Part shown: positions 1 to 64,000 of the stretch, piece by piece
Numbering within the stretch: position 1 is the first letter of the stretch
How the letters are laid out: each line of letters opens with the position of its first letter
Source of the DNA: Pelosinus fermentans DSM 17108
Lineage (GTDB): Bacteria; Bacillota; Negativicutes; DSM-13327
DNA length: 64,000 bases
Direction of reading: 5' to 3'
Assembly (NCBI RefSeq): GCF_000271485.2
Contig: NZ_AKVN02000001.1
Location: forward strand, 2,753,501 to 2,817,500
Made by a program: the position numbers and the translations under genes
Notes under the pieces: generated by a model
Told to the model about the DNA's origin: nothing
What the model saw: the letters and a program-made list of their open reading frames with translations, nothing else
Database searches by the model: none

Positions 1-93
1 ATTTCCCATTAAACGAACAACGATAAGAGCTATAGTAAATAACACCACTATATGTAATAAAATCTGACCAACATCGGCAGTTTCAAACACCAT
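1..93 (-). CDS. Partial membrane protein N-terminus (DUF421/YetF-like?)
   Basis: Only the first 31 codons lie in the window; the gene runs off the left edge. The ATG (91-93) follows an AAAGGAG ribosome site at a good distance. The peptide is a hydrophobic helix ending in VVRLMGN, which resembles the LRLMGK motif after the first helix of DUF421/YetF membrane proteins. That match is by eye over a short stretch, so the family is tentative. The gene lies downstream of zapA on the same strand and may be co-transcribed with it. Confidence 0.5.
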   Translation of the reverse strand, partial: MVFETADVGQILLHIVVLFTIALIVVRLMGN

Positions 94-156
94 ATCACTC
101 CTTTTAATTGTAGTATTAACAATCAAAAAGCCTGTTATACTGCACGATAGCGTCAG

Positions 157-411
157 TTATTTTTCTTCTTCTACCATTCGAATCAATTGTTTATAATTTT
201 GTTCTAAATCTAAATATGCCTCTGCAATATTGAGTGCCGCTAGCACAGCCACTTTACCTGGAGATAATCGCAAATTCTTCTGTGCAATTGTCTTCATACG
301 AGAATCGACTTCTGCAGCAATGGCAATTACTTTTTCAAGTTTGACATCACTTTTTAAACAATAGGTTTCACCAAAGATTTCAACTGTTACTTTATGTTTT
401 TTTTCATTCAT
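157..411 (-). CDS. zapA: Cell division protein ZapA
   Basis: This 84-residue protein fits the ZapA family in length and layout. It has an N-terminal beta segment (KVTVEIFGETYCLKSD), then helices with the family pattern VDSRMKTIAQ and VLAALNIAEAYLDLE, then a charged coiled-coil tail. ZapA binds FtsZ in the cytoplasm and promotes protofilament bundling at the division ring. A GGTGA ribosome site precedes the ATG. In Firmicutes zapA often lies near pheT, as here, with a permease gene between them. The call is confident from sequence and neighbourhood. Confidence 0.85.
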   Translation of the reverse strand: MNEKKHKVTVEIFGETYCLKSDVKLEKVIAIAAEVDSRMKTIAQKNLRLSPGKVAVLAALNIAEAYLDLEQNYKQLIRMVEEEK

Positions 412-512
412 AACGTCACCTATAATACCTATTTTACTAATTCTACATTCGACCTGACAAATATGATTTCCTGCATATGTAGCAAAGAAAACATATTTGT
501 CTTTATTAATAC

Positions 513-553
513 AAAAAAGGCAGCTATGAGATAAGTCATAAACTGCCTTTTTT
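513..553 (-). terminator. Terminator after the amino acid permease
   Basis: The inverted repeat AAAAAAGGCAG/CTGCCTTTTTT encloses a second stem, TATGA/TCATA. Runs of A and T on both sides let it work in either direction. It lies just after the permease stop codon and upstream of zapA, so it probably ends the permease transcript. Confidence 0.8.
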
Positions 554-561
554 GTATTATC

Positions 562-1950
562 TTATGCCTTCTCACTTTTATTAAGTAAGCTATGGTTTTT
601 ACCATATGAAAAATATACTAGAAAACCAATTCCACTCCATACAAAAAACCGCACCCATGTTTCGTAAGGCAAATTATACATTAAATAACCACAGGAAATA
701 ACAGCCAAAGGAGCGATTACATTAACTGCAGGACATCGAAATGGTCGTCTTAATTCCGGCTTAGTGTGCCGCAGCACTAAAACTCCTACAGAAGCTACTG
801 CAAAAGCAAATAATGTTCCAATATTGGTAAGTTCAGCAATAATTCCAATAGGAGTAAATCCAGCGACCAAGGCTACTGCAATTCCACCAACAATTGTAAT
901 AATATGGGGTGTTCCATATTGAGGATGGACTTTAGAAATACTAGCCGGGATCAAGCCATCACGAGACATTGCAAAGAAAATACGAGATTGACCATACATT
1001 AATACTAGTAATACGGTCGTAATACCACATATAGCACCTGTACCAACTAATGCAGATCCCATATTATATCCTATCGCCCTCAATGCATAGGCCACAGGCT
1101 CTGCATTATTTAATTCACTATAAGGTACGACACCTGTTAATACAGCAGCAACGATAATATACAAGATAGTACAGACTAACAAAGAGCCAATAATACCAAT
1201 TGGCAAATCACGATTCGGATTATGACATTCTTCTGCTGCTGTTGCTACCGCATCAAAGCCAATGTATGCGAAAAATATAATAGCAGCGCCAGCAGCTACT
1301 CCCGAAAAGCCAAAAGGCATAAATGGATCCCAATTTGCAACATTCACTTTTGGACCTGCCAAAACTAAGAAAATAAAAACCGCAGCCAACTTTATCAATA
1401 CTAAAATTTTATTAAGTGTTGCACTTTCCTTGGTGCCGCGCACCAAAAGCAAACTTAAAAAGAAAGAAATTAACATCGCTGGCACATTTGCAATACCGCC
1501 ATCAGCTGGTACCGCAGTGTAGGCCTTTGACACCTCAATACCACCTGATTTTAAAAGACCTACCATATAGCCAGCCCATCCAGCTGCAACAGCACTAGAA
1601 CCTACAGAATATTCCAAAATTAGATTCCAGCCTACAATCCAGGCAACAATTTCTCCCAATGCAGCGTATGTATACGTATAAGCACTACCAGAAATGGGAA
1701 CCATTGCGGCTAACTCAGCATAGGCTAAGGCGGCAAAGGCGCAAGCCAATCCTGAAAGAACAAAGGAAAGTACTAATGCAGGGCCAGCATATTTAGCTGC
1801 AGCTACTCCAGTTAAAACAAAAATACCAGTACCAATAATACAACCAATTCCAAGAAGTGTTAAATCCATTGCACCTAACGATTTCTTTAAGCCTTTTTTC
1901 TCAGCCCCTTGTAAAAGTTCGCTGATACTTTTGGTACGAAAAATCCCCAT
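562..1950 (-). CDS. APC-family amino acid permease (CAT/YfnA-like)
   Basis: This 462-residue polytopic membrane protein has about 12 hydrophobic segments. Near the N-terminus (residues 33-50) it carries the APC helix-1 signature GIGCIIGTGIFVLTG, followed by GPALVLSFVLSGLACAFAALAYAELA. The pattern matches cationic amino acid transporter-type permeases such as YfnA, which import amino acids with protons; the substrate cannot be read from sequence. An AAAGGTGAAG ribosome site precedes the ATG. The gene is bounded by strong hairpins on both sides, so it is probably transcribed alone or by read-through from pheT. Confidence 0.85.
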   Translation of the reverse strand: MGIFRTKSISELLQGAEKKGLKKSLGAMDLTLLGIGCIIGTGIFVLTGVAAAKYAGPALVLSFVLSGLACAFAALAYAELAAMVPISGSAYTYTYAALGEIVAWIVGWNLILEYSVGSSAVAAGWAGYMVGLLKSGGIEVSKAYTAVPADGGIANVPAMLISFFLSLLLVRGTKESATLNKILVLIKLAAVFIFLVLAGPKVNVANWDPFMPFGFSGVAAGAAIIFFAYIGFDAVATAAEECHNPNRDLPIGIIGSLLVCTILYIIVAAVLTGVVPYSELNNAEPVAYALRAIGYNMGSALVGTGAICGITTVLLVLMYGQSRIFFAMSRDGLIPASISKVHPQYGTPHIITIVGGIAVALVAGFTPIGIIAELTNIGTLFAFAVASVGVLVLRHTKPELRRPFRCPAVNVIAPLAVISCGYLMYNLPYETWVRFFVWSGIGFLVYFSYGKNHSLLNKSEKA

Positions 1951-1990
1951 TAAGCTTCACCTTTCTTTTTTATAAATCACAAAAAATCTC

Positions 1991-2024
1991 AAAAAAATAG
2001 ACCTGCCCACAAGGACAGATCTAT
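1991..2024 (-). terminator. Terminator between pheT and permease
   Basis: Read on the minus strand, an 11-bp stem (TAGATCTGTCC/GGGCAGGTCTA with G-U pairs) closes a TTGT loop and is followed by seven T residues. It may simply end the pheST transcript. It sits about 40 bases before the permease start and follows two more hairpins, so it may instead be the switch of a permease leader. Confidence 0.75.
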
Positions 2025-2130
2025 CAAAATCTAAACGTTTATAAACGCCTAAATAGCTATCCCGTTAACAGGATAACACAAGTAAAGTCATAGGTAAAGA
2101 TTTTTTCGTGTTTTCAGAGGAGACATTTTG
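2025..2130 (-). other. Possible structured leader of the permease gene
   Basis: The gap between the pheT stop and the terminator holds a 5-bp hairpin at 2058-2075 (TATCC/GGATA) and the 12-bp palindrome CGTTTATAAACG at 2036-2047. The order is stem, stem, terminator, gene, which is compatible with a riboswitch or attenuator. I do not recognise lysine, glycine or T-box signatures, so no ligand is proposed. Confidence 0.3.
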
Positions 2131-2132
2131 TA

Positions 2133-4568
2133 CTAACTACGAATTCTAGCCGCCAATGAATTCTCTATGTGATCAATTGTCTTCTTGTAGTACACATCTA
2201 TTTCTTCATCTGTAAGAGTCCGCATCTTATCCCTATAAATTAATGAAAATGCTAGACTTTTCGAACCATCAGCTACTTGTTCACCAACGTACACGTCAAA
2301 CAAGCGAACATCACTAAGCAATGGACCCCCGCTGGTAATGATAGCTTCTCTTACTTGATCAGCAGAAATAGTTAAAGGCAAGACTACTGCTACATCTCTT
2401 TGAATAGCCGGGAATTTAGGTAATGGTTCATACTTGGCAAGTAAATTTACACAATCCACTACAGCTTCGACGTCAACCTCAAATATATATACTTTACGAT
2501 GTATATCAAATTCATCTGCCACTTTCGGATGTAGTTCACCAACAGTTGCCAATATCTTACTATTTCTGGTGAATACTGCCGTCTTTCCTGGATGCAGAGA
2601 CATATGTTCACCTGTTGTTACATGATAATCACTGATTCCTAAACCAGCCAGTAATACCTCTGCAATACCCTTGGCATCATAAAAATCAACATTGTCCTTG
2701 CCTTGGCTCCAAGACAGTTCACTGCGTTTACCTACTAATGCGCCACAGAGCATCAAAGGCTCTTTAGGCAACGAATCTAGAGGAAGTTCTTCGGGCAAAT
2801 ATACTGCCCCAAGTTCATAAATTTTTATATCATCATTTTTTCTAGAAAGATTACGGACAATGGTTTCCAATACACCACCTAATAAAGTAGTCCTTAATAT
2901 GGGAAAATCATCCGTGATAGGATTCAGCACGCGAATGGCACGATGTAGGACATGATCATCTGCAATATTTAATTTATCCAATACTTGCGGATGAGTAAAA
3001 CTCAAAGAAATAATTTCATCCAAACCCGCTCCTGTTAAAATTGTTTTTATTACATCAACAATCGACTGGGCATATTCTTGCCCACCACGTAAAATATTAC
3101 CATCAGGAGTTGTTGTAGGGATTTTATTATAACCATAAATTCGAGCAATTTCTTCACATATGTCAGGCTGATACTGTACATCGTTGCGCCATGTAGGCAC
3201 ATTCACAATTACTTTATCACTTTCAGAATGTGTATCAATTGCAAATTCCAAACTTCGTAAAATATTCAGCATTTCACTTTTACTAATATCTGTACCTAGA
3301 TAAGCATTTACCTTCTGGGGGATAAAGCTAACCTGGCGCGGCAGTACCATGGTAGGATAGCTGTCCACAAGTCCTGGACATACCTTACATGCTCCCATAT
3401 CTTCTAATAACTTAGCTGCTCTATCTAGAGCACGAATGCTATTAACCGTATCTACACCTCTTTCAAATCTTCCTGATGCTTCTGAACGCAAACCAAGAGC
3501 CTTTGAAGTACGGCGTATACTTACTCCGTTAAAAGAAGCTGCTTCTAATATTACATTTTGAGTATTATTAGTGACTTCTGTAGCTAACCCTCCCATTACA
3601 CCTGCGATCCCTACAGCTTGTACTTGATCCGCAATTACCAACATATCAGAAGTGAGTTCACGCTTAATTCCATCTAACGTTGTAATCTTTTCACCAGATT
3701 GTGCTTTTCGCACTGTCAAGCTATGTTTTGAAACCAAATTATAATCATAAGCATGCATTGGCTGTCCCATTTCCAACATAACGTAGTTGGTTACATCAAC
3801 TATGTTATTAATGGATCGCATTCCCACAGCCTGCAAACGGTGTTTTAGCCATTTTGGTGATGGGCCAACCTTAACATTTTGCAACACCCTTGCAGCAAAC
3901 CGAGAACATAACGAAGGCTCTTCAATAGCAACCTTTACTAAACTAGCAGACTTTTCCGCTGCGGTCTCATGTAAGTGAATCATTGGTTTTTTTAACGTAC
4001 TGCCTGTCAAAACTGCAACTTCTCGGGCTAAACCAATTACACTAAAACAATCTGCCCGATTTGCCGTTAATTCAAATTCTAGAACTACATCATCCATCCC
4101 CAACGCTTTTTTGATATCAACACCAACAGCTGTGTCTTCAGATAAGATATAAATACCTTCTTTTTCCTTTGCAGACAACAACTTACTGTCAATATTCAAT
4201 TCTGCCGTAGAACACAACATGCCATACGACATTACACCGCGCAATTCACTTGCTTTAATTTCCAGCCCACTTGGTAACTTAGCACCAACTAAAGCTACCG
4301 GAACAATATTTCCCACTGCAATGTTGTTTGCTCCAGTGACAATAACCAGAACTTCAGTTCCAACATCTAGTTTACAGATGGACAATTTCGTAGCATTAGG
4401 ATGCTTTTCTACTTCAAGAATCTTACCAGTTACAATCTTTTCAATATCTTTACCTAAGTAGCTAATTCCTTCCACCGGAATACCAGCCATTGTTAGCATC
4501 TCTGCTAATACTTCGGGTGTTTGTGAAAATTCAACATACTCTTTTAGCCATTTTATTGGTGCTTGCAT
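2133..4568 (-). CDS. pheT: Phenylalanyl-tRNA synthetase beta subunit
   Basis: PheT pairs with PheS in the cytoplasmic (alpha-beta)2 enzyme that charges tRNA-Phe. The protein has the full bacterial layout: N-terminal region, tRNA-binding domain at about 40-150 (VEKHPNATKLSICKLDVG), B3/B4 editing domain, B5 domain, class II-like core, and a C-terminal ferredoxin-fold anticodon-binding domain from FPAIQRDVAVVLP onward. An upstream ATG at 4572-4574 is possible, but GGGGG abuts it directly. The ATG at 4566-4568 has correct spacing from the same site and gives 811 residues. It follows pheS by 39 bases in one operon under the Phe T-box. Confidence 0.95.
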   Translation of the reverse strand: MQAPIKWLKEYVEFSQTPEVLAEMLTMAGIPVEGISYLGKDIEKIVTGKILEVEKHPNATKLSICKLDVGTEVLVIVTGANNIAVGNIVPVALVGAKLPSGLEIKASELRGVMSYGMLCSTAELNIDSKLLSAKEKEGIYILSEDTAVGVDIKKALGMDDVVLEFELTANRADCFSVIGLAREVAVLTGSTLKKPMIHLHETAAEKSASLVKVAIEEPSLCSRFAARVLQNVKVGPSPKWLKHRLQAVGMRSINNIVDVTNYVMLEMGQPMHAYDYNLVSKHSLTVRKAQSGEKITTLDGIKRELTSDMLVIADQVQAVGIAGVMGGLATEVTNNTQNVILEAASFNGVSIRRTSKALGLRSEASGRFERGVDTVNSIRALDRAAKLLEDMGACKVCPGLVDSYPTMVLPRQVSFIPQKVNAYLGTDISKSEMLNILRSLEFAIDTHSESDKVIVNVPTWRNDVQYQPDICEEIARIYGYNKIPTTTPDGNILRGGQEYAQSIVDVIKTILTGAGLDEIISLSFTHPQVLDKLNIADDHVLHRAIRVLNPITDDFPILRTTLLGGVLETIVRNLSRKNDDIKIYELGAVYLPEELPLDSLPKEPLMLCGALVGKRSELSWSQGKDNVDFYDAKGIAEVLLAGLGISDYHVTTGEHMSLHPGKTAVFTRNSKILATVGELHPKVADEFDIHRKVYIFEVDVEAVVDCVNLLAKYEPLPKFPAIQRDVAVVLPLTISADQVREAIITSGGPLLSDVRLFDVYVGEQVADGSKSLAFSLIYRDKMRTLTDEEIDVYYKKTIDHIENSLAARIRS

Positions 4569-4607
4569 ACCCATCCCCCTTTAAGATTGTATATCATTAT
4601 TTTCTTA

Positions 4608-5630
4608 CTAAAACTGTTTTAAGAAACGTAAATCATTCTCATAAAATAACCGTAAATCATCAATACCATATAGTAGCATTGCAATTCGTTCTACGCCCAT
4701 ACCAAAAGCAAAACCACTCACTTGTTCTGGATCAAATTTACTCATCTCAAGTACGCGAGGATGTACCATTCCCGCACCTAATATTTCTAGCCAGCCAGTG
4801 CCAGAGCAAACTCGACATCCTCCACCACTACACATAACACAAGAAATATCTACTTCTGCACTAGGCTCAGTGAAAGGAAAGAAACTAGGACGAAAACGCA
4901 CGCCAACATCTTTGCCAAAAATTTCATGAATAAACAATTCTAGAGTTCCTTTTAAATCAGCAAAGCTAATATTTTTGTCAATTACTAGCCCTTCTACTTG
5001 GTGGAACATCGGAGAATGAGTTGCATCATAATCACGACGATATACTTTTCCAGGTGCTATGATACGAATAGGTTGATTTGGTACTGCTGCCTGCATAGTA
5101 CGAACTTGTACAGGTGAAGTATGAGTACGCATTAAAAACTCTTCTGTAATATAGAAAGAATCTTGCATATCCCGTGCAGGGTGATCTTTAGGTAAATTAA
5201 GTGCTTCAAAATTATAATAATCCTGTTCTACTTCTGGGCCTTCTGCTATGGCAAAACCCATTCTCATGAATATTTCCTTTATGCGTACAAGGGTTACAGT
5301 TAAAGGATGCTGATGCCCTACATTTACCTTTCTCCCAGGCAACGTAACATCAATCTTCTCAGAAGCCAACTTTCTTTCTAGATCAGCTTGCTTAAAGCCT
5401 TCACTTTTCGTTTGAATAATATTTTCTAATTCAGACCTAATATCATTTACAATTTGTCCAATTCTCGGACGCTCTTCGGCGCTCAACGCTCCCATTCCCT
5501 TTAAGGCACTAGTTAAGCTCCCTTTTTTCCCTAAATATTTAACCCTAAGCTCGTTTAATGCATCCATATTATCTGCCTGTGATAACTCTAGCAAAGCCAA
5601 TTGCTTTAAGGATTGTAATTCTTGTTCCAT
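4608..5630 (-). CDS. pheS: Phenylalanyl-tRNA synthetase alpha subunit
   Basis: PheS is the 340-residue catalytic class II subunit of phenylalanyl-tRNA synthetase. The N-terminal coiled coil is followed by the class II core with motif 2 ([20 protein letters not shown]) and motif 3 ([19 protein letters not shown]). A cysteine pattern, [14 protein letters not shown], in the core suggests a zinc-knuckle-like insertion. AGGAGGT lies 4 bases before the ATG. The gene heads pheS-pheT and is controlled by a T-box leader immediately upstream. Confidence 0.97.
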
Positions 5631-5642
5631 GTGTACCTCCTA

Positions 5643-5905
5643 AAACATCATTATAGATAAAAATAAAAAGACTTCACCCCTGCAAGGGGCGAAAGCCTTA
5701 CTCCCGCGGTACCACCCTAATTAGTACTCAACTTTCTTTAACGCAGAAAGGAACGTCTGGCTTACACAAAAATCATTTCTTCAGCACAGATTACTCCAGA
5801 GCGAACTTCTGTTAACCGTTTTGGAACTGTTCTCAATCTACGACAGCATCCTCCCTGTATAAACTGGCACTAACATACTCTTCTCTATCATTGTAGTTAC
5901 CTTAA
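5643..5905 (-). promoter_or_regulatory. T-box leader of pheST (Phe)
   Basis: On the minus strand the conserved antiterminator sequence AGGGTGGTACCGCGGGAG (5702-5719) is followed by a terminator with arms around CTTCACCCCT/AGGGGCGAAAG (5668-5697) and a T-run. Upstream sequence can form stem I. Candidate UUC specifiers occur at 5803-5805 and 5824-5826; I cannot decide between them without folding. Uncharged tRNA-Phe would pair here and allow read-through into pheST. Confidence 0.92.
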
Positions 5906-5987
5906 TATAGCAACTTTATCTCACTATATATCTTCAATTCTACAGAGCAGTTAAACAATATAACACTAACAGCTCCTTATCAGCAAA

Positions 5988-6016
5988 ATTATAGCACATT
6001 ATATCCCATATTACAA
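5988..6016 (-). promoter_or_regulatory. Sigma-A-type promoter for pheST
   Basis: TTGTAA and TATAAT are separated by exactly 17 bases on the minus strand, upstream of the T-box. The consensus -10 and correct spacing make it the best candidate for the pheST start site. Confidence 0.65.
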
Positions 6017-6023
6017 TAAAAGA

Positions 6024-6827
6024 CTACTGACGCTGACGCACCGCTTCATATAAAATAACAGCTGCCGAAGCTGCAACATTTAAGGATTCTACATTCCCCA
6101 GTAAAGGAATATGTAACCTCTCTATTGCAACCTCGAGTAACTTTCTACTGACACCATTGCCCTCGTTGCCAAATACGACAGCCACAGATTGATTAAAATC
6201 AGTCCGAAAGTAAATGGTAGAATCCTCCAAAGATGTTACTAAAATACGAATATCATACTTATCCAAAGAATTTATTACTTCGTCTTGGCTGAGCCCCTCG
6301 AATATCGGTACATAGAACAAAGATCCCATACTAGCCCTTACTGCCTTAGCAGCGAAAACATCAGAACAGCCTTTTGTCAATATTACTCCTGTACAACCAG
6401 CGGCAACAGCCGTACGAATTATAGTCCCCACATTCCCAGGGTCCTGAACTTCATCAAGCACCACCAAAAGCGGTTTTTCTACATTAGCAAGACAATCAAT
6501 TAACCGATACTCACGTTTTTTCATAATTGCCATGATACCTTGAGGTTGTTTTACTTCCGTTATTTTTCCATATATAGCTGCTGAAACTTCAATCATACGA
6601 CAGTTCTTTGACTGCAATAATAACAACACATCGTGCACCCTTTGATCTTCTTCTGCTCCTGTTATATAAACGCACGCCTCCACTGACCAATTTGCCTGGG
6701 CAGCCTCTTCTACTAATCGAACACCCTCAATACTAAATAAACCTAACTCATCACGAAATTTCTTTTCTTTAAGTGAAGCAGCCAGTTTTATAAATCGATT
6801 CTGACTGCTAGTAATTATTTCCTTCAT
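6024..6827 (-). CDS. TrmH/SpoU-family RNA 2'-O-methyltransferase
   Basis: This 267-residue protein has an N-terminal substrate-binding domain and a C-terminal SPOUT knot. All three SPOUT motifs are visible: LDEVQDPGNVGTIIRTA (motif 1, with the N and R), VFGNEGNGVS (motif 2), and IPLLGNVESLNVAASAAVIL (motif 3). It should transfer a methyl group from S-adenosylmethionine to a ribose in rRNA or tRNA; the target nucleotide is unknown. Its start overlaps the end of the TrkA-like gene by 4 bases (ATGA), so the two are translationally coupled. In many Firmicutes this gene lies next to pheST, as here. Confidence 0.88.
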   Translation of the reverse strand: MKEIITSSQNRFIKLAASLKEKKFRDELGLFSIEGVRLVEEAAQANWSVEACVYITGAEEDQRVHDVLLLLQSKNCRMIEVSAAIYGKITEVKQPQGIMAIMKKREYRLIDCLANVEKPLLVVLDEVQDPGNVGTIIRTAVAAGCTGVILTKGCSDVFAAKAVRASMGSLFYVPIFEGLSQDEVINSLDKYDIRILVTSLEDSTIYFRTDFNQSVAVVFGNEGNGVSRKLLEVAIERLHIPLLGNVESLNVAASAAVILYEAVRQRQ

Positions 6828-7483
6828 GCTAGTTCCTCCAAGCGTTGTATCCCTTTCATCCCTCCCACAACAACTAAAATATCACGTTCAGTAAACTTTT
6901 CACTTGGTAAGGGTGGCACAATTACTACTTCTTCTCTTTTAATAGCAACAACATTAATTTCAAATTTTGCCCGTAAATCTGTTTCAGCCAGTGTTTTGCC
7001 TACTAAAGCCTTGGGAACACGAACTTCCACAATTCCTAATTCCGGTGAAAGTTCAATATAATCCATTACATTACTCGATACTAAATTATGAGCTACACGT
7101 TGCCCCATATCCCGTTCCGGGTATACAACTCTATCAGCACCCATTTTCTCCAGCATTTTACCATGTAATGTATTTTTTGCCTTTGTAACAATATAGGGAA
7201 CCCCTAATTCTTTAAGTTGTAATGTGGTTAAAATATTAGCCTGAATATCTTCCCCAATCGCAACAACAACCACATCAAAATTTCTAATACCTAGGGCTGA
7301 TAATGTATCTTCATCCGTTGTGTCTGCTTGTACAACATGCGTTACTTCATCACTAAATTCTTGAACTCGTTCTTCTCTTGAGTCAATTGCTAATACTTCA
7401 TAACCCATTTTATGTAAAGTAATCGCAACACTAGTACCAAAACGCCCCAATCCGATAACAGCATACTGTTTTTTGTTCTTCAT
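6824..7483 (-). CDS. K+ channel regulatory subunit (KtrA/TrkA)
   Basis: This is the cytoplasmic gating subunit of a Ktr/Trk potassium uptake system. The RCK_N nucleotide-binding fold begins with YAVIGLGRFGTSVA and includes the acidic end of beta-2 (AIDSRE). An RCK_C domain follows (from about residue 135, ending FTERDILVVVGG). A longer reading frame reaches 7504, but the ATG at 7481-7483 has GAGGAG nine bases upstream, so that start is chosen (219 residues). It lies 13 bases after the TrkH-like gene. Such subunits usually bind ATP/ADP or c-di-AMP; the ligand is not evident here. Confidence 0.88.
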   Translation of the reverse strand: MKNKKQYAVIGLGRFGTSVAITLHKMGYEVLAIDSREERVQEFSDEVTHVVQADTTDEDTLSALGIRNFDVVVVAIGEDIQANILTTLQLKELGVPYIVTKAKNTLHGKMLEKMGADRVVYPERDMGQRVAHNLVSSNVMDYIELSPELGIVEVRVPKALVGKTLAETDLRAKFEINVVAIKREEVVIVPPLPSEKFTERDILVVVGGMKGIQRLEELA

Positions 7484-7496
7484 AAAAATCTGCTCC

Positions 7497-8852
7497 TCAA
7501 CCAATATTAATCTTACCCTCAGGATAATGTATTGCCCCTTTTCTACTACGTAAAGCCAAAGCTAAAACGAATGTCACAGGACCTATCCGACCTGCAAACA
7601 TAGTAATAATAAGCCACAGTTTACCATGTACAGTTAATGAACTAGTGATACCTGTAGACAACCCCACCGTTCCAAACGCCGATACCACTTCAAATAATAT
7701 CCTTAAAAAGGAGAATTCTTCGCTAATACTCATCATCATTGTTACAATAATAACTAATGTTGCAGCAATAAAAAACACGGTAAAGGCTTTATAGATGATA
7801 TTCTGGTTAATGCGGCGTCGAAATATCTCAGCATCATGCTTACCTGTAATTAAAGCCCATATTGCCGCAATCATTACTCCAAGAGTTGTTGTCTTTACGC
7901 CACCACCTGTTGAAGCAGGAGATGCACCAATAAACATCAAGATAATCGTAAAAAACAAGGTAGCATCCTGCATTTTACCGATATCAACTGTATTATACCC
8001 TGCAGTTCTTGGTGCTACAGATTGGAAATAACTAGCAAGAATCTTACCTTTCCAGGATAGTTCGCCTAGAATATTTGGATTATTCATTTCTAACAATAAA
8101 ATAACTACGGTACCAAAAATAAGTAGCACAAAAGTAGTAATAAGTACCAACTTAGTATGTAATGAAAGCTTCTTCCATCGTCGATTATTCCAAACATCAA
8201 AAATTACAGTAAAGCCAAGACCGCCTAAAATAATCAAAGAGGTAACCGTAAGATTTACAGTAACATCATCGACATAGCTTGTTAAACTACTGCCAAACAA
8301 GTCAAATCCAGCATTACAGAAAGCAGATACTGCATGCCAATAACCATAATAAATACCTGTGCTACCTAAATCAGAATACCAATGAATTGCTAAGATTGTT
8401 CCACCAATAAATTCAAGCAAAAATGTAGCGAAAATGATATATTGGGTTAGTCGAACAACACCTGATACTGTCATATGATTCAAAGCTTCCTGCATAATCA
8501 GGCGCTCACGCAATTGAATCTTACGACGCATAATCAGCGCCATTAATGTAGCCATTGTCATAATTCCTAGAGCTCCGGCCTGAATAAGAACAATAATTAC
8601 CATTTGCCCAAATATAGAAAAATAAGTCCCCGTATCAACAACTACCAAACCAGTTACACATACCGCTGAGGTCGCTGTAAATAAGGCATCAATAAAAGAT
8701 AAACCTTGACCAGTTGTCGAGGCCACAGGTGTCATCAATAACAAGGCTCCAGCTACGATTAACCCCGCAAAACCCAAAGCTAAAATTTGATAAGGCGTTA
8801 GCTTCCACTGCGAAATGTCAAATAAATTTGCAAATCTAGTATGAACGATCAA
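7497..8852 (-). CDS. K+ uptake transporter, KtrB/TrkH-like
   Basis: This 451-residue protein is the membrane translocating subunit partnered with the TrkA-like protein downstream. Four pore loops with the expected filter glycines can be found: SAVCVTGLVVVD, SAFCNAGFDLFGS, GASPASTGGGVKTTT and SAFGTVGLSTGI. The third carries the flexible glycine-rich gate segment. The start is TTG at 8850-8852, preceded by GGAG nine bases away; no ATG is better placed. Length and motif spacing fit KtrB/KtrD better than the longer proteobacterial TrkH. It probably imports K+ with Na+. Confidence 0.9.
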   Translation of the reverse strand: MIVHTRFANLFDISQWKLTPYQILALGFAGLIVAGALLLMTPVASTTGQGLSFIDALFTATSAVCVTGLVVVDTGTYFSIFGQMVIIVLIQAGALGIMTMATLMALIMRRKIQLRERLIMQEALNHMTVSGVVRLTQYIIFATFLLEFIGGTILAIHWYSDLGSTGIYYGYWHAVSAFCNAGFDLFGSSLTSYVDDVTVNLTVTSLIILGGLGFTVIFDVWNNRRWKKLSLHTKLVLITTFVLLIFGTVVILLLEMNNPNILGELSWKGKILASYFQSVAPRTAGYNTVDIGKMQDATLFFTIILMFIGASPASTGGGVKTTTLGVMIAAIWALITGKHDAEIFRRRINQNIIYKAFTVFFIAATLVIIVTMMMSISEEFSFLRILFEVVSAFGTVGLSTGITSSLTVHGKLWLIITMFAGRIGPVTFVLALALRSRKGAIHYPEGKINIG

Positions 8853-8933
8853 AATACTTCACTCCAAATTTCAAATAGCATTTATAAGTGCCATATCCAA
8901 CGATACCAACATATTTTACCACTACTAGTAAGA

Positions 8934-8968
8934 AAAAACACACATTTTCTTTTGAAAATGTGTGTTTT
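8934..8968 (-). terminator. Terminator after the aldolase gene
   Basis: A nearly perfect hairpin (AAAACACACATTTTC/GAAAATGTGTGTTTT) continues into a T-run on the minus strand. It lies 16 bases after the aldolase stop and before the KtrB-like gene, separating the two transcription units. Confidence 0.9.
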
Positions 8969-8983
8969 GTATAAATATTTAAT

Positions 8984-9832
8984 TTATATAGCTTTAGAAA
9001 TACAATTAAAGTGGAACATATATTTACTAACTGATTCCTTCACGCCTTTTTTAACTGCAGACATCAAAAATATATAATTAGCTCCCGGATTGTCACGCAG
9101 CTCATTTTTAAGTTTTTCACTTGCAGCCATAGACGTATCAATAGGAATATTAATCTTACTAATGCCACATTTTATAGAATTAGAGTAATCGTCACTACTC
9201 AATTTCGATCCTCCATGCATAACTAATGGCACGCTAACAACAGTATTCAACTGACCTAATCTGGTAATATTTAGTTTTGTCGTACCACGATATGCTCCAT
9301 GCTTATTACCTACTGAAACAGCCAAAGCATCAATCTTAGTTTTATCCACAAAATCAGCGGCCACATCACATGTCACAATATTGTCTTCATTAATATCCTC
9401 TACATGCTCGCAACAACCAACATAGCCCAATTCACCTTCGACAGAAACGCCGAGGGAATGGGCTATACGTGTAACTTCTCTAGTACGTTTCAAATTTTCG
9501 CTAACAGGCAAAGCAGATCCATCAAACATAACAGAAGTGAATCCCCAACGAATTGCTTTAATAATCCCTTCGTAAGTATGACCATGATCCAAATGGAGAG
9601 CTATCGGTACTGATGATTTTTGTGCAGCACGAACCATAGCCGCGCTTAAGGTATCTACATCAACAAACTTGAAAAACCGTTCCGTAATTCCAAGTACTAA
9701 TGGTGTTTTCAATTCTTCTGCCACTTCTACAACCGCACATAATGTTTCTAAATTAAATACATTAAAACCGCCAACTGCATACTTTCGATTACGGGCATCG
9801 CCAAGTAAATGATTCATCGTTACTAACGCCAA
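8984..9832 (-). CDS. fba: Class II fructose-1,6-bisphosphate/tagatose aldolase
   Basis: This 282-residue zinc aldolase cleaves a ketose 1,6-bisphosphate to glyceraldehyde-3-phosphate and dihydroxyacetone phosphate. Visible family features are the zinc ligands in ALHLDHGH, the VMFDGSALP segment, the VEGELGYVG loop, the VSVGNKHGAY segment, the metal-binding LVMHGGSKL, and the phosphate-binding end ISKINIPIDTS. The start is TTG at 9830-9832, eight bases after AAGGAGGG; the first ATG is too far from that site. Class II Fba, GatY and KbaY are close relatives, so the exact sugar is uncertain. It has its own terminator. Confidence 0.85.
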   Translation of the reverse strand: MALVTMNHLLGDARNRKYAVGGFNVFNLETLCAVVEVAEELKTPLVLGITERFFKFVDVDTLSAAMVRAAQKSSVPIALHLDHGHTYEGIIKAIRWGFTSVMFDGSALPVSENLKRTREVTRIAHSLGVSVEGELGYVGCCEHVEDINEDNIVTCDVAADFVDKTKIDALAVSVGNKHGAYRGTTKLNITRLGQLNTVVSVPLVMHGGSKLSSDDYSNSIKCGISKINIPIDTSMAASEKLKNELRDNPGANYIFLMSAVKKGVKESVSKYMFHFNCISKAI

Positions 9833-9992
9833 AATAAAATCCCTCCTTACGGTTAAATTTTACTTTAAGTTTGATTCTATTATATTCGCGAAACTTTTTT
9901 TAAAAACCTGCATATATTTTGAATATTAAAAAATTTTATTCCTCATCTATTAAAGTTACTCAACGAACAATGATCCCATTCGTGTAAAATAA

Positions 9993-10020
9993 AAAATCCT
10001 AGACCAAAGTCTAGGATTTT
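9993..10020 (-). terminator. Terminator of the infC-rpmI-rplT operon
   Basis: AAAATCCTAGAC/GTCTAGGATTTT with a CAAA loop and a T-run on the minus strand. It starts 6 bases after the rplT stop codon. Confidence 0.93.
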
Positions 10021-10025
10021 GATAT

Positions 10026-10382
10026 CTATTTAAGTTGCTCTTTAGCAATTTCAACAAGTTTAGCAAAAGCAGCTGTATCATTAACTGCAAAATCAGCCAT
10101 AATCTTACGATTTACTTCTACACCGGCTTTACTCAAACCGCTGATCAATTTGCTGTAAGAAAGACCATTTAAACGAGCCGCAGCATTAATACGGGAAATC
10201 CACAATCTACGGAATTCACCTTTTTTCGCACGACGATCGCGACGAGCATAATATAGAGCTTTCATTACTGTTTCATTTGCTTTTTTAAACAGCTTGCTCT
10301 TAGAACCCTTATAACCTTTAGCTAACTTAAGAATTTTTTTATGACGTTTATGTGCTGTCACGCCTGTTTTAACTCTTGGCAT
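10026..10382 (-). CDS. rplT: 50S ribosomal protein L20
   Basis: The 118-residue protein matches L20 throughout: the basic N-terminus [20 protein letters not shown], the [17 protein letters not shown] helix and the C-terminal globular part with [12 protein letters not shown]20 binds 23S rRNA early in 50S assembly. In many Firmicutes it also represses its own operon by binding the infC leader RNA. It is last in infC-rpmI-rplT. Confidence 0.98.
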
Positions 10383-10415
10383 GTTGCTGTACCCCCTATT
10401 TAATATATGTCAATT

Positions 10416-10613
10416 TTAGGCGTAAGGAAGCATTTTCGATACGCGTTCATGATCAGATTTGCTAACCAAACCAGCTTTACGTAAATTACGTTTACGAGCT
10501 GGACCTTTTTTCTCAAGGATGTGGCGTTTAAAAGCTTTAGAACGTTTGAACTCACCGCTACCAGTAACTTTAAAGCGTTTAGCAGCAGCTCTACGTGTTT
10601 TCATTTTTGGCAT
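10416..10613 (-). CDS. rpmI: 50S ribosomal protein L35
   Basis: This is a 65-residue, highly basic protein with the L35 signature [20 protein letters not shown] and the conserved [15 protein letters not shown] stretch. It is a structural component of the large ribosomal subunit. It lies between infC and rplT with short gaps, the standard bacterial order. Confidence 0.98.
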
Positions 10614-10628
10614 AATTGGTCTCCCTTC

Positions 10629-11147
10629 TTAATTCTGTGGCTTAGGTGCCAGAATCATTATCATATTTTTTCCTTCAAGCCTAGCCGCGCGCTCAATATT
10701 GGCAATGTCTTTAATTTGGCTGGCCATTTTATCCAAAACTTTCTTCCCTAGTTCAGGATGGGACAACTCCCGTCCACGAAACATGATGGTTACTTTTACT
10801 TTGTCACCATCTTCGAGAAAGCGTTGAGCGTTTTTAAATTTAACATCAAAGTCGTGATCCTCAATGTTTGGACGTAGTTTTACTTCTTTGACAGTGACAA
10901 CCTTTTGTTTTTTCTTGGCTTCTTTCTCCCGTTTCTGCTGCTCATATTTGAATTTACCAAAATCCATAATACGACATACAGGCGGCTTAGCCGTTGGTGC
11001 TACCTCTACTAAATCAAGATGTTGTTCTGCTGCCATCTGCAGCGCATCTCTTAGTTGGACAATACCTAATGGTTCATTAGTTGCACTAGTCAAACGAACT
11101 TCTCTAGCCCTGATTTCCTCGTTAATTCTTAATGTGTCTTTGCTAAT
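10629..11147 (-). CDS. infC: Translation initiation factor IF-3 (AUU start)
   Basis: IF-3 binds the 30S subunit and checks the start codon and initiator tRNA. An ATG/GTG/TTG-only search places the start at a TTG (11093), but the conserved IF-3 N-terminus INEEIRAREVRL lies upstream in the same frame. No ATG, GTG or TTG precedes it, whereas ATT at 11145-11147 does, with GGGGGTGA six bases upstream. That gives 172 residues, the normal length. The AUU start is a known autoregulatory feature of infC in other bacteria. Domains: N-terminal to about residue 80, basic linker KREKEAKKKQK, C-terminal domain ending MIMILAPK. Confidence 0.95.
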   Translation of the reverse strand: MSKDTLRINEEIRAREVRLTSATNEPLGIVQLRDALQMAAEQHLDLVEVAPTAKPPVCRIMDFGKFKYEQQKREKEAKKKQKVVTVKEVKLRPNIEDHDFDVKFKNAQRFLEDGDKVKVTIMFRGRELSHPELGKKVLDKMASQIKDIANIERAARLEGKNMIMILAPKPQN

Positions 11148-11164
11148 TGTCGCTCACCCCCTGA

Positions 11165-11315
11165 TAAATTTGGCTACATATAAATAAAAACGGATGGTAT
11201 AAATACCACCCGCAACAAAAGCATAATCATACATGCTGTCATAACCTTACGAACTGCTAATGCGTTGCAAGGTGAGAAGCGGATGGCTTCTACTTAGACT
11301 CAATATTCTTGAGTA
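11165..11315 (-). promoter_or_regulatory. infC leader with attenuator (L20-leader-like)
   Basis: About 150 bases of structured 5' leader precede infC. They include GAAGCCATCCGCTTCTCACC and, near the end, a hairpin CGGGTGGTAT/ATACCATCCG with a T-run (about 11184-11212) that would stop transcription before infC. In Firmicutes this position holds the L20-binding leader. The GGGTGGTA string looks like a T-box element but lacks the full antiterminator. Function is inferred from position and structure. Confidence 0.7.
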
Positions 11316-11322
11316 CTTGATA

Positions 11323-11351
11323 ATATTAACATTAGGAATATCGAAAGTCAA
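11323..11351 (-). promoter_or_regulatory. Promoter of infC-rpmI-rplT
   Basis: TTGACT, a 17-base spacer and TAATAT on the minus strand, just after the thrS stop codon. This would give the ribosomal operon its own start about 170 bases before infC. Confidence 0.6.
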
Positions 11352-11361
11352 GCACTATTTT

Positions 11362-13272
11362 TCAAGCTTTTTCCTTTATTTCTTTTAAAAGATCGGAAAT
11401 AAACTCACTAGCAGGTTTTCCACCAATATCACCTTGACCACGCTTACGCACAGCGACACTACCTGACTCAACTTCTTTATCCCCAACAACTAGTGTATAT
11501 GGGATTTTTTGCATTTGTGCCTCACGAATCTTATAACCAATTTTTTCACTGCGGTCATCTACCTCAACCCGGATCTCTTGCTCAAACATAGTAGCTGCCA
11601 ACTTATGAGCATATGCTGCCTGCCGATCAGTAATTGGTAATATCTTAACCTGTACTGGTGCCAGCCAAGCAGGAAAGGCTCCAGCATAATGTTCAATTAA
11701 AATCCCAATAAACCTCTCTATGCTGCCGAAGGCTACACGGTGAATCATAACAGGACGATGCTTTTGCCCATCTTCTCCCACATAATTAAGATCAAATTTC
11801 TCCGGCATCTGCATATCCAATTGAATCGTACCGCACTGCCAAGTACGTCCAATAGAATCTCTTAAATGAAAGTCAATTTTAGGACCATAAAACGCACCAT
11901 CACCTTCATTTATGCGATACTCCATGCCTCTTTCTTCCAAAGCATCTTTAAGAGCATTAGTCGTTAGGTTCCACACCTCATCAGATCCCATAGCTTTTTC
12001 AGGTTTTGTACTTAACTCTGCATGATATGATAAACCAAAAGTACTGTATACAGCATCAAATAAATCAATTACACCCTGTATTTCTGTTTTGATTTGAGAA
12101 GGCAGCATAAAGATATGAGCATCATCCTGAGTAAAGCTCCGAACTCGCATTAAGCCATGCAGCGCTCCTGAAATCTCATGACGATGTACCAACCCTAATT
12201 CCGCTGTTCTAAGGGGAAGCTCCCGGTAGCTATGATGCTGAGTACGATAAACTAATATTCCTCCTGGACAGTTCATAGGCTTTACAGCATAGCCTTCATT
12301 ATCAATAGTAGTAAAATACATATTTTCCCTATAATGATCCCAATGACCTGATTGCTGCCATAATTTTTGATTCAGAATAATAGGGGTTTTAATTTCTTGA
12401 TATCGATATTTAAAATGCAATTTGCGCCAGAAGTTTTCAAGTTCATTTCTCAGCACCATACCTTTTGGATGAAAGAACGGAAAGCCAGGACCTTCTTCTT
12501 GTATACTAAATAAATCAAGTTCTCGCCCTAATTTACGATGATCACGCTTTGCAGCCTCTTCCAACATCGTCAGATATGCATCTAAATCAGCCTTCTTCTC
12601 AAAAGAAGTACCATAAATACGCTGTAACATTTTACGTTTTTCATCACCGCGCCAATAGGCACCAGCCACACTTTGCAACTTAATGGCTTTAACCTTGCCA
12701 GTAGAAGCAAGATGTGGGCCTGCGCACAAATCAATAAATTCTCCTTGTTTATACATGGAAATCGCTACATCAATTGGTAAATCACGTATTAGTTCTACTT
12801 TATAATCTTCACCTAACTCTTCAAAGATACGGATCGCCTCGTCACGACTAACTTCCATTCTTTCAATAGGGAAATCTTCCTTAACGATTTTTTCCATTTC
12901 AGCTTGAATTTTTTCTAAATCTTCAGGAGTAAAAGCCTCATTTACATCAAAATCATAATAAAATCCATTTGCAATAGCAGGACCAATTGCAATTTTGACA
13001 TTCGTAAATAAACGTTTTACTGCCTGAGCTAATATATGTGATGAAGTATGACGAAAAGCGTCACGTCCTTCAGCATCTTCAAATGTAACAAACTCAACCT
13101 TTGCATCGTTATTTAATTGAATTGGTAAATCAGTCACATGCCCATCCACTTTTGCAGCTACGGCACTTTTAGCCAAGCTGCGGCTAATGGATGCTGCAAA
13201 TTCAGCTAATGTAGTTCCTTGTTCAACCTCACGTATGCTTCCATCTTTCAATGTCACTTGTATCTTTTTCAT
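11362..13272 (-). CDS. thrS: Threonyl-tRNA synthetase
   Basis: This 636-residue protein charges tRNA-Thr. It has an N-terminal TGS domain (1-62), a second editing domain with the HTSSHILAQAVKRLF zinc-site helix (about residues 75-90), the class II core with motif 2 (AELGLVHRHEISGALHGLMR), zinc ligand NCPGG, motif 3 (HRVAFGSIERFIGILIEHYAG), and the C-terminal anticodon-binding domain. The ATG is served by GGAGG in the T-box tail. It forms its own transcription unit behind a Thr T-box and ahead of the infC promoter. Confidence 0.98.
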   Translation of the reverse strand: MKKIQVTLKDGSIREVEQGTTLAEFAASISRSLAKSAVAAKVDGHVTDLPIQLNNDAKVEFVTFEDAEGRDAFRHTSSHILAQAVKRLFTNVKIAIGPAIANGFYYDFDVNEAFTPEDLEKIQAEMEKIVKEDFPIERMEVSRDEAIRIFEELGEDYKVELIRDLPIDVAISMYKQGEFIDLCAGPHLASTGKVKAIKLQSVAGAYWRGDEKRKMLQRIYGTSFEKKADLDAYLTMLEEAAKRDHRKLGRELDLFSIQEEGPGFPFFHPKGMVLRNELENFWRKLHFKYRYQEIKTPIILNQKLWQQSGHWDHYRENMYFTTIDNEGYAVKPMNCPGGILVYRTQHHSYRELPLRTAELGLVHRHEISGALHGLMRVRSFTQDDAHIFMLPSQIKTEIQGVIDLFDAVYSTFGLSYHAELSTKPEKAMGSDEVWNLTTNALKDALEERGMEYRINEGDGAFYGPKIDFHLRDSIGRTWQCGTIQLDMQMPEKFDLNYVGEDGQKHRPVMIHRVAFGSIERFIGILIEHYAGAFPAWLAPVQVKILPITDRQAAYAHKLAATMFEQEIRVEVDDRSEKIGYKIREAQMQKIPYTLVVGDKEVESGSVAVRKRGQGDIGGKPASEFISDLLKEIKEKA

Positions 13273-13307
13273 AGATGATCCTCCTTAGAAATTTCCTAAA
13301 TAAAAAA

Positions 13308-13575
13308 ATAAACCCTCATCCCTATAGGGACGAGAGTTGTAACCCGCGATTCCACCCTGATTGGCAAAAGCCCATCTTGATCATTGATAACGGGAATTAC
13401 CCGGCACAGCTTACCGTTTTATAGCTATTACTTCTTATAGCAAAAAAACATTCAGCATAGCAGTTTAAAGGTGGTAACAATAATGGTGTACGTAAAGATG
13501 CTTACAGCCGGTGACATCTTTTCTCTGAAACAACAGTAACACTATTGTCTTGTCCTTTGCATTACTTTTACTAGT
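13308..13575 (-). promoter_or_regulatory. T-box leader of thrS (Thr)
   Basis: The minus strand carries the antiterminator AGGGTGGAATCGCGGG (about 13343-13358) followed by a terminator stem CTCGTCCCTATAGGGATGAG (13315-13334) with a T-rich run. The upstream stem region has candidate ACC threonine specifiers near 13470-13475. Location right before thrS supports a threonine-responsive T-box. Confidence 0.92.
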
Positions 13576-13584
13576 ATTAGTCTA

Positions 13585-13613
13585 ATAATAGCTATTTTCA
13601 GGATGAATGTCAA
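13585..13613 (-). promoter_or_regulatory. Promoter of thrS
   Basis: Consensus TTGACA, a 17-base spacer and TATTAT, located just before the T-box on the minus strand. Confidence 0.7.
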
Positions 13614-13628
13614 TATCTACATTAGCGG

Positions 13629-14555
13629 TTAATGGGTAGGCATAAAATCTTCTTTATAGGCATTTATACAAAAGTCACATCCGTTGCATATCATAAACCT
13701 ATCATCAAAGATGTTCTTTATAATATCTACCAAACTCTTAGTCGCAGCACGATTATGATCCTCTACGTGAACCATAACACTATATGGTGCTATCGTAATA
13801 AGGGCTGTAATAAGCAAGTCTTCATGATTGATTGAATCATCATTTTCCAGCACAAAATTTTCTAATTTTTGATTACTAATTAAATTTCCCTGTTCATCTA
13901 AAATTTTGTACGTACCAGAATTAATGATTACTACGTGTACTTCCTCTACCTGTGGCTCCTGAATCGTAACAAAATATCGCAAAACGCGAATAAACTCTTG
14001 ATATTCTAATTCCATCATAAAGTCATCCACAGCTGTATCTACTACTCTAGCCAGTTTCTCCCGATATTCTTTCAATCTAAAATTGATAAATCCTTCTAAT
14101 ACAAGCTCATGATGAGCGTTAAGATATTCAGCAATTTTTTCCACTATATTCTTGCTGCGCGTACCAAAACCAAAATCCGCAACCACACCATAATTATCAT
14201 TTAATAACTGCAATGTATTATCGTAAATAATCTTACGCTCTTCTACAGAAAAATAATAATAATTATCTTCAACAATTTTATAAACAATTTTCTTTTCTTC
14301 TCTTGAAATAATTAATTCAGCCAGCATATTAGCAACATGATGTTTTACTGCATTTTTAATCCGTTCATAATTACGAAAAGACAATTCTCCTTCCATGACA
14401 TTGCAGCCAATAAACGTATAATGTCCTTTATTGGTCTCATCAATCGCTATTTTATATCCATCTTTAATTAATGTTTTACAATCCAATTGCAATCTTTCTC
14501 GGATATCATGGGTTGTTCCGCTTAAACCAACCGAAAGCAATTTCACCACCCTCAC
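13629..14555 (-). CDS. ytxC: Sporulation protein YtxC
   Basis: This 308-residue protein matches the YtxC family of spore-forming Firmicutes, whose biochemical role is unknown. Supporting features are a helical middle section (NFRLKEYREKLARVVDTAVDDFMMELEYQEFIRVLRYFV), a C-terminal alpha/beta part and conserved position next to thrS. A CNGCDFC cysteine cluster near the C-terminus could bind a metal. The coordinates use a GTG at 14553-14555. Two further in-frame GTGs lie 6 and 9 bases downstream and are better spaced from GGGAG, so the start could move by two or three codons. It is a marker for a sporulating lineage. Confidence 0.8.
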   Translation of the reverse strand: MRVVKLLSVGLSGTTHDIRERLQLDCKTLIKDGYKIAIDETNKGHYTFIGCNVMEGELSFRNYERIKNAVKHHVANMLAELIISREEKKIVYKIVEDNYYYFSVEERKIIYDNTLQLLNDNYGVVADFGFGTRSKNIVEKIAEYLNAHHELVLEGFINFRLKEYREKLARVVDTAVDDFMMELEYQEFIRVLRYFVTIQEPQVEEVHVVIINSGTYKILDEQGNLISNQKLENFVLENDDSINHEDLLITALITIAPYSVMVHVEDHNRAATKSLVDIIKNIFDDRFMICNGCDFCINAYKEDFMPTH

Positions 14556-14734
14556 TCCCTTCCTATTATATTATATGTATCACATTATATTTGCATACAA
14601 GTCAAAAATATAATAAGAAGACCTTGACTCATCCTAAACGATAATAGAACCGTCAAAATGCAGAGAACACAAAGAAGAAACAGATACGATTACTAGCCTT
14701 TTCATCTTTAATATTTATAATTCCTATAAAAAAT

Positions 14735-14761
14735 AAAAAAAGGCTTGGCAAATGCCAAGCC
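14735..14761 (-). terminator. Terminator after the DEAD-box helicase
   Basis: GGCTTGGC/GCCAAGCC with a short loop and seven T residues on the minus strand, 14 bases past the helicase stop. Confidence 0.93.
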
Positions 14762-14774
14762 CTATACTTCATTT

Positions 14775-15932
14775 CTACTTACGAACTGCTTTATATTTAT
14801 CAAATATTTTTCCGTGTTCCATCTGTTTTGCTACGATGTTTATTTTCAAAAGCTTCTCGTATTTATGAACTAAAGCGACTTCCTGCTTGGTAATAATCGA
14901 TATGGCGATACCACTTTCTCCCGCTCGCCCAGTTCTTCCTACACGATGTAAATAGACTTGAGGGTCTTCAGGCAAATCTAAATTAAATACATAATCAATA
15001 CCGACTATATCCAGTCCGCGAGCTGCTACATCAGAAGCAACTAATAATTGAACGTTCCCCTTGCGAAAATCTTCTAATGATTTCTTACGATCTCCTTTTA
15101 CAGAGCTTCCATGTATGCTTGCAGCTTTTAGTCCATGATATATAAGCTTTTCAGTAGTTTCTTCGATATCATCACTTTTATTTATAAAAACTAATGCACG
15201 TTTAGCATTAATAAGTCGTACCATTTTACGTATGACTTCAATTTTATCTCTCTGCTCTGCCACAAAATACATATGTGAAATATCAGGTCTATCGTTACTT
15301 TCTTCAGCAATTGTAATGATCTCTGGGTCACGCATGATCCCTTTAGCAATTGCCAACGTATTTGAAGTTATCGTAGCCGAAAATAATAGAATCTGCCGAT
15401 CTTTAAGCGTAGTCTTTAGAACGGCTTTTACACTATCCACATTTTTGTCATCTAATAAACGATCGGCTTCATCAATAATAATTGTTTTGATTGTCTGAGA
15501 CATTATCTTCTTTTTTTGTATCAATTCCAATATCCGCCCACTAGATCCCACTATAATATGTGGCTTCTCTTTTAATTTGTCTATTTGCCTAGCTATATTT
15601 ACATTCCCAATAATAGGAGTAGACGTTACAGCAATTTCTGAGTTCTTCGCTAATAGTTCAATTTGCCGCTGTATTTGAATAGCAAGTTCATGGGTAGGGG
15701 CAAGAATCATAACCTGCATCTCTCGTTTGCTCACATCAATCTTTTGAAATAGAGGCAATAAATAAGCTAGTGTTTTACCTGTACCCGTTGCCGATTGACC
15801 TATTATATCCCTGCCTGCTAAAGACAAAGGAATTACTTTCGTCTGTATTGCCGTCGGGACAACAATTTTCGCCTTCCCTAAACCTGCTGCCAATTGGGCA
15901 GAAATGCCGATCTTCTCAAATAATTCGCTCAT
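14775..15932 (-). CDS. DEAD-box ATP-dependent RNA helicase
   Basis: This 385-residue helicase has all core motifs in order: the Q motif (IVVPTAIQTKVIPLSLAG), Walker A (SATGTGKT), PTHELAIQ, motif II DEAD (IIDEADRLL), SAT (LLFSATIT), and in the second RecA domain ASDVAARGLD and HRVGRTGRAG. It unwinds RNA duplexes using ATP, probably in ribosome assembly or mRNA turnover. The frame extends to 15965, but the ATG at 15930-15932 has GAGGGG seven bases upstream and begins MSELFEKIGIS, the normal N-terminus. The C-terminal tail is short, so it is a minimal helicase. Confidence 0.93.
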   Translation of the reverse strand: MSELFEKIGISAQLAAGLGKAKIVVPTAIQTKVIPLSLAGRDIIGQSATGTGKTLAYLLPLFQKIDVSKREMQVMILAPTHELAIQIQRQIELLAKNSEIAVTSTPIIGNVNIARQIDKLKEKPHIIVGSSGRILELIQKKKIMSQTIKTIIIDEADRLLDDKNVDSVKAVLKTTLKDRQILLFSATITSNTLAIAKGIMRDPEIITIAEESNDRPDISHMYFVAEQRDKIEVIRKMVRLINAKRALVFINKSDDIEETTEKLIYHGLKAASIHGSSVKGDRKKSLEDFRKGNVQLLVASDVAARGLDIVGIDYVFNLDLPEDPQVYLHRVGRTGRAGESGIAISIITKQEVALVHKYEKLLKINIVAKQMEHGKIFDKYKAVRK

Positions 15933-16034
15933 TATTTTCCCCTCTTCATACATGTATTGCCACATTTTCCTATAAGACTAGTATACTCGATTTATCCTTA
16001 CTCTATCTACAAATAACGCTTTCCAAACATTCTA

Positions 16035-16592
16035 TTAACGAATATAGCTAACATTTCCACTTTTACGTTCCGGACCTTTTCCATTTGCTCTTCCCTTGTA
16101 ACCCAGGCAAACAGCATATAGCGGTTTGACACCTTCTGGCAACAGCAGTTTTTTGACTTCTTCCTCTTGAGCAAAAAAGAAGCGAATTAATCCAATCCAA
16201 CAAGAACCAATATCCAGCGATTCTGCAGCTAAGAGCATATTTTGAATAGCAGCAGAACAATCAACAGCTGAATTCAGCATAACCTCATCTTCTTGTTTAC
16301 CTGACACAATAAGTACAGTCGGTGCATTATAAAAGAGGTTACGTCCGCTCTTTCCCATACGAGCAACCCATTCAAGCGGAGACTGTGCCATTTCTTTAGT
16401 GGCTATGTTACTCATATGCAATAGAAGATCTTTATCTTGAATAACAGTAATATGCCATGGCTGCATGTTATGACCGCTAGGAGCCCACAAACCAGCTTCC
16501 ACTATAACCTGTAACTCTTCCTCTGTAATTTGCTCTTCTCGATATATACGTACACTACGTCTATTTTTAATGGTACGAATCACTTCATTCAT
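16035..16592 (-). CDS. Nitroreductase-family flavoprotein
   Basis: This 185-residue protein is a nitroreductase-fold FMN enzyme. The N-terminal FMN-binding pattern is IKNRRSVRIYREEQI. The AGLWAPSGHNMQPWHITVIQ segment, the SAAIQNMLLAAESLDIGSCWIG helix and the C-terminal YAVCLGYKG follow the family. It should reduce nitro, quinone or related substrates with NAD(P)H; the true substrate is unknown. The frame opens at 16652, but the ATG at 16590-16592 follows GAGGGAG and starts the conserved domain, so it is chosen. It appears to stand alone. Confidence 0.85.
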   Translation of the reverse strand: MNEVIRTIKNRRSVRIYREEQITEEELQVIVEAGLWAPSGHNMQPWHITVIQDKDLLLHMSNIATKEMAQSPLEWVARMGKSGRNLFYNAPTVLIVSGKQEDEVMLNSAVDCSAAIQNMLLAAESLDIGSCWIGLIRFFFAQEEEVKKLLLPEGVKPLYAVCLGYKGRANGKGPERKSGNVSYIR

Positions 16593-16638
16593 AAAAAACA
16601 CTCCCTCATATAATATAATGGTTTCGCCAGCATGCATC

Positions 16639-16667
16639 AAGTGCCGCCTCAATGTGAGGCGGCACTT
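16639..16667 (-). terminator. Hairpin after the small Cys-rich gene
   Basis: A perfect 13-bp GC-rich inverted repeat (AAGTGCCGCCTCA/TGAGGCGGCACTT, 3-base loop) lies 11 bases after the stop of the Cys-rich gene. It has no clear T-run, so termination is only likely. Confidence 0.55.
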
Positions 16668-16677
16668 TAGACTACGT

Positions 16678-16845
16678 TTACCCTCTTAACGTTTGGATTA
16701 AAGCATAATTAATCGCTGACATTTCATGAGGTACGGCTGCCATACCAACTTTACTGGCGGCCATATATCTCGCACATGTTTTGTGCCTTTCGCGATAAAG
16801 CTCTGGCGGACAAAACATAGAACAGTCACCTTTAAATGGACACAC
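16678..16845 (-). CDS. Small Cys-rich protein, unknown function
   Basis: I do not recognise this gene. The frame opens further upstream, but the best start is GTG at 16843-16845, eight bases after GGAGG, giving 55 residues. The protein begins VCPFKGDCSMFCPPELYR and has a fourth cysteine in KTCARYMAAS. The spacing C-x5-C-x3-C followed by a later C could hold zinc or an iron-sulfur cluster. The strong ribosome site and the terminator-like hairpin behind it support a real gene. Confidence 0.6.
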   Translation of the reverse strand: MCPFKGDCSMFCPPELYRERHKTCARYMAASKVGMAAVPHEMSAINYALIQTLRG

Positions 16846-16957
16846 TAGTGATTCCTCCACTTCTGATAATAATACTTCATATATTAATATTATCGTATAA
16901 ATTACATAATATATCAATATTTTTTCTCAAGACTCATCATTTTATTCCTATAATGAC

Positions 16958-16991
16958 TAAAAAGTCCCTCATCAAAGATGAGAGACTTTTT
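16958..16991 (-). terminator. Terminator after the Dcu transporter
   Basis: An inverted repeat, AAAAAGTCCCTCATC/GATGAGAGACTTTTT, with A/T runs both ways, lies immediately after the transporter stop codon. Confidence 0.88.
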
Positions 16992-16993
16992 AG

Positions 16994-18337
16994 CTACATG
17001 AGTATTTTAACTAAGAAATAGCCTGTAAGACATCCAACCCCTACACCAATCAGACCAGGAGCAATAAAACTATGATTGATAATATATTTACCAATTCGAG
17101 TAGTACCCGACCGATCAAATCCAATGCACGCTAAATCACTAGGGTAGGTTGGTAAAACAAAATATCCATAGGATGCGGAGAAAAAGGCTACCATCATTTT
17201 GGGGTCGACTCCCAAACTAAGACCTAAAGGAGCAATTGCAGCAACAGCAGCCCCTTGACTATTCACTAATTTTGAAACTAGGAACAATACAATAGCATAC
17301 ATCCAAGGCTGACTAGCAACAACACCCGCCAATGTACTCTTCAATAAGGCGAAATGTGCATGAAAGAAAGTCTCACTCATCCATGCTACACCAAATACAG
17401 AAACAATTGCAACCATACCGGCTTTAAAAACAGGACCATTGGATATCTCCCGTTGATTCACCTTACAAACAATCAGAATAATAGCACCTGCAATCAGCAT
17501 CAACATCTGGATAACCAGATTCATTGATAATGGCTTCAATTTTCCAACAGGACCAAAAGAAGGAAGTAAATTAGGGAATGCACCAAATAGAACAACAACA
17601 CCAATGGCAGCAAAGAATATCCAAGTTGCCCAATAGGATTCTTTTGGGAATACCTTGTCTAATAGAGTATCGGAAGTTCCATAAATGTATTCCTTTTGCT
17701 CTGGATCTTGAATTTTTGCTTGAAAATCTTCATCCTTGTCCAGATCTTTACCACGGTTCATACTCCAAAGAGCAGCAACAATAACTCCCAACAATGTAGA
17801 CGGAATAGAAACAGACAACAAATCAAGAAGACCAATCGCACTACCTACACCATGGGATTGAGCTAGAATCGAAACCATCGACACAACTGAAACGGATACA
17901 GGAGATGCGCCGATTCCCATTTGAGATGCAACGGAAGCAACAGCCATTGGTCTTTCAGGGCGAATTCCTTTTTTAACCGCAATGTCATAGATAATAGGAA
18001 ACATTGTATAAACGACATGACCAGTACCGCATAAAAACGTCAATGTCCAAGTAGTGAGTGGGGCTAAAATCGTGATGTAAGAAGGGTGACGGCGTAATAT
18101 ACGCTCCGCAACCTTCATCATCACATTTAAACCTCCAGCAGTTTGCAATACAGAAGCACAAGCAATTACTGCTAAAATCGTCAGCATAACATCGACGGGT
18201 GGTTGACCAGGTTGCAGATTAAAACCAAAAGTAAGAATAAAAAGACCGATACCACTAATTAACCCTAATCCCATTCCACCATAACGAGTGCCTAAGATCA
18301 AACAGCCTAAGACCACTAAAAACTCCAAACCAATCAT
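16994..18337 (-). CDS. Anaerobic C4-dicarboxylate transporter (DcuA/DcuB)
   Basis: This 447-residue polytopic protein agrees with DcuA/DcuB in length and pattern: the N-terminal MIGLEFLVVLGCLILGTRYGG, LTFLCGTGHVVYTMFPIIYD, SQMGIGASPVSVSVVSMVS, and the late YFVLPTYPSDLACIGFDRSG. Dcu carriers exchange fumarate, malate or aspartate for succinate during fumarate respiration. DcuA and DcuB cannot be separated reliably by eye. The ATG follows AAAGGGG at a rather long distance. The 5' flank holds several inverted repeats described separately. Confidence 0.88.
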   Translation of the reverse strand: MIGLEFLVVLGCLILGTRYGGMGLGLISGIGLFILTFGFNLQPGQPPVDVMLTILAVIACASVLQTAGGLNVMMKVAERILRRHPSYITILAPLTTWTLTFLCGTGHVVYTMFPIIYDIAVKKGIRPERPMAVASVASQMGIGASPVSVSVVSMVSILAQSHGVGSAIGLLDLLSVSIPSTLLGVIVAALWSMNRGKDLDKDEDFQAKIQDPEQKEYIYGTSDTLLDKVFPKESYWATWIFFAAIGVVVLFGAFPNLLPSFGPVGKLKPLSMNLVIQMLMLIAGAIILIVCKVNQREISNGPVFKAGMVAIVSVFGVAWMSETFFHAHFALLKSTLAGVVASQPWMYAIVLFLVSKLVNSQGAAVAAIAPLGLSLGVDPKMMVAFFSASYGYFVLPTYPSDLACIGFDRSGTTRIGKYIINHSFIAPGLIGVGVGCLTGYFLVKILM

Positions 18338-18378
18338 ATTATTTACAATTCCCCTTTCTTTTAAGAGTCTAACAAGGT

Positions 18379-18406
18379 CGCAAAAGCAAATATTTCCACT
18401 TTTGCG
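18379..18406. repeat. Inverted repeat upstream of the Dcu gene
   Basis: CGCAAAAG and CTTTTGCG are separated by 12 bases, about 40-70 bases before the Dcu start. It could be an operator or an RNA hairpin in the 5' leader. Confidence 0.5.
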
Positions 18407-18456
18407 TTATACTTTGCCTTCCTCTTTTTCACCTTATACATGTTTGCCATTAATAT

Positions 18457-18508
18457 GGCGAAATCCTGCGAAATATCTCGATTTCGCAGGATTTCGCCGG
18501 TTTTTTTA
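18457..18508 (+). terminator. Perfect 18-bp hairpin with T-run, plus strand
   Basis: The arms GGCGAAATCCTGCGAAAT and ATTTCGCAGGATTTCGCC are perfectly complementary around a 6-base loop and are followed by GGTTTTTTT on the plus strand. This is a strong intrinsic terminator for rightward transcription, yet no plus-strand gene is visible to its left. On the minus strand it lacks a T-run. Confidence 0.75.
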
Positions 18509-18541
18509 GTTATTTAATTTGAATTTAGTTATTTAATTCAA
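18504..18541. repeat. Tandem repeat of a 19-bp AT-rich unit
   Basis: TTTAGTTATTTAATTTGAA is followed directly by TTTAGTTATTTAATTCAAA, with two mismatches. The rest of 18338-18869, a 530-base gap, holds no recognisable gene. Confidence 0.7.
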
Positions 18542-18590
18542 ATCATCTCATTTTCATTATATTTTTTCAGTAACAGCAGTCTTTTTACGC

Positions 18591-18623
18591 AAAAAAGGCT
18601 GTGATTTTATTACATCACAACCT
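18591..18623 (-). terminator. Terminator downstream of the GGDEF/HD-GYP gene
   Basis: As minus-strand RNA, AGGUUGUGAU pairs with AUCACAGCCU (one G-U pair) and is followed by six U residues. It lies about 250 bases past the gene's stop codon. Confidence 0.75.
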
Positions 18624-18869
18624 AAGGTCTAACACTCTTATTACATCTTCTAAATATAAATTCATTTAGAAGATATTCGCACATTAATAACCCTGCCGCA
18701 TCCTAAACATTTTCCCATACCAAAATTATTAAAATGTACTGTACCTCCGCATTGTATATGAATTAACAAATATAGCGCCTCCTTATAAGCTATTATAAAG
18801 AGTATTTTATGAGATATTACTGGAATTTATGATCTTATTTATTTTCATAAAAATAGTAATATCTACAAT

Positions 18870-21125
18870 TCAAGTTTGTACTGCATGACGCATTTTTTTT
18901 AGCTTGTCAGACTCCGCTGCAACAATCTGTTTAAAAAGTGGTACTAAATTAGGATCAAATTGTGTCCCTGCACAACGTTCAATCTCTGCAATAGCCTCTT
19001 CATGCTTCATGGCTTTACGATAAGGACGATCATTCGTCATCGCATCAAAAGCATCGGCGATAGATAAGATCCGACACGCTAAAGGTATTCCCTCATTCTT
19101 GATTCCTAGCGGATATCCTTGCCCATTCCACCATTCTTGATGTTTTAATATCCAATCTGCAATTGGTAATAACTCACCGGAAGACTGCGCCATTCGATAA
19201 CCGATTTCACAATGACGTCTCATAATTATAAACTCTTCATCTGATAAGCGGCTCGATTTAAAAAGGATGTGATCAGGTATACCTACTTTACCAATATCAT
19301 GAAAACGGCCTAAAAGACGTAAGTCAGGTAATCTACTCGACTCTATCCCTATCGCTTCTGCCAACTTTACGACTAAGATCTCCAATCGATCAATATGCCC
19401 ATCATCAACAAAGTCCCGAATCTCCAAGGCTTTACTAAGAGTCTTAACGATGGAACTCCGAATACTTTGGCTGCTATGTAATTTTTCCCGATACATATTA
19501 TCATCAGCAACTTTAAATATATCCGATACACTTTGCTTAGGATAAGCTTTGACACTAAATCCAATGGAAATACTAAGGGGAATTTTAGTATTAGCCTCAC
19601 GAAATTCGCTAACCCGCCGACGAATACACTGGCAAATCTCTTCAATATCTGTACTGCTTGAATTATGCAATATTACTGCAAACTCATCACCACCTACCCT
19701 TGCTACTTCAGCAATTCCTGAAAAGCACTCTTTAATGATCATAGCAGCACTAATGAGAAGCTCATCACCAGCCTGATGTCCAAAAGTATCATTTACTAAT
19801 TTAAGACCATCAATATCACATATCACAATTCCAATAGAACTCTGGCAATTTCTTTCCAGCTCCTGCAGCTTCTCTTCAAAATACACTCGATTATATAATC
19901 CGGTCATTCTGTCATGCAAAGCATAATATTGAAGTTTTCCCTCCATATCTTTTCGATGGGTAATATCCCTGACAATGGCAATGATTTCATTAGCATTAAT
20001 CGCTATAATTCGTACTTCCTGATATCTGATCATTTTCATTTCTTGATATTGATATTCAAAGAATTGAATCTTTTCCGTTAAAAGCGCTTGTTGAATCTTC
20101 TCCGCCAAAATTTGCGGATTCTCCATCATTAAGAACTCTTCTAATTTTTTCCCAATTTTCTCTTCCTGATTAACTTTTGAAGTAAACTCCTTACCGTTTT
20201 TATAAGAAAGTACGATGCCAGAGCAATCCAAAAGGTATATCGAATCTGGCAGCGCATCAATTAACCTTTGATTCCGTCGTTGACTTTTTTGTAACGCTTC
20301 ATATAATAGAAAATTTCCTAAGGAAATCGATGTGAGCTCGGCAAAACTTTCTAACATTTGTAATTCTTCTTTATCAAAAACATGCTTTACTGTATAGTTC
20401 ATGCTAAAGACACCAATAACTTTTCCCTCGGCTTTCAAAGGAATACCAATACCTGCTTTTAAAAGATTATAAACCGGGTCGCGTAATCGGTCTTCCCACT
20501 CATGATATCTTGGAACAATAACGATATCTCCGCTTTCCCATACTTTACCGATAATACCTTCACCTTTTTTTACACGTTCCTGAATCTGATCTAGCGCAAA
20601 TCCTTCTATCACTTTTGATATCATAGAATTGTCATTTTCACTAAGTAAGTAGATATATCCAAATTGAGCTCCACTTATCTCCATCATTTTTCTAACCACA
20701 ATCTTCAAAAGATCATCTACCATAAAACCTTGCATAAGAGTGATGGAGGCTTCATGTAAAGCATACAAACATTCATTTCGCCGATTTATTTTTTCCTCTC
20801 TATATAATAACTCATCAAATTGCTGTTTTAATGCTTCTTCAGAAGCAAGCAACTCTTCATATGTTGTCATAATCTCTTCATTTTTCTTCTGCAATTGCTC
20901 TTCAGATTCTCTAAGGAGCCCAGAACTACGGGAAATGAGTTGATATAACACTAAGGCTGTAATCGCTACAAAAAACCATCCTTTTGCAACCTCTATTTTA
21001 ATTACCATCCCTGGATCTGAAACGAGACTGTTTACCAAATAATCAGAAAATAATATCCACAGGACACTGATAATTATATACATTACCGTGATTTTGAAGC
21101 CAATAGAATATTTATTTTGAAACAT
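18870..21125 (-). CDS. c-di-GMP protein: GAF-PAS-GGDEF-HD-GYP
   Basis: This 751-residue membrane protein joins both ends of c-di-GMP metabolism. Order: two transmembrane helices (about 11-32 and 46-66), a coiled coil, a GAF domain (about 118-278), a PAS domain (about 287-395), a GGDEF cyclase domain with intact RVGGDEF near 475 and no evident RxxD inhibitory site, then an HD-GYP phosphodiesterase with HDIGK near 608 and HQEWWNGQGYPLG. Both active sites look intact, so it could make and break c-di-GMP according to a signal sensed by GAF or PAS. It lies alone, with long non-coding flanks. Confidence 0.92.
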   Translation of the reverse strand: MFQNKYSIGFKITVMYIIISVLWILFSDYLVNSLVSDPGMVIKIEVAKGWFFVAITALVLYQLISRSSGLLRESEEQLQKKNEEIMTTYEELLASEEALKQQFDELLYREEKINRRNECLYALHEASITLMQGFMVDDLLKIVVRKMMEISGAQFGYIYLLSENDNSMISKVIEGFALDQIQERVKKGEGIIGKVWESGDIVIVPRYHEWEDRLRDPVYNLLKAGIGIPLKAEGKVIGVFSMNYTVKHVFDKEELQMLESFAELTSISLGNFLLYEALQKSQRRNQRLIDALPDSIYLLDCSGIVLSYKNGKEFTSKVNQEEKIGKKLEEFLMMENPQILAEKIQQALLTEKIQFFEYQYQEMKMIRYQEVRIIAINANEIIAIVRDITHRKDMEGKLQYYALHDRMTGLYNRVYFEEKLQELERNCQSSIGIVICDIDGLKLVNDTFGHQAGDELLISAAMIIKECFSGIAEVARVGGDEFAVILHNSSSTDIEEICQCIRRRVSEFREANTKIPLSISIGFSVKAYPKQSVSDIFKVADDNMYREKLHSSQSIRSSIVKTLSKALEIRDFVDDGHIDRLEILVVKLAEAIGIESSRLPDLRLLGRFHDIGKVGIPDHILFKSSRLSDEEFIIMRRHCEIGYRMAQSSGELLPIADWILKHQEWWNGQGYPLGIKNEGIPLACRILSIADAFDAMTNDRPYRKAMKHEEAIAEIERCAGTQFDPNLVPLFKQIVAAESDKLKKMRHAVQT

Positions 21126-21211
21126 AATATCAACTCCTTACTTCTATAACTCAGAAAATCGTATATTTTTTAATTCGACAATATTTTCCTTTTTCCTGCG
21201 AAAATTCAAAC

Positions 21212-21245
21212 AAATAACCGTCTGTTGTACGACAGACGGTTATTT
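21212..21245. repeat. Perfect 14-bp hairpin upstream of the GGDEF gene
   Basis: AAATAACCGTCTGT/ACAGACGGTTATTT with a 6-base loop, about 90-120 bases before the start of the GGDEF/HD-GYP gene. It is nearly symmetrical with weak T-runs, so it may be a bidirectional terminator or a leader hairpin. Confidence 0.6.
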
Positions 21246-21360
21246 CCATTAGCCATCAATATTAATTTTGCTTATAAAATGATTCGCCTCACAACTTATT
21301 TGATCCTGCAAATCGATACACCAAATTATTTAATTCAACAGTAAACGAATTCAATAAAAA

Positions 21361-21396
21361 CGAAAGAAGGATTCTAATAATAAAATCCTTCTTTCG
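21361..21396 (-). terminator. Terminator after structured element copy 1
   Basis: CGAAAGAAGGATT/AATCCTTCTTTCG continues into TTTTTATT on the minus strand. It lies about 40 bases after the core of the repeated element and about 235 bases before the GGDEF/HD-GYP gene. Confidence 0.85.
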
Positions 21397-21410
21397 CTAA
21401 TGAAATAAGT

Positions 21411-21565
21411 AAACCCATGATATCGTTTCTTTTATATGTCCAAACCTGCCGCTAGCAGGTGGGCATCACAGATTGGCTTTTGCCATCCACTCAAAGGAGG
21501 TCCGACAGCTACCAGATCATTAGATTCCCTATTTATAAAAGTAGGTTGGACATATATAAGATAAC
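21411..21565 (-). ncRNA. Duplicated structured element, copy 1
   Basis: The sequence here shares most of its length with 23503-23658. The core (21434-21555) is closed by inverted ends, TATGTCCAA and TTGGACATA. It contains a hairpin ACCTGC/GCAGGT, a GGCAAAAGCC segment and a conserved block GGGAATCTAATGAT (minus-strand reading). A terminator follows on the minus strand. The layout suggests either a small RNA gene or a riboswitch; I recognise no known class. The rest of 21126-21707 is non-coding apart from the hairpins listed. Confidence 0.6.
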
Positions 21566-21707
21566 ATATATCACAGGTAGATCATTTTCTAATAGTTAAA
21601 CAGCTGTTGATTTTGGAATGTTCTTGGCATTAAACCTTCTTTCAACATTAAATATATAATACCATATCAATTATTAAGATGCAAAGCCATTTGCATAGAA
21701 TATAAAG

Positions 21708-23405
21708 TCAATCCACCTTGTATACTAGTTTGCCATCAAAAAAGGTCATGAGGATTTTCGTCTTATCTATATCAATAGGATTCACCACAAATAAATTTTG
21801 ATCAATAACCACTAGATCAGCAATCTTCCCCACTTTAATAGAACCAATTTCATGTTCCATAAATAAAGTATAGGCACCATTTATAGTAAAACTTTTGATC
21901 ATTTGCTCTACAGTGGCTCGTTCGCCTTTATTTAAAAGATACCTTTCATCATCCATATCTGTAATATCCTCTACGCCATGTAAGGCACCGTTATCAATAT
22001 TACGTGTGACACCAACATCCATCGCTAAGAAAGGATTGGGCACAGCTGTGGCAGGATAATCGGAAGAAGACGCTACAGTGATCCCTTCGCGAAAAAAAGT
22101 ACCTAAAGGAAATTCCAGATTAGCACGTTCACCCATGAACTGATAATCAACATTATACCACCATTTAGGACCTTTAAATTGCCAGTATGGCTGTACGCTA
22201 GCAACTACATTCAGTTCTTTAAAGCGCAATATATCCTTTTGATCTACAAGCTGTAAGTGGGTAATGGTATTACGATAGTCTCCTGCTGCCATTTTATTAT
22301 TAGCGTATTCTAAAGCATCCAATACCTTTCTAGTCGAACCATCGCCCGTCGAGTGAACATGAATTTGCATACCGCACTGATTCACTGTATAAAAAGCATT
22401 CTTTAGATTTTCCATTTCCCACAGAAAATCACCATAATAGTTCTCACCTCTTCCAGCTTTTATACTATAAGGCTCTAATAAATAACTAGTACAGCCTTCA
22501 ATTACCCCATCCGTAAAAAACTTTGCAGTAATGACTTGGAGCAAAGGAGTCTGATACTGTCTCCTCAACTCTTTAATATGCATAAGTTGGCTAAGCAGAT
22601 TCTCTCTGGTATTAACCGTCATAGCGCCACGAACACGCAGCTGCAGTTGTTTCGCTTTTTGCATTTCATCACAAGCTTTAAAAATGACATCAAAAGGCAC
22701 GCTTGCCATACAAAGAATACTCGTAATACCAAAACGATGCATCTTCTTCTGGAAGGCAGTCATCGCAGTAATATATTGATCCAAACTATATTCAGGCAAG
22801 GCAATCAGCCACATAGCCCATTCTTTTAGAGTTCCCCACAACTCACCATTACTCTGATCCGTTTCTATAACGCCGCCCTGAGGTACTTCGGTTTCCGAAG
22901 TTATACCATTTATTTCTAAAGCTTTGGAATTTACCCATAGGGTGTGACCATCATGTGCGCGTAAAACGATAGGAATCTCACTCGTAACAGCATCGAGATA
23001 TTCTTTGCGAGGTCCTTTAATCAACTCTTCACCTGCTAATATACCCCATGACCAGCCTCTGCCATAAACCATTTTAACATCTGGATGCTCTGCAATAAAC
23101 TTCTTTACAGCCTCCACATATCCTTCTATGCTATTTATATTAAATAGCTGAACTTCGTAAAGCTCTGATAAGGATAAACCAGGTGGATGAATGTGACTAT
23201 CGATCAAACCAGGCAGTACCATCTTCCCTCCCAAATCAATGATTTGAGTTTTATTACTTATAAAATTCTGCACTTCCTTATCGCTGCCTGTAAACAAAAT
23301 TGTATTATCCTTAATTGCCACTGCTTGATGTATCTGATCTTGCTCATCAGCGGTATACACTACGCCATTTTTCAATACGATGTCAGCTACCATACAATTA
23401 GTCAA
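21708..23405 (-). CDS. Amidohydrolase, YtcJ-like
   Basis: This protein of about 565 residues belongs to the YtcJ/amidohydrolase-3 group of metal-dependent hydrolases. Visible features are the metal-binding VLPGLIDSHIHPPG near residue 70, MQIHVHSTGDGSTRKVLDA around 350, ITHLQLVD, the late SSDYPATAVPNPF, and the C-terminal beta-strand motif IKVGKIADLVVID. The substrate is unknown. The frame opens at a GTG (23417) that overlaps AGGTGA; TTG at 23403-23405 is eight bases from that site and is preferred. The gene lies between two copies of a structured element, and copy 2 with its terminator immediately precedes it. Confidence 0.8.
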   Translation of the reverse strand: MTNCMVADIVLKNGVVYTADEQDQIHQAVAIKDNTILFTGSDKEVQNFISNKTQIIDLGGKMVLPGLIDSHIHPPGLSLSELYEVQLFNINSIEGYVEAVKKFIAEHPDVKMVYGRGWSWGILAGEELIKGPRKEYLDAVTSEIPIVLRAHDGHTLWVNSKALEINGITSETEVPQGGVIETDQSNGELWGTLKEWAMWLIALPEYSLDQYITAMTAFQKKMHRFGITSILCMASVPFDVIFKACDEMQKAKQLQLRVRGAMTVNTRENLLSQLMHIKELRRQYQTPLLQVITAKFFTDGVIEGCTSYLLEPYSIKAGRGENYYGDFLWEMENLKNAFYTVNQCGMQIHVHSTGDGSTRKVLDALEYANNKMAAGDYRNTITHLQLVDQKDILRFKELNVVASVQPYWQFKGPKWWYNVDYQFMGERANLEFPLGTFFREGITVASSSDYPATAVPNPFLAMDVGVTRNIDNGALHGVEDITDMDDERYLLNKGERATVEQMIKSFTINGAYTLFMEHEIGSIKVGKIADLVVIDQNLFVVNPIDIDKTKILMTFFDGKLVYKVD

Positions 23406-23457
23406 CTTTATATTCACCTGCCTTTTTTCTGCCCTTTCGCAGCATTTTATATAAAGA

Positions 23458-23489
23458 AAAAAAAGACTTACCCTATGATAAGTCCCTTT
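23458..23489 (-). terminator. Terminator between element copy 2 and the amidohydrolase
   Basis: Minus-strand GACTTA/TAAGTC hairpin followed by eight T residues. It sits about 40 bases downstream of the element and about 55 bases upstream of the amidohydrolase start, the arrangement expected of a transcriptional switch. Confidence 0.75.
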
Positions 23490-23502
23490 TCAATAGAAAA
23501 GA

Positions 23503-23658
23503 TAAAGCCCATAATATCGTCTCTTTGATATGTCCAAACCTGCAGCTCGCAGGTGGGCATCCTAGATATGCTTTTGCCTTCCACTCAATGATGGCTCGGC
23601 AGCCAGATATCATTAGATTCCCCAGTTATAAAAGTAGGTTGGACATAAAAAAGATAAC
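23503..23658 (-). ncRNA. Duplicated structured element, copy 2
   Basis: This is the second copy of the element at 21411-21565, in the same orientation about 2.1 kb away. Its core is 23528-23646. The closing stem ATGTCCAA/TTGGACAT, the adjacent hairpin ACCTGC/GCAGGT and the blocks GGGAATCTAATGAT and GGCAAAAGC are conserved. Variable parts change in ways that keep some pairing: here AATGAT/ATCATT encloses GGCT/AGCC. A T-run hairpin and then the amidohydrolase follow. The rest of 23406-23841 shows no gene. Confidence 0.6.
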
Positions 23659-23841
23659 GTGCATTTCAGGCATTTTTTTTACTACGATGTATACATAATA
23701 TCATATGAATCGTACTAGTGCAAAGTCCTTTATAATTTAGTTTTAGGAGCATTTTTCGGTTTAGGAAGGTTAATATACAGGATACGTGCTTATTCTTTAA
23801 AATTCGCATTTTTGCGTTTCAATATATGAATTTTTTCTATC

Positions 23842-25728
23842 CTAAACATTGTGTTCTCTCAATATTTTAAATTGATCAAAAAACATCTGATAATAGACTC
23901 CTTCAGTGTGGATTAAGAAATCATGATTACCTTCTTCCACGATTTCACCATGATCAATTACTAAGATATTATTTGCGCCCCGAATGGTATTTAATCGGTG
24001 AGCAATGACAAAACTTGTGTGTCCCTGCATTATTTTTAGCAACGCATCCTGTATATGTATTTCGGTACGAGTATCAATGCTGCTTGTAGCCTCATCCAAA
24101 ATAAGAATCGACGGTTTAGCTAAGATCACTCTTGCAATCGCTAGAAGCTGTCTTTGACCTTGACTTAAATTTGCGCCATTTTCTGATAGCTGAGTTTCAT
24201 ATTGCTTCGGAAGCATTGAAATAAAACGATGTGCATTAGCCATTATTGATGCTTCTTGCACTTCTTCATCAGTTGCATCAGGCTTTCCATATTTTATATT
24301 TTCTCTAATTGTACCAGAAAACAAATATGCATCCTGCAGTACAATACCAAAACATCGCCTCAGGCTATCTCTGGTATACTCTCTGACATCAATTCCATCA
24401 ATTAATATCCTTCCATCAGTTACATCATAAAATCGGGTAACTAGGTTTACAATCGTAGTTTTTCCTGCACCTGTAGGCCCTACAAGCGCAGTACTACTAC
24501 CTTCTGCCGACAAAAAGCTTACATTTTTCAATACTGAAACATCTGGTCGATAACCAAAACTAACATTTTCAAAAACAACATGCCCTTTAGGATTGTTTAA
24601 TATTATAGCGTTTGGCAGATCTGCGGTTTCTTCTTTCTCATCAAGAATCTCGAATACTCTCTCTGCACCAGCAACACCAGACTGTAAAAGATTAAATATA
24701 TTTGCCAAATCATTTAAAGGTCTGGCAAATTGTCTTGAATAGCTTAAAAAACTAGCAATAACACCAATCGTAATTATACTTTTTATTGCTAGAATACCAC
24801 CTATAACAGCAATCAGAGCAATTCCAAAATTATTAATTACATTCATAAGCGGCATTAAAAATCCTGACCAAATTTGTGCTTTCAAGCCTACTTCACATAA
24901 TTTCATATTTACATCATCAAATGCTGCAATTACCTTATCCTCACGATTAAACGCCTTTACTAACTGTATGCCTGAAATTGTTTCTTCAATATGACTATTT
25001 AATCTCCCGAGTTCTGCCTGCTGCTCTTTGAATAATTCACTTGTTTTATTAGCAATAACACGAGCAAGTAAAATCACCAAACAAGCAGTAAGTAAATTGA
25101 CTACAGTAAGAAAAGGGCTCAACACAATCATCATCGTCAGAGAACCAATAATCATAATGGAGCCAGATAATAATTGTGTCGTTGACTGAGATATCGTTCC
25201 GCTTACATTATCAATATCATTCGATAATCTGCTCATTAATTCTCCATGAGGATGAATGTCAAAAAAGGCAACAGGAAGATGTTGAAGTTTTTTAAATAAA
25301 ACCCTTCTAATATCTGCAATAATCCGCTGAGACATCCCTGCCATAAGCCATCCCTGTAGAAAAGTCAAAACTCCACTAGTTACATATACAAAAATTAAGG
25401 TCATCACCAATATTTCTAATGCATTAAAATCAACAAAGCCATTGGAAGCAGACATCGTATCAATAGAAAGACCTATCAAATAAGGTCCTAATAGAGTAAG
25501 TAACGACTCCGCTATTAGAAATAACAAAATATAGGTTAACACATTTTTTTCCTTACCTATGTAATACCATAATCGCTTAAAGGTTGCTAAAAAATTTTTA
25601 GGTTTAACAATTGGGCCTCTTCCACGGCGTCCACTCAGACTTCCACGTATTCCTCCCACGTTATCAGAATTCAGTGAATTACGCACTTGCTTCTTACCTT
25701 CTGTTTTCTGCTCATCTTTTTGAGACAT
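23842..25728 (-). CDS. ABC exporter subunit (canonical ATP site)
   Basis: This 628-residue half-transporter has six transmembrane segments (about residues 60-345) and a nucleotide-binding domain: Walker A GPTGAGKTT, Q-loop LQDAYLFSGT, Walker B ILILDEATSSID with the catalytic glutamate, and H-loop IAHRLNTI with the histidine. The signature is LSQGQ rather than LSGGQ. A basic, glycine-rich N-terminal extension of about 45 residues precedes the membrane part. It starts 4 bases after its partner gene. It should form a heterodimeric exporter for drugs, lipids or peptides. Confidence 0.9.
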   Translation of the reverse strand: MSQKDEQKTEGKKQVRNSLNSDNVGGIRGSLSGRRGRGPIVKPKNFLATFKRLWYYIGKEKNVLTYILLFLIAESLLTLLGPYLIGLSIDTMSASNGFVDFNALEILVMTLIFVYVTSGVLTFLQGWLMAGMSQRIIADIRRVLFKKLQHLPVAFFDIHPHGELMSRLSNDIDNVSGTISQSTTQLLSGSIMIIGSLTMMIVLSPFLTVVNLLTACLVILLARVIANKTSELFKEQQAELGRLNSHIEETISGIQLVKAFNREDKVIAAFDDVNMKLCEVGLKAQIWSGFLMPLMNVINNFGIALIAVIGGILAIKSIITIGVIASFLSYSRQFARPLNDLANIFNLLQSGVAGAERVFEILDEKEETADLPNAIILNNPKGHVVFENVSFGYRPDVSVLKNVSFLSAEGSSTALVGPTGAGKTTIVNLVTRFYDVTDGRILIDGIDVREYTRDSLRRCFGIVLQDAYLFSGTIRENIKYGKPDATDEEVQEASIMANAHRFISMLPKQYETQLSENGANLSQGQRQLLAIARVILAKPSILILDEATSSIDTRTEIHIQDALLKIMQGHTSFVIAHRLNTIRGANNILVIDHGEIVEEGNHDFLIHTEGVYYQMFFDQFKILREHNV

Positions 25729-25732
25729 ACCA

Positions 25733-27457
25733 CTACATCTCCTTACCTACTTGTGAGTAAAATATTTCTTGATAAATTTCACAACTTTCCATCAGTTCAC
25801 GATGCTTGCCAATACCCACAATTTCCCCTTGATCAAGTACTATTATTCTATCTAAATCCACAATGGAGATAATCCGCTGAGCAATAATAAGACAAGTAAG
25901 ATTTTTGGCATATTGTTTTAAGGCTTCTTTTATTTTCTCTTCTGTAAGCACATCAACAGCACTTGTTGCATCATCTAAAATAAGAATTTCCGGCTTTTTA
26001 ACAAATGCTCTTGCAATCGCCAGCCGCTGCTTTTGTCCACCAGAAAAATTGACGCCACCCTGCCCAACTTTTGTTTGATACCCTTCAGGTAATGCAATAA
26101 TAAAGTCGTGTGCTTGCGCAACCCTAGCTGCAGTTTCAATTTCCTCCATCGTAGCATTTTCTTTTCCCCATTTTATATTATCCATAATGGTACCAGTAAA
26201 TAGTATTGATTTCTGAGGCACAATACCTATTTTCTCTCGTATCCACTTTGGGTTTATGTCCTTCACATCTTCCCCATCAATTTTGATAGAACCAGAAGTT
26301 ACATCATAAAAACGAGGAATCAACTGAATAAGACTACTCTTGCCTGAACCTGTAGAACCAATGATCCCAATCCGTTCTCCTGGCATACAGGTCATCGTAA
26401 CATTTTTAATAACTGCCTCTTCCTTCATTTTTCCATAAGAAAAATATACATTTTGAAAATCAATTCTACCTTTAATAACTGTCATCGAACTAGGACAACA
26501 ATCCCATGTCATCCGATCTTCTTGAGCAAATACCTCACTAATACGCTCTGTTGATGCTTTTGCTCTCACGAACATATTAAAAACCATAGAAATTAACAGC
26601 AATGAGAACAACATTTGTGTCATATAATTAATAAATGCAATAATATGGCCTGCCTGCATTTCTCCTAAATGTACATACTTTCCTCCAAACCAGAGCACTG
26701 CTGCAATACCAAAATTTACTGTAAGCATAATCCCCGGCCCAAAAATAGAGATCATCCGCATCGCTTTAACAGATTTGAATTGGAGTTCTTGATTTGCTTT
26801 ATTAAATTTCTCTACTTCATAATCAAATCGATTAAACGCCTTTACAATCCTGACACCAGATAAATATTCTCTCATTACACTATTTAACTGGTCAAGAACC
26901 TGTTGAACCTTTATAAAAAAAGGAAAACCAAATTTCATATTAATAAGGATTAATATCCCTACAATCGGAATGACCACTGCCAAGATCAATGCTAATTTAG
27001 CATTGAGTTGTATCGCCATAATAAGACTTCCGATGCACAAAAAAGGCCCCTTGATAAAGATTCTCATGAGTCCATTTACAAGATTCTGGATTTGCGTAAC
27101 ATCATTTGTTAAGCGCGTTACCAAAGAAGCTCTATCAAAGTGCTCAATATTTTCAAGAGACAATGTTTGAATTTTTTTATATAAATCCAATCTCAGCTCA
27201 GTCCCAAATTTTTGCGAAACAGTACTTGATATAATATTGCGGAAAGACGCTGCAATGGCTCCTAATGCTGTAATAAAGAGCATGAAACCTCCTTTTAAAA
27301 GAACATATTCCATATTCTTTCCGGCTATCCCCACATCAATAATTTGCGACATGATCGCCGGCAATATAAGATCACACACCGTCTCACACATTACAAAAAA
27401 TACAGCCAGAAAAAATTTTTTACCATATTTTCCTGTGTAACGACTAAAAAAGTTCAT
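25733..27457 (-). CDS. ABC exporter subunit (degenerate ATP site)
   Basis: This 574-residue half-transporter is the partner of the gene downstream. It has six transmembrane segments and a nucleotide-binding domain with Walker A GSTGSGKSS and signature FSGGQ. Walker B ends ILILDDATSAVD, with aspartate replacing the catalytic glutamate, and the H-loop reads IIAQRIIS, with glutamine replacing histidine. These changes match the inactive site of heterodimeric exporters of the BmrCD/LmrCD/TM287-288 type, where only the composite site with the partner's Walker B hydrolyses ATP. A promoter with an overlapping palindrome lies upstream. Confidence 0.92.
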   Translation of the reverse strand: MNFFSRYTGKYGKKFFLAVFFVMCETVCDLILPAIMSQIIDVGIAGKNMEYVLLKGGFMLFITALGAIAASFRNIISSTVSQKFGTELRLDLYKKIQTLSLENIEHFDRASLVTRLTNDVTQIQNLVNGLMRIFIKGPFLCIGSLIMAIQLNAKLALILAVVIPIVGILILINMKFGFPFFIKVQQVLDQLNSVMREYLSGVRIVKAFNRFDYEVEKFNKANQELQFKSVKAMRMISIFGPGIMLTVNFGIAAVLWFGGKYVHLGEMQAGHIIAFINYMTQMLFSLLLISMVFNMFVRAKASTERISEVFAQEDRMTWDCCPSSMTVIKGRIDFQNVYFSYGKMKEEAVIKNVTMTCMPGERIGIIGSTGSGKSSLIQLIPRFYDVTSGSIKIDGEDVKDINPKWIREKIGIVPQKSILFTGTIMDNIKWGKENATMEEIETAARVAQAHDFIIALPEGYQTKVGQGGVNFSGGQKQRLAIARAFVKKPEILILDDATSAVDVLTEEKIKEALKQYAKNLTCLIIAQRIISIVDLDRIIVLDQGEIVGIGKHRELMESCEIYQEIFYSQVGKEM

Positions 27458-27508
27458 GCTTTCAATCTCCTTGAAAGTTCCAAATTAATGCTAAAATTAT
27501 AAGATAAG

Positions 27509-27548
27509 CAACTATAGTACATTATACACTATATCGTATAGTTGTTAA
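27509..27548 (-). promoter_or_regulatory. Promoter and operator of the ABC exporter operon
   Basis: TTAACA and TATAAT with a 16-base spacer lie on the minus strand (27521-27548). An inverted repeat, CAACTATA/TATAGTTG (27509-27516 and 27537-27544), surrounds the -10 region and looks like a repressor site. No regulator gene is adjacent. Confidence 0.6.
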
Positions 27549-27602
27549 GAATCGCTGCACTGAGTATTTCAAGATTCTTTTATATTTTTTTCTTTTATTC
27601 TA

Positions 27603-27631
27603 TTGACAAGAAGTGTTTTAATGATTAGAAT
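27603..27631 (+). promoter_or_regulatory. Promoter of leuA
   Basis: Consensus TTGACA, a 17-base spacer and TAGAAT, just upstream of the T-box on the plus strand. Confidence 0.75.
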
Positions 27632-27639
27632 AAGTAACA

Positions 27640-27893
27640 ATATAGTCAAAGGTAATGACTGGGAATAGTAGATGTTTAGAAATTTTCAGAGAGCCGAAGG
27701 TTGGTGCGATTCGGTAAATTTTAGGCATTGAACTCACCCATGAGCTGCAGCCCGATAATGTAGGGTGAGCCGGAATTCCACCGTTACAGGGATAGATGGT
27801 GTTTGCCATCGAAAAAGGGGGTTCATTTTTGAACCAATTAGGGTGGTACCGCGAGTTAACCTCGTCTCTATTATAGTAGAGACGAGGTTTTTT
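27640..27893 (+). promoter_or_regulatory. T-box leader of leuA (Leu)
   Basis: The leader has a CUC leucine specifier at 27733-27735 in the context GAACTCACC, the antiterminator AGGGTGGTACCGCGAG at 27840-27855, and a terminator AACCTCGTCTCTA/TAGAGACGAGGTT with a T-run ending at 27893. Together with the promoter it fills most of the 27458-27963 gap. Low leucine would raise uncharged tRNA-Leu and switch leuA on. Confidence 0.95.
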
Positions 27894-27963
27894 AGTGTCT
27901 AAATCCGGATTAGTCACTAAAAATCTCCATGATTATATAGAATAAACTTAGGAGGTATTTTTA

Positions 27964-29526
27964 ATGAGTAGAAGAGTATTAGTATTGGATACAACCTTAC
28001 GAGATGGCGAACAAGTGCCTGGTGCAAAACTCAATATATACGAAAAACTTGAAATTGCTCATCAATTAAAAAAATTAAATGTAGATATTATTGAAGCTGG
28101 TTTCCCTTCTTCTTCTAAAGGTGACTTTGACTCTGTACAAAGAATTGCCAAGGAAATTATAGATGGTCCGATGATTACGGCTTTGGCAAGAGCTGTTAAA
28201 GCAGATCTTGATGCAGTCTATGAAAGTATTAAATATGCGCAAAATCCCCTCATTCATATTGTTTTAGGAACCTCTGCCATTCATGTTGAGAAAAAATTTA
28301 ATAAATCTAAAGAATCAATTTTAGAAATGGGCATTGACGCCGTACGATATGCAAAGACATTACTTCCTAATGTTCAATACTCTACAGAAGATGCCTCCAG
28401 AAGCGATTTTGAATACCTTTGGAAAACGATTGAACAAGTAGTAAAAGCTGGAGCCACCATGATTAATATCCCTGATACGGTTGGATATGCGGTCCCTGAA
28501 GAATTTGGCGAACTAATTAATAAAATTAATTATAGATTAAAAAATTTAAATGATAAGGTAATATTAAGTGTACATTGTCACAATGATACAGGTCTTGCTA
28601 CGGCCAATACCTTAATTGCTGTCAAAAATGGAGCCACTAAAGTAGAATGTACCTTAAATGGTATTGGCGAACGTGCAGGCAATGCAGCATTAGAAGAAGT
28701 AGCAGTGGGTCTTAAGCTACGTTCCTCCTATTACAATGCCCACACTAATGTGGTGCTTAAAGAAATAAAAACAACCTCAAAGCTTGTCAGCACTTTAATG
28801 GGATTAGATATCCAGGTTAACAAAGCAATTACCGGTGACAATGCTTTTGCTCATTCCTCTGGTATACACCAAGATGGTCTGCTAAAATCTCGTGATGCCT
28901 ATGAAATTATTAGACCCGAAGATGTTGGCGTGGAAAATATGGAACTCATTCTAACAGCCAGATCGGGAAGACATGCCTTTAAAGATGCTATCAGCAAAAT
29001 CATACACAAAAACATCGAAAATAAGGACTTCGAAAATCTTTTCAATAATTTTTTGAACCTTGCCGACTTAAAGAAAGAAGTCTATACTCATGATCTCTAT
29101 TACCTCGTTGACCGCTACTATTTTGAGCAAGGCAATACCCAAGCAGAAGTACACACGGTAAGCGGAAAGTTATATGAACTCGTGGCTTCCCAGGTAATCA
29201 GTAATGATATTTTTCCATCTGCAAGTGTACGCTTAAAACGTGGTGAAGAATTTTTTAAAGACAGCGCAGTTGGAGATGGTCCTATTGATGCGCTTTATAC
29301 AGCCATAAAGAACATTGTAGGTTTTGACATCGAATTAGTGGAATATAAGATCACTAGTGTTTCAAGAGGCAAAGAGGCTCTAGGACGCGTCAATTTACAA
29401 ATTCGATATAACAATAAAGTCTATTCATCTAAAGCAGTCGACACAGATATTATAAGAGCCAGCGCTTTAGCTTTTCTCAATGGCGTAAACATGATTATCA
29501 TTGAAGACATTGGTAACGAAAAATAA
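27964..29526 (+). CDS. leuA: 2-isopropylmalate synthase
   Basis: LeuA condenses acetyl-CoA with 2-oxoisovalerate, the first committed step of leucine synthesis. This 520-residue protein has the TIM-barrel catalytic domain with the metal-binding TTLRDGEQVPGA at the N-terminus and the SVHCHNDTGLATANT and GERAGNAALEE motifs. A linker and a C-terminal leucine-binding allosteric domain (from about residue 385) follow. TAGGAGG precedes the ATG. Other leu genes are not next to it, so this is a stand-alone unit with its own T-box and terminator. Confidence 0.95.
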   Translation: MSRRVLVLDTTLRDGEQVPGAKLNIYEKLEIAHQLKKLNVDIIEAGFPSSSKGDFDSVQRIAKEIIDGPMITALARAVKADLDAVYESIKYAQNPLIHIVLGTSAIHVEKKFNKSKESILEMGIDAVRYAKTLLPNVQYSTEDASRSDFEYLWKTIEQVVKAGATMINIPDTVGYAVPEEFGELINKINYRLKNLNDKVILSVHCHNDTGLATANTLIAVKNGATKVECTLNGIGERAGNAALEEVAVGLKLRSSYYNAHTNVVLKEIKTTSKLVSTLMGLDIQVNKAITGDNAFAHSSGIHQDGLLKSRDAYEIIRPEDVGVENMELILTARSGRHAFKDAISKIIHKNIENKDFENLFNNFLNLADLKKEVYTHDLYYLVDRYYFEQGNTQAEVHTVSGKLYELVASQVISNDIFPSASVRLKRGEEFFKDSAVGDGPIDALYTAIKNIVGFDIELVEYKITSVSRGKEALGRVNLQIRYNNKVYSSKAVDTDIIRASALAFLNGVNMIIIEDIGNEK

Positions 29527-29550
29527 CGCACAATACTTGATAATTTACTA

Positions 29551-29611
29551 TTGCCAAAAGGCATACAACTCCTTCTTCTATTGAAGTAAGAGTTGTATGC
29601 CTTTATGGCAA
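29551..29611 (+). terminator. Terminator of leuA
   Basis: GGCATACAACTC/GAGTTGTATGCC followed by TTTAT, extended by an outer TTGCCA/TGGCAA pair. It starts about 25 bases after the stop and may also act for the convergent gene. Confidence 0.85.
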
Positions 29612-29636
29612 TATGATACGGATTATCCATCTTCAG

Positions 29637-30185
29637 CTACTGGCACCCTTCACAGCCTTCCGAAATCGTCTTCTTACCGTGATTCTTTACCCTAGGCACT
29701 GCATAGGAGGCAGGCTTTGATGCAATACTTTCTAGCGTCGCTATATAAAATTCAGGCAATCCCTGCTCTTTTGCCCCTTGAACAATTATATCTAAATACT
29801 CGGTGCTAGGCAGCTTAGGTTTTCCCAATCTGGCTTTCTTATAAATACTTGCTTCTCTGACCCTACTTTGCTCATCAAGTACTTCTACCGGATAATGAAA
29901 ATACTCCCCAGTTCCATCTAACCTAACGTCTTCGCAATTATCTAATTGTTCCCAATCATAAGATTCTAATTGATACAACACTCCCCACACTTCCGATTGA
30001 GTATCAGGAATAACAGTTTCTACAGCTCCATCCCAGATAACAGAATTTTCATAAAACCCTATTTTATGCTCCGGTAATCGGGCTATGCAAAGTACACGTG
30101 GCTTAGTGCATTTTTGCTTCATTCTTTCAAAATCGAGATTAAACCCATAAGCAAAATAAAGACGACTTGGATTGGTTGTTCCCAT
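29637..30185 (-). CDS. Gamma-glutamylcyclotransferase-like protein
   Basis: This 182-residue protein has the AIG2/GGCT beta-barrel pattern: LYFAYGFNLD near the N-terminus, EVWGVLYQLESYDWEQLDNCED in the middle, and EYLDIIVQGAKEQGLPEFYIATL later. Such enzymes release 5-oxoproline from gamma-glutamyl compounds or related amides. The family motif is usually YGSNL; here the serine is phenylalanine, so the active-site loop is altered. The last residues, GCEGCQ, add a C-x2-C tail. The start codon is ATG at 30183-30185. Confidence 0.7.
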   Translation of the reverse strand: MGTTNPSRLYFAYGFNLDFERMKQKCTKPRVLCIARLPEHKIGFYENSVIWDGAVETVIPDTQSEVWGVLYQLESYDWEQLDNCEDVRLDGTGEYFHYPVEVLDEQSRVREASIYKKARLGKPKLPSTEYLDIIVQGAKEQGLPEFYIATLESIASKPASYAVPRVKNHGKKTISEGCEGCQ

Positions 30186-30283
30186 ATGATTACACCCCTT
30201 TTATTTTCTACTCATGATCTGCAGGTTATTTAAGCCGCTATCAGTGCAGCCGAACATCCTTCAGCAGGAAGCATAGCAATAAA

Positions 30284-30324
30284 TAAAAAAGCGCCAAAAA
30301 CAATACGAATTGTCTTGGAGCGCC
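30284..30324 (-). terminator. Terminator of the purine catabolic operon
   Basis: On the minus strand GGCGCTCCAAGACAAT pairs imperfectly with ATTGTTTTTGGCGCT and is followed by TTTTTTATTT. It lies about 145 bases after the last gene of the ygeX operon. The rest of 30186-30468 shows no gene. Confidence 0.75.
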
Positions 30325-30468
30325 ATTGCTTCACTACTTTATTCTCTTTTGAGTTCCTTTAGAATATCATATCTCAAAGTAAGAGATATGTCTAATAAAA
30401 TTTTAATCAATATATAATAATAGCAGCTGCAGTTTTTCTATTTTATGATTTTTGATGAATATATCCTG

Positions 30469-30789
30469 CTAGCTGCTACAAATCACTTGCAGGAAGATCT
30501 CCATTGTACCACCGCAAACCATACCTTCATCAGCAGCAGTATCATCGAGTAACGACAGAATATGAGTAAACGACACCCCCTCATCCAATGCTCGAAGAGC
30601 TTGTAACTTAGCTTCTGACTCTGTACAACCACCACCAATCGTACCTAGTATCTTTCCATCAGGATAGACAAGCATCTTGGTGCCAGCTTTACGAGGCGTC
30701 GATCCACGAGTATCAATGACCGTGACTAATACAGCCCTACTCTTTTCCTCTTTAACTATACAAATAGCCTTAAAAATTTTCGCATCCAT
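30469..30789 (-). CDS. XdhC/CoxI-family domain protein (N-terminal type)
   Basis: This 106-residue protein corresponds to the CoxI domain that forms the N-terminal part of XdhC-type maturation factors. Visible motifs are VTVIDTRGSTPRKAGTKMLVYPDG and LGTIGGGCTESE, ending DEGMVCGGTMEIFLQ, all typical of XdhC. XdhC proteins bind the molybdenum cofactor and insert its sulfido ligand into xanthine dehydrogenase. The ATG at 30787-30789 has AGGAGG seven bases upstream and follows the stop of the Rossmann-domain gene by one base. The usual single protein is therefore split in two, with the domain genes in reversed order. Confidence 0.85.
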   Translation of the reverse strand: MDAKIFKAICIVKEEKSRAVLVTVIDTRGSTPRKAGTKMLVYPDGKILGTIGGGCTESEAKLQALRALDEGVSFTHILSLLDDTAADEGMVCGGTMEIFLQVICSS

Positions 30790-30790
30790 C

Positions 30791-31555
30791 TTATTCCCTC
30801 CTTTTACCGCTAAGCGGTAAGCAGGTAGCATTTCGAGCTGATGCTAATATCTCTGCAACAATACTAAGAGCAATTTCCGCTGGTGTCTGAGCACCAAGGT
30901 CAAGACCAATGGGAGCTCGCAGACGTGATAAATTCTCTGCTGCGATACCTTCTTCAGTCAGTTTGTCCCTAATCCCTTTCACCCTTCGTTTACTACCGAT
31001 CATCCCTAGATACGGTACCGGATAATTAAGTACAGCCCGTAAACATTCTAAATCATAACGATGCCCTCTAGTAACTATGATAATTGCCGAATAATCGTTA
31101 CTTTCTACGTCTTTTAAAGCAGTTCCAAAGTTTTCACAAATAACTTTTTCTGCATTGGGGAAAGAAAGGGTATTGGCAAACTCTGGACGGTCATCTATTA
31201 CTGTTACAGCATAACCAATCAGATGCAACAATTCTACTACGGGCTGACTGATGTGTCCACCACCTAGCACTAAAGCACTCAGACGAGTGCACAAACAATC
31301 CCAAAAAAGGCGGTAAGCCCCCTCATATTCTATTTCTATGATAGTGGGCCTCTGCCAATTTGCTGTTTCTATCTTATTAACAACCAAAGCTGTAAATTCT
31401 TTGTCAATAAGCATTCCTTCAAACTCATTTCCCTTGGATATAGTCAACATTTTTCCTAAGTGAATTGTTTGATCTTTCGGAGTGCCTACTATTGTTATAA
31501 TTTGCGTCGATTGAAAATGATTGAATTGTTGTAAAATATTTGAGAAATGATCCAT
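30791..31555 (-). CDS. XdhC Rossmann-domain protein (C-terminal type)
   Basis: This 254-residue protein carries the XdhC C-terminal Rossmann domain. ALVLGGGHISQPVVELLHLIGYAVTVIDDRPEFAN is followed by VTRGHRYDLECLRAVL, PYLGMIGSKRRV and IGLDLGAQTPAEIALSIVAEILA. The first 90 residues are less conserved. With the CoxI-domain protein encoded immediately downstream it should assemble a complete maturation factor for the molybdenum hydroxylases of this island. The ATG at 31553-31555 follows AAGGAG by five bases; an upstream TTG is less likely. In E. coli comparable functions are spread over yqeB and relatives. Confidence 0.85.
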   Translation of the reverse strand: MDHFSNILQQFNHFQSTQIITIVGTPKDQTIHLGKMLTISKGNEFEGMLIDKEFTALVVNKIETANWQRPTIIEIEYEGAYRLFWDCLCTRLSALVLGGGHISQPVVELLHLIGYAVTVIDDRPEFANTLSFPNAEKVICENFGTALKDVESNDYSAIIIVTRGHRYDLECLRAVLNYPVPYLGMIGSKRRVKGIRDKLTEEGIAAENLSRLRAPIGLDLGAQTPAEIALSIVAEILASARNATCLPLSGKRRE

Positions 31556-31614
31556 ATCTTCTCCTTTCCACAAACCTTAGATAAGGCCGACTAAGGGTAA
31601 TCTTGATTCCTTCA

Positions 31615-32991
31615 TCATATCAACTTACGTAGCAAATAAATCCCCTTAGGGTCTTCGTCACACAAATTGCCATTTTGTACAACCTGCTGCCCTCGCAAAA
31701 AAACGTGTAAAGCTTTACCTTTTTGTTGAAACCCTTCATAAGGTGTATAGTCAACTCGCTGTTGCTGGACTTGGGCGCTAATTACTGAGACATCACTTAT
31801 ATCCCATACTACAATATCAGCATCACTGCCTGGTGCTATCGTTCCTTTGCGAGGAAATAGTCCAAAGATTTTTGCTGGCTGAGTTGCAGTTACATTAACA
31901 AATGTATTTATACTGATTTTTCCTGGGACAACACCATAAGTATAGAGGAGTCCTAAGCGATTCTCCACTCCTGGAATACCATTTGGGATCATACTAAAGT
32001 CATGCAAACCAGCATCTTTCTGTCCATGAAAATTGAAAGAGCAATGATCTGTGGCAACAACATCAAGCATTCCATCATGTAAACCTCGCCAAAGAAAATC
32101 CTGATTTTCTTTCTTGCGCAAGGGAGGCGATATTACATATTTGGCGCTTTCAAAATGATCTTTGCTATAATAACTTTCATCCAACAATAAATACTGAGGA
32201 CATGTCTCAGCATAAACTCGATTACCCCTACATTTTGCCTTCATCACAATTTGCAAAGCATTATTTGAACTTAAATGTACAATATAAACTAACGATTGGG
32301 CAGCATGTGCTAAAGCAATAATCCTGTAAACAGCCTCCTCTTCTGCCACAATAGGGCGCGATAGAGGATGATAATAAGGCGTTACATTCCCTTGACTGCG
32401 ATAACGCTTTACTAAATTGTAGATCATATCCCCGTTTTCACAATGGACACAAACTAGCACGCCGCACTGTTTACTCTTAACTAAGGCTTGAAATAAAATA
32501 TCATCATCAACCTGCAAAAAATTTTTATAAGCCATATATAATTTAATAGAAGTCACCCCAGCGCTTTGTGATAACCAACCTATTTCCTCAGCTATATCAT
32601 CATTCCATTCCGTTATAGCCATATGGAAGCCATAATCCACATAACAGTTTCCTTGAGCCTTAGCGTGCCAGTTGGCCAAAGCCGCCTTAAGAGTTTGACC
32701 TTTAAATTGAGTTGCATAATCAATAATCGTCGTTGTCCCACCCATGATTGCCCCTTGTGTACCACTGATAAAATCGTCAGCAGTGGCAGTATTGCCTACT
32801 GGCAAATCAAAATGTGTATGGACATCAACACCTCCGGGAAGTAAAAGATGCCCTTCTACATCCAAGATTCTATCCTCAGGTAAAATAATTTCCTTGCCGA
32901 TAGCAACAATTTTTTCACCTTCAATACGAATATCGGCTTTATAGTAATCAACAGCTGTTACAATAGTTCCACCACGCAAAACAATCCCCAC
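31615..32991 (-). CDS. hyuA: Hydantoinase/dihydropyrimidinase (HyuA, YgeZ-like)
   Basis: This 458-residue cyclic amidohydrolase opens hydantoin or dihydropyrimidine-type rings. The binuclear metal site is visible: VDVHTHFD (first HxH), the carboxylated lysine in TSIKLYMAYKN near 150, VHCEN, VHLSS and ATDHCSF. The start is GTG at 32989-32991, seven bases after GGAGG. It follows carbamate kinase in the ygeX operon. In this context it should hydrolyse a cyclic ureide made from urate or xanthine rather than a pyrimidine; that substrate assignment is inference. Confidence 0.9.
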   Translation of the reverse strand: MGIVLRGGTIVTAVDYYKADIRIEGEKIVAIGKEIILPEDRILDVEGHLLLPGGVDVHTHFDLPVGNTATADDFISGTQGAIMGGTTTIIDYATQFKGQTLKAALANWHAKAQGNCYVDYGFHMAITEWNDDIAEEIGWLSQSAGVTSIKLYMAYKNFLQVDDDILFQALVKSKQCGVLVCVHCENGDMIYNLVKRYRSQGNVTPYYHPLSRPIVAEEEAVYRIIALAHAAQSLVYIVHLSSNNALQIVMKAKCRGNRVYAETCPQYLLLDESYYSKDHFESAKYVISPPLRKKENQDFLWRGLHDGMLDVVATDHCSFNFHGQKDAGLHDFSMIPNGIPGVENRLGLLYTYGVVPGKISINTFVNVTATQPAKIFGLFPRKGTIAPGSDADIVVWDISDVSVISAQVQQQRVDYTPYEGFQQKGKALHVFLRGQQVVQNGNLCDEDPKGIYLLRKLI

Positions 32992-33082
32992 AGCAGCGCC
33001 TCCATTAAAACTACAGTGATACTCATCTTTTTAGTATCTCTGTAGTCTATCTATTTGTGCAAAACAATTACCAGTTTAACAA

Positions 33083-34033
33083 CTATGGATATATATGTGT
33101 ACCGGTTTTTCCAGATACCGCTGCTTCCAAAGACTCAGTATTAGTAATAATAGCTTTTTTACCGCCACTTTCCAAGAAATTTATTACAGCTTGAATTTTA
33201 GGTAACATACTGCCAGGAGCAAAATGATTTTCTTGAACATATTGCTTCAATTCATGTAAAGTCACTTTCTCCAATGCTCTTTCATCCGCTTTACCATAAT
33301 TCAGATACACTAAAGGTACACTTGTTGAAATAATAAGTACGTCTGCATTGATTTGTGCTGCCAGCAAGCTGGAAGCGAAATCCTTGTCAATAACTGCATC
33401 AATTCCTTTTAATGTGCCATCATCCTGTTGAATAACAGGAATACCACCACCGCCAACTGCTACAAGACAATATCCTTCTACAACCAACTTTCTAATAATA
33501 TCAATTTCGACAATTTTCTTTGGGAAAGGGGACGCAACAACACGACGATAACCTCTGCCGGCATCACTTACCAACACCCAAGTAGGGTTTTCCGATTTAA
33601 TCTTTTGAATATGCTCTTCTGTATAAAAAGAGCCAATTGGCTTTATTGGATTTTCAAAAGCCGAATCCTTAGCATCAACAATTACCTGGGTGACAATGGT
33701 AACGGCAGACTTATCAATACCTCTTCTATTAAATTCATTATCCATAGCCTGCTGTATCTGATAACCAATAGCACCCTGCGTATCTGCACCGCAGCTTACC
33801 AAAGGCACAGGATGCATTCCTGCTGCCTCCGTGGCAATTTCGGATCGCCTTAAAATAAAGCCTACTTGAGGGCCATTACCATGAGTGATGATTACATTGT
33901 AGCCTTTTTCCATCATGCCAGTAATACTTCGTGCAGTTTCACAAACAGCATTATACTGATCTTCAATCGTTTGATGGGAATTGTCACTAATCAAAGAATT
34001 ACCTCCGATGGCTATAACAGCAAGCTTATTCAT
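33083..34033 (-). CDS. arcC: Carbamate kinase (YqeA/ArcC)
   Basis: This 316-residue amino acid kinase-fold enzyme makes ATP from carbamoyl phosphate and ADP, releasing carbamate that decays to ammonia and CO2. Motifs are the N-terminal AVIAIGGNSL, THGNGPQVG, VSDAGRGYRRVVASPFPK, AVGGGGIPV, IDKDFASSLLA and the C-terminal GSMLPKIQAVINFLESGGKKAIIT. Its start is two bases after the ygeW stop, with AAGG just before the ATG, so translation is probably coupled. It is the energy-conserving step of the pathway. Confidence 0.95.
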   Translation of the reverse strand: MNKLAVIAIGGNSLISDNSHQTIEDQYNAVCETARSITGMMEKGYNVIITHGNGPQVGFILRRSEIATEAAGMHPVPLVSCGADTQGAIGYQIQQAMDNEFNRRGIDKSAVTIVTQVIVDAKDSAFENPIKPIGSFYTEEHIQKIKSENPTWVLVSDAGRGYRRVVASPFPKKIVEIDIIRKLVVEGYCLVAVGGGGIPVIQQDDGTLKGIDAVIDKDFASSLLAAQINADVLIISTSVPLVYLNYGKADERALEKVTLHELKQYVQENHFAPGSMLPKIQAVINFLESGGKKAIITNTESLEAAVSGKTGTHIYP

Positions 34034-34035
34034 CC

Positions 34036-35040
34036 TTATCGGCCACCCATTAAGAGAGTCATAACGGCTTTTGCAGTATGAAGGCGATTCTCAGCTTCAT
34101 CATATACGATAGAATGAGGACCATCAATCACAGAATCCTCAACTTCATTATTTCGATCAGCAGGCAAAGCATGCATATACATTACAGTTTTATCTGCAGT
34201 TTCCATCTTAGCCTCAGTACATTTCCAAGATTTTTGCGCTATAAGTTTATCATCAACAACAGAAACAGCACCAGAAGCAGCAACGCCTGTTTGGTCATTA
34301 ACCCAATTTCCCCAGTTTTTAGGAATGACAATTTGTGCTCCTTCATAAGCTGCGGCCTCATCATTCGTGACTGTTACAGTACCGCCATATGTAGCAGCAT
34401 TTTCCTTGGCCTGTTCAATGACCCAATCAGGAAGTTCCCAACCTTTAGGATGAGCCAGCCATACATCCATGCCATAACGAGGGAATGCCAACAATTGTGA
34501 TACAGGCACAGAAATTGGTTTCTTATGACTTTCCGCATACGCCCAAATGATAGCAACCTTTACACGTTTTAAATCACCAAGTTTTTCTTTCATGGTCATT
34601 AAATCCGCTAATGCTTGGAACGGATGGTAGAGGTCACACTGTAGGTTCATGATAGGTTTATGGGACCATTTCGCCATTTCATTCAGATATTTATTACCAT
34701 AACCCCAGTTGCAATAACGGCAAGCAATAGCATGACCAAAACGAGAAAGGATAATGGCTGTATCTTTCGCACTTTCACCATGTGCAATTTGCATACTGCT
34801 AGAATCAAGAAAACCTGCATGCCCACCAAGTTGAGCAAAGCCAGCTTCCATAGAATTCCTAGTGCGAGTTGATTGCTCAAAGAACATTAAAAACATAGAT
34901 TGATTTGGTAAATAATTCGTAGGAACACCCATAGCAAATTTTTTCTTAAGATCAAATGACACTTCAAGCATAGTATCTACTTCTTCTCTAGTAAAATCTT
35001 CCAGGTTGATGAAATGTCTCCCACGAAAAATGGTTTGCAT
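34036..35040 (-). CDS. ygeW: Knotted carbamoyltransferase YgeW
   Basis: This 334-residue protein belongs to the aspartate/ornithine carbamoyltransferase superfamily. The carbamoyl phosphate loop reads FEQSTRTRNSMEAGFAQLGG and the later HALPADRNNEVEDSVIDGP matches the HxLP motif. Sequence and gene order identify the YgeW group. It is shorter than E. coli YgeW as I recall that protein (about 396 residues). In the reverse direction it would release carbamoyl phosphate from a ureido compound, feeding the kinase gene that starts 2 bases later. The real substrate in this organism is inferred, not seen. Confidence 0.9.
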   Translation of the reverse strand: MQTIFRGRHFINLEDFTREEVDTMLEVSFDLKKKFAMGVPTNYLPNQSMFLMFFEQSTRTRNSMEAGFAQLGGHAGFLDSSSMQIAHGESAKDTAIILSRFGHAIACRYCNWGYGNKYLNEMAKWSHKPIMNLQCDLYHPFQALADLMTMKEKLGDLKRVKVAIIWAYAESHKKPISVPVSQLLAFPRYGMDVWLAHPKGWELPDWVIEQAKENAATYGGTVTVTNDEAAAYEGAQIVIPKNWGNWVNDQTGVAASGAVSVVDDKLIAQKSWKCTEAKMETADKTVMYMHALPADRNNEVEDSVIDGPHSIVYDEAENRLHTAKAVMTLLMGGR

Positions 35041-35102
35041 AATAATAATCCCCCTAAATTTTTTATATTTATAGAAAAATGATTTTTAATAAAAAACAAA
35101 CA

Positions 35103-36350
35103 TTATTTATTTACAAGATTTGCAGTATGAGCAGGCATTTTGGCAGCATATTCGGTAGTATAAATCATGGGAATAACTGCATATACTGCGGCACAATTGA
35201 CTAATTCTTTCTTCCAAGTTCGCTCATTTGGTGCATGAGCCTGATCTTCATGTCCCGGTCCAAAACCAATACAAGGAATACCATAACGCCCCATAATCGA
35301 AACCCCATTGGTTGAGAATGTCCATTTGTCTACTTTAGGTTCTTCTTTAAATAAGCCTTTATAAGAATCAACTACGGCGTGACAAACGGGATGTTCATCT
35401 TCAATCAACCATGTTGGGAAATAACACTCAGTAGGATAAACCAAATTCGTATAAGAAGGTCTTTCATATTGATACATTGTAACTTCTGCATTTGCAGCTT
35501 TTACAGAAGGAAGATTTTTAATCTGCCCAATTGCATAGTCACCTGTCTCACCCACAGTCAATCGTCTATCTATAGAAATCCAGCAACTATCAGCCACAGC
35601 ACATCGGGAAGGTGAAGTATGGAATATTTCCGATACTGTCAGGCTGCCTTTACCTAAGAAATCATGGTCCACTAGATTTTCATGAAGAGCTTTCAATTCA
35701 TTTAGAATTCCAGCCATTTTGTAAATTGCATTATCCCCGCGTTCAGGAGCTGAACCGTGACAGCTTACACCTTTCGTTGCTACTTTGATTTCCATACGCC
35801 CTCTTTGCCCTCTGTAAATCTTACCGTCTGTTGGTTCGGTAATCACAACAAATTCTGGTTTCAGCTTATCTTCATTAATGATATATTGCCAGCAAAGTCC
35901 ATCACAATCTTCTTCTTGCACAGAGCCAACTACCACTAATGTATAGTCCTCTTCCAACTTGAGATCTTTGATGATTTTTCCCGCATACACCATGGAAGCC
36001 ATACCGCCTTCCTGGTCACTGCCGCCACGGCCAATAATAATTTCGTCATCTTCATAACCTTCATAAGGATCATATTTCCAATTTTCAGGATTGCCAATAC
36101 CCACAGTATCAATATGAGCATCCATTGCAATCAAATGTGTACCATGACCCATATAACCCAGAATATTTCCCATAGGATCAATTTCTACCCTGTCAAAACC
36201 GACTTTTTCCATTTCTTCTTTAATGCGGAGTATCACTTTTTCCTCTTGGCAGCTTTCGCTGGGAATAGCAATCATATCCCTCAAAAACTTACTCATATCA
36301 GGTTCATACTTTTTTGCTAATTCTAAGACTTTGTTAAAATCGACTTTCAA
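35103..36350 (-). CDS. ygeY: YgeY, M20-family metallohydrolase
   Basis: This 415-residue protein is an M20/ArgE-type amidohydrolase of the YgeY group. Metal and catalytic motifs are [35 protein letters not shown] and, near the C-terminus, [15 protein letters not shown]. Relatives remove acyl or carbamoyl groups from amino acids. The family label mentions selenium metabolism only because of co-occurrence with selenium-dependent molybdenum hydroxylases. In this operon it is more likely to act on a ureido intermediate of purine breakdown. Confidence 0.9.
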
Positions 36351-36413
36351 AATGTCAGCCCCTCTCTAACTATTTTTATAATATGTATCACTATTTTGGC
36401 TACCCTTAATTCT

Positions 36414-39400
36414 TTATGTAGCAGAATTAGAGGATAGAAATGGCAACGAAGTGATAATACCTTGGAATATGAGCGCCATCTGAACTGCTTCTCGCAAGGA
36501 AAGTATCTCTGTGAAGTCTTTCTTCAACGCCATCTCCTTGATTGCAAAATCAGGAGATAAGTGAACCGTAACGAATGGATTTTCAAATACTACGCCATCT
36601 TTCGTTACAGAAAGTTTCGACTCTATGCCGTCTGCCCGTCTATAAATGATATTTCCTTGAATGTAAAACGCATTATCTTTCTCTTGTTTAAAATCATTTT
36701 CTCTGAGAAACAACCTTGGTTTATCCATATATGGCTTACCATTATGGACACAAAAGGAAGCACAATTGCCGCATTCATTACAAAAATCATCAAGATGAAT
36801 AATTTGACGATGCTGATTAACAGTAAAACTTTCTTTCCCTACCACCATCAATGTGCCATTTTGACAAGCAAGTGTGGATAAGATTGTTCGTATTGGTGAA
36901 ATAATGTAGGTGTAATTAGCCCGATTAGGACAGACTTCAACGCACTTATCACAGAAAGTAGAACACTGCATACATCGAGCTGCTTCCTGACGAGCAGCTT
37001 CTTCTGTAAAGGTTTGCTCAATAAGGTTGAAACCAATGCGCTCAGCCACTGGAAGCCGATTAGGCATAAGTTGGACTTCTTTTCTGGCGCGAACTTGTTT
37101 TACTTTTAAAATATCTGCTTCAGAAAGTATTGTTCCAGGACAAGTCCCTTGTTCAAAAACAATACCAAGCTCTTGGCAAATCGATTCCGCTGCTCGGCGT
37201 CCATCCTCACAAGCTTGAATCACAATAGCTGGTCCACGAGTAGCGTCACCACCTGCATATACACCCTTCTTACCTGTTATGCCTGTTTTAGCATTAACAG
37301 CAATCCTACCGTTTTTATGTTGAAATACGGAACTACCATTCAGAAAGGTAACATCTGGACTTTGCCCAATTGCGACAATAATAGAATCTGCTTTTATTAC
37401 AAACTCACTACCTGGAATATGTACTGGATTTCTTCTACCGTCAGTATCGGCTTCACCTAACTGATTACGCAAGCACTCCAGGGCCACCACCTGGCCATCT
37501 TTTACAATCACTTGCGTTGGCGTAGCAAGTGCTTCTAATCGGTTGCCTTCTTCAAAGAGTTCTTCCTTCTCCTCATCCGTAGCTGGCATTTCCTGCTTAG
37601 TTCGCCGATAAACAACCGTTACTGGTTTACCTGTAATTTGCTGGGCGGTACGAGCTGCATCCATGGCAGTATTGCCACCGCCAATTACCAGAACATTGGA
37701 ACCTAAATCCGGCTTTTCACCTTTGACTACAAGCTCTAGCAGTTCAAGAGCAGAATAGACACCTTTTGCTTCCATTCCAGGAATGTTCAAACGAGCATCT
37801 TTCGAGAAACCACAAGCTACATAAACGGCATCAAAACCATCTTTTAACAACTCCTCTGGAGGGGTAGTAATTGGATGAGAAAGTACTATTTTTACACCCA
37901 TATCTGTTATACGATCAATATCATTTTGTACTACATCCTGAGGAATCCTAAAAGCTGGAGCTATCGCTGGCATGCCGCCTGCTTTATCCTTCCCTTCATA
38001 GATAGTAGTCTGAATACCATTTAATGCTAAGAAAGCTGCTGCTGCCAGCCCTGAAGGTCCTCCACCAATGATTGCTGCCTTTTTGTCAGTCTTAGCTTTT
38101 AGCAGTCTATTAACCCTGCCTTTTTCAACAGCAAATCGTTTCAAGGCTCTAATCGCTACTGGTTCATCATAGTTATTCCGAGTACAGCGGGTCTGACAGA
38201 GATGAGTACAAATATACCCGTTGATTGCTGGCAGAGGATTACGAGCTAAAATTACCTCCAGAGCCTTATCATATTCGCCATTTGCAATCAGCCAAGCATA
38301 TTCGGGAACATCTTGGCATACTGCACACTGTTCTATACAGGGAGCTGTTACACAATCAAACATATCAAGATTAGATGAAACTTTAGGTAGATCATATGGA
38401 TGATAACTTTTTTTATAACGTTTATTTATTAGTGCCTCTGCAGCTGCATTCTCTAAATTAACCATTTTATTGCCAGCAAGTTCCTCTAGAGTTCTCGCGC
38501 CACGCTTTGCCATTTCATTTTTCAAGTTCTCTAAATATTGGACAAATCTAGAATAGCCGCCAGGTTTCAGTAAGTCAGAAGCAACCGTTACGCTTTTTGC
38601 ACCAGAAGCTAAAATATCTGTCAAATTAAAAGCATCTGCTCCTGCAGAATAAGAAACATTTAGATCACCACGAAACTCTTTTAGAATTTCATTATATAGA
38701 TTCATTGCAATAGGATATAATGCCCGACCTGACATATACATCTCATCACCGGGCAAATTACCCTTGTAATTCTTCATAGCTAATGTATTGGTCAATTTTA
38801 TTCCAAATATTAATTTTTGCTCAGCAGCAACCTTCTGTAACATTTTGATCAATTCTAACGCACGCTCATATTGCAAGTCATGGGCAAAGACGGCATCGGG
38901 AATGTCAATATCCTTATAACCTAAATCATCATGGATAATGCTCATTAACCTTTCTTTACCGAGAAGGGTAGGATTCAGTTTAACGGTGGTATGCATTTTT
39001 CTCTCTTCCATTAAATAGCAGGCAATTTTCCCAATTTCATCAGGAGGACAGCCATGCATGGTAGAAAGAGTCACATTATTGGTAAGCTGAGTAGGAATTT
39101 CAAGATCTGCGAACTGTGGAAACTGATCTTCAAGAACAGCCTTAATCTGAGCAATTTCTTCCGAGGCGTCTGCCATACGATTCATAAAGCGAGTCATAGC
39201 CGGACTTTTTATTCCTTCCAGATTATAACCTACACTCATATTAAAGATAGTACCAACAGGGAGATGTGTAAAACCAAGCATGTTGTGTAAAATATGAATT
39301 AATGCCCAAGCTTTTATGTATTCATTAGCAGATTGATCCAGTTTCAATTCCTGAGACCACTCGACGTTATAGCCCTCGTCCTCCATATCAATACAGGGCC

Positions 39401-39692
39401 TAGAGATTTCTAGCTCATCCATAATCTGAACTGTCTTAAGTTCAATAAAACGCCCACCGGACAGCCAGGTACAAATAATGTTTTGAGTCAATTGCGTATG
39501 CGGACCTGCTGCAGTACCAATGGGTGTTGCCAGATAACTTCCAAACATATTTTTAATAGTATAAGGATTCTCTTTGGAAGGAGTGTAGAACAAAGATTGA
39601 TGTATCCCAAAAATAGACTGCTTTTCCTCAAACTCCTTTAAAATCCATGTTAATATAACTTCAAAGGGCTGAACTTTCATGGTGTGAGACAT
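36414..39692 (-). CDS. ygfK: YgfK flavin/iron-sulfur oxidoreductase
   Basis: This 1092-residue enzyme is often annotated as a putative selenate reductase subunit. Order: a dihydroorotate dehydrogenase-like TIM barrel (about 1-440, with MHGCPPDEIGKIA), an iron-sulfur helical domain (about 445-535, CVTAPCIEQCAVC and CTHLCQTRC), two dinucleotide-binding folds (GGGPSGLAAAAF near 540, GGGNTAMDAARTA near 670), and ferredoxin-like clusters (CMQCSTFCDKCVEVCPN near 914, CNECGNCASFC near 974). These are the parts of a dihydropyrimidine dehydrogenase in a different order. It could therefore reduce a purine-derived ring with NAD(P)H. AGGAGG precedes the ATG. Confidence 0.9.
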   Translation of the reverse strand: MSHTMKVQPFEVILTWILKEFEEKQSIFGIHQSLFYTPSKENPYTIKNMFGSYLATPIGTAAGPHTQLTQNIICTWLSGGRFIELKTVQIMDELEISRPCIDMEDEGYNVEWSQELKLDQSANEYIKAWALIHILHNMLGFTHLPVGTIFNMSVGYNLEGIKSPAMTRFMNRMADASEEIAQIKAVLEDQFPQFADLEIPTQLTNNVTLSTMHGCPPDEIGKIACYLMEERKMHTTVKLNPTLLGKERLMSIIHDDLGYKDIDIPDAVFAHDLQYERALELIKMLQKVAAEQKLIFGIKLTNTLAMKNYKGNLPGDEMYMSGRALYPIAMNLYNEILKEFRGDLNVSYSAGADAFNLTDILASGAKSVTVASDLLKPGGYSRFVQYLENLKNEMAKRGARTLEELAGNKMVNLENAAAEALINKRYKKSYHPYDLPKVSSNLDMFDCVTAPCIEQCAVCQDVPEYAWLIANGEYDKALEVILARNPLPAINGYICTHLCQTRCTRNNYDEPVAIRALKRFAVEKGRVNRLLKAKTDKKAAIIGGGPSGLAAAAFLALNGIQTTIYEGKDKAGGMPAIAPAFRIPQDVVQNDIDRITDMGVKIVLSHPITTPPEELLKDGFDAVYVACGFSKDARLNIPGMEAKGVYSALELLELVVKGEKPDLGSNVLVIGGGNTAMDAARTAQQITGKPVTVVYRRTKQEMPATDEEKEELFEEGNRLEALATPTQVIVKDGQVVALECLRNQLGEADTDGRRNPVHIPGSEFVIKADSIIVAIGQSPDVTFLNGSSVFQHKNGRIAVNAKTGITGKKGVYAGGDATRGPAIVIQACEDGRRAAESICQELGIVFEQGTCPGTILSEADILKVKQVRARKEVQLMPNRLPVAERIGFNLIEQTFTEEAARQEAARCMQCSTFCDKCVEVCPNRANYTYIISPIRTILSTLACQNGTLMVVGKESFTVNQHRQIIHLDDFCNECGNCASFCVHNGKPYMDKPRLFLRENDFKQEKDNAFYIQGNIIYRRADGIESKLSVTKDGVVFENPFVTVHLSPDFAIKEMALKKDFTEILSLREAVQMALIFQGIITSLPFLSSNSAT

Positions 39693-39739
39693 GTAGCTTT
39701 TCCTCCTTGCTCCATTTGAATTTGATAATAAAATAGTAC

Positions 39740-41068
39740 TTACACAATCCTAGACTCCTGTTTTTTTATAATGGTACCAAACTCATTGAAGAAGGCATTT
39801 AATAGAATCGCGGCTAAGGTACCTCCAGTAATACCACTATGTAAAACAATTCCTGCCCACTCTGGCAAGGTATGGTAGAAGCTAGGAACAGCTAATGGAA
39901 TCATACTCACTCCCACACTTACTGCCACAATCAGAGAATTTTTATTCCCTTCATAATCGACTTTTGCTAATGACTTAATACCACTGGCAGCGACCATACC
40001 AAACATGACAATTCCAGCACCGCCAAGTACAGGGCTAGGAATAGCAGCTACAAGAGCAGCAGCCTTAGGTAAAAGCCCCAAGACAATCAATATAAGTCCA
40101 CCAGAGGCAACAACAAAACGACTTTTAATGCCTGTCAAACTTACAAGGCCAACGTTCTGGGCAAATGCAGTATGAGGGAAGGAATTAAATATTCCGCCGA
40201 TCAATGTGCCAATACCATCTGTCCGAAGTCCCTTGGTTAAATCATTCGGTTGAAGAGGTTTTTTTACAATTTCAGCGATAGCAACGAGATCTCCCGTTGT
40301 TTCTGTCATTACTACAAGCATAACTACAGTCATGGCTAAAATGGAGGAAAATTCAAAGGTAGGCACTCCAAAAGCAAAGGGCATTGTCACTCCGATCCAG
40401 TTAGCTTGGGATATTTTTGATAAATCTGTTATTCCTAGAGGTATAGCAATGATAGTTCCAAAAATCAGCCCCAGGAGAACAGAAATATTACTTAAAAAAC
40501 CTTTACAATAACGATTTAATAGCAAAATAAAGGTCAATACCACAAAAGCCAAACAAATATAGGTACCATTTGCATAATTCGGAGCAGAAGGATTACCTCC
40601 AGCCGACCAGTTCACGGCAACTGGCAATAAAGAAATACCAATGATGGTGATGATAGTCCCTGTAACAACCTGTGGAAAGAAACGCAGTAGTTTACTAAAA
40701 TATGGGCTCAGCAGATAGGTTATAATTCCTGCTGCAATGGTTGAGCCAAAAATACTTGTTAAACCATGAGTCTGTCCGATAATAATCATGGGTGTTACCG
40801 CAGCAAACGTTACACCTTGCATCAAGGGAAGTTTACTGCCAATATGTCCAAACCCGATACACTGAATAATGGTTGTGATGCCTGCCACAAATAGATCTGC
40901 ATTAATAAGATAAATAAGTACATCATTTGGTAATTTAAGTGCATTAGCAAGAATCAGAGGAACCGCGACTGCCCCAGCATACATTGCCAAGACATGTTGC
41001 AATCCATAGACAAAGGTCTGCCCTAATGGCAATTTTTCATCTACTGGATGACACACGTTTTCTGGCAT
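39740..41068 (-). CDS. NCS2 xanthine/urate permease
   Basis: This 442-residue transporter of the nucleobase-ascorbate family has about 14 membrane segments. Family features are QHVLAMYAGAVAVPLIL in helix 1, the VMTETTGDLVAIAEIV segment, and AQNVGLVSLTGIKSRFVV, which corresponds to the substrate-selectivity motif QNxGxxxxTG of xanthine and urate carriers such as XanQ, PbuX and YgfU. It should import xanthine or urate with protons. The frame opens at 41119, but the ATG at 41066-41068 has GGGGTGA five bases upstream and is chosen. It lies between ssnA and ygfK. Confidence 0.88.
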   Translation of the reverse strand: MPENVCHPVDEKLPLGQTFVYGLQHVLAMYAGAVAVPLILANALKLPNDVLIYLINADLFVAGITTIIQCIGFGHIGSKLPLMQGVTFAAVTPMIIIGQTHGLTSIFGSTIAAGIITYLLSPYFSKLLRFFPQVVTGTIITIIGISLLPVAVNWSAGGNPSAPNYANGTYICLAFVVLTFILLLNRYCKGFLSNISVLLGLIFGTIIAIPLGITDLSKISQANWIGVTMPFAFGVPTFEFSSILAMTVVMLVVMTETTGDLVAIAEIVKKPLQPNDLTKGLRTDGIGTLIGGIFNSFPHTAFAQNVGLVSLTGIKSRFVVASGGLILIVLGLLPKAAALVAAIPSPVLGGAGIVMFGMVAASGIKSLAKVDYEGNKNSLIVAVSVGVSMIPLAVPSFYHTLPEWAGIVLHSGITGGTLAAILLNAFFNEFGTIIKKQESRIV

Positions 41069-41134
41069 TTTAATCACCCCATTATTTATTTCACCAACGC
41101 CGCTAATAGCAAAATACAATACATTCTTCTGCGA

Positions 41135-42463
41135 TTATAATCTAGACCATAACTTAGAACTTAGCTCCCTTGCTTTACTGCAGATCTCAGTCTCATCCAG
41201 ACCCACTAGTTTTCTTTCAAGCATAAGGATCTTTCCATTGATAATTGTTGTAACAACCGCTCTGCCTGATATGCCAAATAAAATATGACCATTAACGTTA
41301 TTTTCGTGTAAGGCAGTGGGCGGATCATAATCTACGATAATGACATCTGCATAACAACCGGGAGCTAATTTGCCAATCGGATGAGAAAAATACTGGCTGC
41401 TGATTGCAGGATTATTTTCAAATACCATGATTGGTATTTCCCCCCATGCTACGCTTGGATTACCTTGGTTATGCTTATGTAAGATATTGGCGACTTTATA
41501 AGACTCAAACATATCACTGGTGTAACCATCTGTACCCAAACCAACTGTAATGCCTTTTTTCATTAAAGTGAGAACAGGGGAACAGCCTACTGCATTTCCC
41601 ATATTTGATTCGGGATTATGAACTACATTGGCACCTTTCAACCGTAAAATATCCATTTCACGTTCATCTATATGAACGCAATGTATCGCAAGGGATTTGG
41701 GACCAATCATCCCAAACTCAGCCAAACGTTCTACAACTCTTTTGCCATATTTCTTTACTGAATCTACTTGATCAGCAGCGTCTTCAGCCACATGAACATG
41801 AAAACCCATTTTTGATTCATCATTTACTTTAGAGCACTTTGCAAGTGTCTCATTACTTAACGTCATGGAGGCATGGAGACCAAACATACCTCTTGTCAAA
41901 TCATCGTGCTGCTTAGCAGCATAATTGATAAACTCGATATTTTCCTGTATCCCTTGTTCCATAATTTGCTTACCATCTCGGTCGGATACTTCATAGCACA
42001 AACAGCTCCGTATGCCGGCAGCCTTAGTGGCCCTCGCCATTTCAAATAAACTCTGCCGTACAGCACCTGGACTAGCATGATGATCAAAAATGGTGGTCGT
42101 ACCATTTTTGATACAATCAATCAATACAACCATTGCACTATAATAAATATCCTCTAATGTCAAAGCCTTATCTATCCGCCACCATAAACGTTCTAAAATC
42201 TCTACAAAATTTTGTGGTGGAGCATCTTTAGATGACATTCCACGAGCAAAAGTACTATATAAATGCATATGAGTATTTATCATTCCAGGCATGATCACTC
42301 TGCCTTTAGCATCCATAAATTCAGCATCAGGGTATTTCTGCCGCATCTTTTGAGTCAAGCCAACTTCCATAATCATATTTTCCTGAATTACTACACAACC
42401 ATCAGCCAAATACGGCTGACACGTATCCCTCGTTATCATTTTGCCATTGCCAACAAGCAGCAT
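41135..42463 (-). CDS. ssnA: Aminohydrolase SsnA
   Basis: This 442-residue metal-dependent hydrolase belongs to the SsnA group of the cytosine/guanine deaminase superfamily. Motifs include VIMPGMINTHMHLYSTFARGM (HxH metal site), GFHVHVAEDAADQ, LAIHCVHIDE and GLGTDGYTSDM. Such enzymes deaminate or hydrolyse a ring C-N bond. SsnA is regularly found with ygfK and is thought to act in the same purine branch; the exact reaction is not visible from sequence. GAGGGG precedes the ATG. It starts 26 bases after ygeX. Confidence 0.9.
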   Translation of the reverse strand: MLLVGNGKMITRDTCQPYLADGCVVIQENMIMEVGLTQKMRQKYPDAEFMDAKGRVIMPGMINTHMHLYSTFARGMSSKDAPPQNFVEILERLWWRIDKALTLEDIYYSAMVVLIDCIKNGTTTIFDHHASPGAVRQSLFEMARATKAAGIRSCLCYEVSDRDGKQIMEQGIQENIEFINYAAKQHDDLTRGMFGLHASMTLSNETLAKCSKVNDESKMGFHVHVAEDAADQVDSVKKYGKRVVERLAEFGMIGPKSLAIHCVHIDEREMDILRLKGANVVHNPESNMGNAVGCSPVLTLMKKGITVGLGTDGYTSDMFESYKVANILHKHNQGNPSVAWGEIPIMVFENNPAISSQYFSHPIGKLAPGCYADVIIVDYDPPTALHENNVNGHILFGISGRAVVTTIINGKILMLERKLVGLDETEICSKARELSSKLWSRL

Positions 42464-42489
42464 GCCTATCCCCTCACTTACTTTTATAT

Positions 42490-43707
42490 TTACTCATCTA
42501 CAGGAAATTTACCATCCCACACAATATCACGATACTTTTCAGGATCGGTATCGCCTTCTGTACTAAAGAGAAGTACTTTGGAGTTTTCATTAAGACCAAA
42601 CTCCTTTTTTATCTCTTTCATCTTTTCATTGACCATGATTGTAGCTAGTAATCCAGCTGTAACCGCTCCTGATTCTCCTGAGATAACCTGATCATCTCCC
42701 TTTACTGGGTTTCCTAAAATACGCATTCCTCTTGCTGCTACCCAATCAGGACAAGAAACAAAACTATCACTATAATCTCTTAAAACATTCCAACTAATCG
42801 TATTGGGTTCACCACAAGCCAAGCCAGCCATAATCGTATTAAGATCGCCTGTGACAGCATGGGGTTGACCATCATTCGCTAGAATGGACTGATATAAGCA
42901 ATCCGCTTGATCTGATTCAACTATGATTGTTTTCGATCGTTCTTCACCAAATACAGAGGAGAAATATCCTTGTACGGCACCTGCTAACGAACCAACACCG
43001 GCTTGAATAAAGATGTGTGTAGGTTTGTCAATTTTCATTTCCTGTAATTGTTCCAAAGCTTCAGCAGCCATGGTACCATATCCCTGCATAATCCAAGCAG
43101 GGATTTCCTCATATCCTTCCCATGCAGTATCTTGAACAACTACCCAGCCATTTTTTTTTGCATTTTCAGATGTTAATCGCACAGCATCATCATAATTTAA
43201 TTCGGTTATATATGCTTCTGCCCCCTCTGCTTTAATGTTGTTAAGTCGTATAATGGAAGACCCTTTAGGCATGTATACTACGGACTTTTGTTTCAATCGG
43301 CTCGCAGTCCAAGCCACCCCCCGCCCATGATTTCCGTCGGTTGTCGTAGCAAAAGTAATTTCGCCTAGCTGCTTACGTGTTTCATCCGAAACTAAATTTC
43401 TATAATCTAATTGGCTAATATCCTTGCCCAGACATTGTGCTAGATAATTAGCTATGGCAAAAGATCCTCCCAGTACCTTAAAAGCATTTAAGCCAAAACG
43501 ATAGGATTCATCTTTTACATATACCCCTGCCACTCCTAAATGAGCAGCCAAATTTTTTAAATTACGTAATGGTGTACGACTGTATTCAGGAAAGCTCTTA
43601 TGAAAGTTTTTAACTTTTTCTATTTCTTTTTGACTCAAAAAATTAGTAGAAACCTTTGCTGTTTTTCCGCACAAATCATTCATAGCCCATTTTATTTTTT
43701 GTTCCAT
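42490..43707 (-). CDS. ygeX: 2,3-diaminopropionate ammonia-lyase (YgeX/DpaL)
   Basis: This 405-residue PLP enzyme splits 2,3-diaminopropionate into pyruvate and two ammonia through 2-aminoacrylate. The PLP lysine lies in RFGLNAFKVLGGSFA; the glycine-rich phosphate loop QAGVGSLAGAVQGY and the TTDGNHGRGVAW motif match the fold-II family. The frame opens at 43767, inside the sigma-54 promoter. The ATG at 43705-43707, nine bases after AAAGGAG, is the true start and begins MEQKIKWAMND. It is the first gene of the operon and the final carbon-yielding step of the pathway. Confidence 0.95.
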   Translation of the reverse strand: MEQKIKWAMNDLCGKTAKVSTNFLSQKEIEKVKNFHKSFPEYSRTPLRNLKNLAAHLGVAGVYVKDESYRFGLNAFKVLGGSFAIANYLAQCLGKDISQLDYRNLVSDETRKQLGEITFATTTDGNHGRGVAWTASRLKQKSVVYMPKGSSIIRLNNIKAEGAEAYITELNYDDAVRLTSENAKKNGWVVVQDTAWEGYEEIPAWIMQGYGTMAAEALEQLQEMKIDKPTHIFIQAGVGSLAGAVQGYFSSVFGEERSKTIIVESDQADCLYQSILANDGQPHAVTGDLNTIMAGLACGEPNTISWNVLRDYSDSFVSCPDWVAARGMRILGNPVKGDDQVISGESGAVTAGLLATIMVNEKMKEIKKEFGLNENSKVLLFSTEGDTDPEKYRDIVWDGKFPVDE

Positions 43708-43750
43708 ATACCTCTGCTCCTTTTCCACTCTTATCCTATACGTATCATGT

Positions 43751-43766
43751 TGCAAGAAATATGCCA
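43751..43766 (-). promoter_or_regulatory. Sigma-54 (-24/-12) promoter of the ygeX operon
   Basis: The minus strand reads TGGCATATTTCTTGCA. GG and GC are separated by exactly 10 bases, matching TGGCAC-N5-TTGCA at nearly every conserved position. It lies about 45 bases before the ygeX start and directly downstream of a sigma-54 activator gene. Confidence 0.9.
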
Positions 43767-43917
43767 AAATTCAGAAAACAACGTAAATACTTTTTCATAT
43801 TAAGGCACCCATGGAAAGAAGCAGCTAAATACTTAAGAATGTACATGTAGTACCTAAAACTCGTCAAACAATATAAAATAAATTCCTTCCTATGATATAA
43901 GATAATTACTGTTTTTC

Positions 43918-43952
43918 TTTATCAATATGATATTTTTTATCATATTGATAAA
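43918..43952. promoter_or_regulatory. Palindrome, candidate activator binding site
   Basis: A perfect 15-bp inverted repeat, TTTATCAATATGATA/TATCATATTGATAAA, with 5 bases between the arms. It lies about 150-190 bases upstream of the sigma-54 promoter, the normal distance for an enhancer-type site. It is the best candidate site for the YgeV-like regulator. Confidence 0.6.
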
Positions 43953-43985
43953 TATCGTATTTTACATTTTTTTATTCTCTCACCA

Positions 43986-44011
43986 ACCTCTAATGAGAGC
44001 TCTCAAGAGGT
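43986..44011. repeat. Nested palindrome in ygeV-ygeX gap
   Basis: ACCTCT/AGAGGT surrounds the perfect palindrome GAGAGCTCTC. It sits between two other inverted repeats in a 387-base gap without genes (43708-44094) and could be a further regulatory site. Confidence 0.4.
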
Positions 44012-44031
44012 ATATATCAATTAAAATTTTA

Positions 44032-44060
44032 AATTTTATTATCATTATGATAATAAAATT
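44032..44060. repeat. Perfect 14-bp palindrome after ygeV
   Basis: AATTTTATTATCAT/ATGATAATAAAATT with one central base, 35 bases after the regulator's stop codon. It may be a terminator for that gene or a distal activator site. It shares the TTATCA...TGATAA half-site pattern with the palindrome at 43918-43952. Confidence 0.5.
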
Positions 44061-44094
44061 CCATATATAAAAAGATTCACTTTGCCAAGGCTCC

Positions 44095-45855
44095 CTAACA
44101 CCTTTCCCCTAATAACTCATTCAATTTTCGATATAAGGTAGCAACTCCAATTCCTAACTGTTTTGCAGCTACCTGCTTACCTTTTGTAGTATTGCCATAT
44201 AAAGCAACAGCCTTCACTATATGATCCCGCTCCACTTCCCGCAAAAGCCGAATATTTTGACCCTCGGCCTGTCCTATATCATTTTTATATTCACGGATAT
44301 TGCGAGGTAATGTGTCCTCAGTTAGTGTCCCTAATTCGTCTGCCATGTTAATCATAAATTCAATAGTATTTTCTAACTCACGCACATTACCAGGCCAAGG
44401 ATAATGAATTAGAATATTCATAGTTTGCTGATCGATAGCCTGTACTTTTTTATGAAATAAACCACAGTATTTTTCGATAGTACTAGCTACAACCAATGGG
44501 ATATCTTCTATTCTTTGCCCAAGAGCCGGTGCTTCTAGTGGAATCACATTCAACCTGTAATATAAATCCTCACGAAACTTATTTTCTTTAATTAAAGCTT
44601 TCAAATCCTTATTTGTGGCAGCTATAACCCGAACGTCAAATGATATTAACTGATTAGAACCAATTCGCACTAGCTTTCGCTCTTGTAAGACCCTTAGCAA
44701 TTTAACCTGTAAGTAAATTGGCATATCACCAACTTCATCTAAGAAAATAACGCCTTTATTAGCAAGTTCAAACTTGCCAATTTTCCCCCGTGGATCAGCC
44801 CCAGTAAAAGCCCCTTTTATATAACCAAAGAGTTCACTTTCTAATAAAGTATCAGGTATAGCTCCACAGTTTACAGCAATGAAGGGTTTATCACTTCGAT
44901 TACTTGTAGCATGAATGGCCCTGGCAATCAATTCTTTACCTGTGCCACTCTGTCCTGTAACAAGTACTGTTGATGTAGAGTCAGCTACCTTGCGTATTTT
45001 ATTTTTTAGTTGTTTAATTGCTTCTGTTTCACCAATAATATTGTCTAAACTAACCAATTTAGATACATTTGTTAAGCCATAAATATCTGATTTTACACTT
45101 TTCATTTCGTCAAAAATAAAAATTTTATCGTAAACTGCTAAACCTGGAGATACGCTTAATAAATTTCCCATTAAGTAGAACTTTTTGTTTGCAATCAGGA
45201 TTTTATATTCCTCTACTCCTAACATGGAATCACCAGTAGCCTCAATGATAACGTTTTTGTTGATACAAGATGAGGTTAATTGCAATTGCTTTAAAGCACT
45301 CTCATTAATTTGAATAATTTGATTACTTTGATTTAAGATCAGTACACCTTTATCTACATTATTAATCACTTGCAGTAATAAATTAGTTATGACTTGATTT
45401 CGTTCGTTCTCTCGCTGCTCATAAGCTTTCGCTCCAATAAATCCTGCAATTTGCAGTATGAATAGTTGATAAAAATCTATGTCATCTAATAATCTTTGTT
45501 TTTGCTCTTCATCAAAACAAATAAGTCCAATTACCCCAATAATTTCATCATTTAATTTAATAGGAGTACATAACTCCATTTTTTCATCACAGCATCTCTG
45601 TTTGGAGCACAGCTTACAAAATATATGTTCACCAGGTTCTTTAATTAATTGGGTTTCACCCGTAGCCAGCACTTGCTGATAAACAAAGCCTTCCTTCGAC
45701 ATATCAACATTTATTTGGTTAATGTATCTTCCTGTACCAGAAATACGAAATAAATTACCATCAACAATCTCCACATCCACTTTAATCACATGAGAGATCA
45801 TATTTCCATACTGAATTACTACATCCTGAATTTCTTGTAAAATTGTTTTTTTCAC
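44095..45855 (-). CDS. ygeV: Sigma-54-dependent activator, YgeV-like
   Basis: This 586-residue regulator has an N-terminal sensory region of about 270 residues and a central AAA+ domain. That domain carries Walker A GQSGTGKE near 302, GAFTGA (the sigma-54 contact loop) near 347 and Walker [14 protein letters not shown]-terminal Fis-type helix-turn-helix ([21 protein letters not shown]) follows. The sensor part includes [19 protein letters not shown], a cysteine-rich loop that could sense metal or redox, and a PAS-like stretch. The start is GTG (45853-45855) behind AGGGGG. Length and position match E. coli YgeV. It should turn on the ygeX operon from the sigma-54 site below it. Confidence 0.92.
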
Positions 45856-45949
45856 AACAGCCTGCCCCCTCTTTTCTCAGTAACTGCTAGAGCTGCTTCC
45901 TTGTTGACTATGAGGAAAAAATCCATAGGCAATAAGAATAATTCCACAT

Positions 45950-45985
45950 AGTAATTGCTTCTCCTTATAGTAATTGCTTCTCCTT
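45950..45985. repeat. 17-bp direct repeat upstream of ygeV
   Basis: AGTAATTGCTTCTCCTT occurs twice with two bases between. On the minus strand each copy contains AAGGAGAAGC, a ribosome-site-like sequence. The second is followed by an ATG and a 13-codon frame, which may be chance. Confidence 0.7.
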
Positions 45986-46048
45986 CAACTAGTCCTAAAG
46001 CCTTAATAGCATGGATCTGTCTGCCTTAAAGCAATTTACTACTATAAG

Positions 46049-46098
46049 AAAAGGACTTGATCTGGAGGAGCTTATACTCTACTTGATCAAGTCCTTTT
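46049..46098 (-). terminator. Terminator after guanine deaminase
   Basis: A 14-bp inverted repeat, AAAAGGACTTGATC/GATCAAGTCCTTTT, follows the gene by 15 bases and separates it from ygeV. Confidence 0.85.
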
Positions 46099-46113
46099 AG
46101 GCTACGAAGCAGA

Positions 46114-47391
46114 TTACGGATGATCGACTTTTTTACCAGCCACATATCTAGCAACAATATCTCGATCCTCGCCAATATAAATAAATTGATGCAGTCTTTC
46201 TTCCAAAGAGCGTTGATTCCGATCAACGACATGGTGATTATGAATGACTAATGCATCAAATTCGTATCCTGCCTCAAAGCTGCCTATCTTACCAAAAAAG
46301 CTGCCGCCGCCCTTGGTTGCCAGATAAAAAGCTTCTCGCATATTGATAAAATCATCCGTCTTCTGCGTTTCCAGCCATTTCAATTTGGACGCTTGCACAG
46401 TTGCTACCATCACCTGCGCTATAGACACCTGGTGTCCGCCTGCGACGTCGGAACCCAATCCAACCGAAACCCCTTGTTGAATAATCCTGCGAATAGGTGC
46501 TATCCCGCTGGATAGGTTAGCATTGGAAGATGGACAATGAGCCACATATACATTATTCTTCGCCATTAGTTCTATTTCGGCAGCATCACTATGGACACAG
46601 TGCGCCATAATAGTTGGCTGCTGACCGAATAATTCAAATTGATTATAGACGTCTCCATAGTTCTGGCATTTCCGATGCAATTCTCTGACCCAGGTGATCT
46701 CAGCAGTATTTTCCGATAAATGGGACTGGACCGGCACCTGATACTTCTTGGCTAGATAAGCCAGTCCCGCCATCAGTTCCGGTGTACAGGAAGGCACAAA
46801 CCGTGGCGTGACAATCGGCTTTACCAATGCATACCGACTGACAGTGTCTTGCAGAAATTCCTCCGTATCGGCCAATGACTGCTTTGTTGTTTCTATCAAT
46901 GCCAGCGGAGAATTTCGGTCCATATTGACCTTTCCCACATATCCTCCTAAACCTGCCCTTGCCAGCAGTTCCAGCAATTTAGCCGTAGCCTCTTTATGAA
47001 TGGTACCAAACAGTACAGCACGCGTGGTCCCCCATCTCCAAAGCTCTACAACAACCGCCTTATAAACTGCTTCTGCATATGCCAAATCCTTAAATTTAGC
47101 CTCTGCTGAAAAAGTATATTTTTCCAGCCATGGAAGTAATTCCAGATCAAGTCCTAAACCTCGGTTAACAAATTGCGGTGCATGGGAATGCAAGTCCACA
47201 AATCCCGGAATGATCAGATCATCTCCATAATCGATTACAGGCAACCCTGTAAATTCTTCAGAAAGCTCAGCATACGTTCCTTTAACCCACTGTCCTTCAA
47301 TTATAATATAACTATTTTCCAGAACTGTTAATTGACCAAAACTGGGTGTAAAAATGAAATTCCCTTTTATAATCATCACATCATTACTCAT
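46114..47391 (-). CDS. guaD: Guanine deaminase
   Basis: Guanine deaminase converts guanine to xanthine and ammonia. This 425-residue enzyme shows the zinc motifs in order: IIPGFVDLHSHAPQ (family 9-residue motif), QSHLSENTAEITWV, AHCVHSD and GLGSDVAGGHQVSI. The frame opens at a GTG (47403) that overlaps AAGGTGAG; the ATG at 47389-47391 is more likely. The gene and the permease before it look more GC-rich than the ygeX operon. It supplies xanthine to the dehydrogenases upstream. Confidence 0.9.
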   Translation of the reverse strand: MSNDVMIIKGNFIFTPSFGQLTVLENSYIIIEGQWVKGTYAELSEEFTGLPVIDYGDDLIIPGFVDLHSHAPQFVNRGLGLDLELLPWLEKYTFSAEAKFKDLAYAEAVYKAVVVELWRWGTTRAVLFGTIHKEATAKLLELLARAGLGGYVGKVNMDRNSPLALIETTKQSLADTEEFLQDTVSRYALVKPIVTPRFVPSCTPELMAGLAYLAKKYQVPVQSHLSENTAEITWVRELHRKCQNYGDVYNQFELFGQQPTIMAHCVHSDAAEIELMAKNNVYVAHCPSSNANLSSGIAPIRRIIQQGVSVGLGSDVAGGHQVSIAQVMVATVQASKLKWLETQKTDDFINMREAFYLATKGGGSFFGKIGSFEAGYEFDALVIHNHHVVDRNQRSLEERLHQFIYIGEDRDIVARYVAGKKVDHP

Positions 47392-47453
47392 TATTATATT
47401 CACTCACCTTTTTTACTTAGAACTGCCAAAAAGTAAAATGTTTCATAAAATCA

Positions 47454-48806
47454 TTACTTCATCCAAAGGTGAATTGCGAAAATAATGGATAAAACATACA
47501 TTAAGGGATTAATCTCTTTCATTCTGCCAGTAACCACTTTGAGCAGTGTATAAGCAATGAAACCGAAAGCCATGCCTTCCACAATACTAGACGTTAACGG
47601 CATTAGAATAATCGTTAAAAACGCCGGCAGCGCATTGGTAAAATCGGTAAAATCAATGTGTACAATTTCACCGATCATTAAAGCTCCCAGAATAATAAGG
47701 ATGGAGGAAGTAGCAGCCCCTGGAACCAAAGCAGCTAAAGGGGTTATAAAAAGAGTGGCTAAAAATAATATCCCAGTAATAACGGATGCCAAGCCCGATT
47801 TTCCTCCAGCCCCAACACCTGCTGCACTTTCCAGGTAAGAAGTCACTGTACAGGACCCCAGAAAGCTTCCCATCATAGCCGCCAATGAACCCGCCAGCAA
47901 AGCTTTATTAATATCAGGCAGATTACCGTTTTTGTCGAGTAATTTAGCCTTACCGGAAATAGCAATTAACGTGCCGATGTTATCAAACAAATCCACAATG
48001 GTAATTGTAAAAATAATAGATATCAGGCCATATCCAATGGCTGCCATAATGTCCAATTGCCCCATAGTTTCAACCGGCATTGGCGGAATAAAAGAAATTA
48101 AATCATTAATGCTTGTCGGCACTTTGGCAACCCCCATAAACATGCCGATTACCGTGGTCGATAAAATGCCAATCAGGAAAGCACCTTTTACCTTGCGTGC
48201 CAATAAAACACTGTTTATAATCAGACCAATAATCGCTAAGAGTACCCCAGGTTGTTTTAAACTGCCCAAGGTTACGATGGTGCCCGGGGATGGAACAATA
48301 ATGCCGGCCCCTTTAAAGCCAATAAAGGCGATAAATAAGCCAAGGCCTACACCGATGGCAGATTTAAGCATGGTAGGGATTGCTTCAATGACCGCCTTGG
48401 TGATATTGGTTATGGCCAGTATAAAGAATAACACCCCCGATACAAAAACCGCGCCCAATGCTGTTTGCCAACTTAGGCCCATGCTGCCCACCATAACGAA
48501 AGCAAATACAGCGCCCAGGCCTAATCCTGGCCCCATCGCAATGGGTAAATTAGCATAAAGACCAATCAGTAAAGTGGCAAATGCCGTGGAAAGAATGGTA
48601 GCCGCCGTAGCGCTGGTGTGGGGCATGCCAGCTGCAGCCAGAAATTGTCCCGGAATGACAAAAATCAGATAGGACATAGCAATAAAGGTAGTTAAACCAG
48701 CTAACATTTCAGTCCTTATATCCGTTCCTCTTTGCGGTAATTTAAAATATCGGTTCAAGAAAACTTGTACATTGCCTTGATTTTCCGTTATTTGTGTTTT
48801 CAACAT
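47454..48806 (-). CDS. Hypoxanthine/guanine permease (AzgA/PbuG-like)
   Basis: This 450-residue transporter belongs to the AzgA/PbuG branch of nucleobase permeases (COG2252 type). Characteristic pieces are RTEMLAGLTTFIAMSYLIFV, IAMGPGLGLGAVFAFV, VDLFDNIGTLIAISGKA and GSFLGSCTVTSYLESAAGVG. It should import guanine, hypoxanthine or adenine with protons. GGAGCG precedes the ATG. It sits directly before guanine deaminase, consistent with uptake of guanine. Confidence 0.9.
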   Translation of the reverse strand: MLKTQITENQGNVQVFLNRYFKLPQRGTDIRTEMLAGLTTFIAMSYLIFVIPGQFLAAAGMPHTSATAATILSTAFATLLIGLYANLPIAMGPGLGLGAVFAFVMVGSMGLSWQTALGAVFVSGVLFFILAITNITKAVIEAIPTMLKSAIGVGLGLFIAFIGFKGAGIIVPSPGTIVTLGSLKQPGVLLAIIGLIINSVLLARKVKGAFLIGILSTTVIGMFMGVAKVPTSINDLISFIPPMPVETMGQLDIMAAIGYGLISIIFTITIVDLFDNIGTLIAISGKAKLLDKNGNLPDINKALLAGSLAAMMGSFLGSCTVTSYLESAAGVGAGGKSGLASVITGILFLATLFITPLAALVPGAATSSILIILGALMIGEIVHIDFTDFTNALPAFLTIILMPLTSSIVEGMAFGFIAYTLLKVVTGRMKEINPLMYVLSIIFAIHLWMK

Positions 48807-48864
48807 GTACTTACGCTCCTTATTTTAAAATATGGCTATTTTCATGCTAGATTTATGAATTACA

Positions 48865-48960
48865 TTAGTACTCTTTAAAATTCACTAACTTCCTTTGCCA
48901 AAAGCACAAGTGGGATATCGGCACTCGCCGCAATTGGCACAATAAACCACCATGGGCATC
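48865..48960 (-). CDS. Possible 31-residue Cys-rich peptide
   Basis: A short frame lies between the FAD subunit gene and the permease. It reads MPMVVYCANCGECRYPTC near the start, giving a C-x2-C-x2-C-x4-C pattern that could hold a metal or Fe-S cluster. No good ribosome site precedes the ATG, so it may be unexpressed or a relic. It is listed because the cysteine spacing is unlikely to be random. Confidence 0.3.
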   Translation of the reverse strand, partial: DAHGGLLCQLRRVPISHLCFWQRKLVNFKEY

Positions 48961-48982
48961 AATTCATCGTGTCATTTTGAAG

Positions 48983-49801
48983 TCAGATTCCATTGCTTTC
49001 TAGAAAATCACGAAGCAAATTCATACAAACAGCTTTTCTGTATTCTGCCGAAATTCTACCTTTGATAGGAATAATTGCCTGATCATACGCTGCCATATAC
49101 TCTTTCTTAACAACCTTGGCCTCTTTCGTCGTTTTACCGACTAACATTGCATCAATATCTGCCCTTCTGATGATAATATCGCTGACTGCGCCAAATGCAG
49201 TCTTACAGTTCACAATCTTACCATCCGCTACATTCAGAATGGCAGCAAAGGAGACTCGAGAAATCGCCAACGCATCCCTGGCCCCCACCTTCTTATAATA
49301 ATAATTACTGAGATTAATTCGATCTATCAGAATTTCAACAAGTAGTTCATCCGACTGCAAAGCAGTCTTCTTTCTACCCAGATAGAACTCTGCAATCGGA
49401 AGAACTCGTTCTCCCCTGCTGCTGACAAGGCATAGTTTAGCATCTGTCGCAAATAAGATCAGTGCACTGTCCCCTTTAGCTGAACCATTGCAGATATTGC
49501 CGCCAATCGTAGCCAGGTTTCGGATTGCCGGTGCTGCAATCTGTGCTGCTGCTTCCTTTAAAATAGCAGGTACCAGCTCATTTTCAATAATATCAGTAAA
49601 AGTGCATGCAGCACCAATTCGGAGATATTCTGTATCTTCTACAATATTTTTCATCTCAGGTATTCTAGCAAGAAACAAAAATGTTGCATTTTCCTCTGGA
49701 TCAATCATCAAATCAGTACCCCCGCTGTAAGGAGTTACCGATTCTTTGGCAAGGATCTGCAATGCTTCTTTCAAAGACGTTGCCTGATAGCCATTTACCA
49801 T
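48983..49801 (-). CDS. Xanthine dehydrogenase FAD-binding subunit
   Basis: This 272-residue protein is the FAD subunit of a molybdenum hydroxylase of the xanthine dehydrogenase family. It shows the FAD-binding PYSGGTDLMI, IAAPAIRNLATIGGNICNGSAKGDS and a C-terminal CO-dehydrogenase flavoprotein-like domain. It passes electrons from the iron-sulfur subunit to NAD+ or another acceptor. It overlaps the iron-sulfur gene by 7 bases, so the subunits are co-translated. Confidence 0.92.
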   Translation of the reverse strand: MVNGYQATSLKEALQILAKESVTPYSGGTDLMIDPEENATFLFLARIPEMKNIVEDTEYLRIGAACTFTDIIENELVPAILKEAAAQIAAPAIRNLATIGGNICNGSAKGDSALILFATDAKLCLVSSRGERVLPIAEFYLGRKKTALQSDELLVEILIDRINLSNYYYKKVGARDALAISRVSFAAILNVADGKIVNCKTAFGAVSDIIIRRADIDAMLVGKTTKEAKVVKKEYMAAYDQAIIPIKGRISAEYRKAVCMNLLRDFLESNGI

Positions 49802-50265
49802 AAACCTTCCCCCTCCTTTGCTGCAATACTAATCGCTTGTACGATGGCATTATAACCAGTACATCTGCAAAGGTTGCCGGAAATCCCTTCACGTATCTCT
49901 GCCTCCGTCGGGTTTGGATTCTTGGCAAGAATACATTCGGACGCAAGTACCATACCCGGCATACAAAAACCGCACTGTACTGCACTAACCGAGGCATAGG
50001 ACGTATCAAGGGCTGCAAAACGCTCTGTTTTACGATAACCTTCAATGGTCATAACCGTACAGCCTTCAACATGCCCCATTGCCACCATACAGGAATTAAC
50101 TAATCTGCCATCAAGAATGACAGAACAGGCACCGCATTCCCCTTCTTTGCAGCCGCACTTTACTCCCGTGCAAGCAAATTCAGTGCGAAGTATATCGAGC
50201 AGACGCTCGTTTGCCTTGGCTGTTGATGCAACCTTTTGATCATTAAGAATAAAGTTTATCATCAT
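49795..50265 (-). CDS. Xanthine dehydrogenase [2Fe-2S] subunit
   Basis: This 156-residue electron-transfer subunit has both cluster motifs: the plant-type CKEGECGACSVILDGRLVNSC and the helical CGFCMPGMVL with LCRCTGYN. It links the molybdenum site to FAD. The start overlaps the stop of the molybdenum subunit gene (ATGATGA), with GGGGGTGA just upstream; either of two adjacent ATGs may be used. Confidence 0.94.
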   Translation of the reverse strand: MMINFILNDQKVASTAKANERLLDILRTEFACTGVKCGCKEGECGACSVILDGRLVNSCMVAMGHVEGCTVMTIEGYRKTERFAALDTSYASVSAVQCGFCMPGMVLASECILAKNPNPTEAEIREGISGNLCRCTGYNAIVQAISIAAKEGEGLW

Positions 50266-52376
50266 GTATTCACCCCCTGTAAAATTTTCATAGCATCTTC
50301 TGGTGTGAATGGCACCTTATTTAAATTAGCACCAAGAGCATTTTCCATCGCTTCCACATAAGCAGGAGCCGCACCAACCAGAGGAAGTTCACCTGCCCCT
50401 TTGGCTCCATAAGGACCATGGGTATATGGATTATTCATCATTTCAGCCACAAGATTTGGCACATCTACCGCCGTAGGAATGATATAATCGCTAAAACTAT
50501 TATTACGAATAATACCTTTATCGTTATAATCCATCTGCTCCATGGAAGCATAACCAATTCCTTGCAGAAAACCGCCTTCCATCTGTCCCACGACAATATT
50601 CATATCAATGGGTACACCCACATCAAAAATACCCCATGCCCCAAGGATTTTTGTCATGGCGGTCAATGTGTCTACTTCCACTTCAATCGCGTTCACCGAC
50701 CAGGAATACGTTGGATAAGCGTCGCCACTAAAGTTCTTAAGGTTAAAAGGAATTACAAAATCAGGTTCAACAAAATGCTCTTCTATCACTTGTTCTTTTC
50801 CATCCTGCCATTCTTTCTTAAGTTTCTCTGCTGCACGCTGCAGCAATCCTCCAACGGTCATTAAAGAGCGGCTGGCTACAGTCGGACCTGAATCAGGCAC
50901 ACGATCAGTATCCGGATTATCAATGTATACCTGATCATAAGAAATACCAAGGGTGTCCGCAACGATTTTACAAAACGTAGTTTTAAGACCTTGGCCGATA
51001 TCCGAGTTACTAGCGAGAATCTCTACTGTATTATCTGGATTCTTCCTGATCTTGGCCACGGCCTTAATAATGTCTCGTTCACCACTGCCGGTAAAACCAC
51101 AACCATGAAAGAACATCGATAGACCAATGCCCTTGCGGTACCGTCCAATCTGCTGCTGGTATTGCTTACGCTTAGCACGATAATCAGTCAACTCATCAAT
51201 CCGCTGAATCATCTCAGGCAGTGGTACATGGAAATGATATTTGCCGCTTGTGGAAGTAGAATCCCCTTGTTTAACCATATATTTTTCTTTCAGCTCCAGA
51301 GAATCCAGCCCCATTTCCTTGGCAATATGATCCATAATCATTTCTACAGCAAAGAAGGTTTGTGGCGCACCAAAACCACGGTAAGCACCGCAAGGTACCG
51401 TATTTGTCTTAACCGCACGTCCCCCAACACGAAGATTATCAATGCGGTATACACCATTTGCACAAATCAAACCACGCTGCAAAACAACTGCTGAAAGTGT
51501 AGTATAGGCACCGCTATTAAAAAGAACATCAATATCCATACCTGTAATTTCACCATTTTTAATCGCTACTTTATAGGTACTAAGAGAAGGATGGCGTTTT
51601 GAAGTAAACTCCATATCTTCCCGTCGGTTAAAAATGACCTTAACTGGCTTATTTGCCTTTTTTGCTGCAACTGCGACCTGACAAGCGAGTATCGAAGGGA
51701 AGGCTTCCTTGCCGCCGAAACCGCCGCCAGTAACATCTTGGATAATCTGAACGTCTTTTCCCTCACAGCCAATCGCGTTGGCAACTGCACTATGCACATA
51801 GTATGGACACTGCATCGAACCACGCACCGTCATGCGGCCATCCTGAGGGTAGGCAATAAGCCCCTGTGTTTCCAGATAAGCCTGTTCCTGATAACCCGTC
51901 TGAAATGTTTCAATAAAAACGCGATCCGCTTCCGCTAAAGCCTTATCCATATCTCCTTTTGTATACTTGTAATCAAAGAAAACGGTGTCCGATGTCAGCA
52001 TATCAAGAACTGGGATTTGCTCTTCATACACTACCACAATCTTATGCAAAATTTTCTCAACAACTTGATTATCCGGACCAACAACCATTAAAATTGGCTC
52101 ACCTATATACTCTACTGCATCATCGGCATAAACCGGTGTGTCATGAATTATAATTGCAACACGATTTACACCTGTTACGTCGTTTTTATCCACAATCAAA
52201 TAACCCTCAGGCAATTCAGGAAGAATAATCTTGGTAATACGTGCTTTTGCCTTGGCAGAGTGTAACAGTCTGCCATAAAGCATGCCGCCCATCACATGAT
52301 CATCTACATAAAGAGCACTACCGTTTATTTTTGCTTCATGGTCTTTCTTCTTTATCGATCCACTGATATTTTCCAT
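50262..52376 (-). CDS. Xanthine dehydrogenase molybdenum-binding subunit
   Basis: This 704-residue catalytic subunit binds the molybdopterin cofactor. Motifs are VTGGGFGGKEAFPS, CGAYRGFGAPQTFFAVE, NSDIGQGLKT and the C-terminal YGAKGAGELPLVGAAPA with the catalytic glutamate. It hydroxylates xanthine or hypoxanthine with water as oxygen source. The ATG at 52374-52376 follows GGGAGG and is preferred to an upstream GTG. With the next two genes it forms a classical three-subunit enzyme. Members in this setting may carry a labile selenium ligand, which cannot be seen in sequence. Confidence 0.93.
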   Translation of the reverse strand: MENISGSIKKKDHEAKINGSALYVDDHVMGGMLYGRLLHSAKAKARITKIILPELPEGYLIVDKNDVTGVNRVAIIIHDTPVYADDAVEYIGEPILMVVGPDNQVVEKILHKIVVVYEEQIPVLDMLTSDTVFFDYKYTKGDMDKALAEADRVFIETFQTGYQEQAYLETQGLIAYPQDGRMTVRGSMQCPYYVHSAVANAIGCEGKDVQIIQDVTGGGFGGKEAFPSILACQVAVAAKKANKPVKVIFNRREDMEFTSKRHPSLSTYKVAIKNGEITGMDIDVLFNSGAYTTLSAVVLQRGLICANGVYRIDNLRVGGRAVKTNTVPCGAYRGFGAPQTFFAVEMIMDHIAKEMGLDSLELKEKYMVKQGDSTSTSGKYHFHVPLPEMIQRIDELTDYRAKRKQYQQQIGRYRKGIGLSMFFHGCGFTGSGERDIIKAVAKIRKNPDNTVEILASNSDIGQGLKTTFCKIVADTLGISYDQVYIDNPDTDRVPDSGPTVASRSLMTVGGLLQRAAEKLKKEWQDGKEQVIEEHFVEPDFVIPFNLKNFSGDAYPTYSWSVNAIEVEVDTLTAMTKILGAWGIFDVGVPIDMNIVVGQMEGGFLQGIGYASMEQMDYNDKGIIRNNSFSDYIIPTAVDVPNLVAEMMNNPYTHGPYGAKGAGELPLVGAAPAYVEAMENALGANLNKVPFTPEDAMKILQGVNT

Positions 52377-52412
52377 AGTTTCCTCCCACACATTTTAGCA
52401 ATAGACATTTTC

Positions 52413-52445
52413 AAAAGCGCCAAAACCATACATTACGGTTTTGGC
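52413..52445 (-). terminator. Weak hairpin between MocA-like and Mo-subunit genes
   Basis: GCCAAAACC/GGTTTTGGC followed by GCTTTTG on the minus strand. The short T-run suggests partial termination or an mRNA-processing boundary. Confidence 0.45.
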
Positions 52446-52456
52446 TAACAAATGAA

Positions 52457-53074
52457 TCAGGATGAAATCAAATTCTCCATATAGTCTGCTAGTCGATTGT
52501 AATCTTCCTGGGTATCTGCATCTAACATGCAGCCCATATCCTCAACAGGAACAGTTATAATTTGGCTTTCCAGCTGGTGCCATAATTCTCGCAAACCACC
52601 CTCGCCAGTAAAAGCAAGGATGCGCTCAATACATTTGAACGAAATCAAGGGCGGGTGTTTTCGGTATCCGTCTATAGTAGGAAAAGCGGCTAAGGCATGC
52701 TTTTGTAACATGGCTTCTCTCACTGCAAGAAAAGTACGCGTATGAATGGCTGGCATATCTCCAGGAAGAAGATAAACGGCTTCGCAGGGGCTTGATGCTG
52801 AGATGCCAAGCTTAACTGACGTTAACATATCCGTTTCTGCATATTTGTCATTATATTTAAATACTAAACGGGAAGGATCATATGTATTGCGCAGCAATGA
52901 TTCTACCTCTTCCCCACGATATCCCAATACCATAATGACTTGATTTACACCCGCACGAAACATACTATCCACACTATGTTCAATCATCATTTTTCCTTTT
53001 ATTTTTAAAAAAGGTTTAAACACTTTCATACGGCTGGATAAACCAGCAGCCAGTAGAATACCATTGGTTTTCAA
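52457..53074 (-). CDS. Molybdenum cofactor cytidylyltransferase (MocA/YgfJ-like)
   Basis: This 205-residue nucleotidyltransferase has the signature GILLAAGLSSRMKVFKPFLKIKGK and the acidic metal site LLPGDMPAIH. It should attach CMP to molybdopterin to make the dinucleotide cofactor used by the xanthine dehydrogenase family. It lies between the two molybdenum hydroxylase genes and matches the YgfJ group found in the E. coli version of the island. Confidence 0.9.
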   Translation of the reverse strand: MKTNGILLAAGLSSRMKVFKPFLKIKGKMMIEHSVDSMFRAGVNQVIMVLGYRGEEVESLLRNTYDPSRLVFKYNDKYAETDMLTSVKLGISASSPCEAVYLLPGDMPAIHTRTFLAVREAMLQKHALAAFPTIDGYRKHPPLISFKCIERILAFTGEGGLRELWHQLESQIITVPVEDMGCMLDADTQEDYNRLADYMENLISS

Positions 53075-53137
53075 TAAAATGTCACCTTCTCCACTTCGAA
53101 CATTACTGCCATCTTTTCTTTTACAGCTGTTTGCGTT

Positions 53138-55693
53138 TTACTTCTTATAAAAGGTATCTTGTAATGGCAGCTGCGTACGGAATTTGCTGTCTAACCGATA
53201 ATAAGCATGAGAACAAGCTGGAGCCGTCGGAATCAAACATAATTCTCCGCAGCCTTTTGCTCCATAGGTTTCAGGAATTTTGCCCTTCCCCTGCACTAGA
53301 ATGGTTTCCAATTCAGGAGCTTCCGTTGCTCTCATAAGGCCTAATGTGCCAAGTTTGGTCTTTGGATAACCACATTCCACTTTAAACTCTTCCGTCATCG
53401 CATAACCCAATCCCATGATGATGCCGCCTTCAATTTGACCTTCTACAGACTGGATATTAACAGGTGTCCCCACATCATAGGCCGCCACTACTTTTTCAAC
53501 TTTTCCCTCTTTATTCAGGACAACAACCTGTGCTCCATAACTATAACTAACATGACTGATGGGATTGTCTTTAAAAGCCCCCATTGGATCCGTCTTGACA
53601 GAATACTCTCCAGAAAATTCCCGACCTTCCAAATCCGCCAATGTTAATCCTTTATCCATTTCTGCTTTCAATTTTTCGGATCCTCGTCTAACCGCTTCAC
53701 CAGTTACTACCGTTTGCCGGGAAGCTGTACTTGTTCCTGAGTTAGGTGTTCGTATCGTATCGGCTCTTTCGTGTACGATGCAGGAAGGATCTAAGCCCGT
53801 TGTTTCGCACAACACCGTCACACACATGGTTCCAAGACCCTGCCCCATACAAGCTGCCGAAGTTCGAATGTGAACCTTGCCTTGTTCAATGGATAAAATA
53901 CAGCGCCCAATGTCCTTCTTGCCTACACCCGTGCCGCTATTTTTAAATGCTATAGCAATCCCTGCATATGGGTTGGATTCATATACATCCTTAACTGCTT
54001 CCAAACATTCTGCCATGGCGACACTTTCATCGGCAATCTGTCCATTAGGGAGCACCTGCCCGGGCCTTATTGCATTGCGGTAACGTATTTCCCACGGGGA
54101 AATACCCGCCATTTCTGCCAATAAGTTAATATTATTTTCCGTAGCAAAGCAGCTTTGTGTTACACCAAAACCCCGGAATGCTCCAGCAACCACATTATTG
54201 GTATAAACAGACATGCCAAAAATGTCAATATTCTGATAATTATAGGGACCAGCAGCATGAGTACAGGCACGATGCAATACAGGTCCTCCCAGGGATGCAT
54301 AGGCACCTGTATCTGCAATAATAACCGCTTTCATGCCTGTTAAATAACCATTTTCATCACAAGCTGTCGTAAATTCCATTTCCATGGCATGACGCTTAAC
54401 ATGATAGTCCAGACTTTCCTGCCGTGAAAATTTTACTTTAACTGGCTTTTTTGTGTACCATGCCATTAATGCGGCAAGATGTTGAACACTCATATCTTCC
54501 TTACCGCCAAATCCACCTCCCACCAATTGAGTCTGACAATGTACTTTTTCCAGAGGGATCTGAAGCATCAATGCAATTTCACGCTGTTCATCATACACAG
54601 ACTGAGCACCAGAATATAAGAAAATGCCGTCTTCTCCTTCTGGCATGGCAATGGCACATTCCGGTTCCATGAAACCATGTTCTTGAAATGGTGTTTTATA
54701 TTTTCTAGTTACGACATATTTAGAATTTTTAATGGCTTCATCCGCATTGCCTCGTTGAAGAATCGCACGACTCATAACATTTCCATCCGCATGGATCAGA
54801 GGAGCATCTGCCTTTAGCCCATCAGTGGGACAGGTAATCGGTGTTAACTCTGTGTAATCAACTTCTACCAAGTTACAGACTTCATCTAATTTTTCTTTAT
54901 GATAGGTTGCTACCAATGCCAATGAATCCCCTATATATCTAGTTGTTTGCCCCTCAGCAATCATTACGTCCCAATCTTGCTTGGCATGACCGATCACATT
55001 ATGGGGAACATCCTTCGCCAATAAAATTTTTACACAGTCTGGGTGCACTTCTGCCTTACTAATATCTATTTTGTTAACGATCGCTCTTGGATATCGGGAC
55101 CGAACTGTTTTTGCATAAATCATGCCGGGTAATTTAAGATCATCGACAAAAATACCAGTTCCATTTACTTTTTCTGCTACATCAATGCGCTTAAATTTCT
55201 GGGCCACCTTTAATTCACTTGAAGAAATGGGAAGGGGCAGCTCATTCCTGAAATATGCCGCTGCCAATAAAATGGCTTCTTCTATTTTTTTATAACCGGT
55301 ACAACGGCAAAGGTTTCCTCTAATTGCTTTCTTTACCTCTGAAATCGTTGGATTTAGGTTAACATTCAATAATGCCTTTGCAGAAATAATCATACCTGGA
55401 ATACAAAATCCACATTGAACTGCACCTGCTTCGCCAAAAGAATGTTCATAAACAGCCTTTTCCCGTTCGCTTAATCCTTCTACTGTTACAATTTGTTTGC
55501 CTACAAATTTTGAAACTTTTTGCACACAGGCTTTCACTGCTTTTCCATCCACTAACACAGTACATGTTCCACAGGCTCCTTCACTGCAGCCATCTTTTGC
55601 AGAAGTAATTTGCAAATCCTCTCTTAAAAAAACCAATAAAGGTTTGTCAATTTGGGAAACTACCTCTTTACCATTGATATGCAGGGTAAACAT
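53138..55693 (-). CDS. xdhD: Fused [2Fe-2S]/molybdenum hydroxylase (XdhD-like)
   Basis: In this 851-residue fusion the first about 150 residues carry the iron-sulfur part (CSEGACGTCTVLVDGKAVKAC, CGFCIPGM, LCRCTGY). The rest is the molybdenum domain (GGGFGGKEDMSVQ, GAFRGFGVTQSC, GQGLGTMCV, GAKGCGELCLIPTAPA). No FAD domain is present, as in E. coli XdhD. It could borrow the FAD subunit encoded downstream or use another acceptor such as YgfK. AGGAGG precedes the ATG, and a sigma-A-like promoter lies upstream. XdhD-type enzymes are linked to selenium-dependent purine hydroxylation. Confidence 0.92.
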   Translation of the reverse strand: MFTLHINGKEVVSQIDKPLLVFLREDLQITSAKDGCSEGACGTCTVLVDGKAVKACVQKVSKFVGKQIVTVEGLSEREKAVYEHSFGEAGAVQCGFCIPGMIISAKALLNVNLNPTISEVKKAIRGNLCRCTGYKKIEEAILLAAAYFRNELPLPISSSELKVAQKFKRIDVAEKVNGTGIFVDDLKLPGMIYAKTVRSRYPRAIVNKIDISKAEVHPDCVKILLAKDVPHNVIGHAKQDWDVMIAEGQTTRYIGDSLALVATYHKEKLDEVCNLVEVDYTELTPITCPTDGLKADAPLIHADGNVMSRAILQRGNADEAIKNSKYVVTRKYKTPFQEHGFMEPECAIAMPEGEDGIFLYSGAQSVYDEQREIALMLQIPLEKVHCQTQLVGGGFGGKEDMSVQHLAALMAWYTKKPVKVKFSRQESLDYHVKRHAMEMEFTTACDENGYLTGMKAVIIADTGAYASLGGPVLHRACTHAAGPYNYQNIDIFGMSVYTNNVVAGAFRGFGVTQSCFATENNINLLAEMAGISPWEIRYRNAIRPGQVLPNGQIADESVAMAECLEAVKDVYESNPYAGIAIAFKNSGTGVGKKDIGRCILSIEQGKVHIRTSAACMGQGLGTMCVTVLCETTGLDPSCIVHERADTIRTPNSGTSTASRQTVVTGEAVRRGSEKLKAEMDKGLTLADLEGREFSGEYSVKTDPMGAFKDNPISHVSYSYGAQVVVLNKEGKVEKVVAAYDVGTPVNIQSVEGQIEGGIIMGLGYAMTEEFKVECGYPKTKLGTLGLMRATEAPELETILVQGKGKIPETYGAKGCGELCLIPTAPACSHAYYRLDSKFRTQLPLQDTFYKK

Positions 55694-55740
55694 AAATAAC
55701 CTCCTATTCTATAACAATTCAACGATTTATTGTTAAATTT

Positions 55741-55769
55741 ATTATAAAATGGAAGTTATTTTTCATCAA
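55741..55769 (-). promoter_or_regulatory. Promoter of the molybdenum hydroxylase genes
   Basis: TTGATG, a 17-base spacer and TATAAT on the minus strand, about 50 bases before the xdhD-like gene. No sigma-54 motif is present here, so this group is probably controlled differently from the ygeX operon. Confidence 0.7.
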
Positions 55770-55811
55770 ATTCTTTATCAAAAGAACTTGCTTCCTATTC
55801 AGTTCCAACTG

Positions 55812-56774
55812 CTAAAATAATCGGTCAAATTCGCTTTTTGCATATTGACGTACATTGTGTTCAAATTCCTGATATTTTTCCAAAAAATCAATACCCTCTT
55901 TAGTCAAATATGTTTTTCCGCCCTTGCTGCCGCCATGTTTTCTTTCCACCACGGCATAACCTAACTCTTGTTCTAATTCATTTAGCATGTTCCATGCTTT
56001 ACTATACGACAAAGCAATATGTCTGCAAGCGCTTCGTACCGAGTGTGTATCCTGAATCAAAATCAAGAGCAGCTTTGTTCTTGAATTAAAAAACAGCGCT
56101 TCTTTTTCAATACTAATCCTAACAAAAGGATGTAGAATCTGATGATTATGTTTTTTTAAAAGTTGATCTAATCGACCAATAGCATCCGTATCATGAAGGA
56201 TGCCCTCATCTTCTATCGCTATCCATTTCCTTTCCACTCCAATACTTTGAATGGCTCCCCGCATTCCCAGATTCCCCTCATACTTTAGAATTCCAGGAAT
56301 CAATTCAGAAGATACCAATAGAGGATGACCAGCTTTTCCATGATAAGATGGAGAAATTAACTTTTCACCACGTTCCATCATTCTTTGAATCGTATCGGGC
56401 GTAAATAAGGAAATATTTACTGGATTGAAGATTACCTGATCACATTTATTCTGTAAAAACTCAAGTCCGATTTTTGCAGAATCAAACATTTGTGAATTTT
56501 CATACTGTGAATTTCGCAAAAATATGACCCCATAATCTGCTAAATCATGTTCAATTTCTTCAGCTCTATGCCCTGTTATAACTACAATAGGCGAAATTCC
56601 TACTTGCTGAAAGGTTAATACAATTCTTTTTACTATTGTAATAGAGCCAATCTTCAATAGCGGATCTAGTTCGTTTCTTACTGATGCCTTTCCTGCTGCA
56701 ACAATTATGCCACCTGTTGTTTTGTTTTCCTTTTGTTCATACTTAAGCGACTTACTCTGTCCAGGTAGTGTCAA
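55812..56774 (-). CDS. MobA-like/ModE-like fusion regulator
   Basis: This protein of 320 residues joins a MobA/MocA-type nucleotidyltransferase fold (about 20-215) to a C-terminal winged helix-turn-helix of the ModE type (about 225-315, with SYSKAWNMLNELEQELGYAVVERKHGGSKGG). The first part keeps the GGIIVAAGK loop, but the usual SxRMG-K stretch is changed to ASVRNELDPLLK, so it may sense rather than catalyse. It probably regulates the molybdenum hydroxylase genes according to molybdate or cofactor supply. TTG at 56772-56774 fits GGGAGG; an upstream GTG overlaps that site. A perfect palindrome covers the start. Confidence 0.8.
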   Translation of the reverse strand: MTLPGQSKSLKYEQKENKTTGGIIVAAGKASVRNELDPLLKIGSITIVKRIVLTFQQVGISPIVVITGHRAEEIEHDLADYGVIFLRNSQYENSQMFDSAKIGLEFLQNKCDQVIFNPVNISLFTPDTIQRMMERGEKLISPSYHGKAGHPLLVSSELIPGILKYEGNLGMRGAIQSIGVERKWIAIEDEGILHDTDAIGRLDQLLKKHNHQILHPFVRISIEKEALFFNSRTKLLLILIQDTHSVRSACRHIALSYSKAWNMLNELEQELGYAVVERKHGGSKGGKTYLTKEGIDFLEKYQEFEHNVRQYAKSEFDRLF

Positions 56775-56783
56775 ATTTGACAC
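56768..56783. promoter_or_regulatory. 16-bp perfect palindrome at the regulator start
   Basis: GTGTCAAATTTGACAC overlaps the ribosome site and start codon of the ModE-like fusion gene. It is a plausible autoregulatory operator. Confidence 0.5.
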
Positions 56784-56838
56784 CTCCCTTTTTTAAACTC
56801 TCATGAAAACGTGCGTAATATAAAAGTCTAATAAAATT

Positions 56839-56869
56839 TTGACTTTATTCTATTCTATTTTGTGATACT
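56839..56869 (+). promoter_or_regulatory. Weak promoter candidate for nudC
   Basis: TTGACT and GATACT (preceded by TGT) lie 19 bases apart. Transcription would begin at about the first arm of the inverted repeat, so the repeat would form the 5' end of the nudC message. Confidence 0.4.
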
Positions 56870-56875
56870 ATAGTA

Positions 56876-56961
56876 CTAGTACCTTGACCGCATTAAATTT
56901 TGGTTTATCTTGAGGATCGTTTTCCGCCCTAACCTCAAATCTAATCCGGTCAAGGTACTAG
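56876..56961 (+). promoter_or_regulatory. Inverted-repeat leader of nudC
   Basis: A perfect 15-bp repeat, CTAGTACCTTGACCG and CGGTCAAGGTACTAG, encloses 56 bases that contain an inner stem TTGAGG/CCTCAA. As RNA this is a two-tier hairpin ending about 15 bases before the nudC ribosome site. It could be a riboswitch-like element for nudC or act on the divergent regulator. I do not match it to a known class. Confidence 0.55.
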
Positions 56962-56991
56962 AATATATTTGTTACTAAGGTGGTAAATAAA

Positions 56992-57783
56992 ATGGATATT
57001 AAAAATGCATATTGGTTTTTATTTCATGATGATGAGCTTTTAGTCAAAGAAGTGGAAGGAATCAGTACGATCCTTTCAAGTTCTGATATAGAATTATTAA
57101 GACTTAATCCCATCAACATCCAGTGTATTGGTACTCTTCATGAACAAGAATGCTTTATTGCTCACTTAGATGATGAGACAATACCGGAAGATTTCTTTTG
57201 GAAAAAAGTGCGTCCTTTATATGGAAATATGGAAGACGAATGTTTTGGGTATGCTTGCCGCGCGCTTCATATCATAAACTGGATGAAAACCAGTAAATTT
57301 TGCGGTTGCTGCGGAACTCCCATGAAGGTATCCCAGCAAGAACTTGCCATGCAATGTTCAAGCTGCGGTCATATTGTCTACCCCCGCATATCTCCGGCTA
57401 TTATTGTAGCAGTTACAAGAGATGATCAAATCCTTCTAGCACGTTCCAATCGATTCCCGCCTAACCGTTATAGCGTTATTGCAGGTTTTGTGGAGCCAGG
57501 TGAATCACTAGAAGATTGTGTTCAACGAGAACTAAAAGAAGAGGTCGGAGTTGAAGTACATTCTATCCGTTATTTTGGAAACCAACCGTGGCCTTTTCCC
57601 GATTCTTTGATGATTGCCTTTACAGCTCAATGTTCAACAGAAAAAATAACCATTGATAACCAAGAAATTGTAGAAGCCGGCTGGTTTTCTGCTCATAACC
57701 TTCCCGATATTCCGGATAAATTAAGTGTAGCAAGACGACTCATTGACTGGTTCGTAGAAAAACAAACAGTGATTCACACCTAA
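56992..57783 (+). CDS. nudC: NADH pyrophosphatase NudC
   Basis: This 263-residue Nudix hydrolase splits NAD(H) to NMN(H) and AMP and can remove NAD caps from RNA. It has an N-terminal domain, a zinc ribbon (CGCCGTPMK and CSSCGH), the Nudix box GESLEDCVQRELKEEVGVE, and the NudC-specific QPWPFPDSLM. The ATG at 56992-56994 has AAGGTGG eight bases upstream; a GTG four codons earlier overlaps that site. It is divergent from the ModE-like regulator and convergent with ridA. Confidence 0.93.
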   Translation: MDIKNAYWFLFHDDELLVKEVEGISTILSSSDIELLRLNPINIQCIGTLHEQECFIAHLDDETIPEDFFWKKVRPLYGNMEDECFGYACRALHIINWMKTSKFCGCCGTPMKVSQQELAMQCSSCGHIVYPRISPAIIVAVTRDDQILLARSNRFPPNRYSVIAGFVEPGESLEDCVQRELKEEVGVEVHSIRYFGNQPWPFPDSLMIAFTAQCSTEKITIDNQEIVEAGWFSAHNLPDIPDKLSVARRLIDWFVEKQTVIHT

Positions 57784-57811
57784 CCTGACGCCGATTTAAA
57801 GTCCCCTGCCT

Positions 57812-58195
57812 TCACTCCTTTCGTGCAATCATTTCAATTTCAACTTTTGCATTAAGAGGTAATTCAGCTACACCAATGGTTGTCCTTGCAGGATAGGGTG
57901 TTTCAAACTGCTTTTCATACACTTCATTCATAGCAGTAAAGTCACTCATATCCGTTAAAAATACATTCACTTTCACAACATGTTCCGGCGTTAAGTTCGC
58001 AGCGGACAACACATGAAATAAATTTATAAAGCATTGTTTGGCCTGCGCTCCAATATCACCATCCACCAACTTTCCCGTCTTGGAATCAATGGGAGTCTGT
58101 CCGGATAAATACACCATTTCACCACATTCAACAGCATGAGAGTAAGGACCAACTGAAACGGCGCCTGCAGCGCTAAAGGCTTTTCTTTTCGTCAT
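57812..58195 (-). CDS. ridA: RidA-family enamine/imine deaminase
   Basis: This 127-residue YjgF/RidA protein speeds hydrolysis of reactive 2-aminoacrylate to pyruvate and ammonia. Features are GPYSHAVECGEMVYLSGQ, the helix LFHVLSAANLTPEHVVKVNVF, and the substrate-binding arginine in YPARTTIGVAELP, followed by VEIEMIARK. The nearby ygeX enzyme generates 2-aminoacrylate, which gives it a clear role at this locus. It is read convergently with nudC and seems to have its own promoter. Confidence 0.93.
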   Translation of the reverse strand: MTKRKAFSAAGAVSVGPYSHAVECGEMVYLSGQTPIDSKTGKLVDGDIGAQAKQCFINLFHVLSAANLTPEHVVKVNVFLTDMSDFTAMNEVYEKQFETPYPARTTIGVAELPLNAKVEIEMIARKE

Positions 58196-58320
58196 ACTAT
58201 TTGCAACTCTCCTTTTTGTAATCTATGTACTTTGTGACTTATACATTTCAAGTTCCACTATGATGATAAAAATCCTTTAGTCTTAAAAAAAACAGTACGT
58301 CTATTTTATTTTTTTCACAA

Positions 58321-58382
58321 AATACCTCTTTAAGTAGCTTGTATTGGACTCCAAGTCCATATGCTAATCTTAATGAGGTATT
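58321..58382. repeat. Long imperfect palindrome in the ridA-EAL gap
   Basis: Outer arms AATACCTC/GAGGTATT, middle arms TTAAG/CTTAA and AGC/GCT, and inner arms TGGACT/AGTCCA form a 62-base hairpin. The inner part resembles a MerR-type operator. The remainder of 58196-58612 shows nothing else recognisable. Confidence 0.5.
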
Positions 58383-58612
58383 CTATTTATCCACGACTCT
58401 TAATTTTTTTCATTTTCTACATGAAGAAGTATCAACACAATAATTATAACATCGAAACGCAATGAGAATAATTACCCAAATTACATTATCAGATCTACAG
58501 AATCCCATGCTGCATTCCTCCTACAACCAGATATACTGATACAATATCTTATGTTTGATCTCCTCATTAGGTCATTGATTTTATGCAAGCTATGCACTAT
58601 CATCCGTGTAAA

Positions 58613-59129
58613 AACTCGGCTTGCCTCAAATACAAATCGCTGTCAACGTCTCTGCTATCCAATTCCAAGAAAAGCATTTTCTTTCTACTCTGCAAGAAAT
58701 CTTAAGAAATTATAATATGAATCCCGCTTACCTGGAACTTGAATTAACAGAGGGAATATTAATGAGAGATGCCAATACTGCAACCAGAGAACTCCATTTA
58801 TTAAAAGAACTGGGTGTAAAATTATCCATCGATGATTTCGGTACCGGATATTCAAGTTTACAATATTTAAGCCAGTTCCCTATTGATAAACTTAAAATTG
58901 ACCAAACTTTTATTCGAGCAATGGCTACACATGCTTTTCAAGTCTTGCAATTGTAGAATCAATTGTCTCTCTTGCTGAAAAACTACATATTAAAGTAATT
59001 GCTGAAGGTGTTGAAAATAACGAGGAGATAAAGATTTTACAAACATGCGGCTGTACTGAAATACAGGGATATTATTTTTCAAAGCCGTTATCTGCTGACA
59101 AATTCTTCGAATGGTATTATACTAGATAA
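58613..59129 (+). pseudogene. Truncated and frameshifted EAL-domain remnant
   Basis: The sequence encodes the second half of a c-di-GMP phosphodiesterase domain: QIAVNVSAIQF, YLELELTEGILM, LSIDDFGTGYSSLQYL, LKIDQTFI. The frame then breaks near 58920-58945. In another frame it continues with SLAIVESIVSLAEKLHIKVI, AEGVENNEE and GYYFSKPLSADKF to a TAA. The first part of the domain, including the E-x-L site, is missing, and no ribosome site lies ahead. It is a decayed gene, probably from a GGDEF-EAL protein like the one at the right end. Confidence 0.85.
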
Positions 59130-59157
59130 TAAAAACATAGGTGACGAAAATTATTAT

Positions 59158-59197
59158 AAAGAGAAAACCATAGCATCATTGCCATGGTTTTCTCTTA
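59158..59197 (+). terminator. Terminator after the EAL remnant
   Basis: AAGAGAAAACCAT/ATGGTTTTCTCTT hairpin, about 30 bases after the remnant's stop. Its survival suggests the remnant decayed recently. Confidence 0.75.
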
Positions 59198-59270
59198 TGA
59201 CTGAATCTAATACGAATTCATAAATTTTCTTTTAAAATCTACATTATCAAAGCACAAGGAGTTAATATAT

Positions 59271-59954
59271 ATGTACAATATAATCAAAACGATTCTATCT
59301 TCCCTGCAGCAAAAATGGCCTGGATTGTATATTTTAATTGGATTCTTGATTAGTGGGTTCATGTTGGCAGAATTTGCTGAATTGGCATGGAAAACGTTAT
59401 TTGTACGCCAAATGGATCTTTTTGATCAGCTAATCATTGCTCTTGTCCGTTATTATGCCAATCATAATCTTGACATAATCATGATTCATATTACAACGCT
59501 AGGTTCAGCTCCTTTCTACGGAGCATTATCAGTATTGATTCTGATCGGTCTTGCTTTTTTTCGAAAATGGCTGGAGGCTTCTGCATTAACCATTTGTCTG
59601 CTAGGCGGCGGACTGCTTAATTATTTATTAAAACATCTCTTTGTACGTGCTAGACCTGATATGTTCCATGTTATTAAAGAAACAGGGTATAGTTTCCCCA
59701 GTGGGCATGCCATGGTTTCACTATGCTTTTATGGTATGCTTGCATATTTGATCAGCCTTAAGATCTCCTCATGGACTTGGCGATTTATATTATTTATAAC
59801 AACAGCCATCTTTATTGTAATTATTGGAATCAGTCGCATCTATTTAGGAGTACATTATCCCACAGATGTATTAGCAGGATACGCTGCAGGTTCTACCTGG
59901 CTATTTTTTTGTATATCCTTACTTATGTGGTGGGAACACAAAAATAATACATAA
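59271..59954 (+). CDS. PAP2-family membrane phosphatase
   Basis: This 227-residue protein has five to six transmembrane helices and the full acid phosphatase signature on the outer face: KHLFVRARPD (motif 1), FPSGHAM (motif 2) and SRIYLGVHYPTDVLAG (motif 3). It probably dephosphorylates a lipid such as undecaprenyl diphosphate or phosphatidylglycerol phosphate at the membrane. AAGGAG precedes the ATG. It appears to be a single-gene unit. Confidence 0.9.
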   Translation: MYNIIKTILSSLQQKWPGLYILIGFLISGFMLAEFAELAWKTLFVRQMDLFDQLIIALVRYYANHNLDIIMIHITTLGSAPFYGALSVLILIGLAFFRKWLEASALTICLLGGGLLNYLLKHLFVRARPDMFHVIKETGYSFPSGHAMVSLCFYGMLAYLISLKISSWTWRFILFITTAIFIVIIGISRIYLGVHYPTDVLAGYAAGSTWLFFCISLLMWWEHKNNT

Positions 59955-60110
59955 TCAAGTCTGCTTACTATAAATCGATTGATTTATACATATAAACCAT
60001 TTCTATCTGTTTCCTTTTATAGCTATTCTGGGTTTGCATTTTATGGAAAAATGATATAAAATCCAAATGAGCTATTATTAAAATATTGTATATGAAAAGA
60101 GAGGAAGTTC

Positions 60111-60878
60111 GTGGTTACCAGACGTCAATTTTTATTCGGTTGTGCAGGCACTTTGGCCGCCCTCTCTGGAGCATCATTTGCTTCAGAATACAAAAAAATT
60201 AATAAAAGCATACCTATTTTACTATATCATAGAGTGGGTTACCAATTAGATAATTATACCGTTAGCCCTGCACGGTTTGAAGACGATATGAGAACACTAA
60301 ACAGAGAAGGCTACACCTGCTTATCCCTCGCACAAGTTAAACAATATCTACAGTCTAGCCGATCTACACCCCTACCAGATAAATCCATCCTCATCACACT
60401 GGATGATGGTTATCTAGATAATTACATCAATGTCTTTCCAATTCTTCAACAATATAATATGAAGGCTAGTTTTTACATCATTACAGGCATGATTGGAGAA
60501 GATGATCGATTGACAGCTTCTCAAATACGAGAAATGCAAGCAGCAGGTATGGATTTTGGCTCCCACACTGTCACTCACCGATTCCTTAGTGATTTAACTC
60601 CTGCAGAAATGAAAATAGAGTTAACCAAATCTAAATTTACCTTAGAGCAACTTTTAGGAAAGGGTATAGACTTTATCGCTTATCCTGGCGGCAGCTATAA
60701 TCCTCAAACACTTACCATTGCTAAGGAAGCCGGATATGAAGCAGGTCTTTCAACCCACTATGGCTATGAAATGTTTCATAGTCCGTTTGAAATGAAAAGG
60801 ATTCCGCTTTTTCATTATGATCGGTCTATTACGTACGTAATGCTGCGCAAAGGTCTCCTTCCGACCTTACTTCAATAG
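60111..60878 (+). CDS. Tat-exported polysaccharide deacetylase
   Basis: This 255-residue protein starts with a twin-arginine signal (TRRQFLFGCAGTLAALSG) and is therefore probably exported folded. The NodB domain follows: ILITLDDGYLDN (metal-binding DD), GSHTVTHRFL (HxxxH) and FIAYPGGSYNP. It should remove N-acetyl or other acyl groups from a cell-envelope glycan. The start is GTG at 60111-60113 behind GAGGAAG. A hairpin follows the gene. Confidence 0.88.
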   Translation: MVTRRQFLFGCAGTLAALSGASFASEYKKINKSIPILLYHRVGYQLDNYTVSPARFEDDMRTLNREGYTCLSLAQVKQYLQSSRSTPLPDKSILITLDDGYLDNYINVFPILQQYNMKASFYIITGMIGEDDRLTASQIREMQAAGMDFGSHTVTHRFLSDLTPAEMKIELTKSKFTLEQLLGKGIDFIAYPGGSYNPQTLTIAKEAGYEAGLSTHYGYEMFHSPFEMKRIPLFHYDRSITYVMLRKGLLPTLLQ

Positions 60879-60956
60879 ATTGGCCTTTTGCTATCAAAAT
60901 CGTTCCACTAATGAGGGAAAGAGTAGCTTACCTTTAGTAAAATCAATTTTAACCGA

Positions 60957-60996
60957 TGCAGCCTGCTATCATTTTTCTAAATGATAGCAGGCTGCA
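60957..60996 (+). terminator. Perfect 16-bp hairpin after the deacetylase
   Basis: TGCAGCCTGCTATCAT/ATGATAGCAGGCTGCA with an 8-base loop, about 80 bases after the stop. There is no T-run, so it may stabilise the mRNA end instead of terminating. Confidence 0.6.
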
Positions 60997-61201
60997 CTGC
61001 TAGGTTTACGAAATATCTATATTTTTTACAAATTAAGTAATTTCCAGAAGGAGTTCATCTATAAAATGTGTAATATTTAATAGTATTGGGTCTTAATTGA
61101 TGAAATAAATATACGTTTCAAATCAATATTCATATAATTCTGAAATATGATTTAACAATAAAATCCATAGTTTTACATACTGCTACTTAAGGAGCTAATG
61201 C

Positions 61202-63841
61202 ATGAAGGCACAGACGCTACAGCACCAAATTAAATTATGGACAGTTTTGCTTATTGTTGTTCCAAGCTTACTGATCATGACGATTTATACGGTTGGTCAA
61301 ATTTCACTAGCTAAACAACAAAATCTAGAATTAATTGAGCAGCGAGTACATGCTCAAAAGCGATTAATTGATTACTGGCTGGAAGAGAGAACTGAAAATA
61401 TTCGTGACCTAAGCCGGACAGAAGCTTTTCGAACTTTAGACGAGTCACAAATGGAACGTGCTCTATACTTTAAGCAGCAGCTTGATAATTATTTTGATTC
61501 ATTTTCATACATTGATAAAAAAGGTTTTTTTAAAATTTCTACTTTCACTTTAGAGCAGCGCAATTCTCCTGCAACCGACAATCCCTATTTTGAAGCGGCG
61601 AAGGCAAGAAAATCATATGTATCAAATGTAGTTATTGACCCGAATAGTGGTCAGCCCATAATTAATATTTCTTCCCCGATCTATGATTATAATGGAGATT
61701 TCCAAGGGCTAATACTTGGATCAATCAAAATCGTAACATTAGAAAAACTCTTACGTGAGAATTGGATTGGTCAAACAGGAGAAATCTTTTTGATTAACCG
61801 AGAAGGCACCATGCTTACCGATCCACGACACCTTAATTTGCAAGTAGACAAAGACATGGCCAGAGATGCAGCGAAAACGAATTTTAAACTCACAGAAAAT
61901 ACCTTTCGCTCTATAGCACCTGGCGAGTCAAGTACAACAACTTGGATTGATTATTTAGGAAATAAGGTTCTAGGTGCTTACTTAGACGTACCTGAACGAG
62001 GCTGGACGCTAATCGGCAAGATCAACGAAGACGAGGTTCTATCCCCTATTTATAAACAACTGGCAATGATGGCTAGTGCTACAGTCATGTTAATATTACT
62101 AATTCTCCCCCTGGCTAAGAAGATAACCAATCAGATTAAATTACCCATTGACTGGTTGATTCAGCAATCGAATCAAGTAGCAACTGAGAACTATCAACTA
62201 GTTGCTCAATATAACGCCTCAAAAAATATGCCCTATGAATTAGACATCTTATGCGAAACATTCTTCAATATGAGTCACAAAATAAAAAACACCGTGAGGC
62301 TGCTGAAAAAAAATGAAGCGAAACTAGGAAATCATATGCTGGAAATACAAGAAATTAATGCTACCCTGGAAGAAGAAATGATGGAACGGCAAGCAGCCCA
62401 AGCTGCACTCGTTAATCTAAACACTGACCTGGAAAACAAAATTAATGAGCGAACACAAGATTTACAAGATATGAATGCAGCTCTCGAAGAAGAAATCATG
62501 GAGCGTCAAGCAGCCCAAGAAGCTTTGAATGAAAAAAACCAAGTCATCAAGAACATTGCTTATTCTGATAGTCTCACCGGCTTACCCAACCGCGCACTTT
62601 TAAACAAGCGTCTAAAGAAAGAAATGGAAAGAACTCGCTGTGGTGAATCAGTTGGCGCTGTCTTGTTCATTGATTTAGACGATTTAAAAATGGTAAACGA
62701 TACTTTTGGCCATACATATGGTGATGCCCTAATCACCATGGCCGGAAAACGGATCGTGGAAACCGTTAGTGATCATGGTTTTGTTGGCCGCATTGGCGGA
62801 GATGAATTCATGGTTATTTTATCTGGTGAACATGATCGTAAAAATATCATTCATAGCGCTGACATGATTGTTGAAGCTTTCAATCAGGATATGGAAGCCC
62901 TTGGAATTCGCTTTCATACATCTGCCAGCGTTGGCATTGCTGTATATCCTGCTGATGGAGACACAACAGAGGAAATTTTCAAAAATGCAGACAACGCGAT
63001 GTATGCAGCCAAAAAAGCAGGGAAAAACTGTTGGCGCTTCTACGAAACAACAATGCAAATAGAAGCCTATGACAAAATCCTGCTCATCAATAGTTTGCGT
63101 CATGCAATCGAGAATCAAGAGCTATCATTGCATTATCAGCCACAGGTAGACATGAACGGCTGCACGGTAGGATTTGAAGCACTACTTCGGTGGAATAGCC
63201 CAGAACATGGTGCAATATCACCAGCCCGCTTTATTCCCCTAGCTGAGCAAAACGGTCTCATACAAAAAATCGGAAATTGGGTTCTCAAAGAAGCAAGTCA
63301 TTTCGCACGTAGATTAGTCGATAAAGGATGGGGGCATATTCATGTTGCCGTTAATGTATCTCCCTACCAATTATGTGCCGATGACTTTATCGATGTAGTA
63401 AGAGAAGCACTCGTTAACGCAGGGATTGAACCTAACCAGCTGGAAATTGAAATAACTGAAAATGCATTAATCGAATCATTAGAAGATAGTACTCATATTC
63501 TTGAAAAAATTCAAGCAATGGGAATACGTTTGTCCCTGGATGATTTCGGTACCGGCTACTCTTCCCTAACCTATCTTCAGCGCTTACCAGTAAAGACCTT
63601 AAAAATTGATAAAGCTTTCATCGATATGATATTAACGAATAAAGCACAAAAAGCCATTATTCGAACGATCATAGACATGGCTCACATTATGAAGATGAAC
63701 GTGATTGCTGAAGGTGTAGAAACCCAAATACAAATTGCATATTTAGCAAAATGTCATTGCGATCTTTTGCAAGGATATATAATCAGCCCTCCAGTACCAG
63801 AAGTTGAAGCGATCGATTTTCTGTCTTACTGTAAACAATAA
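61202..63841 (+). CDS. dCache-HAMP-GGDEF-EAL c-di-GMP protein
   Basis: This 879-residue membrane receptor makes or breaks c-di-GMP. Order: transmembrane helix (about 12-35), extracellular dCache-type sensor (about 40-280, with NPYFEAAKARKSYVSNVV), a second helix (about 285-305), HAMP (to about 365), a coiled coil with two QAAQ-type repeats (about 375-455), GGDEF with RIGGDEF near 535, and EAL with GFEALLRWNSPE, DDFGTGYSSL and AEGVE. All catalytic residues of both domains appear present; an RxxD inhibitory site is not obvious. The two MERQAAQ repeats may be a duplicated signalling helix. AAGGAG precedes the ATG. Confidence 0.94.
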   Translation: MKAQTLQHQIKLWTVLLIVVPSLLIMTIYTVGQISLAKQQNLELIEQRVHAQKRLIDYWLEERTENIRDLSRTEAFRTLDESQMERALYFKQQLDNYFDSFSYIDKKGFFKISTFTLEQRNSPATDNPYFEAAKARKSYVSNVVIDPNSGQPIINISSPIYDYNGDFQGLILGSIKIVTLEKLLRENWIGQTGEIFLINREGTMLTDPRHLNLQVDKDMARDAAKTNFKLTENTFRSIAPGESSTTTWIDYLGNKVLGAYLDVPERGWTLIGKINEDEVLSPIYKQLAMMASATVMLILLILPLAKKITNQIKLPIDWLIQQSNQVATENYQLVAQYNASKNMPYELDILCETFFNMSHKIKNTVRLLKKNEAKLGNHMLEIQEINATLEEEMMERQAAQAALVNLNTDLENKINERTQDLQDMNAALEEEIMERQAAQEALNEKNQVIKNIAYSDSLTGLPNRALLNKRLKKEMERTRCGESVGAVLFIDLDDLKMVNDTFGHTYGDALITMAGKRIVETVSDHGFVGRIGGDEFMVILSGEHDRKNIIHSADMIVEAFNQDMEALGIRFHTSASVGIAVYPADGDTTEEIFKNADNAMYAAKKAGKNCWRFYETTMQIEAYDKILLINSLRHAIENQELSLHYQPQVDMNGCTVGFEALLRWNSPEHGAISPARFIPLAEQNGLIQKIGNWVLKEASHFARRLVDKGWGHIHVAVNVSPYQLCADDFIDVVREALVNAGIEPNQLEIEITENALIESLEDSTHILEKIQAMGIRLSLDDFGTGYSSLTYLQRLPVKTLKIDKAFIDMILTNKAQKAIIRTIIDMAHIMKMNVIAEGVETQIQIAYLAKCHCDLLQGYIISPPVPEVEAIDFLSYCKQ

Positions 63842-63898
63842 AAAAAGCTGCCCTCTTGTGATTACTTCAATTATGAAATAAACAAGGGGCAGTTTTTT
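63841..63898 (+). terminator. Terminator of the GGDEF-EAL gene
   Basis: CTGCCCTCTTGT pairs with ACAAGGGGCAG and is followed by TTTTTT. It begins at the stop codon. The last about 100 bases of the window show no gene. Confidence 0.85.
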
Positions 63899-64000
63899 AC
63901 TATACAATAGTAGAGATATTTAATCAATTTGCGCAATGAGGAAACGTTTCGGCAGTTATAAGAGATAATTTTAATTGTTCAATTTAATAGACTTTAGTAT

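Follow-up and report, generated by a model that had tools for sequence, protein, structure and literature searches.

The window, by which we mean the whole 64,000-nucleotide stretch of DNA analysed here, contains two homologous elements of Pelosinus that a preliminary description, made from the letters alone, had placed in the same orientation about 2.1 kb apart. This arrangement is confirmed: the two bodies, 174-175 nt in length, are 80% identical, lie in the same orientation and are spaced 2094 nt (2.09 kb) apart, and a repeat search finds direct repeats 2093-2094 nt apart, one of 108 nt with 81% identity and one of 87 nt with 77%. The gene order given earlier was also right, with copy 2 standing before an amidohydrolase gene and copy 1 before a GGDEF/HD gene (names from Pfam), all on the minus strand. 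The features of the locus are listed below, with the elements already labelled as the 6S RNA genes that they very probably are.

23695-23724, minus strand: promoter-like site of copy 2, TTTGCA-18-TATTAT with TG (extended -10), from a consensus scan
23502-23675, minus strand: 6S RNA gene copy 2, type B; 174 nt body; RF00013 71.6 bits, model positions 1-187 of 187
23634-23647, plus strand: 5' part of the predicted pRNA of copy 2, GUAGGUUGGACAUA, placed from its position in the Rfam alignment
23538-23554, minus strand: 3'-central-bubble hairpin of copy 2 (ACCTGC/GCAGGT), from the sequence and the minimum-energy fold
23458-23491, minus strand: intrinsic terminator-like hairpin of copy 2, from a scan; a hairpin is kept there in orthologues
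21708-23417, minus strand: amidohydrolase (Amidohydro_3) gene between the 6S genes, from Pfam; outside the RNA system
21656-21685, minus strand: promoter-like site of copy 1, TTTGCA-18-TATTAT with TG (extended -10), from a consensus scan
21408-21582, minus strand: 6S RNA gene copy 1, type B; 175 nt body; RF00013 67.0 bits, model positions 1-187 of 187
21541-21554, plus strand: predicted pRNA of copy 1, with the same first 14 nt, placed from its position in the Rfam alignment
21444-21460, minus strand: 3'-central-bubble hairpin of copy 1, from the sequence and the minimum-energy fold
21359-21398, minus strand: intrinsic terminator-like hairpin of copy 1, from a scan; a hairpin is kept there in orthologues

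Two further RNA elements lie elsewhere in the window: a T-box leader at 27646-27872 on the plus strand (RF00230, 136 bits), divergent from ABC transporter genes, and a ribosomal protein L20 leader at 11176-11301 on the minus strand (RF00558, 67 bits).

As is well known, 6S RNA is a small RNA that plugs the RNA polymerase of bacteria, and a genome usually has one gene for it. The Rfam scan of the whole 64-kb window matched both elements to 6S/SsrS (RF00013), with E values of 3.8e-12 for copy 2 and 4.7e-11 for copy 1, and both copies score above the family's gathering score of 46.4 bits. The preliminary description had called the element unrecognised, and had itself named a match to an existing Rfam family as the result that would overturn this; such a match, well over threshold, is what both copies give. 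The bodies of 174 and 175 nt also fall inside the length range quoted for 6S RNA, 153-237 bp (Wehner et al. 2014, as cited in PMC7726162). We conclude, with a probability of about 97%, that Pelosinus (Negativicutes) carries here, on the minus strand, two paralogous 6S RNA (ssrS) genes, each transcribed separately. The element is an ordinary member of a known RNA family, and the locus supplies two further 6S RNAs.

Folding of the minus-strand RNA gives both copies the rod shape of 6S, in which two helical arms flank a central bubble (copy 1, z -5.73; copy 2, z -3.65; in each case 0 of 200 shuffles were as good). The inverted ends noticed at the outset, TATGTCCAA/TTGGACATA, are present in the sequence and correspond to helix P2 beside the central bubble, while the ACCTGC/GCAGGT hairpin, likewise present, is the one that 6S RNA forms on the 3' side of its central bubble. 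In B. subtilis 6S-1, a small 3'-central-bubble hairpin is already found in the free RNA (PMC8876501). Compensatory changes among homologues, the absence of which would have counted against a structured RNA, were found in 20 related type B sequences tested over the 55 pairs of the copy-2 structure. Double-sided changes occur in 16 of the 55 pairs, and the covariation score is 0.236 compared to 0.166 in shuffles, with 0 of 500 shuffles as high. Standard pairs fill 94.1% of the cells, a measure on which the tested structure is favoured because it was derived from one of the aligned sequences (copy 2); sliding the partners by 1-3 columns makes the pairing fall to 38-46%. An RNAalifold consensus from the same 20-sequence alignment has 45 pairs, 15 of them with double-sided changes, and we regard the fold as supported. 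The differences between copy 1 and copy 2 tend to spare the central bubble region: they fall at 5 of its 71 columns and at 30 of the 104 outside it (Fisher p 4e-4, with the boundaries of the region drawn by hand).

The promoter and terminator calls are consensus matches to the sequence and mark predicted transcript ends. Both promoter-like sites match only 9 of the 12 consensus positions, and such matches are no proof of function; the motif of copy 2 recurs upstream of its orthologues in other Pelosinus genomes, and the site of copy 1 is conserved in orthologues. At the other end, the minus-strand hairpin that had been reported after each element at a similar distance does lie about 10 nt past each of them, at 21398-21359 and 23491-23458. 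The promoter-like site is 19 nt from the 6S body in copy 2 and 73 nt in copy 1, and because of this greater distance copy 1 is likely to have a longer 5' leader or precursor that would need 5' processing. Compared to its orthologue L019 in genome G007, where the site is close to the body, copy 1 has some 54 extra nt between site and body (21583-21655); since the stretch is absent in that orthologue, the change is confined to some species.

Copies 1 and 2 have the same predicted pRNA template, TATGTCCAACCTAC, which takes in P2 together with the 5' side of the central bubble. The predicted pRNA, GUAGGUUGG.., has GG at positions 4/5 and an A just upstream, its start site being assigned by alignment position; the pRNAs described elsewhere have a conserved GG and an A just upstream (PMC8414754).

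The pair is not peculiar to the window. At about 2.1 kb spacing and with the amidohydrolase between, it is found in 6 of 8 genomes of the genus (the window's own included), and the same kind of pair is present in named records including Pelosinus fermentans JBW45 and P. propionicus. In G000 as in G006, spo0A is found some 105 kb away from the pair, and this supports the positional orthology of the pair. A third 6S gene in the same 5.03-Mb genome, about 66 kb from the pair, scores 108 bits and is of a different type, type A.

It could be argued that either copy 1 or copy 2 is a functionless duplicate in decay, as both are of the same type and hence redundant, about 54 nt of additional sequence separate the promoter of copy 1 from its body, and G001 has a degenerate 40-bit copy beside its amidohydrolase. 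We consider this unlikely. Five other Pelosinus genomes contain orthologues of both, spaced about as in the window, the body of copy 1 is identical to its orthologues in G003 and G004, and both copies keep promoter and terminator signals, the central bubble and the paired helices. The weak match in G001 (L104:723-875; 40.1 bits, below threshold) is located about 130 nt before an open frame containing an amidohydrolase that is 76% identical to that of the window, and is possibly, judging from this position, a decaying copy at the ancestral place.

The preliminary description had left the choice between a riboswitch pair and two small RNA genes; the second half of this proposal stands, through the Rfam match to 6S, and the first does not. 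Each element is upstream of a gene on the same strand, as would be expected if the two were riboswitches, or cis-acting leaders of another kind, that control the amidohydrolase and the GGDEF/HD-GYP gene. However, both elements match the 6S model (RF00013) over its whole length, and each is separated from the next gene by a terminator-like hairpin. Moreover, G006 and G008, whose genomes contain no close match to the amidohydrolase anywhere, keep the 6S pair with the copies just 192 and 316 nt apart, and in G001 a type B 6S gene (L026, G001:C46:8307-8481) adjoins apparent tRNA genes on both sides (judged by eye). A leader position conserved before a particular gene, which a riboswitch would lead one to expect, is not what the relatives have: they possess the RNA without those downstream genes. 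With the Rfam match, the intervening terminator-like hairpins and neighbours that change among relatives, we reject the riboswitch pair as highly improbable. In G005, the amidohydrolase frame between the 6S pair (G005:C65:6036-7469, between loci L015 and L028) has an in-frame stop (TAA), and no match to the first 91 residues exists in the genome; judged by its sequence, the gene may be a pseudogene there.

A mobile DNA repeat, structured by chance and scattered without regard to genes, would explain why the genome has more than one copy, but this idea, the least credible that we weighed, is refuted by the copy number (only three 6S loci in 5.0 Mb), by a 6S gene order that is conserved across the genus, by the Rfam match and by the lack of any match between the region and 72,556 plasmid records.

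Having identified the pair as 6S RNA genes, we can place them among their relatives. A tree of 77 Negativicutes 6S sequences has two sides, A and B, with 100/100 support. Type A has the template ..TTTTGANCCAAC, of the kind TGTTTTGANCCAAC, and type B has ..TATGTYCAACCTAC or close variants; the window pair is type B and, by its position in the tree, descends from the type B side of an old A/B split of 6S RNA in the Negativicutes. Against RF00013, the type B copies reach about 70 bits and the type A copy of the same genome 108 bits, and the lower type B scores would leave room for functional divergence from type A.

In 12 multi-copy genomes outside the window's family, the best-scoring copy placed is type A in every case (12 of 12), and the further placed copies in multi-copy genomes outside that family are all type B (15 of 15). 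Single-copy genomes differ in the type that they have. Type A alone is present in the sampled members of f3, f8, f13, f21, f24, f25, f29 and f30 and in the single-copy members of f20 and f23; type B alone is present in the ten sampled f9 members and in one member each of f4, f11 and f15. In one large non-sporulating family, only type B was found in the sampled genomes.

Within Pelosinus, the type A gene is missing between conserved flanks in G006 (G006:C1:2110400-2110542, L103) and G008 (G008:C15, L107). At the G006 site, the flanks, present at 78-82% identity, enclose about 140 bases rather than about 395, with no 6S detected there by BLAST or by a permissive Rfam search; G008 looks alike. 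The possibility that type A was merely missed in these genomes was rejected, as both retain the flanks with no 6S left in the interval, and the comparison of the sequences indicates that type A is lost at the syntenic site in both. G006 and G008 have four B-clade 6S genes instead. We raise, as a tentative suggestion that we think will probably prove wrong, that the Negativicutes inherited two 6S types with different pRNA templates and that type B, the type of the window pair, has a separate job but can replace type A.

The number of 6S genes was also surveyed across the class, in 200 Negativicutes genomes that are at least 95% complete, using stricter filters that may miss weak copies; at least two 6S matches are present in 35 of the 200. 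Genomes with at least two 6S genes make up 35 of the 42 that have a Spo0A_C domain and 0 of the 158 that lack one (Fisher p 2e-32, a value that overstates the independent evidence because the genomes are related and genome size also differs). The presence of at least two 6S genes tracks with spo0A, and this is a correlation only. That the keeping of both types goes with sporulation, which forms part of the two-type suggestion, we hold to be equally doubtful. A class in which two 6S types are kept together, lost reciprocally or multiplied to four is a natural test of why some bacteria retain more than one 6S RNA, and it may be of some use for that purpose. The pattern of A and B retention, together with the gain and loss of copies, is mildly interesting and is the only part that we consider worth follow-up.

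The role of the window pair is likely to be conventional, by analogy with other 6S RNAs: binding of primary-sigma RNA polymerase, followed by release through product-RNA synthesis. On the basis of established 6S biology, the RNA would imitate an open promoter and occupy the primary-sigma RNA polymerase holoenzyme. With the 5' side of the central bubble as template, the polymerase would then make short pRNAs, which are predicted to begin 5'-GUAGGUUGGACAUA.., and this synthesis would break helix P2 and refold the RNA, so that RNA polymerase would be released. In the 6S release that has been described, P2 is broken by the synthesis of short pRNAs, for which the central bubble provides the template on its 5' side (PMC8876501, PMC8414754). 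With a pair of type B genes beside a single type A gene, the cell would probably have supplies of the same activity that differ in timing or dose.

The Pelosinus elements resemble 6S/SsrS (RF00013) in matching the model at full length, in their own length, in the rod with its central bubble, in the 3'-central-bubble hairpin and in having separate promoter and terminator signals. Unlike most bacteria, which have a single 6S, the Pelosinus genome has three copies. Multiple 6S genes per genome are already known: B. subtilis has 6S-1 and 6S-2, Magnetococcus has four 6S genes, and the B. cereus group has two in tandem, ssrSA-ssrSB, that are co-transcribed (PMC7726162). Pelosinus is like Bacillus in having several 6S paralogues per genome, tandem in one lineage. 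However, each Pelosinus copy has its own promoter and terminator signals, in contrast to the co-transcribed tandem of the B. cereus group, and, on the tree of Negativicutes sequences, the tandem pair of Pelosinus is the same type twice, with the other type located 66 kb off.
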